A DNA stretch of 34,759 nt from Verrucomicrobiota bacterium (GTDB lineage: Bacteria > Verrucomicrobiota > Verrucomicrobiia > Verrucomicrobiales > Akkermansiaceae), in NCBI GenBank assembly GCA_018969605.1, contig JAGWXY010000017.1, forward strand, positions 1-34,759, written 5' to 3'. A model generated the notes under the pieces. The model had not been told where the DNA came from and did no database searches. It saw nothing but the letters and a program-made list of their open reading frames with translations. The first letter of the stretch is position 1, and each line of letters opens with the position of its first letter. Positions 1-34,759 of the stretch are shown piece after piece. The position numbers were made by a program, and so were the translations under genes.

Positions 1-3000
1 TTGAGTTTTGGATTTTGTAGGATTTGCCGCTGACGGATGACCATGAAATCGTCACCGAGTTGGTGCTGCGTGTGAGGTTGGTGATGCGGAATGCCGAGTT
101 GGCATTGGTTGGGTTGGTGCCGAGGGCGTATTCCTGGGCGTTGGAGAAGCCGTCAGCATCGGGATCGGCGGAAGCGCTCACGCCCGAGGTGGTACCGAAG
201 TATTGGTTCCACCAGGTGTTGGGGAGTCCGTCGGTGCTTTCGTTGACCGTGACCCGGGTGATCGTAGCAGTTTGGTTGATGGTCGCGCTTTCGGTGCTGA
301 GGCGCGTGTGGGTCATTTGCCCTAAATAGAAATTGCTGGCATCGCCGCTGCCAGCGTTGTTGTTGTAGAACTCGATCCACGCGATGTCGTTGCCGCTGGC
401 GAGGGTGCCGGTGATGGCGCTGGATCCGGTGTTGAGCGAGTAGCTGTTGTTGGCTCCGAGGGTGAGCGTGAGAGCGAGGCCATTGCCGGTCCAGCCGAGA
501 TTGGTGTCGCGAGCCGTGGTGGCGTCGTCGATGCGGTAATTTGCTTGGCCGCCCACGAAGTAGAATGCGCAGCGTTTGTTGCCGTTTGCGTCGCGGAGTT
601 CGAAGCCCGTGTTTCCGCCGGATTGGATGCTGTTGTTGTCGATGCGTACCGCGAGGCTGTCGCCTGATCGCATGGTCTGGAGGAAATTGCGGGTGGCCTT
701 GGAATTGCCGCCGCTGTTCGCCCAGAGGCCGAAGCCGTTGGGGGCGCCGACATTCATGTTGCTGTGGGTGCTGTTGCCGGCGAGGAAGAATCCGGCCGCG
801 CCGCTGGGTGTGAGGTACCATGAACCAAAGCCTGTGCCGCCGGTCGATCCGGTCGACCAGTTGCTGTAGTTGGCGGCCGAGTCGCTGAAGGCATCGGATC
901 GCGTCGTCGCATAATTTCCGCTGAAGGTGACGGTGTTGGTTCCGATTGCGAGTGGGATCGTGGTGTTCCATTCCCAGCCGTTGGTGATGTTGCCGCTGGA
1001 GGTGGTGATGTTGCCGCTGTTGCTGGTGGCGGCGTTGGACCAGCGCAGGCCGTTGGTGAAAAGTGCTCCGGCGCGGCCTGAGAAATTGTAATTTTCGGAT
1101 GTCGTTTCGGCGTTGCTGACAGGGTTGAGGATGAGGATCGTTGTGTTGCCGACCGGTGCGAAGGGTGTGGTGGCGGGCACCTGTGCGGATGATGGCGAGT
1201 TGCCGACGCTGTTCACGGCGACGACCGTGTAGTTGTAGGTGGTTTCTGGATTGAGATTGGTGTCGGCGTAGTTGGTGTCCTGCGGTGTCGCGATGGAAAT
1301 GCCATTGCGGTAAACGATGTAGGAGCTTGCGGTGGCGGTGCTGTTCCAGCTGAGTGAGATCGTCGTGCTGGAGGTGACAGTCGCGGTGAGGCCAGTGGGT
1401 GCGGCTGGGGCTTGGCTGATGGGGGCGCTATTGACGCTGAGGTTCCAATCGGCGCCGCCGTTGTTGTCCCACGCGAGATTGTTGCTGCTTTCGGGATTGG
1501 CGGTGAAGACCAAGCGGAGGTTGGTGGTGCCGGCGGGCGGGGTGTAGGTGTATTGCCACTTGGCGTTGTTGAGGGTCATTTGCGGCCGCGGGATCACGCG
1601 GTTGACCCATTCGTTTGGCGCGATGTGAATGTAGACTGGGTCAGCGCTGGCCAGGTTGCGTCCGGCCGGATCGTAAGTGATCGTGACCGGCGAGCCTGCC
1701 ACCGGTGTTGTCGGTGAGGTGGTGACGATCGGGTTTGGAGTGCTGCCACCACCGCCGCCTGCGCCGGAGAAATTTTCCACATAAACATGTTGGATGTCCG
1801 ACTTGTGGACATTGCCTTTCGCGTCCGTGGCCTCGACATAATAATCGAGCAGCTTGTCGCGGAAGCCGGAAAGGTTGGTGTCGGTGATTTTAGCAAAGTA
1901 GTAATCGGCCACCTCATTGGTGGGCAGGAAATAATCGATCTGGTTGTTGGCTGCGGCGGCGTTGAGTGCTGCGCGGGTTTTGGGCAGCTCGCGTTTGTTC
2001 ATTGTGATCGTGACCCACGATCCCACTTCGTTGCCACCCGCATAGGTTTCGTTTTGGTTGCTGGCGAGCGGGTTGGTACCGTCGTTGTCGATGCGGATTT
2101 TCACCTTGAGGTTGCCATCGGGAATGCCGGAAATGTCATAGGCATGCGTCCAGATGTAGAACTCTGAATTCATCCGCTTGAGGAAACGGGTGTCGACGCC
2201 GGGAACATTGTTGAACCAGCCGAAGGTGTAGCCGCCGGGGTTGTAGGGAAAGCGTTGGGGTTTCAGCACGGTTGGTGCGGTGCGGTCTTGTGAGCGGCGG
2301 TTGTTGGCATCGATCCAAGGCGTGAGTTTTTCCACCGCGCGGCGTGTGGCGAGGCCGGGTTTCATTTCATCGTCATTGCCAAGACCGCCGTAGTAGTTGA
2401 AGCCCGAGTCGAGGCCGGCGAGGTAGATGTGCCAGGCGAGCTCGACATCATTCGGGGTGGTCCATGTGCCGTCCCAATCGTAGGGCGCTTGAATTTTCCA
2501 CGCCTGCACGCTGCCGCCTTCGTCGCGCAGGATTTGCTCGGCGGTCTCGCACCAGTTCGCTCCGGCCATGAGTGGGGCGTAGCTGTAAAACTTCAATGCA
2601 AAGCCCGGCGTCTCCATGTCGATCTGCGTACCGGGCACGGTGGTGATCCCGCGATTGGCGACGGTGGAGACGGGTGGCTCGATCCACTTGAGGAAATTCG
2701 GCGAGCCGTAGCACATGTCGGGGAAGATCCATGCGCCATCTTCGATGTGGGCGACGGGTGCGGCGGCGCCGTGGGCGTTGACGAAATCCTGCGGTGTTGA
2801 GGCGCGGTATCCGGCCGAGACCGATTCGTTGAAAAACTGCGGCGTCGCTTCGAACCATGAGCTTGAGCCGCCGCCCCATGCGTTGTCGCCATCGGTGGAT
2901 GGCATCACCATCACCGGACGCGTCGGGTCGGTGGCAAATGGAGAAATGAATTGCCCGATCTTGCCGATTCCTTCGTTGGCGTAACCGTAACGATAAGACA

Positions 3001-3976
3001 GCACATCATCCGAGGGCACGGCGATCATGGTTTTTTCCGCGCCGGTTTCCGGATTCACATGCTTCACCTTGTGGAGTTGGTAGGCGTAGGGTGAGACATT
3101 CCACGCGGCTTTGCCGGGATCCGGCTCGCCGAACCACCAGCCGTCAGTGGGCGAGGGGCCGAGTTGGTCGGCGCGGTTGGGCGGGCTGGAGTAAATGTTG
3201 TAGCTGCCGGTCGGATTCGCCTTGGTGTTGTAGGTCGGGCAGGTGCGGCTGATGTGATGGCTTGGCACGATGATCCATTGATAGCCTTCGTCGGCGAGCA
3301 CATCGATCAGATGGCGCGAGTAGCCCATTTCGGTGGGAAAGAATCCTTTCGAATGGTCGCTGAGGTTGGCGTTGCCGCCCCATGCCTTCCACCATGCCTG
3401 CTTGAAAATTTGCAGCTCCTTGCGGAAGACCGATTTCGGTAGCAATGGTGCGAGCGAGTGATGGTAGGTGAAGCCGACGAGGTCCATGCGTGTGGACCCG
3501 GCCGGAGTACGCCATCCGCGGGCTTCGCGATAGCCGTTGTTCCACCCTGAGCCGTAGCCCAGTTGGCCGAGCGAGCCGAGTTGGCGGACATTGTCGATGA
3601 GCGAACCCGAGTAGCTGATGGCAAAACCACCGGCATTATTGAAGCTGGTGAGCGAATTGCGTGGGCCGCTTTGGTAGGAATTCCTGCGGTCATCGAGACC
3701 GAAGATCTCGGTGAGATTGTTTTCCGGGTGCTGCTTCGGACTGAGGCCACCGTAATTTTGACCCGACTTCATCACGATCGAATCCCATGCGTATTGCACG
3801 CGGTTCGTTTGAGGGCCGTTGTTGTTCCACTCCGGCCAATAGGTTGGCTGGTGGTTGTGCCAGAAGCGCGACACATACACCTTGTCGTTGGCGCTGGCGA
3901 AAGTGGCGGAGGCCAATAGTAAAAATCCGATACTCTGATGGACAAGGGTGTGCCCGGGTTTTTGATGCATCGACAT
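1..3976 (-). CDS. Secreted multidomain GH57-like glycoside hydrolase (alpha-glucan active), 3' end beyond window
   Basis: The reading frame stays open from an ATG at 3976 to the left edge, giving at least 1325 residues; the stop lies outside. Residues 1-29 form a signal peptide ending ASA before NDK. Residues 38-44 read FWHNHQP, like the first conserved GH57 motif (HxHQP). FFPTE with Glu216 fits the GH57 nucleophile motif, and STDGDNAW with Asp362 fits the acid/base motif. After the catalytic part, residues about 748-850 resemble a starch-binding CBM25/26-type module, about 854-940 an Fn3 domain (LSWNSTATASSYIVYRNG), and about 940-1240 a further Ig/lectin-like stretch. Residues about 1270-1290 carry DADGFSNAQEYALGTNP, a tail common in secreted verrucomicrobial proteins. 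Expected role: extracellular hydrolysis or transfer on starch or glycogen-like glucans. An in-frame ATG at 3970 is an alternative start; neither has a clear ribosome site. Family is inferred from motifs; exact specificity is unknown. Confidence 0.75.
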   Translation of the reverse strand, partial: MSMHQKPGHTLVHQSIGFLLLASATFASANDKVYVSRFWHNHQPTYWPEWNNNGPQTNRVQYAWDSIVMKSGQNYGGLSPKQHPENNLTEIFGLDDRRNSYQSGPRNSLTSFNNAGGFAISYSGSLIDNVRQLGSLGQLGYGSGWNNGYREARGWRTPAGSTRMDLVGFTYHHSLAPLLPKSVFRKELQIFKQAWWKAWGGNANLSDHSKGFFPTEMGYSRHLIDVLADEGYQWIIVPSHHISRTCPTYNTKANPTGSYNIYSSPPNRADQLGPSPTDGWWFGEPDPGKAAWNVSPYAYQLHKVKHVNPETGAEKTMIAVPSDDVLSYRYGYANEGIGKIGQFISPFATDPTRPVMVMPSTDGDNAWGGGSSSWFEATPQFFNESVSAGYRASTPQDFVNAHGAAAPVAHIEDGAWIFPDMCYGSPNFLKWIEPPVSTVANRGITTVPGTQIDMETPGFALKFYSYAPLMAGANWCETAEQILRDEGGSVQAWKIQAPYDWDGTWTTPNDVELAWHIYLAGLDSGFNYYGGLGNDDEMKPGLATRRAVEKLTPWIDANNRRSQDRTAPTVLKPQRFPYNPGGYTFGWFNNVPGVDTRFLKRMNSEFYIWTHAYDISGIPDGNLKVKIRIDNDGTNPLASNQNETYAGGNEVGSWVTITMNKRELPKTRAALNAAAANNQIDYFLPTNEVADYYFAKITDTNLSGFRDKLLDYYVEATDAKGNVHKSDIQHVYVENFSGAGGGGGSTPNPIVTTSPTTPVAGSPVTITYDPAGRNLASADPVYIHIAPNEWVNRVIPRPQMTLNNAKWQYTYTPPAGTTNLRLVFTANPESSNNLAWDNNGGADWNLSVNSAPISQAPAAPTGLTATVTSSTTISLSWNSTATASSYIVYRNGISIATPQDTNYADTNLNPETTYNYTVVAVNSVGNSPSSAQVPATTPFAPVGNTTILILNPVSNAETTSENYNFSGRAGALFTNGLRWSNAATSNSGNITTSSGNITNGWEWNTTIPLAIGTNTVTFSGNYATTRSDAFSDSAANYSNWSTGSTGGTGFGSWYLTPSGAAGFFLAGNSTHSNMNVGAPNGFGLWANSGGNSKATRNFLQTMRSGDSLAVRIDNNSIQSGGNTGFELRDANGNKRCAFYFVGGQANYRIDDATTARDTNLGWTGNGLALTLTLGANNSYSLNTGSSAITGTLASGNDIAWIEFYNNNAGSGDASNFYLGQMTHTRLSTESATINQTATITRVTVNESTDGLPNTWWNQYFGTTSGVSASADPDADGFSNAQEYALGTNPTNANSAFRITNLTRSTNSVTISWSSVSGKSYKIQNS

Positions 3977-4107
3977 GATGAAGGGTTATACCATGCCTAT
4001 GTGATGGATGGTATGGGGCGTTTAGAGCATTTCGCTGCTCGTGGTACTCATCGGGCCAACGCCCCAGGGAGCTTGCAATTGGCGGACTCTGTTCCGTTTG
4101 CCCAAAC
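3977..4107. other. Spacer between hydrolase gene and element end
   Basis: About 130 bases with no open frame of note. It should hold the promoter of the leftward hydrolase gene. It was probably the sequence directly downstream of the tRNA-Thr gene before the element inserted. No confident promoter boxes were seen. Confidence 0.4.
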
Positions 4108-4159
4108 CAATGGAGCCGCTGGTCGGATTTGAACCGACGACCTGCTCATTACGAATGAG
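4108..4159 (-). repeat. attL: left 52-bp direct repeat, 3' fragment of tRNA-Thr
   Basis: Identical over 52 bp to 9963-10014. It covers the tRNA from the anticodon stem-loop to the encoded CCA (4111-4159) plus three flanking bases. Beyond 4159 the sequence leaves the tRNA consensus (ACAGTC against CTGCTC), so there is no D arm or 5' acceptor strand and this is not a functional tRNA. Confidence 0.9.
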
Positions 4160-4171
4160 ACAGTCTTTCTG

Positions 4172-4208
4172 TAAGTCATTGATATTTAGAGGGTATTTTT
4201 AAGTCATT
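4172..4208. repeat. Pair of 9-bp direct repeats near the left end, possible integrase arm sites
   Basis: TAAGTCATT occurs at 4172-4180 and 4200-4208, just inside the left attachment site and upstream of the integrase gene. Eight of the nine bases recur in inverse orientation (AATGACTT) at 9546-9553, about 410 bp from the right end. Short repeats inside both ends would fit arm-type binding sites of a tyrosine recombinase, but such short words also occur by chance. Confidence 0.3.
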
Positions 4209-4263
4209 TTAGCCAAATCACACATTTTATTGCTTTTTAAAGTGAATAAGGCAAGTTTGAGCC

Positions 4264-5475
4264 ATGGCCAAACCGATCCGATTCACACCGAAAAACAGCC
4301 CCTCTGGATGGCGCATCAATATCCCTGCCAAGATCTCTGAGACTGGCAAAAGACAGCAGGTGTTTTATCGCACGCAGAAGCTAGCTTTAGCTGCCGCAGA
4401 CGATCTCAAGCGCAAGGTGGAGCTGTTCGGTGTCCAGACGCGTGCCATCAGCCCCACAGTGGCAGAGCAAGCCACAGCGGCTCTCAACTTGCTCGAGCCC
4501 TATGGCATTTCACTGCTGGAGGCAGCCAGGCGCATTGCCGAGATCGAGAGCATGCAGCGCAGGAGCTCGACTATTGAAGATGTGCTAGACGGTTACGAGG
4601 CCGCCAAAGGTGGTCGCAGCGATAGACATACTCGAACCATCACCTACATGAGCCGGCATTTGCGCGAGGATTTCCCACAGCGAATGATCAGTTCAATCAC
4701 CGCTAATGAGCTCCAAGCGCATCTGGAGGCTCGTACAGGCGGCCCTACGGCCTTTAACGACCGACTCCGACTTCTCACGGGCTTATGGCGCTGGGCGGCC
4801 AAGCCTCCACGCGAATGGTGCAATCCCGATACCCTGAAGCACCTCGAACGCAAGGAAGCCGTGACGAGTGAAATCGGCACTCTCACCGCCAATGAAGCAG
4901 CCACCTTGCTCACCACAGCAGAGAAGCATTTTCCCGATACCGTGATCCCGTTCGCCATCGCTCTTTTTACAGGCATGAGGATGCAGGAAATCGAGCGGCT
5001 CAAGCCCGAGGATATCGCTCCTGAAGGGATCACCGTGAGCCAAGGGAAATCGAAGACCAAGCAGCGCCGATTCATTCAGATGCCAGACCCTCTCGCCGCA
5101 TGGCTGGAAGCCTATCCCATCACGGATTGCGTCTGCCCACCTAATTGGAGCAGGAAGGAAAAAGCGGTTCGCCGCCTTGCGGGCTGGAAGGTATGGTCCG
5201 ATCTCGTGCCGACTTTAAAGCTCAAGACTCCCATGAAAGCAGAGCCACCCAAGAACGCCCCAGAATGGCCCCAGAACGCCCTGAGGCACACAGCTGCCAG
5301 CGTGGCCCTAGCACTTGGCAAGGATCTGCCGACATTGATCTTCGAGCACGGCCACTCAGGAGGCACCGATCTTCTCAAGAAGCATTACATTGGACGCATG
5401 CCCAAGAAGGAAGCTCAGGCGATCTGGACACTGGGCCCCAAAGGAAAGAAGCTCCCAACCTTCAAGATTGCATGA
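4264..5475 (+). CDS. int: Tyrosine recombinase / integrase of the island
   Basis: 403 residues, the normal size for a tRNA-targeting integrase. The N-terminal about 60 residues look like a short arm-binding segment (WRINIPAKISETGKRQQVF); residues about 103-185 are the core-binding helical region; the catalytic domain follows from about 205. Visible active-site residues are Arg239 (LFTGMRMQEI), a candidate Lys in GKSKTKQRR (about 264-266), Arg341-His342 (NALRHTAAS), His364 (EHGHSGGTD) and the nucleophile Tyr375 (KKHYIG). The first residue of the usual HxxR box is Asn338 instead of His. The gene starts 104 bases inside the left attachment repeat and reads inward. It should catalyse integration at, and excision from, the tRNA-Thr site. 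ATG start; no strong ribosome site seen. Confidence 0.93.
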   Translation: MAKPIRFTPKNSPSGWRINIPAKISETGKRQQVFYRTQKLALAAADDLKRKVELFGVQTRAISPTVAEQATAALNLLEPYGISLLEAARRIAEIESMQRRSSTIEDVLDGYEAAKGGRSDRHTRTITYMSRHLREDFPQRMISSITANELQAHLEARTGGPTAFNDRLRLLTGLWRWAAKPPREWCNPDTLKHLERKEAVTSEIGTLTANEAATLLTTAEKHFPDTVIPFAIALFTGMRMQEIERLKPEDIAPEGITVSQGKSKTKQRRFIQMPDPLAAWLEAYPITDCVCPPNWSRKEKAVRRLAGWKVWSDLVPTLKLKTPMKAEPPKNAPEWPQNALRHTAASVALALGKDLPTLIFEHGHSGGTDLLKKHYIGRMPKKEAQAIWTLGPKGKKLPTFKIA

Positions 5476-5529
5476 TTTTTACTCAGACAAAAACCATTCT
5501 AGCTACTCGCTGATTTTTGTTGGCGGTTA

Positions 5530-5557
5530 TTGGCAATATGCTGACATAGACTAATAT
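5530..5557 (+). promoter_or_regulatory. Candidate sigma70-type promoter for the xis/unknown gene pair
   Basis: TTGGCA (5530-5535) and TAATAT (5552-5557) are separated by 16 bases in an AT-rich leader, about 28 bases before the ATG at 5586. The spacing is acceptable for a housekeeping promoter. This is a motif reading only. Confidence 0.4.
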
Positions 5558-5585
5558 ATAAAATGTGTGTTAGTATGCTTTTCTA

Positions 5586-5792
5586 ATGTCGAATAAGCCA
5601 AGCAACACACATCAGAACGAACGAGAAATTGTCACAGCATCCCAGCTCGCAAAGCGTTACAAAGTCACAAACCCTACAGTCTATCTGTGGGCAAAGCTGG
5701 GAAAAATACCCTGCATTAAGTTCGAACGAACGATTCGCTTTGATTTGCAAGCGGTGATAAACCTAATTGAGGGAAGGGAAATGCTTGAATGA
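5586..5792 (+). CDS. Small excisionase-like HTH DNA-binding protein
   Basis: 68 residues. Residues about 16-60 (TASQLAKRYKVTNPTVYLWAKLGKIP, then a beta turn and FDLQAVINLI) match the MerR/excisionase-type winged helix (HTH_17 family): a first helix, a recognition helix with TVYLW, and the KIPCIKFERTIRF wing. Proteins of this size next to an integrase act as recombination directionality factors or as repressors of the element. The ATGA overlap with the next gene (5789-5792) implies translational coupling. Whether it drives excision or represses transcription cannot be told from sequence. Confidence 0.82.
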   Translation: MSNKPSNTHQNEREIVTASQLAKRYKVTNPTVYLWAKLGKIPCIKFERTIRFDLQAVINLIEGREMLE

Positions 5793-6658
5793 AAAGCGCC
5801 GCGCAGCTAGCGCCCAAAATAGCGGAGAGATTTGAGCGAATGATGGCCAACGCCCCTGACGATCACTCCGAACTAGCGGAAATTAAGCAACCTTTTAGAA
5901 TTGTAGAAAAAGTTGAGTTAGATAGTCCCTTGGCCTCTGAAATTTCTGAATCTTCTCAATATTCTGTACCTCTAGAATCTGAAGTTTGTATTTCTGAAAC
6001 TTCTGTAATCTGTGGTTCTGTAGATTCTATGGGTTCTGTAAATTCTATGGCTTCTATGTACACATGGGAGAATCTGGCTTTAGCTGCGAAGGCTGAAAAG
6101 GAAGCCAAGAAAAGTCTCTCCCCTCAAATCAGAAAATGGTATAATGAATGGATTGACCATGTTTATGAAGCAGATGCTACAAAATGGCAAAACCAGATCT
6201 CAGACATGATCGGCAAGCACCTCATGCACGCGACGGGAAAAGAAAACACCCTTGCCCTCGTCATGGCCTTCCATGATCTCAACACATCAAAATTCGCTAG
6301 CATTTCAAGAGAAGGATTCATCGCCAGCGCTGAGGAAATCATGATGCGGGAGCTTGCTTCATGGACTGAGGCATTGCCATCCGGGGAAGCCGACTATTAT
6401 CAGCAGTTGCCTGCGCCGCATCAGGAAGCCTTCCGCATCTGCCGTTCCCTCACGCTCCGCGCATTGGAGAAGACAGGGACACCCACCTTCTTCCTAGGCG
6501 GCCACGAACTCGCAAAGCGCATCTCCATCAGCGACCGAGAAGCGGGACGCATTCTGAATAAATCCCCCTTCCTCAAATGCGTGGAAAGGGGCAAGCCTTG
6601 GCAGACAGGAACCAAGCCCCAAGCATCCTGCTGGCAATGGATCTACCCACTGGGATAG
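5789..6658 (+). CDS. Unknown element protein with Ser-rich repeat tract and possible C-terminal winged helix
   Basis: 289 residues, coupled by ATGA overlap to the HTH gene. I do not recognise the family with confidence. Residues 1-48 are charged. Residues about 50-90 are a low-complexity tract with Ser about every third residue, encoded by a degenerate 9-bp repeat (5936-6057). Residues about 91-210 are predicted helical with several Trp (IRKWYNEWIDHVY). The C-terminus (FFLGGHELAKRISISDREAGRIL ... SCWQWIYPL, about 233-288) looks like a winged helix of the kind found at the end of plasmid or island replication and primase-associated proteins. Position next to int and xis suggests a core function such as replication initiation or control of the element. 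No nuclease, helicase or polymerase motif is visible. The repeat half is AT-rich with TCT/TCA serine codons; the 3' half is GC-richer. Confidence 0.7.
   Translation: MKSAAQLAPKIAERFERMMANAPDDHSELAEIKQPFRIVEKVELDSPLASEISESSQYSVPLESEVCISETSVICGSVDSMGSVNSMASMYTWENLALAAKAEKEAKKSLSPQIRKWYNEWIDHVYEADATKWQNQISDMIGKHLMHATGKENTLALVMAFHDLNTSKFASISREGFIASAEEIMMRELASWTEALPSGEADYYQQLPAPHQEAFRICRSLTLRALEKTGTPTFFLGGHELAKRISISDREAGRILNKSPFLKCVERGKPWQTGTKPQASCWQWIYPLG
5936..6057 (+). repeat. Degenerate 9-bp tandem repeat (TTCTGTANN-like) inside the unknown gene
   Basis: TCTGA, TCTGT or TCTAT words start at 5936, 5945, 5954, 5963, then 5978, 5993, 6002, then 6017, 6026, 6035, 6044 and 6053. The spacing is 9 bases with register jumps of 15, all multiples of three. 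The tract encodes Ser-X-X triplets such as SVD SMG SVN SMA. It could be iteron-like binding DNA, a flexible linker, or both. Confidence 0.75.
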
Positions 6659-6721
6659 AACGATTGCGAAGCCGCCGCATTTCACCTTCCTGTCGCTCCC
6701 GCAAGTTGGTAGAAGCACCTC

Positions 6722-7729
6722 GTGAAGAACGCACAGCATCTCCTAGCCACTATCGCAGCCATCATCGTCTTGGCTTTCTTTAGCGTTGCGCTCACAAATT
6801 GCAAAACTCGCGAGAAAGCCGGTGAGACTTTCGAGGAGACGCTCACCAAAGCCGAGCAGGGCGAGACAGATACGGACGTAGAAACACCACACAAAGCCAA
6901 GAAGAGTGATCCTGAGAAGACTTTCGAGGAGACACGCGCCAAAGCCGAGCAGGGGGATGCTGAGGCTCAATACAATCTTGGCAGGTGCTACTACAAAGGC
7001 GAAGGCGTAGAGAAGAACGAAATAGAGGCCGTAAAGTGGTTTCGTCAGTCTGCCGAGCAAGGTTTTGCTGAGGCTCAATACAATCTTGGCAGGTGCCACT
7101 ACCTAGGCGAGGGCGTGGAGAAGAACGACTTAGAAGCCGTTAAGTGGTCACGCAAAGCCGCCGAGAACGCGAATGCTAATGGTCAAATGCTTTATGGCTA
7201 TCTGTGGGCAAATGGCGAAGGTGTAGAAAAGAACGAAATAGAAGCCGTTAAGTGGTTTCGTCAGTCTGCCGAGCAGGGGGAGGAGGGTGGTCAATACTTT
7301 CTTGGAGAAAGCTACGCCGAGGGTAAAGGCGTGGAAAAGAACGAAGTCGAAGCGGTGGAATGGTATCGGAAGGCCGCTGTGCAGGGTCTTGCATCAGCCC
7401 AATTCGAACTTGGCATGTGCTACTGCACTGGCAAAGGCGTGGTGAAAAACGAAATAGAAGCCATCAAGTGGTATCGCAGGGCTGCTTTGCAAGGATATGC
7501 GGAGTCGCTATTGAGCCTAGGCTTGTCCTACGACAAAGGCGAAGGCGTGAAGAAGAACGATTTACTCGCTTATCAGTGGTATCTTTTAGCATCTGCAAAG
7601 GGCAATGAGACAGCTAGGGAAAACGTGTCAGCAATAGAAGCGAAGCTCACCCCCAAGCAACGAGCAGAAGGTCAGCGTCTAGCCACGGAATGGCAGGCAG
7701 CGTTTGAAAAGAGGAAGACGAAGAAATAA
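6722..7729 (+). CDS. Sel1-repeat protein with N-terminal export/anchor segment
   Basis: 335 residues from a GTG start. Residues 6-25 are hydrophobic (LLATIAAIIVLAFFSVALT) followed by NC at 26-27; this resembles a lipoprotein signal, but Asn directly before Cys27 is unusual for a lipobox, so a plain membrane anchor is also possible. A charged linker (residues 28-78) contains a duplicated TFEET(L/R)(T/A)KAEQG segment. Six 36-residue Sel1-like repeats follow (about 79-294) with the signature AQYNLGxxYxxGxGVxKNxxEAVKWxRxAAEQG. Sel1 repeats fold as alpha solenoids and mediate protein-protein contacts in the envelope. The 64-base gap to the previous gene suggests cotranscription. Likely element cargo; the partner is unknown. 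Confidence 0.88.
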   Translation: MKNAQHLLATIAAIIVLAFFSVALTNCKTREKAGETFEETLTKAEQGETDTDVETPHKAKKSDPEKTFEETRAKAEQGDAEAQYNLGRCYYKGEGVEKNEIEAVKWFRQSAEQGFAEAQYNLGRCHYLGEGVEKNDLEAVKWSRKAAENANANGQMLYGYLWANGEGVEKNEIEAVKWFRQSAEQGEEGGQYFLGESYAEGKGVEKNEVEAVEWYRKAAVQGLASAQFELGMCYCTGKGVVKNEIEAIKWYRRAALQGYAESLLSLGLSYDKGEGVKKNDLLAYQWYLLASAKGNETARENVSAIEAKLTPKQRAEGQRLATEWQAAFEKRKTKK

Positions 7730-7853
7730 GTGCGCATCGGATCAAACCGCGTTGCATTTCGATCTTTTTTGTCTGGAAGCAATGGATTTACCCATTGGAA
7801 GCCCGCGTCAAAAAACAGTGCCTGAGTTACTTGTGGCTAACTAAGGAGGAATA
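7730..7853. other. Gap after Sel1 gene
   Basis: No gene. A run of six T at 7765-7770 follows a weak GATC/GATC pairing and could be a poor terminator. A strong ribosome-site-like AAGGAGGA at 7843-7850 precedes the ATG at 7854, which opens only a 9-codon frame inside the inverted repeat. Confidence 0.35.
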
Positions 7854-7899
7854 ATGTCCGGAAATTCGGAAACCCTAGGGTAACTGGATTTCCGGACAT
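7854..7899. repeat. Perfect 12-bp inverted repeat with palindromic centre
   Basis: ATGTCCGGAAAT (7854-7865) and ATTTCCGGACAT (7888-7899) are exact inverse copies around 22 bases that contain ACCCTAGGGT, itself a palindrome (7872-7881). A further CTAAGG/CCTTAG pair flanks it (7841-7846 and 7902-7907), so the second arm reaches the stop codon of the leftward gene. It sits between two converging genes, so it may act as a bidirectional terminator, but no T-run follows on either side. A recombinase or regulator site is equally possible. Confidence 0.65.
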
Positions 7900-7903
7900 G
7901 CCC

Positions 7904-9223
7904 TTAGTAAACGATCACGACCTTTGTGGCCGTGGCTTGTTGCTCGACCTTCTTGCCCTTCATTTTTCTAGCGGTGAGGGTGACGGTGTAGGTTCCAGGC
8001 TTTGTGGGCTTGCCTGAGATCACTCCATTCTTCGCATTCAACTTCAGTCCTCTAGGTAGTCCCTTGGCCGCGAATGTTTTGGCTCCAAAGTTGGTGGTGA
8101 TTGTGAAGCGTGGGATCAGCTTTCCTTTGGGAACTGATACCGTGGACAAGTCGCTAGTGATGCTCGGGGGAGTTACCACGGTGAGTGTCGCCGCGTTGCT
8201 GGTCACGGTTCCAGCAGAGTTCGCTACAATTACCGTGTAGTTACCTGCATCTGAGGCTTTCGCGTTAGGTATGGTGTAGGAGGACGCTGTAGCGCCAGAA
8301 ATCGGACTACCATTCTTGTACCACTGGTAGGACAGGCTTGTTCCGTCGGCGCTCGCGCTGAATGAGGCACTTTCTCCGCTGCCTACTCTCAAGTCGTTAG
8401 GATGAGACATGATGCTTGGTGGCAACGAATCTGTTATAGGACCTGAAATTCGAAAGTTATCAAGATATTGAGCGCCACCCCATTTTGAACCATGAAGAGT
8501 AATGGATATCGCTGAATCCGATGATAGATAGGTGTCGTAAATTGACGCTTGAATAATACCTAGGCTTAATGGTGTAGAAGTACCATTTTTTCCTAAGTCA
8601 AAAAATTCACCGCGAACACTAATCTCATCACCAAAAAAACCTCCAATTACATTTACCGTTAACGTATGTCTGTACCAATTATTGCTTAAAGTTATACTCG
8701 GAGAGGAATGACTCGATGAATATGTGCTTATTGCGAATCGAAATTCATTAGATTCACCTGTCTTCTCAAGGTAAGATAATATATAATGATTCCAATCTTT
8801 TGATGGGTTGAGGAAGATGCCGACAGGCCGCTCATATTGGTTAGGGTTAACTAGGGAAGCGTCATATTTGAAATCGATTGAAGATGACATTTCCGCTCCT
8901 TGAGAGCTTGTAAATCGATAATTCGACTCGGCATTGGTGTTTCCCCAACTCGTGCTTAACTTAGGAATCAAGCAGCCCCCACTTACACCTCCTGTTGAGC
9001 TTTGAGTGAAAGCATTGTCTTTTACTGTAAAGTTTGTCAGGAGATCATTTTCTTGTGAGCTTAGATAATTGTCGAAATTTACTGAAACATCTCCGGCTAT
9101 AGCAATTTTCTGTAGCAGAGTTATAATTACAAAAAAGATTTGTAAAATTAATACACAGTCATCCCACAGGAAGGCTGTGCCATCAAATGATAAATTATTT
9201 TTTGCAGAGCGTAGCGATGTCAT
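7904..9223 (-). CDS. Secreted/surface protein: lectin-like N-terminal region, Ig-like and putative-Ig domains
   Basis: 439 residues. A long N-terminus with a hydrophobic stretch (about 23-43, VLILQIFFVIITLLQKIAIA) looks like a signal peptide ending AIA before GD. Residues about 45-265 are beta-rich without a recognised family, ending in GSKWGGAQYLDNFRIS, which suggests a jelly-roll, LamG-like fold. Residues about 270-350 are an Ig-like domain (SYQWYKNGSPISGATASSYTI ... DAGNYTVIVANSAG), very common in verrucomicrobial surface proteins. Residues about 352-438 are a putative-Ig (He_PIG-like) module (LPRGLKLNAKNGVISGKPTKPGTYTV). The gene lies opposite to the rest of the element. Its 5' part (about 8430-9223) is strikingly AT-rich and its 3' part is not, suggesting a chimeric origin. 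Function unknown; probably adhesion or glycan binding. Confidence 0.75.
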   Translation of the reverse strand: MTSLRSAKNNLSFDGTAFLWDDCVLILQIFFVIITLLQKIAIAGDVSVNFDNYLSSQENDLLTNFTVKDNAFTQSSTGGVSGGCLIPKLSTSWGNTNAESNYRFTSSQGAEMSSSIDFKYDASLVNPNQYERPVGIFLNPSKDWNHYILSYLEKTGESNEFRFAISTYSSSHSSPSITLSNNWYRHTLTVNVIGGFFGDEISVRGEFFDLGKNGTSTPLSLGIIQASIYDTYLSSDSAISITLHGSKWGGAQYLDNFRISGPITDSLPPSIMSHPNDLRVGSGESASFSASADGTSLSYQWYKNGSPISGATASSYTIPNAKASDAGNYTVIVANSAGTVTSNAATLTVVTPPSITSDLSTVSVPKGKLIPRFTITTNFGAKTFAAKGLPRGLKLNAKNGVISGKPTKPGTYTVTLTARKMKGKKVEQQATATKVVIVY

Positions 9224-9962
9224 AAAAGTTAAAATTATTTGTAGTTAGACTATAAGAAATCACGAAATAGCTTTCGGGCAATAGTCTCTTTAGGTCCTAA
9301 TAGCGGTGTGCGGCTTGAACCCTATTTTCGCACAGATGGCCAAAAGCAAGCGGTGTTAGGATTATTCTAAAGAATGTTGTTTTAATTTTTGATCAGCGGT
9401 TGGTGGTGGGATTATTTCAAATACAACAAAATTTCTAATCGTTATGTCTACCGCCCAGAGGCATCCTGTCAAATCAGGAATTTTTTATCGTCAAGGTAAA
9501 CTATTATGGTGACCGCATTCGCGAATCTGTAAATCATTTGCTATCAATGACTTGAGTATTTTTTGGTGGCGAATCTTGTCTGGAAATTGAGCCAAAACCA
9601 TGCTTTTGAGGCTGATTTTCTGCCCTACAGAGCGATTTCCCGTACTCGCTGTGAATTTATTGGCAAATTGGCCCTTTCTTGAATTCTTCGAGGATTCCTC
9701 AATAGAAAGGATATTGAGCTGCCAGCAAAATGGGCAACCGCCCCCCCTAGGGTATCGAGCGAACTAGAGGCCGATTCTATGTCCCGAGGGCTTCAAGTCT
9801 CACGCAAGCCTTGCCTGTCACGAGATCCGCTGGTGCTTCCTTGAGCCGTCCGCTCCCCAAAAGCCCCGCCTAAAGCTGCCTCAAAAGTACCGAATAAGGT
9901 GAGAGAAAAGTGAGTGGCTATTTGTGCTCTCACTGCCATTTCCGCCATAACTCATTGAAAAT
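9224..9962. other. About 740 bp without a convincing gene at the right end of the element
   Basis: No frame of reasonable length or known motif was found. The AT-rich part next to 9223 should contain the promoter of the leftward Ig-domain gene. A short frame at 9475-9555 (FFIVKVNYYGDRIRESVNHL, then stop) resembles the N-terminal arm domain of tyrosine integrases and may be a relic. AATGACTT at 9546-9553 is an inverse partner of the repeats at the left end. CATTGA/TCAATG flanks a 3-base loop directly beyond the tRNA 3' end. Confidence 0.45.
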
Positions 9963-10014
9963 CAATGGAGCCGCTGGTCGGATTTGAACCGACGACCTGC
10001 TCATTACGAATGAG
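9963..10014 (-). repeat. attR: right 52-bp direct repeat within tRNA-Thr
   Basis: Exact copy of 4108-4159. It starts three bases beyond the encoded CCA and reaches the 5' side of the anticodon stem, so crossover could have occurred anywhere between the anticodon loop and the 3' end. Confidence 0.9.
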
Positions 10015-10040
10015 CTGCTCTACCCCTGAGCTACAGCGGC
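9966..10040 (-). tRNA. tRNA-Thr (anticodon CGT)
   Basis: The complement folds as a full cloverleaf of 75 bases with encoded CCA: acceptor GCCGCTG/CAGCGGC, D stem GCTC/GAGC, anticodon stem GCTCA/TGAGC with loop TTCGTAA, a 5-base variable loop, T stem GTCGG/CCGAC with loop TTCAAAT, and discriminator T. Anticodon CGT reads ACG (Thr). It lies downstream of the AsmA-like gene on the same strand and is the integration target of the element. Confidence 0.95.
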
Positions 10041-10148
10041 GCTGGATGGAGAAGGAGCAAATCAAAGTCGGGTGGCTCCTGCAAGAGGAAATCGGTGGGT
10101 GTAGCGACGAAGCAAAACCGATTTTTGTTGGCGAGCGATCCTGCTTTT

Positions 10149-12629
10149 TCAGGGGTTTGGTGCGCTGTCGCGGGCTTTGGGAAGCGCGGCGGGGGCGATC
10201 GGCTCCGGGGCGGGTGGGGGTGAGAACATCACGTTTTCCCAGTTTGGTTTTTTGAGTGGGCCGGATCCGCGGAATTGGAACATCCCGTAAAAGGGCTTGA
10301 GCGGCAGAGTGATGAGGCCGAGCAAGCCGCGGGCATTCATGCGCATGGTCATGTCGAAAGCCTGGGTGTCGAGGTTGACCGATCCGTCGCCGGTGAAGGC
10401 CAGCGACTTGGTGGAGGTGTTGAAATCGCGCGTGCTGAGGATGCCGTTGCGGATGGTGAAGTTGCAAAACGCGCTTCCGGCGTATTCAAAGCCGGCGTTG
10501 CGGTTGTTGAGTACGGTGCTGACGAGTGGGCTGAGAGGGCCAAACATTGGCACGGAAAACAGCTCGGTTTTTTCCATCGCAAGGAGACCTTCGCCGTTCA
10601 TGGTGGTGACATCCTGATTTGCCATGTTGAAACCGATGCGTCCGGTGACTTCGCCGCCGCCTTTCATGTTGAAGCCGTAGGTGTTAGAAAGCTCGGAAAT
10701 CGAGAGCGAGGTCCAGCTCATTTCGCCAACAAGTTTTCCGTCGCCGAGGAAATCGTATCGCGACTTGATTTCGCCGCTGAATGATTGCGCTTTGAGATTG
10801 TCGATGAGCACCCGGCGATTGCGGATGCCGATCGCAGCGGATGGTTTGGTGAGGGTGATGTCCTTGCCGAGAAAGATGTAATTGGCGGCCGAGTCCGAAT
10901 CGAAGGCGATGTCCAGTGTCGTGCGCCCGGCGGGTGTGACATCGACCTTGCCGGAGCCGCGGATGTTGGGTGGCTGGTGAAAGCGGTAGGCTTCGAGATT
11001 GTCGGCGATCTTCGGTGCGAAGAGTCGGACGAGTGGAGCTGCCCAGAAGGGGCCGCGGACATTGACCACCTCGACGATTTTTTCTGCGCCATCGTATCGG
11101 ATGCGCTCGATTTTGGCGGTGCCGGTGTTCTTGCCATTGAAGGCATTGCGCAAGGGGTAGTCGTTGTAATTGAAAACAACAGTGCCGTTGCTGAAGTCGA
11201 GTTCGTCATGGTTCAGTTTGAGGTCGCAGGCGGCGCTTTCGAGCGGCACTCCGCGGAAGTTCATGTTTTCGACCGAGGCCTTTCCTTCGTAGTGCCAAGA
11301 ATGCCGGTCTTCCGCGCTACTGGTGCCTTCGAGCACGACATGACACTTGGCGCCCTTGCGTTCGGAAAAGTCTTCGATGACTTTGGCCAGTGGCTGACCA
11401 ATGAAAATCGGATGAAACACTTTTGCGGGAAGGGTGGATTCGATCGCAACGCGGCGAAGTGGTCCGTCGATGAGAAGTTTTCCGGTCGCCTTGCCATCGG
11501 GGCGGGTAATGAGGATGTCTTTGAGGAAAAACTTGCGGTCTCGCATCGCAAAGGCGCCGCTGAAGCCATCGAAGCGGGTTTCGCGAAAAATGATTGACTG
11601 CAGGCTGGCGCGGCCGATGGCTTCGATCTGCGGCGGGCCATCGGGCTGCAGTTGAAATTCGCCATTCGCTTCGAGCTGCTGCGGGCCTTCGACGCTTAGG
11701 CCGCTGGGCTGTTTGATGTTGAGCCATGCCGACAAGAGCGATGGGATCTCAACGGATGAGATGAGGTCGAAGCGGCCCTGGCGTTTCCCGATGTCGTAAT
11801 CGGCGCGGGCGTCGAGTTCACCGGCTTTGTCGGTAGCTTTGAGCGATGTGACGGTGAGAAGGTTGTCGGCGAGTTCGGCTTCGGCGCTGAGCGTGCTGAG
11901 TGCGTGTTGGTTTTTTTCGATGCCTTGTGCATCGAGTGTCAATTTTGCGCGAAACGATTCGTGCCGGTTGGCATCACCTTCGAGGTAGATGCCTAGTCGC
12001 GGTGGTGAGGCGGGATCGAAATGCCAGGTGTTGAGTTGTTTGATGATTTTGGCGATGAGTTCACGGCGTTGGCCGAGTTGTTCTTGATCTTCCGGTTTTG
12101 TCGTGTCCTGCAGGTAGCCAATGATGCGCGCGTCGAGGCTGACCTCGATGCCGCTGATTGTGCCCTTGGTGTTGCGGATTTCCAGTTGACGGTCGCCGGG
12201 CATCAGCAAGGTGCCGCTGGCGTTGCGGATCTCGAGAAGCTCAGAGTTTGGATCTTCCGGTTTCACCGAGAGGGTGAGCCCGGCGTCCTTGAGTTCGATT
12301 TTTGCAAGCACGACCGCGCCGCGCGCGAGTTTGGTTTTGTCGAGGTCGATGATGATGCGCTCGAGTTTGGCGATTTCCTTTTGGCGTGATGCGTCATCGA
12401 AGACTTTCACCTTGGTGGCGCTGATGCCGCGGAAGGGGTTGTAGGAAAGTGCGCCAATGGAAATGTGGGCACCTTGCTTGGCGATTTCGGCTTCAATCGC
12501 CGCTCGCCATGAATCGGGCAGGCCACTGCGATTGAGCCACCACAGACCGACCGGCGCGGCGATCACGGCGGTGAGGATGAGAAGGAACGCAACGGTGCGA
12601 AGGTTCCTGGTGAGGTGGAGGCGGTGCAT
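10149..12629 (-). CDS. AsmA-like / YhdP-type envelope protein
   Basis: 826 residues. An N-terminal membrane segment (about 11-32, VAFLLILTAVIAAPVGLWWL) is followed by a very long, beta-rich periplasmic region with repeated elements of the AsmA/DUF3971 type (ISIGALSYNPFRGISATKVKVFDD near the N-terminus; GEMSWTSLSISELSNTYGFNMKGGGEVTGRIGF and FDMTMRMNARGLLGLITLPLKPFYGMFQFRGSGPLKKPNW near the C-terminus). The last about 20 residues are Pro/Ala-rich. Proteins of this group form bridge-like beta structures implicated in lipid transport between inner and outer membrane, which fits a diderm host. It starts 44 bases after radC on the same strand. The exact subfamily is not certain. Confidence 0.75.
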   Translation of the reverse strand: MHRLHLTRNLRTVAFLLILTAVIAAPVGLWWLNRSGLPDSWRAAIEAEIAKQGAHISIGALSYNPFRGISATKVKVFDDASRQKEIAKLERIIIDLDKTKLARGAVVLAKIELKDAGLTLSVKPEDPNSELLEIRNASGTLLMPGDRQLEIRNTKGTISGIEVSLDARIIGYLQDTTKPEDQEQLGQRRELIAKIIKQLNTWHFDPASPPRLGIYLEGDANRHESFRAKLTLDAQGIEKNQHALSTLSAEAELADNLLTVTSLKATDKAGELDARADYDIGKRQGRFDLISSVEIPSLLSAWLNIKQPSGLSVEGPQQLEANGEFQLQPDGPPQIEAIGRASLQSIIFRETRFDGFSGAFAMRDRKFFLKDILITRPDGKATGKLLIDGPLRRVAIESTLPAKVFHPIFIGQPLAKVIEDFSERKGAKCHVVLEGTSSAEDRHSWHYEGKASVENMNFRGVPLESAACDLKLNHDELDFSNGTVVFNYNDYPLRNAFNGKNTGTAKIERIRYDGAEKIVEVVNVRGPFWAAPLVRLFAPKIADNLEAYRFHQPPNIRGSGKVDVTPAGRTTLDIAFDSDSAANYIFLGKDITLTKPSAAIGIRNRRVLIDNLKAQSFSGEIKSRYDFLGDGKLVGEMSWTSLSISELSNTYGFNMKGGGEVTGRIGFNMANQDVTTMNGEGLLAMEKTELFSVPMFGPLSPLVSTVLNNRNAGFEYAGSAFCNFTIRNGILSTRDFNTSTKSLAFTGDGSVNLDTQAFDMTMRMNARGLLGLITLPLKPFYGMFQFRGSGPLKKPNWENVMFSPPPAPEPIAPAALPKARDSAPNP

Positions 12630-12673
12630 GCGGGGCGCTGGCGAGACTAGGACCGCTGGGCATGGAATGCAAC

Positions 12674-13417
12674 TCAGCGGATGAAGCCTGCTTCGCGAAA
12701 CGAATAGTACGGGGTGCGGCCGGGCGAGGGTTTGCCGATGATGACATGGTCGAAGAAGCGGACCTGCATGAGCTTGGAAGCCTCGATGATGCGATTGGTC
12801 GCTTCTTCGTCGGCGCGGCTCGGGGAGGGGTCGCCGGATGGATGATTGTGAACGAGCACGAAGCCGTAGGCACCGCGGGTGATCACGGGGCGCAAAATTT
12901 CACGCGGGTGGGCGGCGGATTGATCGACGGTCCCAATGGATACGACTGTTGTGCCGGAGTGGCGCAGGCGGCTGTCGAGAGTGGCGACGATGACTTGTTC
13001 CTGGGTGAGGTGCCGGAGCTGGGGGGCGAAGATGTCGTGGATGATTTCGGCGCTATCGAGTGGTCGGTCATGGGCTTGCTCGCGAGCGACGCGGGTGCCC
13101 AGCTCGAAAGCGGCGGCCAGCTTCGATGCCTTGGCGAGGCCGATGCCGTATTCTTTGGCGAGCTCGCTGACCGGCAAGCTACCGAGCGCTCCGATTGAGC
13201 CGTATTTGCCGATCAGGGAGCGGCCGATCTCGATGGCGCTACGGCCGCGGATGCCGGTCGAAATGAACAGGGCCATCAACTCTGCATTGTCGAGGGCCGA
13301 GGGTCCGAGATGGGCCAGTTTTTCGCGTGGTCGCTCGTTGTTGGGCATGTCCTGAATGCGCGTGCTGTAGGCGCTTTCTTCCAGGTCCGCAATTTGACAG
13401 AGCTTTGATGAGTTCAT
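12674..13417 (-). CDS. radC: RadC family JAB/MPN-domain protein
   Basis: 247 residues from the chosen ATG. The N-terminal part (RIQDMPNNERPREKLAHLG, then helix-hairpin-helix-like LAKEYGIGLAKASKLAAAFELG) matches the UPF0758/RadC N-terminal domain. The C-terminal JAB domain carries the metal motif HNHPSGDPSPSRAD (about 188-201). Historically called DNA repair protein, but its biochemical role is unresolved. The frame is open to an ATG at 13483; 13417 is preferred because the conserved RIQDxP segment begins about 19 residues after it, while an ATG at 13348 would cut into that segment. Confidence 0.9.
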   Translation of the reverse strand: MNSSKLCQIADLEESAYSTRIQDMPNNERPREKLAHLGPSALDNAELMALFISTGIRGRSAIEIGRSLIGKYGSIGALGSLPVSELAKEYGIGLAKASKLAAAFELGTRVAREQAHDRPLDSAEIIHDIFAPQLRHLTQEQVIVATLDSRLRHSGTTVVSIGTVDQSAAHPREILRPVITRGAYGFVLVHNHPSGDPSPSRADEEATNRIIEASKLMQVRFFDHVIIGKPSPGRTPYYSFREAGFIR

Positions 13418-13601
13418 TTGAACAACATACAAGGACAATGAATCTAGGCAAATCGAAATGTGGGTGAAATTCTGTTGGAGCATTTAAAGTCATTTCATGG
13501 CTATGGTGATGGAACGTGGCGGCCACACAATCAGTGGTCAAATACCGCCATTAACATCGCTCGGTTCTGGCACTGCGAGCTTGATGCGTTAGATTGCCCG
13601 C
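13418..13601. other. Divergent intergenic region radC / DCC-family gene
   Basis: Between two genes that read away from each other, so promoters for both are expected here. No confident boxes, operators or hairpins were recognised. Confidence 0.35.
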
Positions 13602-13997
13602 GTGCGCTGGACCTTGTTTTACGATGCCGACTGCGGGCTTTGTTCGGCGATGATCGCTTGGATTGGGAAACACGATCGGCGGAGGTGCATCGATTGCTTG
13701 CCCTTGCAGGGGGAAATGGCGGAAAAACGCGGATTTTCTGCGGAAATTGGCAAGGATGGCGGATCGATGGTGGTCGTGAGAGATGCAGATGGCGCGGTTT
13801 TTACAGAGAGCGAGGCATGCCTTGAACTGGCTAGGGCGTTGGGTGGATTTTGGCGATTGGCTCTGATTTTGCGGATGATTCCGCGGCGTTTGCGCGACCG
13901 TGCGTATCTGGCGGTGTCGCTTCATCGGCAGTTGCTTTGGCTCTGCGGCGACCATTGTGGAGTGAAGGATTCGGCTGAAAAGGTGTCGCGTCATTGA
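13602..13997 (+). CDS. DCC-family (DUF393) thiol-disulfide oxidoreductase-like protein
   Basis: 131 residues from a GTG start. The N-terminus reads TLFYDADCGLCSAMIAWI, the hallmark Y-D-x-x-C-x-x-C of the DCC family (predicted thioredoxin-like fold; Cys at about 11 and 14). The middle SMVVVRDADGAVFTESEACLELARAL and the C-terminal hydrophobic/basic helices also match. The role is probably redox or thiol chemistry, but no substrate is known. It lies 82 bases ahead of hisS on the same strand and may be its upstream operon partner. Confidence 0.85.
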   Translation: MRWTLFYDADCGLCSAMIAWIGKHDRRRCIDCLPLQGEMAEKRGFSAEIGKDGGSMVVVRDADGAVFTESEACLELARALGGFWRLALILRMIPRRLRDRAYLAVSLHRQLLWLCGDHCGVKDSAEKVSRH

Positions 13998-14079
13998 ATC
14001 CGTGGTTCGCGCGACTTCGCTTGCCAGTGCAATCCTGCCTTGAAATGCCGCCCTTGGCGTGCATCCTCACCGCCCTCGC

Positions 14080-15375
14080 ATGGCTGGCCCGTCGTTTCAA
14101 GCACTCCCCGGATTTCGCGATTTCATTCCCCGTGAATGCGCGATCCGGAATTACCTGTTTGAGACCTGGCGTGCGGTCGCGCGGCGCTCGGGATTTGTGG
14201 AATACGAAACGCCGGTGCTCGAGGATACGGCGTTGTATCTGAAAAAATCCGGCGGTGAGCTGTCCTCGCAACTCTTTCGCTTTGAGGATCAGGGCGGACG
14301 CGATGTGACGCTGCGCCCGGAAGTGACCGCATCGCTGGCGCGTCTCGCGGCCGAGCATCAGCGTCATTTCCCTAAGCCGCTGAAGTGGTTTGAGATCGGC
14401 CAGTGCTTTCGTTACGAGAAACCGCAAAAGGGCCGCGGCCGAGAGTTTCATCAATTCAATGTCGATATCTTGGGCGAAGCCGGACCCGAGGCGGACGCCG
14501 AGCTGATCGCGCTGTCGATCGAGACGATGCTCGCGTTTGGCTTCAAGCGCGGTGACTTCGTCGTTCGCGTGTCGGATCGCAAGGCGTGGGTAGATTATGC
14601 AAAAGCTCATGGCATCGATGATGCCGCGCTGCCGGATTTTCTGGGGATCATCGACAAGTTCGAACGCGAAAAGCCTGAGCTGCTGGAGCAAAAGTTGCAG
14701 GCCTTGGGGCTCAGCGTCGGGGAGGTGAAAGATTTCATCGGCAATCCGGCGAATGCCTCTGTGGCGTTCAATGCGATTCGGCAGGATCTTGAATCTCGCG
14801 GCATGGGCGAGTTCATCGAACTCGATCTCTCGATCGTGCGCGGTCTGGCTTATTACACGGGTGTGGTGTTTGAGGTTTTTGATTCGAGCAAATCGATGCG
14901 TGCGGTTGCTGGTGGTGGTCGTTATGACACGCTCGTTTCGACCATTTCCAATGGCGCGGTCGACATGCCCGCGACGGGTTTTGCGATGGGCGATTATGTG
15001 ATCCGCAACCTCATCGAGGAGACTCCGCATGCCTTGATGCAAATGGAGGTGTGGCTTCAGCGTCATGCCGCCGCGTGCGATGTTTATGTCGTCGTTGCCG
15101 ATGAAAATCGCCGGGCTTATTCGCTTTCTTTGCTCACTCAGCTACGTCGTGCGGGGCTTTCCTCCGACATTGCGATGACCCCTGCCAAGGTCGCCAAGCA
15201 ATTCCAGAGCGCCGAGCGATCGGGCGCGAGGTTTGCATTGGTGGTCGGTGCCGAATATCCCGAACTGAAACTCAAAATCCTTTCAAGCCGCAGCGAAGAA
15301 TCCGGCAATGCCGCAAATGCGGTCGAGTGGCTCACCGAACGCCTGCAACAGCCCGATGGGCCATTGCTCGCCTGA
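14080..15375 (+). CDS. hisS: Histidine-tRNA ligase
   Basis: 431 residues. Class II synthetase: motif 1 region LPGFRDFIP ... YETPVLED; motif 2 FRYEKPQKGRGREFHQFNVDI; HisRS-specific VRGLAYYTGVVFEVF and AGGGRYD; a C-terminal anticodon-binding domain (DVYVVVADE ... ARFALVVGAEY). It charges tRNA-His in the cytoplasm. An in-frame GTG at 14059 would add seven residues; the ATG at 14080 fits the usual start just before the LPGFRDF motif. Followed after 31 bases by aspS, so probably one transcript. Confidence 0.95.
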   Translation: MAGPSFQALPGFRDFIPRECAIRNYLFETWRAVARRSGFVEYETPVLEDTALYLKKSGGELSSQLFRFEDQGGRDVTLRPEVTASLARLAAEHQRHFPKPLKWFEIGQCFRYEKPQKGRGREFHQFNVDILGEAGPEADAELIALSIETMLAFGFKRGDFVVRVSDRKAWVDYAKAHGIDDAALPDFLGIIDKFEREKPELLEQKLQALGLSVGEVKDFIGNPANASVAFNAIRQDLESRGMGEFIELDLSIVRGLAYYTGVVFEVFDSSKSMRAVAGGGRYDTLVSTISNGAVDMPATGFAMGDYVIRNLIEETPHALMQMEVWLQRHAAACDVYVVVADENRRAYSLSLLTQLRRAGLSSDIAMTPAKVAKQFQSAERSGARFALVVGAEYPELKLKILSSRSEESGNAANAVEWLTERLQQPDGPLLA

Positions 15376-15406
15376 TCATTTTTTAAACAACTCACCATTT
15401 CAATCC

Positions 15407-17203
15407 ATGCGCACCCATCATTGCAACGAAATCCGCGAATCCCACATCGGCGAAACTGTCACGCTCATCGGATGGGTCAACTCAGCCCGTGACCACGGTG
15501 GCGTCATCTTCATCGATCTTCGCGACCGCGAGGGGCTCACCCAATGCGTGTTCCATCCCGATCAGAACCCCGAGCTCGCAGCTCTGTCGCATACCTTACG
15601 CGAGGAGGATGTGGTGCAGGTCATCGGCGTGGTTTCAAAGAGACTGGAAGGCACGACCAATGACCGCATCGGCACCGGCACGGTCGAGGTGGTGGCAAAC
15701 GGACTCAACATCGTCAACAAAGCCGATGTCTTGCCCTTCCAACTCGACAAGGATCTTTCGAACGAGGACATCCGGATGAAATACCGCTATCTCGATCTTC
15801 GCCGTCCGCGCATGAGCAAAAACATCCGCCAGCGCAGCGTAATCACCTCGGCGGCGCGTCGTTACCTCGACGAAAGTGGGTTCTTTGAAATCGAAACGCC
15901 GATTCTTTCGAACCCGACTCCCGAAGGTGCGCGCGACTTCCTCGTGCCCTCACGACTCAACCCCGGTCGCTTCTACGCGCTGCCGCAAGCGCCGCAGCAG
16001 TACAAGCAGTTGATGATGGTTGCGGGTCTGGAGAAATACTATCAGATCGCCCGTTGTTTCCGCGATGAGGACCTTCGCGCGGATCGTCAGCCGGAGTTCA
16101 CGCAGATCGACATTGAGGCCAGCTTCGTCGGACAGGAAGACATCATCCGCTTGGTCGAAGGTCTTCTTGCTTCGATGTTCAAGGCCGGCCTTGGGATTGA
16201 GATTCCACAAAGTTTCCCGCGCATGACCTATGCCGACGCGATGGACATCTACGGCTCGGACAAACCCGACACGCGTTATGACATGAAGATTGCTGATCTC
16301 GGTGATGTGTTCGCGGCGACTGAATTCAAGATCTTCCGCTCGACGCTCGATCAGGGCGGCGTGGTGCGTGCGATCAATGCCAAGGGATTTGCGGGCGTGA
16401 CGACGGGTCAGATGAACCGCCTCAATGAAATTGCGATTCAGGCCGGGCTACCGGTCAAAACGTTAGCATTCATTAAGTGCGAAGGCGGCGAGTACAAGAG
16501 TCCGCTGTGGAAGTTCTTCACCGATGCCGAGAAGGATGCCTTGGTCGCCAAGCTCGCAATCGAAGAGGGCGACATTGTTTTCTTCGTCGCCGGATCACGT
16601 GAAAGCGTGAGCACGATCCTTGGCCGTGTGCGCTGCGAGTGTGCCGAGATGCTTGAGCTGACAAAAAATTCCGACGCTTACAATTTCCTTTGGGTGGTGG
16701 ATTTCCCGCTGCTCGCGCTCGATGAAGAGAACGGTCACTGGGCAGCGGTTCACCATCCCTTCACGCGTCCGAATGCCGACGATGTCGATAAGCTCGCGGC
16801 TGGTGATTTCGCCAATGTCCGGGCCGTGGCCTACGATGTTGTGCTCAACGGCTATGAACTCGGTGGTGGTTCGATCCGGATCCATGAAAAGGATCTGCAG
16901 GCAAAAATGTTCGAAGTGCTGGGCGTCGGACCCGAGGAACAGGAAGTGAAGTTTGGTCACATCCTCGATGCCTTCCGTTTCGGCGCACCGCCGCATGGTG
17001 GTCTCGCGCTCGGCCTCGACCGCATCGCGATGCTCATGGCTGGCGAGGACAGCATCCGTGAAGTGATCGCCTTCCCGAAAAACAACAAAGGTGCCGACCT
17101 CATGGCTCACAGCCCCTGCCAAATCGACTTCAAGCAACTGCGCGAAGTCTATGTGCAGTCGACTTGGAAGGATCCAAAGGCGGAGAAGCCGGTGGCGGAG
17201 TAA
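15407..17203 (+). CDS. aspS: Aspartate-tRNA ligase (bacterial type)
   Basis: 598 residues, the usual length of the bacterial form with the inserted GAD domain (about 290-420). N-terminal OB fold: IGWVNSARDHGGVIFIDLRDREG. Class II motif 2: FRDEDLRADRQPEFTQIDIE. Motif 3: GGLALGLDRIAMLMAGEDSIREVIAFPK. Start at ATG 15407 because the open frame upstream overlaps hisS and lacks family similarity. His30 in RDHGG occupies the position where non-discriminating enzymes such as that of Pseudomonas aeruginosa have His and the E. coli enzyme has Leu, so it may also charge tRNA-Asn. This is inference. Confidence 0.95.
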   Translation: MRTHHCNEIRESHIGETVTLIGWVNSARDHGGVIFIDLRDREGLTQCVFHPDQNPELAALSHTLREEDVVQVIGVVSKRLEGTTNDRIGTGTVEVVANGLNIVNKADVLPFQLDKDLSNEDIRMKYRYLDLRRPRMSKNIRQRSVITSAARRYLDESGFFEIETPILSNPTPEGARDFLVPSRLNPGRFYALPQAPQQYKQLMMVAGLEKYYQIARCFRDEDLRADRQPEFTQIDIEASFVGQEDIIRLVEGLLASMFKAGLGIEIPQSFPRMTYADAMDIYGSDKPDTRYDMKIADLGDVFAATEFKIFRSTLDQGGVVRAINAKGFAGVTTGQMNRLNEIAIQAGLPVKTLAFIKCEGGEYKSPLWKFFTDAEKDALVAKLAIEEGDIVFFVAGSRESVSTILGRVRCECAEMLELTKNSDAYNFLWVVDFPLLALDEENGHWAAVHHPFTRPNADDVDKLAAGDFANVRAVAYDVVLNGYELGGGSIRIHEKDLQAKMFEVLGVGPEEQEVKFGHILDAFRFGAPPHGGLALGLDRIAMLMAGEDSIREVIAFPKNNKGADLMAHSPCQIDFKQLREVYVQSTWKDPKAEKPVAE

Positions 17204-17912
17204 GGGGGCTGAATCGAAACGCGCTGGCGGGGAGAGCGCGGAGATGCTTGAAGGCTTATCGGGGCTTTGCAGAGAAGCGAGCAGCGCGGCATCATCATAT
17301 TCGTAAGCCCATTCTTCGCAAGGTGACGAGGCGCTGGCGGTGGTCATCGCTTCAGTAAAGCCATGCCCCAATTTTTCGGCGTCGACTGAGTCCGTATCGG
17401 ATTCAAATCATCCCTCGCTGTGGTTAGCGAATGCGATTTCGGCCAACCCCATTGTCCCAGAATCCGCAGTTGGGAGGCAGATGGGGCGCGCAGGTGGGTC
17501 ATAAGATCGCTGATGTGGCGGTTGCCAACAAGGTGAGGCAAATGACAGGCTGAATGAGATCACCTCTCGTAATGAATGCGACACTCTAGCAGGTAGGACG
17601 CAGGAGAAAAGTGTCTAAAAGTCAAAAGTCCAAGGTTAGCTCAATATTCGCGGTTCTTCGACTTTTTGACTATCAGACCCATGGTTCCGCTTGCCAATTT
17701 GTCGCATTATTTCTTGGAAATGGCATGATAGACGAAAACCGCACGGCCCACAGCAGAGCAGATCGGGTCAGCGCGCCAATTTCATATCCTTACTCGATTG
17801 GGGGAGGGAAGAAGAGTTATAAGTTACATGTCATGGCTTATGGGAAAGCAGCTGAATCTGTGACTTCTTCTTTTTTACCAATAACCCTTTACCCAAAATC
17901 TTCAACTCTTAC
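17204..17912. other. About 700 bp intergenic region between aspS and ridA-like gene
   Basis: The convergent genes aspS and the RidA-family gene end on either side. No convincing coding frame or tRNA was seen. It holds an imperfect inverted repeat at 17613-17678 and a 13-mer (GAAGAAGAGTTAT, 17808-17820) that recurs at 20754-20766 in the intergenic region after the SufT-like gene. The composition is mixed, as in interspersed intergenic repeat tracts. Confidence 0.5.
17613..17678. repeat. Imperfect 18/19-bp inverted repeat
   Basis: Left arm 17613-17630 (GTCTAAAAGTCAAAAGTC) pairs with right arm 17660-17678 (GACTTTTTGACTATCAGAC) with a few mismatches and a 29-base loop. Possibly an interspersed hairpin repeat or a transcription end between the convergent genes. 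Confidence 0.6.
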
Positions 17913-18377
17913 TCAGCCTTCGACTTCGACAGTGAGGTTGATTTCGACGGCAACATTGAGTGGCAGTGCGGCGGCCCCTAGGGCGGTGCGGGAGTGTTTG
18001 CCTTTGTCGCCAAGGAGTTCGACGAGGAACTCCGAGGCACCGTTGATCACTTGGGGGTGGTCGTAGAAATCAGCCTCGGAATTCACGAAGCCGTTGAGCG
18101 CGACGATTTGTTTGATTTTGTCGAGTGAGCCGATTGCGTCGCGGATGACGGCGAGGCGGTTGAGCATGATCATGCGTGCGGCGTCTTTCGCTTCATCGAC
18201 GGAGACTTGGGTGGGGACCTTGCCGATGACTTTGCGGGTGCCATCGATCGGGAGTCCGCCTGAAAGGAAAAGCAAATTACCGGAGCGCACGCAGTTCACA
18301 TAAGCCGCCACCGGTGTGGGGACTTCGGGAAGGGCGAGGCCCATGGAGTGGAGTTTGGCGAGGATGTTGTCGTTCAT
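17913..18377 (-). CDS. RidA/YjgF/YER057c/UK114 family protein
   Basis: 154 residues spanning the whole family fold: NLLFLSGGLPIDG in the N-terminal part, VIRDAIGSLDKIKQIVALNGFVNS in the middle, and HSRTALGAAALPLNVAVEINLTVEV at the C-terminus with Arg130 and Glu145 where the archetypal RidA has its binding Arg and catalytic Glu. The Cys usual near that Arg is Ala132. RidA enzymes hydrolyse reactive enamine/imine intermediates; this longer YjgH-like subgroup has no established substrate. Starts 29 bases after the M23 peptidase gene, probably the last gene of a three-gene unit. Confidence 0.9.
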   Translation of the reverse strand: MNDNILAKLHSMGLALPEVPTPVAAYVNCVRSGNLLFLSGGLPIDGTRKVIGKVPTQVSVDEAKDAARMIMLNRLAVIRDAIGSLDKIKQIVALNGFVNSEADFYDHPQVINGASEFLVELLGDKGKHSRTALGAAALPLNVAVEINLTVEVEG

Positions 18378-18406
18378 GATATCGGGTGGATGTGTTGCGA
18401 GTCGAA

Positions 18407-19453
18407 CTACCTGTGCGGATGTGACTTGTTTGGAGCCGCGGCGGGAAATTCATTGGTGATCAGCGCGACGAGTTGTTGACCTTGTGGTGTGAGGGTCGCT
18501 TGGTTGCCGATGCCGGTGATGAGGTTGCGGGTGAGATAGCGGTGGGGTTTGGAGGAGGGCTTTACGGAGGTGACGATTGAAGCGTTTACCTCACGGCTGC
18601 TTGGGGTGAAGCTGACTGGTTGACCGGTGGCGCTGAAGGTGATTTCCCATGATTTTTGGTTGTCGGTATTCCCTTTCACGATCCACGGGTAGCGTTTCAC
18701 AAAGTCGGGTGTGCCGGTGACGGGCGCGGTGACTTTGAAGTAGCCCGGAGTGCTGGTGACAAAGTCGCTGAAGCGAATGTCTGGATTGTTTCGATGTTCG
18801 AGAAAGAAGCGTGCGACATCGGTGCCGACGAGGTTCATGCCATTGAAATTTCCCTGCGTGTTGAGTCCGCGGCCGTAGTGGTCGTGCCAGTCCTGGTAGC
18901 GCTGGCTCATGAGCATGGCGAGCTCGAGGTGGAGGTGGGCGCGTACGCGATTGATGCCGGCGCCGGTGTATCCCATGCGACCGAGCACCGAGCCGGCTTT
19001 GACCTTGTCGCCGGGCTGGCAGGTGATTTCCGCAAGGTGAGCGTAAAGCGAATAAACAGCGGTGTTTTCCCACTCGTGTTCGACGACGACATATTTGCCG
19101 TAGTTGCTGCGACCGGCAAGCGGGCTGATGTGGACGACGCGTCCGGCGGAAATGCTGGTGATCAGATCGAGCGGGTTGCCCGAGCGGTCGCGCTTGATGG
19201 GTGCGATATCGATGCCTTCGTGAAATTTCGTGAGCAGCACTTCATTTTCAAAACGAAAGGCGTTGCGGACAAACCCGAAGGATCCGCCCTCCCATGGTTT
19301 CGAGGCTTGGCCTTCGAAGATGCGATCCACATGCATGTAAAATCGCTCTGGCTCGTTGCTGAATAGATGCGTGTTCTCAGTGGGCAGTTGAAGGTCTTGC
19401 GCGGCATGGAGCGCGCCGCAAAACGCGAGGATGCAAAGCAAGGTGCGGATCAT
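18407..19453 (-). CDS. Secreted M23-family metallopeptidase
   Basis: 348 residues. Signal peptide MIRTLLCILAFCGALHAA. The catalytic LytM-type domain (about 75-180) has the zinc motif HEGID (His78, Asp82), YSLYAHL with His139 and HLHLE with His173 and His175. The Gly-rich turns GKYVVVEH and PGDKVKAGSVLGRMGYTG are typical. The C-terminal about 140 residues (from PGYFKVTAPVTGTPDFVKR) are not recognised. The full set of metal and catalytic residues suggests an active peptidoglycan endopeptidase or a scaffold for one in the periplasm. Sixteen bases separate it from the upstream SecD-head-like gene. Confidence 0.9.
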   Translation of the reverse strand: MIRTLLCILAFCGALHAAQDLQLPTENTHLFSNEPERFYMHVDRIFEGQASKPWEGGSFGFVRNAFRFENEVLLTKFHEGIDIAPIKRDRSGNPLDLITSISAGRVVHISPLAGRSNYGKYVVVEHEWENTAVYSLYAHLAEITCQPGDKVKAGSVLGRMGYTGAGINRVRAHLHLELAMLMSQRYQDWHDHYGRGLNTQGNFNGMNLVGTDVARFFLEHRNNPDIRFSDFVTSTPGYFKVTAPVTGTPDFVKRYPWIVKGNTDNQKSWEITFSATGQPVSFTPSSREVNASIVTSVKPSSKPHRYLTRNLITGIGNQATLTPQGQQLVALITNEFPAAAPNKSHPHR

Positions 19454-19468
19454 GGTGTGGCTACCGGA

Positions 19469-19966
19469 TTAATCTTTTTTCTTCTTCTTTCCGTCTTCGC
19501 CGCTGCGTTTGGTCGACTTGTCGAAAATCGAAAGGTCGGCCAGCGTGATGCCTTTCCACACGACCAGCATACCATCGTTGATCGGTTGATCGATGATGAC
19601 CGCATCGACGATGCGGCCATTGACTTGGGCGACGAGCCACTTGCCCTGATTGATATTCGTCAGTGCCGCGAGTCGTTTTGCGGCGCTGTCCCTGAGGCGG
19701 AAGACGGCACCATAGCCATCGCCGGCATCTGAGGGAAAGGGGCTGTAGGAGACCACATCCTTGGTGCTGATTTCGGGAAGCCTGCGGAAGTAGCGTGTTT
19801 GCCCGTTGTTGAGCGTGTGGGGGAAGATCATCTTCGGGTTGTCGCTGGACTCCGTCTCGATGTGGAAGGAGAGGCTGGCCTTATTTTCAGCCTTGCCCGC
19901 AGCTGAGAGCATCGAAGGGGCGGCGAGGGCAAACAGGATGCCGAGGGTGGCGCAGAGCAATCGCAT
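19469..19966 (-). CDS. Exported protein resembling the SecD periplasmic head (SecDF P1-head-like)
   Basis: 165 residues from ATG 19966, chosen because it opens a clean signal peptide (MRLLCATLGILFALAAPSMLSAAG); the frame extends upstream but that part is unlike a signal. The mature part (AVFRLRDSAAKRLAALTNINQGKWLVAQVNGRIVDAVIIDQPINDGMLVVWKGITLADL) resembles the SecD P1 head pattern, in which an A-x-x-L-x-x-LT-x-x-N-x-G-k-x-L-a-x-x-x-[DN]-G core is followed by a G-x-x-x-i-x-G-x-x strand. There is no transmembrane channel, so this is only the soluble head. Lys-rich tail. Probably periplasmic; function unknown. Cotranscribed with the M23 peptidase. Confidence 0.65.
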   Translation of the reverse strand: MRLLCATLGILFALAAPSMLSAAGKAENKASLSFHIETESSDNPKMIFPHTLNNGQTRYFRRLPEISTKDVVSYSPFPSDAGDGYGAVFRLRDSAAKRLAALTNINQGKWLVAQVNGRIVDAVIIDQPINDGMLVVWKGITLADLSIFDKSTKRSGEDGKKKKKD

Positions 19967-20091
19967 GCGCCCAGTGAAGCAGAGTGATTCCGATGAGGAA
20001 GAAAATTTGAGCGCCACGGCTGTCATTTTTGTGGGCCGTGTGGGCAAGTCCGCATCATCATCGCAAGTCACTCCTTGCACGGGCGGAAATC
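19967..20091. promoter_or_regulatory. Divergent promoter region, SecD-head-like gene / SufT-like gene
   Basis: 125 bases between start codons on opposite strands. Both genes need a promoter here; no clear boxes could be assigned. Confidence 0.4.
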
Positions 20092-20655
20092 ATGGTTTTT
20101 ACTGCGCGTATGCACGACAAGATCAACCTTACGCGCGAAGTGGCGGCGATTCAGATTCCGAGTGGCGATGCCCTCACGCTTCCTGCCGGGACCGAGGTTT
20201 ACATCACGCAGAAACTTGGTGGCACCTTCACGGTCGCAACCAGTCAAGGTCTTGCGCGAATTTCCTCACAGGATGCCGACGCGCTTGGCATCGACATGAC
20301 CGAGGAGAAGAAAAAGCAGGAAGAGGCCGAGCGTTTGAAAGACGCGCCGATCGAAGAGCAGGTATGGGGTCAGCTCAAAGGCGTCTATGACCCGGAGATC
20401 CCGGTGGACATCGTCAACCTCGGCTTGGTCTACGATTGTAGCGTGGACATGGAAGGCGACAAGACGGTGGTGTCGGTGAAGATGACGCTGACCGCGCCGG
20501 GTTGCGGCATGGGTCCGGTCATTGCGGCGGATGCGCAGGCAAAGATCATGACCATCGAAGGCGTTGATGAAGCGCGGGTTGAGCTCGTGTGGGATCCGGC
20601 ATGGAATCAGGAAATGATTTCCGAAGAAGGCCGGATGAAGCTCGGCATGGTCTGA
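20092..20655 (+). CDS. sufT: SufT-like Fe-S cluster assembly protein (MIP18/DUF59 domain)
   Basis: 187 residues from ATG 20092. The N-terminal part (LPAGTEVYITQKLGGTFTVATSQGLARI ... DADALGID) is the extension characteristic of the long SufT type. The C-terminal MIP18/DUF59 domain has VWGQLKGVYDPEIPVDIVNLGLVYD and LTAPGCGMGPVIAADAQ with the conserved Cys (about 138). SufT proteins help mature Fe-S proteins in the cytosol, usually beside a suf operon; here it stands alone, divergent from an envelope gene set. ATG 20110 is an alternative start. A short GC hairpin followed by seven T lies at its 3' end. Confidence 0.88.
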   Translation: MVFTARMHDKINLTREVAAIQIPSGDALTLPAGTEVYITQKLGGTFTVATSQGLARISSQDADALGIDMTEEKKKQEEAERLKDAPIEEQVWGQLKGVYDPEIPVDIVNLGLVYDCSVDMEGDKTVVSVKMTLTAPGCGMGPVIAADAQAKIMTIEGVDEARVELVWDPAWNQEMISEEGRMKLGMV

Positions 20656-20666
20656 GCGATTTTTTT
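20640..20666 (+). terminator. Possible weak intrinsic terminator after sufT-like gene
   Basis: GCTC (20640-20643) can pair with GAGC (20654-20657), and T7 (20660-20666) follows two bases later. The stem is only four base pairs and overlaps the stop codon. Confidence 0.3.
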
Positions 20667-20719
20667 CTAACTCTCGTGAGAAACTTCGGATTGCGTCGGC
20701 GATAATTCAGAAAGATTTA

Positions 20720-20753
20720 CCGCAAAGGCGCCAAGGTCGCAAAGGGGCGCAGA
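20720..20753. repeat. Short intergenic CGCAAAGG-type repeats
   Basis: CGCAAAGG, CGCCAAGG, CGCAAAGG and a degenerate GGCGCAGAG lie in tandem with 8-9 base steps in the 170-bp gap between the SufT-like and phosphatase genes. I recall similar accgcaaaggcgc words as interspersed intergenic repeats in many bacterial genomes; not verified here. Confidence 0.55.
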
Positions 20754-20825
20754 GAAGAAGAGTTATGGGGTAAATGCTGAAAAGCTAAAAAGAGCAGTCG
20801 AAGCTGCTTAATCCTCTTTCATCGT

Positions 20826-21299
20826 TTACCTTGTCGAGTCGAGGTAGGCGATGATCGAAGGGATCGCGTTTTCGAGTACCTTGGCGACTTCTTCGTAGGC
20901 GGCGGGGCCCATGCCGATCGGGTCGGGCACATCGAGGCCTTGGCGTTTGTCGGTGATGCCGGAAAACTCGCGGATCAGGAAAAACTTGTCGGCGTGTGAG
21001 GGGAAGCGGCTTTCGAGAGCGGCGAGATGACCTTCGGTCATTGCAAAGACATGAGTGGCGGACTCGAGGATCTTTTCAGTCACTTGGCGGCTGGCGAAAC
21101 CATCGAGATGAGCGCCGCGTTTTTTGAGAGCCTTGAGGGTTTCGCGGCTGGCGGGTGAGCCTTTGGATGCGGCGACACCGGCGGAGCTGGTGGCGACATC
21201 GTCGCGGCCTTCCATGGCTTTGCGAAAGAGACCCTCGGCCATCGGGCTGCGGCAGGTGTTGCCGGTGCAGACGAAAAGGATGTGAAGCGAAGAGGGCAT
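20826..21299 (-). CDS. Low-molecular-weight phosphatase with protein-arginine-phosphatase signature
   Basis: 157 residues. P-loop CTGNTCRS with nucleophile Cys11 and Arg17; general acid Asp126 in DVPDPIG. Thr15 lies where LMW tyrosine phosphatases have Ile or Val (CxGNICRS); in Bacillus YwlE, Thr at this place gives phospho-arginine selectivity, and the string CTGNTCRSPMAE is identical to YwlE. A TTG at 21317 overlapping the galK stop by four bases is an alternative start; ATG 21299 is preferred because it sits at the usual distance from the P-loop. Last gene of the opg/galK cluster. Whether phospho-arginine, phospho-tyrosine or a polysaccharide-related substrate is used cannot be decided from sequence. 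Confidence 0.9.
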   Translation of the reverse strand: MPSSLHILFVCTGNTCRSPMAEGLFRKAMEGRDDVATSSAGVAASKGSPASRETLKALKKRGAHLDGFASRQVTEKILESATHVFAMTEGHLAALESRFPSHADKFFLIREFSGITDKRQGLDVPDPIGMGPAAYEEVAKVLENAIPSIIAYLDSTR

Positions 21300-21313
21300 G
21301 TGGATGCGAAAGC

Positions 21314-22492
21314 TCAAAGAACTCTATGTGCACCTGCCGAAGGTCGCGAGGCGAAAATTTCGGCCGTGAGTCCGGTCTTGGCGTGGTATTCGGCGGCAAG
21401 TTTGCTGGCGATGTCGTTTGCTTTCGCTGATTCGCAAAGCGTGACCGTTGAACCGCCGAAGCCACCGCCGGTCATGCGGGCACCGACCACGCCGCCGCTG
21501 CGGCCAATGCTCTGTGCGGCATCGACGAGGACATCGAGTTCTTTGCAAGAGACTTCGAAATCATCGCGGAGCGATTGGTGCGATGCGGCCATGAGAGGGC
21601 CGAGTTTTTCGAAATCGGCGGCTTTGAGTGTAGCGGCCGCCTCGATGGTGCGGGCGATTTCACCCACGACATGGCGGGCGCGGCGCTTGACCGGATCGCC
21701 GAGTGTTTCCCAATGATTTTCCACATCGGCCATTGTGACATCGCGCCATGAGTTCTTGCCGATGATCTTAAGGGCGTCCTCCGTGTGTTTGCGACGAAGC
21801 GCGTAACCGCCATCGGACAGTTCGTGATGCACCATCGTGTTGGAGATCAGTACGGTGAGGTCGGGATGGGTGAATTGCACAAGCTGCGGCTCGGCCGTCA
21901 TGCAATCGATGAGCACGAGGTGGTCTTTGGCGCCGAAAGCTGAAGCAAATTGATCCATGATGCCGCAGGGCACATGGGCGAAATCGTGTTCGGCCTTTTG
22001 GCAGAGCAGGGCTTTTTCGCGGGTGTCGATTTTCGCACCGAGCAGGCCTTCGAGAAATGTTGCTGTGGCGCATTCCAAGGCGGCGGATGATGAAAGGCCC
22101 GCGCCACCGGGGACGGAGGAAAGGATGTAGGCGTCGAAGCCGGGGATCTTGTGTCCTAGGTTTTGGAACCCGCGAATCACACCGCGCAGGTAGTTGGTCC
22201 ATTTCGGTTCGCCTTCTTCGACTTCATGCGAAACATCGAAACTGGCGATGCCGCCGCCGAGGGCGGTCGCCATGCGGACCGATGAGCTGCCGTTCGGAGC
22301 ACCGGCAATCACGGTGTAGCGATCGATGGCAAAGGGCAGGACGAAGCCATCGCAATAGTCGATGTGTTCGCCGATGAGGTTCACACGGCCGGGGGCGGCG
22401 GCGGTAATGCTGGCCTTGGCATGGAGATTTTCCAGAAGTCCTGCTGCCGCTTTTGCGGCGAGCGATTCGAGTGAAGGTGAAGCTTGAAGCAT
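21314..22492 (-). CDS. galK: Galactokinase
   Basis: 392 residues, GHMP kinase fold. The galactokinase signature GRVNLIGEHIDYCDGFVLP holds Glu42 and Asp45, which bind the sugar. The ATP loop is PGGAGLSSSAALE (128-140); the catalytic Asp180 is in CGIMDQFAS; the third GHMP motif is MTGGGFGGSTV near 340-350. It phosphorylates alpha-D-galactose to galactose-1-phosphate in the Leloir pathway. It begins nine bases after opgH, so it is very likely cotranscribed with the glucan genes; no galT or galE is present in the window. Confidence 0.93.
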   Translation of the reverse strand: MLQASPSLESLAAKAAAGLLENLHAKASITAAAPGRVNLIGEHIDYCDGFVLPFAIDRYTVIAGAPNGSSSVRMATALGGGIASFDVSHEVEEGEPKWTNYLRGVIRGFQNLGHKIPGFDAYILSSVPGGAGLSSSAALECATATFLEGLLGAKIDTREKALLCQKAEHDFAHVPCGIMDQFASAFGAKDHLVLIDCMTAEPQLVQFTHPDLTVLISNTMVHHELSDGGYALRRKHTEDALKIIGKNSWRDVTMADVENHWETLGDPVKRRARHVVGEIARTIEAAATLKAADFEKLGPLMAASHQSLRDDFEVSCKELDVLVDAAQSIGRSGGVVGARMTGGGFGGSTVTLCESAKANDIASKLAAEYHAKTGLTAEIFASRPSAGAHRVL

Positions 22493-22501
22493 GGGTAGGG
22501 A

Positions 22502-24640
22502 TCAGGAGGCGTCGGTGGTTTGATAGAGTCGGCGACGGTAGCTTTGAACCGCTTGCGTCCAGATCGGATGAATGCTGTCGGCAGGGCGGAGCCATACCGC
22601 GCGGTGCATGAGAAGCATCGCGGGACCAAGGTATAGCAGTTCTGAAAGTTCGTTTTTGCTCAGGTCGCCTGGACCTTTGGTAAGGCATCTCTCGGCGAGC
22701 GCTTCTTCATTTTGCCGCAGCTCGAGATTTTCAAGCAACGACACATGGACGCCGTTCACGTACGGATCGACCACTGCGGCGATGACGCCATGGCGATCGT
22801 CGCCTGCCGCATCGAGTGCCGGATCAATGGCGCCTTTTGCTTCTTGTGCGAGAACCATCACGCTTGGCGGATCCCTTTCCTCGGGGATGCTGAGAATGCC
22901 GTGTTTGGCGAGTTTGAGTCCGTACCGCACGCGGCTGGTCCAAACGGAAACCGGCGCGGAAAGCACAAGCCCGAGAAGGATCGGTGAAATCCATCCGGTG
23001 AATGTGAGGTCAATGTTCAACGCGACCACGGTCCACACGATGCCGAGTATGGTTGGAAACAAATGGAAGCGGATTGCGTCGCCCCATGTGGTGCCATCGG
23101 TCTCGCGGTTCTGGTTGCCCCATCCGACGGCGCGGCCGAGCAGGATGCTGATGACCATGAGGGTGTGAGCGGCCATGATGCATGGGGCGAGGAGAATCGA
23201 GACGATGGATTCGAAGGTGACACCCGTCACGATGCGAATGATCCCACCGAAGGACCTGCGGATTTGCGGCACGAAAATCGCGCGCAGCATCGAGAGGATT
23301 TTTGGAAGGAAGAGCAGCGCGAAAATGAAGCAGGTGAGGATGATGCTTTGCTCGATGCCATTGAGTCCGAACAAGCGGTCGACATGGCTTTCGAAGGGCA
23401 GGCGGCTTAGTTCGCTGGTGGAGCGATCCCATGCGATCCAAGTGCCGAGCACGAGGAAAAGGAACCAAAGCGGGCTGCCGAGGTAGGCCATGATGCCCAT
23501 GAAAAGATGCATGCGCACCGAGAATGGCAGCTTGCGCGCGAAGATGAGCCATAGGTGTTGGAGGTTGCCTTGGCACCAGCGGCGGTCGCGGATGAGGTGA
23601 TCGACGAGCGTGGGCGGCGCTTCCTCGTAGGTGCCCTCGATGTCCCATGCGAGCCAGACTTCCCAGCCTTCGGCAACCATCAGTGCCGCTTCGACGAAAT
23701 CGTGGCTGAGGATGCGGCCGCCGAAGGGTTCGCGCCCGGGTAGTGCGGGGAGTTCGCAGAATTCCGAGAAGGGCTTCAGGCGGATCAGCGCGTTGTGGCC
23801 CCAGTAGCTGCCGCCGCCGAGTTGCCAGAAGTTCAGGCCGCGGATGAACACCGGCCCGTAAAGCCGCATGGCGAATTGTTGGAGGCGGGTAAAAACCGAG
23901 GATCCGCGGATGAGCTTGGGCGGCGTCTGAAGAATGCCGAGGCGCGGGTAGGTCTCCATGACGCGAGCCAATTTGACAATGTCGGCACCATCCATCAGGC
24001 TGTCGGCATCGAGCACGAGCATCGCTTCGTAGCCACCGCCCCAGGTGCGGACAAAGTCGCCGATGTTGCCTGCCTTGCGGTTTTCGTTGGTTCTACGGCG
24101 TCTATAGTAGATGCGGCCGAAGCCGTCGAGTTTGCGGCAGAGATTGGTCCATGCCGTTTCCTCCATGACCCAGAGGTCGAGGTCTCGCGTATCGCTGAGG
24201 ATGAAAAAATCGAAAGACTCGAGGTGGCCGGTGGCTTCGATCGAGCGGTAGATTGCCTCGATGCGGGCGCAGGTGCGGGTGCTGTCTTCGTTGTAGACCG
24301 GCATGACCACCGCATGGCGTTTGCCAAGCGGGCCGCTGCGGCCATCGGCAAGTTTCGTGACCCGTGCCGCGCGGCGAACACCAAGCAGCATGTCGATCGC
24401 GCCGAAGATTGCGTGAAACGATCCCAGCGTAAGAAGGCCGTTGAGAAGGATGAAGATCGCCAGCAGCGGGAAGTGGGCTTTTTGCAGGCCCATGCGCCAG
24501 AAGAGGTCGGCGAGCCAGAGGCTGGCGGCGATATTGAAAAGAAGAACGCAGCCGAAGAAGATCGTGCGCCGCACGCGAGTGGCTTTTGCGCTGAAGAACA
24601 CTTTGCCCGAGTCGGGCGGTGAGAGGTCGGCGTGTTCCAT
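22502..24640 (-). CDS. opgH: Osmoregulated periplasmic glucan glucosyltransferase OpgH (MdoH)
   Basis: 712 residues from ATG 24640, shorter than the E. coli protein (about 850). Two N-terminal membrane segments (about 25-50 and 54-80), a cytoplasmic GT2 domain with VVMPVYNEDSTRT, LVLDADSLMDG, ALPGREPFGGRILSHDFVEAALM and the processive DRRWCQGNLQHLW motif, then several C-terminal membrane segments. It uses UDP-glucose to polymerise the beta-glucan backbone and pass it through the inner membrane. Its ATG overlaps the stop of the upstream gene (TGATG), which favours translational coupling; ATG 24661 is an alternative. Pairs functionally with opgG upstream. Confidence 0.93.
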   Translation of the reverse strand: MEHADLSPPDSGKVFFSAKATRVRRTIFFGCVLLFNIAASLWLADLFWRMGLQKAHFPLLAIFILLNGLLTLGSFHAIFGAIDMLLGVRRAARVTKLADGRSGPLGKRHAVVMPVYNEDSTRTCARIEAIYRSIEATGHLESFDFFILSDTRDLDLWVMEETAWTNLCRKLDGFGRIYYRRRRTNENRKAGNIGDFVRTWGGGYEAMLVLDADSLMDGADIVKLARVMETYPRLGILQTPPKLIRGSSVFTRLQQFAMRLYGPVFIRGLNFWQLGGGSYWGHNALIRLKPFSEFCELPALPGREPFGGRILSHDFVEAALMVAEGWEVWLAWDIEGTYEEAPPTLVDHLIRDRRWCQGNLQHLWLIFARKLPFSVRMHLFMGIMAYLGSPLWFLFLVLGTWIAWDRSTSELSRLPFESHVDRLFGLNGIEQSIILTCFIFALLFLPKILSMLRAIFVPQIRRSFGGIIRIVTGVTFESIVSILLAPCIMAAHTLMVISILLGRAVGWGNQNRETDGTTWGDAIRFHLFPTILGIVWTVVALNIDLTFTGWISPILLGLVLSAPVSVWTSRVRYGLKLAKHGILSIPEERDPPSVMVLAQEAKGAIDPALDAAGDDRHGVIAAVVDPYVNGVHVSLLENLELRQNEEALAERCLTKGPGDLSKNELSELLYLGPAMLLMHRAVWLRPADSIHPIWTQAVQSYRRRLYQTTDAS

Positions 24641-25230
24641 CAGTCGAGAAGGAAGAACCATGCGGCCAGCGCGATGATGGCGAGCAGCACGGCGGTGAAC
24701 ATGAGTCGGACGATCGGTTTTCGATCCATCGTTTCCCACCATTGGGCGGCACCGCTGCCGATGGCGTTTAGCTCAAGCGGCTTGGGCACCATGGTGAGGT
24801 TGGCGAATCGCGGCCCGGCGGCGAGATAGGATTTTTTCATCGCCTCGACAAAGGCGGGTGGCCATGGCGGCGGAGTGAGAAACACGCCCTGCCATTTGTC
24901 GGGCATGCCAGCAAGGAGGAGTGCGAGACGGCCGCGGGCTGCGAGACGGCGGTTTTCGAGAGGAACATCGAGCACATCCTGGGTCCAGTTGGCGATTTCG
25001 GTGAGCGCCTCTTCCATCGCGAGAAGTCGGGCTGGCTTGTCGGGCTCATTGGCCCTTCTTGCAGATGCCCGCCACAAAATGCCGCGGACGAGTTCGGCAA
25101 CGAGCAAACGATTGCGCAGGCGAAGCGCTTGCAGATAGGCCTCAACCGCGGTGTAGGCCTCCTCCCACTCGACGAGTTCCTGTTCGCTGAGTGGCGGCAG
25201 GCGGTCTAGGGATTGATGCGATGGACCCAT
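24640..25230 (-). CDS. Unknown C-terminally membrane-anchored protein between opgG and opgH
   Basis: 196 residues; family not recognised. Mostly helical and Arg/Leu/Ala-rich (residues 15-110), then a Pro-rich segment (FLTPPPWPPAFVEAMKKSYL) and a C-terminal transmembrane helix (about 173-195, VRLMFTAVLLAIIALAAWFFLLD), so the bulk should lie on one side of the inner membrane with a tail anchor. It overlaps opgG by 25 bases and opgH by one (TGATG), so its product is made together with both. The position suggests an accessory subunit or regulator of the glucan synthase; this is inference only. Confidence 0.8.
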   Translation of the reverse strand: MGPSHQSLDRLPPLSEQELVEWEEAYTAVEAYLQALRLRNRLLVAELVRGILWRASARRANEPDKPARLLAMEEALTEIANWTQDVLDVPLENRRLAARGRLALLLAGMPDKWQGVFLTPPPWPPAFVEAMKKSYLAAGPRFANLTMVPKPLELNAIGSGAAQWWETMDRKPIVRLMFTAVLLAIIALAAWFFLLD

Positions 25231-26753
25231 GTTTCGGTGAGGTAGTTGTCACCGCGTTTCAGGCAGCAACGTAGCTCGATCGGACCGATGTCTGAAAGTT
25301 TGGATCCTTCGGCCGAAGGAGCGACTTGGAATGCGAGGCGCCAGCGGTCATCGGGAATTTGCTGGAGGTTGACGCCTTGGATGACGACCTTGCCGCCGTT
25401 TTCGCCGATAGCTTCGATATGTGGCGCGATGGGTGATTCGCCGTTTTGTTGGAGGCTGGTGCCTTTGAACTCGACGATGATGGTGCGTTGGCCCGGTTGC
25501 CAGTCGTGAATACCTGTGCGGGTGGCAACCACATGGCCGATCGCTTGGGATGGGTCGGGATCCGTGGTCCAGTGTTGGCGATAGGAAAACTCGATGCGAT
25601 CGCCGGCTTGCGGGATGCGTGCGGGTTCCCACAATGCGACGGTGTTGTCGGTGAGTTCGTTGGTCGTCGGTATTTCCATCAGCATCACGCGGCCGGGGCC
25701 CCAGTCGGAGGTTGGTTCGATCCACAATGACGGACGCAGGTGATAGGCGGCTTCATCGTCCTCGTAGGCGCTGAAGCGGCGGTCGCGTTGAAGGAGACCG
25801 AAGCCATCGCACTTGTCCATGCTGAAGAAGCTGAATTCGAGGCGGCCCGAATCATTGCAGATCGGCCTCCAGATGCGTTCGCCGGTGCCCATGCGGATGG
25901 AGAGGCCATCGGTGTCGTGCACTTCCGGGCGGAAGTCGTCAAAGCGGCGGCGCGAATTTTCGCCGAACCAGAACATGCTCGACATCGGCGCGATGCCGAG
26001 GCGTTGGACAGCGCGGCGGGCAAAGATCACGGCGCGGACTTCGACGATCGTTTCGTTGCCCGGGTGAATTTTGAATGCATAGGCGCCGGTGTAGGAAGGT
26101 CCGTCGAGCAGCGCGTAAATGCGTGCTTGGGTTTCGCCGGGCTGTGGCTTACGCAGCCAGAATTCGCGGAAGTTGGGGAACTCCTCGGTGACGCCTTCAA
26201 TGCCGGTATCGACCGCGATGCCGCGTGATGAGATGCCCCAGCGTTGGTTGCGGCCGAGCGCGCGCCAGTAGCTGGCGCCTTGGAAAACGATCAGTTCGTC
26301 GAAGTAATCGGGGTTGTTGAGTTGGTGGTGGAGGCGGAATCCGGCAAAGCCGCCATCGGGCGGAAGTTCGCCGTGTTTTTGAATGAGTGGGCCGTAATTG
26401 AAGAATGCCTCGGCGAGGCGGATGCGTTGCTGGTGGCTGCTGGTGAATTCATTCAAGGCCACCGGCTCGCGATAAAGGTATCCGGGGTGGAAAAACATCG
26501 CGCGAAAAGGAAGGTTTTCGGCGGCCCACAATGCTTGATTCGGATTGAAGCGGATGTCGCGGTACTGATCGTAGGTTAGGTTGTTCATCCACTCCGGCAA
26601 CGAATCGCGGTTGGGTGGAGTGTAGGGTTTGTTGGCAAGATCCCTAGCTCTGCTCTGAATGCTGTCGAACCCGATGTCTTCGCGTTCCCATGTTTGACCC
26701 AGAACGCTCGGCGCCGCGGCGGCGACCACGAAAAAGAATAATATGCTTCGCAC
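25206..26753 (-). CDS. opgG: Periplasmic glucan biosynthesis protein OpgG (MdoG)
   Basis: 515 residues, close to the family length (about 510). Signal peptide MRSILFFFVVAAAAPSVLG. The whole frame follows the MdoG pattern: FDSIQSRARDLANKPY, LTYDQYRDIRFNPNQALW, FFHPGYLYREPVALNEF, GFRLHHQLNNPDYFDELIVFQGASYWRALG, YALLDGPSYTGAYAF, FWFGENSRRRFDDFRPEVHDTDGLSI, and an Ig-like C-terminal domain (VVIQGVNLQQIPDDRWRLAFQV). OpgG acts in the periplasm on the glucan backbone made by OpgH. First gene of the five-gene unit; the promoter is expected in the 105 bases downstream of mfd. Confidence 0.94.
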   Translation of the reverse strand: MRSILFFFVVAAAAPSVLGQTWEREDIGFDSIQSRARDLANKPYTPPNRDSLPEWMNNLTYDQYRDIRFNPNQALWAAENLPFRAMFFHPGYLYREPVALNEFTSSHQQRIRLAEAFFNYGPLIQKHGELPPDGGFAGFRLHHQLNNPDYFDELIVFQGASYWRALGRNQRWGISSRGIAVDTGIEGVTEEFPNFREFWLRKPQPGETQARIYALLDGPSYTGAYAFKIHPGNETIVEVRAVIFARRAVQRLGIAPMSSMFWFGENSRRRFDDFRPEVHDTDGLSIRMGTGERIWRPICNDSGRLEFSFFSMDKCDGFGLLQRDRRFSAYEDDEAAYHLRPSLWIEPTSDWGPGRVMLMEIPTTNELTDNTVALWEPARIPQAGDRIEFSYRQHWTTDPDPSQAIGHVVATRTGIHDWQPGQRTIIVEFKGTSLQQNGESPIAPHIEAIGENGGKVVIQGVNLQQIPDDRWRLAFQVAPSAEGSKLSDIGPIELRCCLKRGDNYLTETWVHRINP

Positions 26754-26858
26754 GAGGCGATTATTTAGGTGTGGCGCGGGGCGGCGTCAAGATTGGCCGA
26801 TAGCAAATCCATCAGAAATTTGGACTTTTTTTGTGTAGTCGTAAATACCCATGGAAGG
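26754..26858. promoter_or_regulatory. Gap mfd / opgG, expected opg promoter
   Basis: 105 bases between the mfd stop and the opgG start on the minus strand. AT-rich part at 26815-26845. A small GGAAG/CTTCC hairpin overlaps the mfd stop. No boxes assigned with confidence. Confidence 0.35.
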
Positions 26859-29800
26859 CTACATCTTCCGAAGGAGGTCGAGGGTTTCCTCGAGGCGGGC
26901 TTTGGGCTTGATGGTTTCGAGTCGGGGGAAGCGCCTTTCGGCTAACAGGATGTAGGCGCCGTTGCGGTACAGCATGAGGCGCTGGCCTTGGATTTCGACC
27001 GACTGAATGTCGTTGCCGGCGGCAAGGGCCTTGATGCGGGCAATGGTCAGCAAGTTTTCCACCGGCCCGGGCAGGCGTCCGAAGCGGTCGCGCCATGCCG
27101 ACTCGAGCGCATCGACGGCTTTGACGGTCAGCACGCCTGAGAGTTCGCGGTAGGCCTTGAGGCGCAGGCGGGTGTCATCGAGCCATGTGCTGGGCAGAAA
27201 CGCGGGGATCGCATCGCCGGCATTTTGGCTGTTGTGTTGCAGCCACGCGGCTTCGGTGCTGATGACGAAGTCCGCCTTGAAGCTTGGAGGTGTCGGGTTG
27301 GTGGTTTTGCGTCCTTTGAGTCGTTCGACCGATTGCTTGAGGAGTTGGCAATAGAGGTCGAAGCCGATTTGGGAAATGTGGCCTGATTGTTTGGTGCCGA
27401 GGAGATTTCCCGCACCGCGGATTTCGAGATCGCGCATGGCGATTTTGAATCCCGAGCCAAGCGCGGTGTGTTCCTTGATTGCGTGGATGCGTTTGCGAGC
27501 ATCGCCAGCGGTGATCATGTCGCGCGGCAGGAGCAGGATCGCGTGGGCTTTTTCACCGGCGCGTCCGACGCGGCCGCGGAGCTGATAGAGGTCGGCGAGG
27601 CCGAAGCGGTCGGCGCGGTCGATGATGATGGTGTTGGCGTTGGGGATGTCGATGCCGGTCTCGATGATCGTTGTGGCCAGCAGCACATCGGCCTCGCCTT
27701 TCACGAATGCGCGCATGACCTGCTCGAGCTCGTCCTTGTCCATTTGGCCATGGCCCACAAGGATGCGGGCCTCAGGCACCAGCGCGGCGATTCGCTCGCG
27801 CATGTTCTCGATCGTCTTGACGCGGTTGTGCAGGAAAAATGTTTGGCCGCCGCGTTTCATTTCACGGCGGATCGCATCGCGAATGATGCGTTCGTCGTAG
27901 GGGCTGATCGATGTCGCGACTGGCACGCGGTTGGGAGGTGGCGTTTCAATCGTCGACATGTCGCGGGCACCCATCAACGCCATGTAAAGCGTGCGCGGAA
28001 TGGGCGTGGCGGAAAGCGTGAGCACATCGACCTGGCGGAAGAGTTGTTTGAACTTTTCCTTGTGAGCGACGCCGAAGCGTTGTTCTTCGTCGACGACCAC
28101 GAGACCGAGGTCCTTGAAATGCACATCGCCCGAAACGAGCCGATGAGTGCCTATCACGAGGTCGACCGAACCATCGGCGATGCCGGCGATCGTGTCGCGG
28201 ATTTCGGCGGGTGAGCGGAAGCGGTTGAGCAGGTCGATGCGCACCGGGTAGTCCGACATGCGTTCGCGGAAGGTGCGCCAATGTTGTTCGGCAAGGACGG
28301 TGGTTGGCACGAGGATTGCCGCTTGTTTGCCGCTGGTGATGGTTTTGAACGCGGCACGGATCGCAACTTCGGTTTTGCCAAAGCCGACATCACCACAGAT
28401 CAGGCGATCCATCGGGCGGGCAGCCTCCAAGTCGCGTTTGGTTTCGTCGATCGCGCGGCGTTGGTCGCTTGTTTCGACATGATGAAACGAGCGCTCGAAT
28501 TCCCACATCCATCGAGTGTCGGGCGGGTGGGCGTATCCCGGTTCGTGGTTGCGCTCGGCTTGGACGCGCAGTAGTTTGGCGGCGTAATCGAGGATGGATT
28601 TTTCGGCCGCCTTGCGGGCGGATTTCCACGCGGCGCTGCCTAGTTTGTTGAGCTCTGGCGTGCGACCGCCGAGGCCGACATATTTCCCGACGAGGTGCGC
28701 CTGCTCGAGTGGGACTCCAAGCATCGCGCCATCGCGGTACTCGAGGAGCATTTCATCGCAGTCTTCGTTTTGAACGATGCCGCGAAATCGGGCGATGCCG
28801 TACTCATAGTGCACGACCAGATCGCCATGGCTCATTTCATCAATCGATCCGGCGGAGGTGATGTGGCGCGTGCGGTCGAGAATCGAGCGCCGTTTTGCGG
28901 CGGTGCTGCGATAGCGGCCAAAGAGTTCCGAGGAGGAAAGCACCGCGATGCGTGCGAAGGGCAGGGTGAAGCCGGCCATCAGTTCGCCGCGCAGGGGCAT
29001 GATCCCAAGGTCGCGATCGAGATCCTTGCCGGAGAGTTCTTCAAAGCGGTCCTGCTCGCCTTGATTGGCAAAGACCATGGCAATCGTCCATTCCTCGCGC
29101 CGCCATGTGTTGAGCTGTTGGAAGAATTGCTCGCGGCGGATTTCGTCGAGAATGAAGTCACCCGCATCAAACACCCCGAGTGGGCTCGGATAGACGGCGA
29201 GGCTGAAGTCCTCCTCACCGTCGCCGCATTTTGCGCCTTCCAAGATCGACACCGCAGGGTTTCCGATCATCGCGTCGAGTGAGATCACCACATCATTGGT
29301 TTTTCGGTAATCGGCAAGGGTTGCATCGGATGATGGCTCGCTGATCGCAATATCCGTCGCATCGAGTTTGCGGGTTGATGCCTGGCTATCGATGTCGAAC
29401 TCGCGGATTGATTCGATTTCATCGTCGAAAAATTCGATGCGCAGCGGTGCGACCGCCTGCCATGGGAAGACATCGATGATGCCGCCGCGTACGGCGAATT
29501 GGCCGCGTCCCGAAACCATGGGCATGCGTTCGTACTGGTGGCTGGCGAGCGAGTTGGCAAAGGCCGCAGGATCAAGCATACCGCCAACTTTCAACACGAT
29601 GCGCGCCGATACGAGTGTGGTAGGTGATGGGCAGGCTTGGGCGAATGCCTCGCTGTCGCAGATCACGATCGAGGGCTTGGGTTGTGTGAGTGCGTGAAGA
29701 ATCGCGAACCACTCGGCGGTCGATTCGGGATCGGGCGCGGTTTCGGATTTTTGGTCGATGGTGGCATCGGGCAAGACCAGCGGATCGAGCCCCCATAGCT

Positions 29801-30110
29801 CCATTTCGGCCGCAAGCCGTTCGCGTTGACGCGGGAGGTCGGAGATCAGCCATACGCTTGATTTCCTTGCCTCGTGAATCGCTTTGCAGATCACCGATGA
29901 AACAAATGCGTGAGCGGCATTCGCGCAGTGGTCGAGCACGATGCTGCCTTCGCCGGTGACCATGGGGGCCAGACGTGAATGGAAATCAGGATAGTGGAGC
30001 ACCTGCCGAAGCAGCTTTTCCGCGCTTGGGTCCGAGCGGGACACGCGGTGAGCGATAGGCGTGGGCGGGGCTTTCTGCAAGCGATTGATCCACTGATGAA
30101 ATGAATTCAT
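26859..30110 (-). CDS. mfd: Transcription-repair coupling factor
   Basis: 1083 residues, slightly shorter than the E. coli protein (1148). Order of domains: UvrB-homology region with GGIIDVFPWQAVAPLRIEFFDDEIESIREFDIDSQ (about 210-245), the RNA-polymerase-interaction domain GDLVVHYEYGIARFRGIV, helicase motif I GDVGFGKTEVAIRAA (about 570), DEEQ box VVDEEQRFGVAHKE (about 670), motif III TLSATPIPRTLYMAL, TRG-type region, and motifs V-VI ATTIIETGIDIPNANTIII ... QLRGRVGRAG. It removes stalled RNA polymerase at lesions and recruits UvrA. The start is divergent from gltX over 58 bases. Confidence 0.96.
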   Translation of the reverse strand: MNSFHQWINRLQKAPPTPIAHRVSRSDPSAEKLLRQVLHYPDFHSRLAPMVTGEGSIVLDHCANAAHAFVSSVICKAIHEARKSSVWLISDLPRQRERLAAEMELWGLDPLVLPDATIDQKSETAPDPESTAEWFAILHALTQPKPSIVICDSEAFAQACPSPTTLVSARIVLKVGGMLDPAAFANSLASHQYERMPMVSGRGQFAVRGGIIDVFPWQAVAPLRIEFFDDEIESIREFDIDSQASTRKLDATDIAISEPSSDATLADYRKTNDVVISLDAMIGNPAVSILEGAKCGDGEEDFSLAVYPSPLGVFDAGDFILDEIRREQFFQQLNTWRREEWTIAMVFANQGEQDRFEELSGKDLDRDLGIMPLRGELMAGFTLPFARIAVLSSSELFGRYRSTAAKRRSILDRTRHITSAGSIDEMSHGDLVVHYEYGIARFRGIVQNEDCDEMLLEYRDGAMLGVPLEQAHLVGKYVGLGGRTPELNKLGSAAWKSARKAAEKSILDYAAKLLRVQAERNHEPGYAHPPDTRWMWEFERSFHHVETSDQRRAIDETKRDLEAARPMDRLICGDVGFGKTEVAIRAAFKTITSGKQAAILVPTTVLAEQHWRTFRERMSDYPVRIDLLNRFRSPAEIRDTIAGIADGSVDLVIGTHRLVSGDVHFKDLGLVVVDEEQRFGVAHKEKFKQLFRQVDVLTLSATPIPRTLYMALMGARDMSTIETPPPNRVPVATSISPYDERIIRDAIRREMKRGGQTFFLHNRVKTIENMRERIAALVPEARILVGHGQMDKDELEQVMRAFVKGEADVLLATTIIETGIDIPNANTIIIDRADRFGLADLYQLRGRVGRAGEKAHAILLLPRDMITAGDARKRIHAIKEHTALGSGFKIAMRDLEIRGAGNLLGTKQSGHISQIGFDLYCQLLKQSVERLKGRKTTNPTPPSFKADFVISTEAAWLQHNSQNAGDAIPAFLPSTWLDDTRLRLKAYRELSGVLTVKAVDALESAWRDRFGRLPGPVENLLTIARIKALAAGNDIQSVEIQGQRLMLYRNGAYILLAERRFPRLETIKPKARLEETLDLLRKM

Positions 30111-30168
30111 GCAATCTGGCTGATCATCGTGGCTGGACGGAGCAAGTTGTGGCGTTTACATCGTTGGC
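30111..30168. promoter_or_regulatory. Divergent promoter region mfd / gltX
   Basis: Only 58 bases separate the two start codons, so overlapping promoters for both directions are implied. No boxes could be assigned. Confidence 0.4.
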
Positions 30169-31482
30169 ATGTCCGTTCGTACCCGCTTCGCGCCATCTCC
30201 CACCGGATACCTTCATGTGGGCGGTGCCCGCACCGCGCTTTTCAACTGGTTGTTTGCCCGTCACCACGGCGGAGTCTTCGTGCTCCGCGTCGAGGACACC
30301 GACGAAGCGAGAAATACCAAAGAGGCCAAGGAGGCGATTTTTGGCGGAATGAAATGGCTTGGGCTTGACTGGGATGAAGGCCCGCAGGTTGGCGGTGGGT
30401 TTGGTCCGTATTTCCAAAGCGAGCGTCGTGAGATTTACGACCACTGGTTTGAAAAACTCGTTGATGCCGGCCGCGTCTATGAGGATGGCGGGGCGTGGAG
30501 ATTCCGTTTCGATCGCCGCCCGGTGACGATGCACGACCTTGTTTGTGGCGATGTGACGATTGATTACCGCGATGAATCCAACACGCCCGACATGGTCGTG
30601 AAACGCTCGGATGGCAGTTATGTCTTTCACTTTGTGAATGTCGTCGATGACCTCGAAATGCGGATCAGCCATGTGATTCGCGGCGAGGATCATTTGATGA
30701 ATACGCCCAAGCATCTTCAGTTGATCGAGGCCTTTGGCATGGAGGCGCCGAAATACGCGCACATTCCGCTGATATTGAATCCCGATGGCAGTAAGATGTC
30801 CAAACGCGACGAAGGAGCGGCGGTCGGCGATTATCCGCGTCAGGGTTTTCTTCCATCGGCGGTGGTGAATTTCATCGCGATGCTCGGGTGGTCGCCGAAA
30901 AATGATGAGGAAATTTTCAGCCTCGATGAGTTGGTGAAACGCTTTTCATTGGAGCAAGTCAACCGCGCGCCGGCGCGCTTTGATCTTGAGAAATGCCAGT
31001 GGGTGAACCAGCAGCATCTGATGCGGCTCGATGCGTCAAGTTTTGCACGCGAGGCGAGGCCATTTGTCGAGCAGGCGGGATTGCCGATCGGGGATTCTTT
31101 TGAGTCGGTGATGGCCGCAGTGAAGGATAAGGTGCGCTTGCTGACCGAAGTTCCCAGGGCGGTGGAGTTTTTGCTTCTGGATGATTTTTCCTACGATGGC
31201 GAGGCCGTGGCAAAAGCCGGATCAAACGTTGCTGTGCGTGATGTTTTCGGCATTCTCGCGGCGCTCTTTGATAAGATCGAGGAGTGGACTGCCGATACCG
31301 CAAAGGCAGCACTTTCCGAAGCTGCGGCGAGTGCCGGTACGAAGATCGGTCAGATGATGTTCCCTCTGCGCGTCGCTCTCACGGGGCGGGGTCAGGGGCC
31401 TGATATGGCGAACGTGTTGAACATTCTCGGCAAGGATCGTTGCATTTCGCGCGTGAATGCTTTTTACCAAAAACTGGCATGA
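30169..31482 (+). CDS. gltX: Glutamate-tRNA ligase
   Basis: 437 residues, somewhat shorter than the usual 465-500. Class I synthetase: APSPTGYLHVGGARTALFNW (HIGH box HVGG at 16-19), LRVEDTDEARNTKEA, VIRGEDHLMNTPKHLQL, and the KMSKR loop in DGSKMSKRDEGAAVGDY (about 206-212). C-terminal helical anticodon-binding region. It charges tRNA-Glu; in organisms with GatCAB it may also charge tRNA-Gln. The stop overlaps the aroE start by four bases (ATGA). Confidence 0.95.
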   Translation: MSVRTRFAPSPTGYLHVGGARTALFNWLFARHHGGVFVLRVEDTDEARNTKEAKEAIFGGMKWLGLDWDEGPQVGGGFGPYFQSERREIYDHWFEKLVDAGRVYEDGGAWRFRFDRRPVTMHDLVCGDVTIDYRDESNTPDMVVKRSDGSYVFHFVNVVDDLEMRISHVIRGEDHLMNTPKHLQLIEAFGMEAPKYAHIPLILNPDGSKMSKRDEGAAVGDYPRQGFLPSAVVNFIAMLGWSPKNDEEIFSLDELVKRFSLEQVNRAPARFDLEKCQWVNQQHLMRLDASSFAREARPFVEQAGLPIGDSFESVMAAVKDKVRLLTEVPRAVEFLLLDDFSYDGEAVAKAGSNVAVRDVFGILAALFDKIEEWTADTAKAALSEAAASAGTKIGQMMFPLRVALTGRGQGPDMANVLNILGKDRCISRVNAFYQKLA

Positions 31483-32384
31483 AAGAAGTTTACACCATCG
31501 AGGACCTTGCGAGTCGCGACATCCTTGATGCCGGATGTGAAAAGCCCGCGCGCTTGGCGGTGATTGGATGGCCGATCGCGCATTCGGCATCACCGCAGAT
31601 GCATCAGGCGGCGCTGGATGCTTACGGCATCGACTGCCGATACATCCGCGTGGAAGTCCCAGTGGGGCGTGTGGCGGAGGCCTTTGCGAGAATGCGCGCC
31701 CTTGATTTCATTGGCTCGAACGTGACCGTGCCACACAAGTTTGATGCGATGGCGGCATGTGACGGGATTGACCCGCTGGCAGCGTCGCTGGGAGCGGTAA
31801 ATACTGTGTGCTTTGATGCGAGCGGACTGACCGGCTACAACACCGATGGCCCGGGATTTGTGGCGGCGGTGGAGCATGATTTTTCGGTGCGCTTGGCGGA
31901 CTTGAAAGTCCTCATTGTCGGTGCTGGCGGCGGGGCGGGTCAGGCGATTGCCACGCAATGTGTTTTGAGTGGTGTGCGGCAGGTGGTTTTGGTCAACCGC
32001 AGTGTCGATAAAATTCTCGCGCTGCAAAGCAAGCTCCAAGCGATCAATGGCAATGTGAATATCGAGATTGCGGGTCTCGATGACCCGCGCCTTGTGGAAC
32101 TTTCGCATCAATGCGAACTCATCGTGAACACCTCGGCGGTGGGTCTCAACCCTGCGGACCCATGTGTTTTGCCTGCATCATGCCTGATGAAACACCATCT
32201 GGTTTACGACACCATCTACAAACCTGCGGTTACGCCGTTGACGGCACTGGCAAACAGCATCGGATGCCGTACATCGAATGGATTCTCGATGTTACTGAGG
32301 CAGGGTGTGCTGTCATTTCAGCATTGGTTTCCCGGCACAGAACCGCTGTTGATGATGGAAGAAGCGCTGTCGCGTCAGTCCTGA
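31479..32384 (+). CDS. aroE: Shikimate dehydrogenase
   Basis: 301 residues from ATG 31479, which overlaps the gltX stop (ATGA); the longer open frame upstream lies inside gltX. Substrate-binding HSASPQMHQAALDA, catalytic Lys87 in NVTVPHK, AVNTV, Asp123 in GYNTDGPGF, dinucleotide loop VGAGGGAGQAI (147-157), a following VLVNRS strand and NGFSMLLRQG near the C-terminus. Reduces 3-dehydroshikimate to shikimate with NADPH in aromatic amino acid synthesis. The N-terminus has about 25 extra residues before the first conserved strand. The 3' end overlaps the convergent next gene by 10 bases. Confidence 0.94.
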   Translation: MKEVYTIEDLASRDILDAGCEKPARLAVIGWPIAHSASPQMHQAALDAYGIDCRYIRVEVPVGRVAEAFARMRALDFIGSNVTVPHKFDAMAACDGIDPLAASLGAVNTVCFDASGLTGYNTDGPGFVAAVEHDFSVRLADLKVLIVGAGGGAGQAIATQCVLSGVRQVVLVNRSVDKILALQSKLQAINGNVNIEIAGLDDPRLVELSHQCELIVNTSAVGLNPADPCVLPASCLMKHHLVYDTIYKPAVTPLTALANSIGCRTSNGFSMLLRQGVLSFQHWFPGTEPLLMMEEALSRQS

Positions 32385-33544
32385 TTTTTGACTTCGGCTT
32401 GATTGCTGGGCTCAAAACCGGGAAGGTCGCTGGAGTACCAATGGCAGGCTTTTAGCTCGATTAATTCGAATGCCCGCACGTCCATTTCGCCGCTGCGGCG
32501 GAGCTTCACGCGCACGCGGATCATGCCTTCGGGGTCGAGGTTGGGGGTCTTCGAATTGAATGGGCGTTTTTTGTTTTTTGATGCGGCAAATGCCGCCTCC
32601 AGCAATTTGCCTGCGGGTGAATTTCTTTCAATGAGGAATTCAGGAGATGGAACGCCGGTTTCCGCGGGGCGTCCGAAAACAGGCGCGTAGAACATGATGC
32701 TGATCGTTGGCTGGAGTTTGCGATCTTCGGCAAGGCGCTCGCGTGCAAGCAGGCGGAATTCGCCCTCGGCATCACCATTTCCGCTGAGGAATACTGCAAA
32801 TGGCATATCACTGTATCTCACGAAGTATTCCCAATCAATCAGCCACTCTTCCTGCTCTTTTTTGAACAGAGCGTCAAAGCTCCTTCCATCCTCGTTTATC
32901 CAAAAAAGCTCAATTGATTTTTCTGCACCGATGCTGACAACGTTCCATTGTGAGGACTTCAAGGTGGGCGGCGTTATATTGCCCATCTCTTCGAAATCCT
33001 GGTGTCGCGTCATGCGCGTCACCGCTGTGACGGGCTGGCTGACATATTGGCTGCGTTGTTCGGGCAGACCCGATTGGAGAAAGTTTTTTAGCGTGTCCCA
33101 GCATTCATCCGCGTGCTTGTCGATAAGTGCGAAATTTTGGTTCTCTGGCGCTGTTTCGATAACGCTGGTATTGGCTACCGGTTTGGGGATTTCCTCCACG
33201 CTCCAGATGGTTTTTATCGCTAAGGCAACCAGACCGGTTGCTGTGAACAAAATGGCCACAAAACTGACCAAGAAGTGACTCGATTTTTTGCGTCTTGCCG
33301 CTGTTTGGGCTGTTTGGGCTGTTTTTTGTGTATTTTTGTGAATATTTTCAATATGGTTGACCGTCTTGGTGAAATGGACCTTCTGTGTGTTTTTATCGGC
33401 AGTGGGAGGAATAGGGCTGAATCCGCATTCACGGCACAGGCGGCCTTTGCTGGCATGCTTTACCGATTGAAACAATGAGCCGCAGCGGCCGCAATGATAC
33501 CATGAAAGCTGGCTCTTGGTATCGATCGTATCGTTTTCGGGCAT
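32375..33544 (-). CDS. Zinc-ribbon, single-pass membrane protein of unknown function
   Basis: 389 residues from ATG 33544 (an upstream ATG at 33577 would add 11). Residues about 16-43 form a zinc ribbon with CGRC and CREC pairs (WYHCGRCGSLFQS ... GRLCRECGFSP). A Thr/Gln/Lys-rich linker with TAQTAQTA precedes a transmembrane helix (about 92-113, FLVSFVAILFTATGLVALAI). The remaining about 275 residues are extracytoplasmic or periplasmic and match nothing I recognise; they contain an EEWLIDWEYFVRYSD stretch of the kind seen in small uptake or NTF2-like folds. The cytoplasmic zinc ribbon with an external domain suggests a sensor or assembly role, unproven. The 3' end overlaps aroE by 10 bases. 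Confidence 0.75.
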   Translation of the reverse strand: MPENDTIDTKSQLSWYHCGRCGSLFQSVKHASKGRLCRECGFSPIPPTADKNTQKVHFTKTVNHIENIHKNTQKTAQTAQTAARRKKSSHFLVSFVAILFTATGLVALAIKTIWSVEEIPKPVANTSVIETAPENQNFALIDKHADECWDTLKNFLQSGLPEQRSQYVSQPVTAVTRMTRHQDFEEMGNITPPTLKSSQWNVVSIGAEKSIELFWINEDGRSFDALFKKEQEEWLIDWEYFVRYSDMPFAVFLSGNGDAEGEFRLLARERLAEDRKLQPTISIMFYAPVFGRPAETGVPSPEFLIERNSPAGKLLEAAFAASKNKKRPFNSKTPNLDPEGMIRVRVKLRRSGEMDVRAFELIELKACHWYSSDLPGFEPSNQAEVKNQD

Positions 33545-33589
33545 GGGGCGGATGATTTGCTTTCGGCCAATCTGCAATCGGCAGCGACT

Positions 33590-34759
33590 TCATGCAAGCG
33601 GGTTCTGGGTTTCGCCCATTTGACGATCGAGAGCTTTGGACATGGCATCTTCCACGATTCGGGCCGCGATGGCTTCGGTAGCCGCATCGAGGCGTTGGAC
33701 TGCCGCTTTGAGCGGGTTGGCGGCACCTGATTCCATGGCGGCGCGCACGGCATCGAGGGCGATGATGATTTCGGATTTTTCCGCGTCGGTTGCGAGACCT
33801 TGTCGCAAGGCGCTTTCCACGGCAGGGATCAGTTCTTCGGCCTTGAGCCGGGCTTCGGTAAACACGCGCAGTGCCATGTCCTCAAAGGCGTGTTCGACCG
33901 ATTCACCGACCATGGCTTCGACCGCCGCATCATCGACATCGACCGCGGTTTTGCCCATGGTTACGACAGTGTCGGTGCCGGTGGCGATGTCGCGGGCGAG
34001 GACTTCGAGTATGCCGTTTTCGTCGATTTTGAATTGCACGCCGACCCTTGCCTGGCCTTTGGGTGCGGGTTGAAAATTGATGTCGAAATTTCCGAGTTCC
34101 CAGTTGTCGTTGGCCATTTCGCGTTCGCCTTGGAGCACGCGAAGTTTCATGGCGGATTGACCGTCGGCCGCGTTGGTGAATGCCTCGCCGGCCTTACAGG
34201 GGATGGTCGTGTTGCGGGGAATGAGCACATTCATCAGGCCGCCGAGAGTTTCGATGCCGAGGCTAAGTGGTGTGACATCGAGCAGGACCATCTTGCCGAG
34301 CGCGCCGCTAAGGATGCCGCCTTGGATGGTGGCACCGAGTGCGATGGCCTCGTCCGGATGCTGTGAGGTGTCGGGTTTTTTGCCGAAAAACTTTTCGACT
34401 GCATCACGCACGGCCGGCATGCGCGTGCTGCCACCGACGAGGATGACCGCATCAAGGTCGCTGGCGGCAATTTGTGCATCGGCCAATGCCTTGGCGCAGC
34501 AACGAATGCTGCGGGCGATCCATGGCGCGGCGATGATATCGAGTTCCGCACGCGTGATTGGCAATTCGATGCTGCAATCGTCATCAAAAAATGGCAGGCG
34601 AAATGTGGCGATCTCATCACTCGAGAGTTGGCATTTCACGCGCTCCGCTTCTTCCATCAGGCGCATGCGTTGAACTGCGGAAATTTCATTCAGCTCATGT
34701 TTGCGCATCACATGATCGATGATCAGCGCATCGAGGTCGTCGCCGCCGAGTTGTGTGTC
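33590..34759 (-). CDS. Hsp70-family chaperone (DnaK/HscA-like), 5' part beyond window
   Basis: The frame is open to the right edge, so at least 389 C-terminal residues are seen. The first visible residues DTQLGGDDLDALIIDHVM match the Hsp70 GDxxLGGxDxD motif. AVILVGGSTRMPAVRDAVEKFFGKKP and DEAIALGATIQGGILSG complete the nucleotide-binding domain; LLDVTPLSLGIETLGG marks the linker, and RVLQGEREMANDNWELGNFDI and VQFKIDENGILEVLARD belong to the substrate-binding beta domain. The lid is short and ends without the EEVD-like or DnaK acidic tail, which favours an HscA-like or accessory Hsp70 over the main DnaK. HscA forms serve Fe-S cluster assembly. Confidence 0.92.
   Translation of the reverse strand, partial: DTQLGGDDLDALIIDHVMRKHELNEISAVQRMRLMEEAERVKCQLSSDEIATFRLPFFDDDCSIELPITRAELDIIAAPWIARSIRCCAKALADAQIAASDLDAVILVGGSTRMPAVRDAVEKFFGKKPDTSQHPDEAIALGATIQGGILSGALGKMVLLDVTPLSLGIETLGGLMNVLIPRNTTIPCKAGEAFTNAADGQSAMKLRVLQGEREMANDNWELGNFDINFQPAPKGQARVGVQFKIDENGILEVLARDIATGTDTVVTMGKTAVDVDDAAVEAMVGESVEHAFEDMALRVFTEARLKAEELIPAVESALRQGLATDAEKSEIIIALDAVRAAMESGAANPLKAAVQRLDAATEAIAARIVEDAMSKALDRQMGETQNPLA

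Follow-up and report, generated by a model that had tools for sequence, protein, structure and literature searches.

A tail-anchored protein family encoded between opgG and opgH in Verrucomicrobiota: a candidate detached N-terminal module of the glucosyltransferase OpgH

To our knowledge, OPG synthesis is known almost exclusively from Proteobacteria. In Escherichia coli K-12, opgG and opgH overlap by 8 nt and, as the original prediction stated, no gene lies between them. In the opgGIH operon that Cogez is said to have described in 2002, opgI is reportedly required for backbone synthesis. A further study shows that opgI of Rhodobacter sphaeroides, an extra opg gene, is already in print, and that opgI and opgH jointly complement an opgH mutant of E. 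coli (PMC10514313). According to a study on E. coli, the N-terminal domain of OpgH (OpgH-N) comprises residues 1-138 and is cytoplasmic (Hill 2013, PMC3723540).

These systems were compared with a locus on a 34,759-nt contig of an Akkermansiaceae bacterium (JAGWXY010000017.1), the whole of which is referred to as the window. A third gene, here called the gap gene, was found between opgG and opgH:

25206..26753, minus strand: opgG (mdoG), periplasmic glucan biosynthesis protein G (PF04349, 581 bits, 2e-174); its start codon (GTG at 26753) is uncertain
24640..25230, minus strand: gap gene, ATG start, 196 aa, a candidate for the N-terminal module of OpgH in detached form (open reading frame and translation, family occurrence)
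24820..25185, minus strand: helical body of the gap protein, residues 16-137 (AlphaFold2 model, pLDDT mostly 70-90)
24784..24813, minus strand: P-x6-M-x-P segment (P140, M147, P149), residues 140-149 (hhalign, column variability, pattern counts)
24646..24717, minus strand: tail anchor formed by a C-terminal membrane helix, residues 172-195 (model helix and hydropathy)
22502..24640, minus strand: opgH (mdoH), glucosyltransferase, 712 aa (NF003958, 782 bits, cut-off 419)

The opgG stop codon ends at 25206, resulting in a 25-nt overlap with the gap gene, while the TGA of the latter (24642-24640) and the ATG of opgH have base 24640 in common (TGATG), a 1-nt overlap. The open-reading-frame coordinates agreed with the overlaps claimed initially, and OpgG, the gap protein and OpgH may be produced in a fixed ratio. 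The overlaps also suggest that the three genes belong to a single operon. A galactokinase-like gene (minus strand, region 20826-22492) begins 10 nt past the opgH stop codon and is followed, with a 4-nt overlap, by a low-molecular-weight phosphatase-like gene. Both genes were named by eye from their translations and possibly extend the opg operon. Elsewhere in the same genome, a second OpgG/OpgD-family gene was detected on contig C11 (L047, 6153-7580), with no OpgH or gap-family match on that contig.

The gap gene is a real, conserved coding gene. Comparison with a homologue (L083) yielded 17, 8 and 67 substitutions at codon positions 1, 2 and 3, respectively, and comparison with three further homologues yielded 24/4/73, 26/11/95 and 30/17/91, a pattern of purifying selection. 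In the AlphaFold2 model (mean pLDDT 72.5), helices span residues 16-35, 41-61, 67-87, 96-106, 109-117 and 125-137, with a final helix at 172-195; residues 144-169 form a low-confidence stretch, a predicted linker. The Pro-rich part consists of LTPPPWPPAF (118-127) and, further on, P140...M147-V-P149, of which P140 and M147 are among the least variable columns. Helix 172-195 is the strongest membrane segment of the protein (Kyte-Doolittle 2.63), and a C-terminal membrane helix was called in 63 of 67 non-redundant family members. A positive-inside check around this helix (25 of the 63 members) gave no information on orientation. The predicted anatomy, a helical body with a Pro-rich segment and a C-terminal membrane helix, was recovered by model, sequence and hydropathy.

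Searches of Pfam, NCBIfam and PDB sequences with the gap protein gave no match (E 10), and Foldseek searches with its model gave no informative structural match (best E 1.7). Scattered weak matches of family members (best GST_N_2, 0.0016, 3 of 58) were taken as chance, and nothing was read into the best VIA-align match (Z 5.3), which was to designed repeats. For the structure alignment, five entries from three loci were dropped and, of the 58 that were kept, the short entry L089 was left out of alignment A2. A sequence search for a solved relative of OpgH returned a single match (chain 9hd7_U), which was judged to be chance, and none that was convincing. In the literature on OpgH/OpgI and periplasmic glucans, including that on Verrucomicrobiota, no description of the gap-gene family was found. 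The gene had been proposed to be an undescribed one between opgG and opgH; this held for the family, for which neither a description nor a library match was found, but not for the slot, whose occupants are known from Rhodobacter (opgI), Sulfitobacter and Leptospira.

The nearest named homologues originated from Akkermansiaceae and related MAGs, Luteolibacter and Haloferula, and more distant ones from Pelagicoccus and Limisphaerales. Among 59 close relatives, the gap protein was found in 39 and OpgH above cut-off also in 39, with both present in 37. The gap protein occurred without OpgH in G020, at a contig end, and in G036, which has an OpgH fragment below cut-off; OpgH occurred without the gap protein in G014, whose opgH is cut by a contig end, and in G037, which has a divergent open reading frame of up to 245 codons upstream of opgH. 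In a phylum sample of 288 genomes, matches to the gap protein, OpgH and OpgG were found in 51, 62 and 60 genomes, respectively, and the gap family was present in 50 of the 62 genomes with OpgH. Homologues lying mostly away from opg genes were looked for and not found, in keeping with the tie to the synthase that had been anticipated: 51 of 52 gap loci in this sample adjoin opgG and/or opgH. Forty-four lie between the two genes, five before opgH with opgG elsewhere, two after opgG with opgH elsewhere, and one near neither; 49 are directly upstream of opgH. The locus near neither gene (E 0.005) belongs to G203, the sole gap-matching genome without OpgH, and this match looks spurious. Genome G156 carries two gap-gene copies, each before its own opgH, the second of which (L187) lacks an opgG. 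Conversely, G055, G070 and G175 have the gap gene with opgG and opgH elsewhere. At 71 of 77 named loci, opgG preceded and opgH followed the gap gene; at the other six one opg gene was absent, for three of them because of a contig end.

Twelve OpgH genomes had no gap match, and ten of these were examined, the remaining two being G129 and G209, congeners of G100 and G112. Nine of the ten have an open reading frame of 112-207 aa directly before opgH, and in the tenth opgH is cut by a contig end. Five of the nine matched the gap-family profile in a local search, while those of G289, G292, G100 and G112 show no clear membrane helix and were unrecognised by the profile. In G100 and G112 (L163 and L164), two tandem opgG-family genes are followed by an open reading frame of 137-138 aa without a clear membrane helix, a different small gene at this position, and then by opgH. 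The locus counts and the two copies in G156 indicated that the gap gene follows opgH more than opgG. With the open reading frames directly before opgH in genomes without a match, they showed that it tracks opgH across Verrucomicrobiota. This tie to opgH favours a role at the synthase.

The relation of the gap protein to OpgH itself was analyzed with a profile of 67 non-redundant members, from which six fragments below 150 aa had been dropped beforehand, and with proteobacterial OpgH N-termini from plasmid-borne copies and E. coli. The profile matched the N-terminal cytoplasmic part of OpgH at one place in E. coli, Klebsiella and two Cupriavidus sequences. Profile-profile alignment with hhalign, from which membrane helices had been removed, gave a score of 33.8 over 38 columns, and the matched region is the segment before the membrane helix of the gap protein. 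The best of 300 column permutations scored 17.4 (0 of 300 as good) and the reversed profile 13.1. As controls for single sequences, 7112 decoy open reading frames and 2000 shuffles were used, of which 5273 and 1630, respectively, received a score. OpgH of C. metallidurans scored 10.7 bits, with one decoy and no shuffle as high, and E. coli OpgH a weak 5.7 bits, which 6 decoys and 7 shuffles equalled or exceeded. The top decoy (16.8 bits) was the weak G203 open reading frame (L178), and two further decoys were the Leptospira and G292 test sequences in stop-to-stop form, so that the decoy counts are upper bounds. The Mitsuaria OpgH N-terminus gave no significant single-sequence match to the profile (1.3 bits).

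The P-x6-M-x-P pattern, which was defined post hoc from an alignment already seen, occurred in 53 of the 67 family members, in all five beta- and gammaproteobacterial OpgH N-termini and in 95 of 7112 decoys, and in one (Bradyrhizobium) of 14 other non-verrucomicrobial OpgH N-termini. It was found in none of 168 verrucomicrobial OpgH N-termini, some of which are long as longest-frame artefacts that run through the gap gene in another frame. OpgH of the window has a short N-terminus that lacks the long extension seen in E. coli. Judged from sequence, the module would thus be carried by OpgH itself, at its N-terminus, or by a separate protein, and the segment would be its detectable common core. 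The order of the genes mirrors that of the domains: the gap gene lies between opgG and the sequence for the catalytic core of OpgH, and its start overlaps the end of opgG, as that of E. coli opgH does. Over the helical N-terminal parts, hhalign detected no similarity between the gap family and E. coli/Cupriavidus OpgH (score 8.0; 120 of 200 permutations as good), and the putative link between gap protein and OpgH-N is one of about 38 columns.

We consider it probable, with some reserve, that the gap protein represents the N-terminal module of OpgH in detached form, held at the membrane by an anchor of its own and acting on the synthase in trans. A reading as a detached part of OpgH was preferred over that of an added new subunit because the conserved stretch just ahead of the membrane helix matches the N-terminal domain that proteobacterial OpgH carries as a fused part. 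Against this reading stand the absence of similarity over the helical parts, the post hoc choice of the pattern, the weak single-sequence scores, the three genomes in which opgH is elsewhere, the four unrecognised open reading frames before opgH, and the OpgH proteins of Azospirillum and Caulobacter described below. The initial proposal of a new subunit or regulator was thus modified: a partner of the synthase is still the best reading, but the protein resembles a separately encoded part of OpgH. A less probable alternative is that the gap protein is an accessory or stabilising subunit specific to OpgH but unrelated to its N-terminal domain, with P-x6-M-x-P as a convergent short docking motif. 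The tie to opgH would fit such a subunit equally well, the helical bodies show no similarity and no fold match was found, and the decoy counts illustrate how easily short motifs arise. A convergent motif is, however, less readily reconciled with a 38-column match that beats all 300 permuted controls, with the identical P-to-M spacing in all five beta/gamma OpgH N-termini, and with a gene order and a position relative to the membrane that agree with those of OpgH-N.

The residues of E. coli OpgH matched by the gap-family profile are 75-102. According to the work on OpgH-N, an 18-residue peptide (83-101) on its own inhibits division and co-localises with FtsZ (Hill 2013, PMC3723540). The matched stretch includes residues 84-101, within this peptide, and FtsZ is present in the genome of the window. 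A gap protein that is mainly a division regulator, carrying the counterpart of the FtsZ-inhibiting segment and dispensable for glucan synthesis, is nevertheless unlikely: the same study reports that OpgH-N still inhibits division when the 18 residues are deleted or substituted by alanine (PMC3723540), and FtsZ occurs in almost all bacteria, so that co-occurrence with opgH points to the synthase and not to FtsZ. A segment conserved for OpgH function may also touch FtsZ in E. coli. Finally, it is highly improbable that the gap gene is a passenger with no functional link to glucan synthesis, kept in the operon by chance, since at named loci with room the outer neighbours were not kept (galK after opgH in 20 of 55, the phosphatase gene in 1 of 55 and mfd upstream in 3 of 64, against both opg genes in 71 of 77) and the gap gene moves with opgH where opgG is elsewhere.

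If the gap protein is a detached OpgH module, the gap gene would encode, as a protein in its own right, the cytoplasmic module that forms part of OpgH itself in beta- and gammaproteobacteria. The helical body and P-x6-M-x-P segment of this protein would then reside in the cytoplasm, and it would be kept beside OpgH by its C-terminal membrane helix rather than by a covalent link. Acting in trans, it would be an accessory subunit of the OpgH glucosyltransferase, most likely docking its segment onto OpgH and thereby allowing or gating the synthesis of glucan. Fusion would require loss of the extra membrane helix for the catalytic domain to stay cytoplasmic, which fits the E. coli layout. The complementation of an E. 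coli opgH mutant by opgI plus opgH is consistent with the pair taking the place of a single fused protein. In Azospirillum, OpgH has a short N-terminus and a gap gene is absent, and Caulobacter OpgH is described as lacking the E. coli extension (PMC11389396). A regulatory or gating part is likelier than a part of the catalytic core because these OpgH proteins exist without the module.

If true, a phylum-wide split form would mean that the N-terminal module can be removed, swapped and purified while the catalytic chain is left untouched, allowing a direct test of whether its role is in glucan synthesis, in the control of division or in both. A testable role would thereby be assigned to a large protein family that has no match in Pfam or NCBIfam.

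With OpgI of R. sphaeroides (opgGIH-opgC), the gap protein would share a small separate gene between opgG and opgH and action together with OpgH. In Sulfitobacter, used as a proxy, the order opgG, 56-aa open reading frame, mdoH, opgC matches the Rhodobacter operon. The 56-aa protein differs from the gap protein in having no membrane helix by eye, and scored -0.1 bits with the gap-family profile (281 decoys as high). It has the motif APLxMPxQxL in common with a fused Sphingomonas OpgH N-terminus (9 of 2000 shuffles as good). An unannotated OpgI-like open reading frame with APLAMPKQAL was also observed between opgG and mdoH in Qingshengfaniella alkalisoli (L193, frame from 2603).

Further counterparts were found on two Leptospira plasmids, which carry open reading frames of 129 aa (L. 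biflexa) and 122 aa (L. kobayashii) between opgG/D and mdoH. They share with the gap gene the slot, a C-terminal membrane helix by eye and an SMVP[RK] segment, which aligned to the gap family with an hhalign score of 22.3 (0 of 200 permutations as good). They differ in their shorter body, and the L. biflexa protein scores weakly with the gap-family profile; the match of the Leptospira N-terminal part to the gap family was borderline (score 15.1, with 14.8 as the highest of 200 permutations and none as good). The OpgH N-terminus thus seems to be split in more than one lineage, and OpgI may represent the same idea in Rhodobacterales.

A broader scheme, which we regard as doubtful, would describe OpgH as modular, with an N-terminal regulatory module that is part of the synthase chain in beta-, gamma- and some alphaproteobacteria, a short separate protein (OpgI) in Rhodobacterales, and a separate tail-anchored one in Verrucomicrobiota and Leptospira. 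The last form would be a dedicated membrane protein that binds both OpgH and FtsZ and so links cell division to the supply of UDP-glucose and the synthesis of envelope glucans. Compared with E. coli OpgH-N, the gap protein has the same P-x6-M-x-P spacing in its pre-membrane segment and is likewise encoded after opgG and ahead of the OpgH core, but it has a separate gene, its own tail anchor and a larger helical body without a detectable sequence match. In the best reading, what is new is a detached form of a known domain and not an unprecedented insertion between opgG and opgH.
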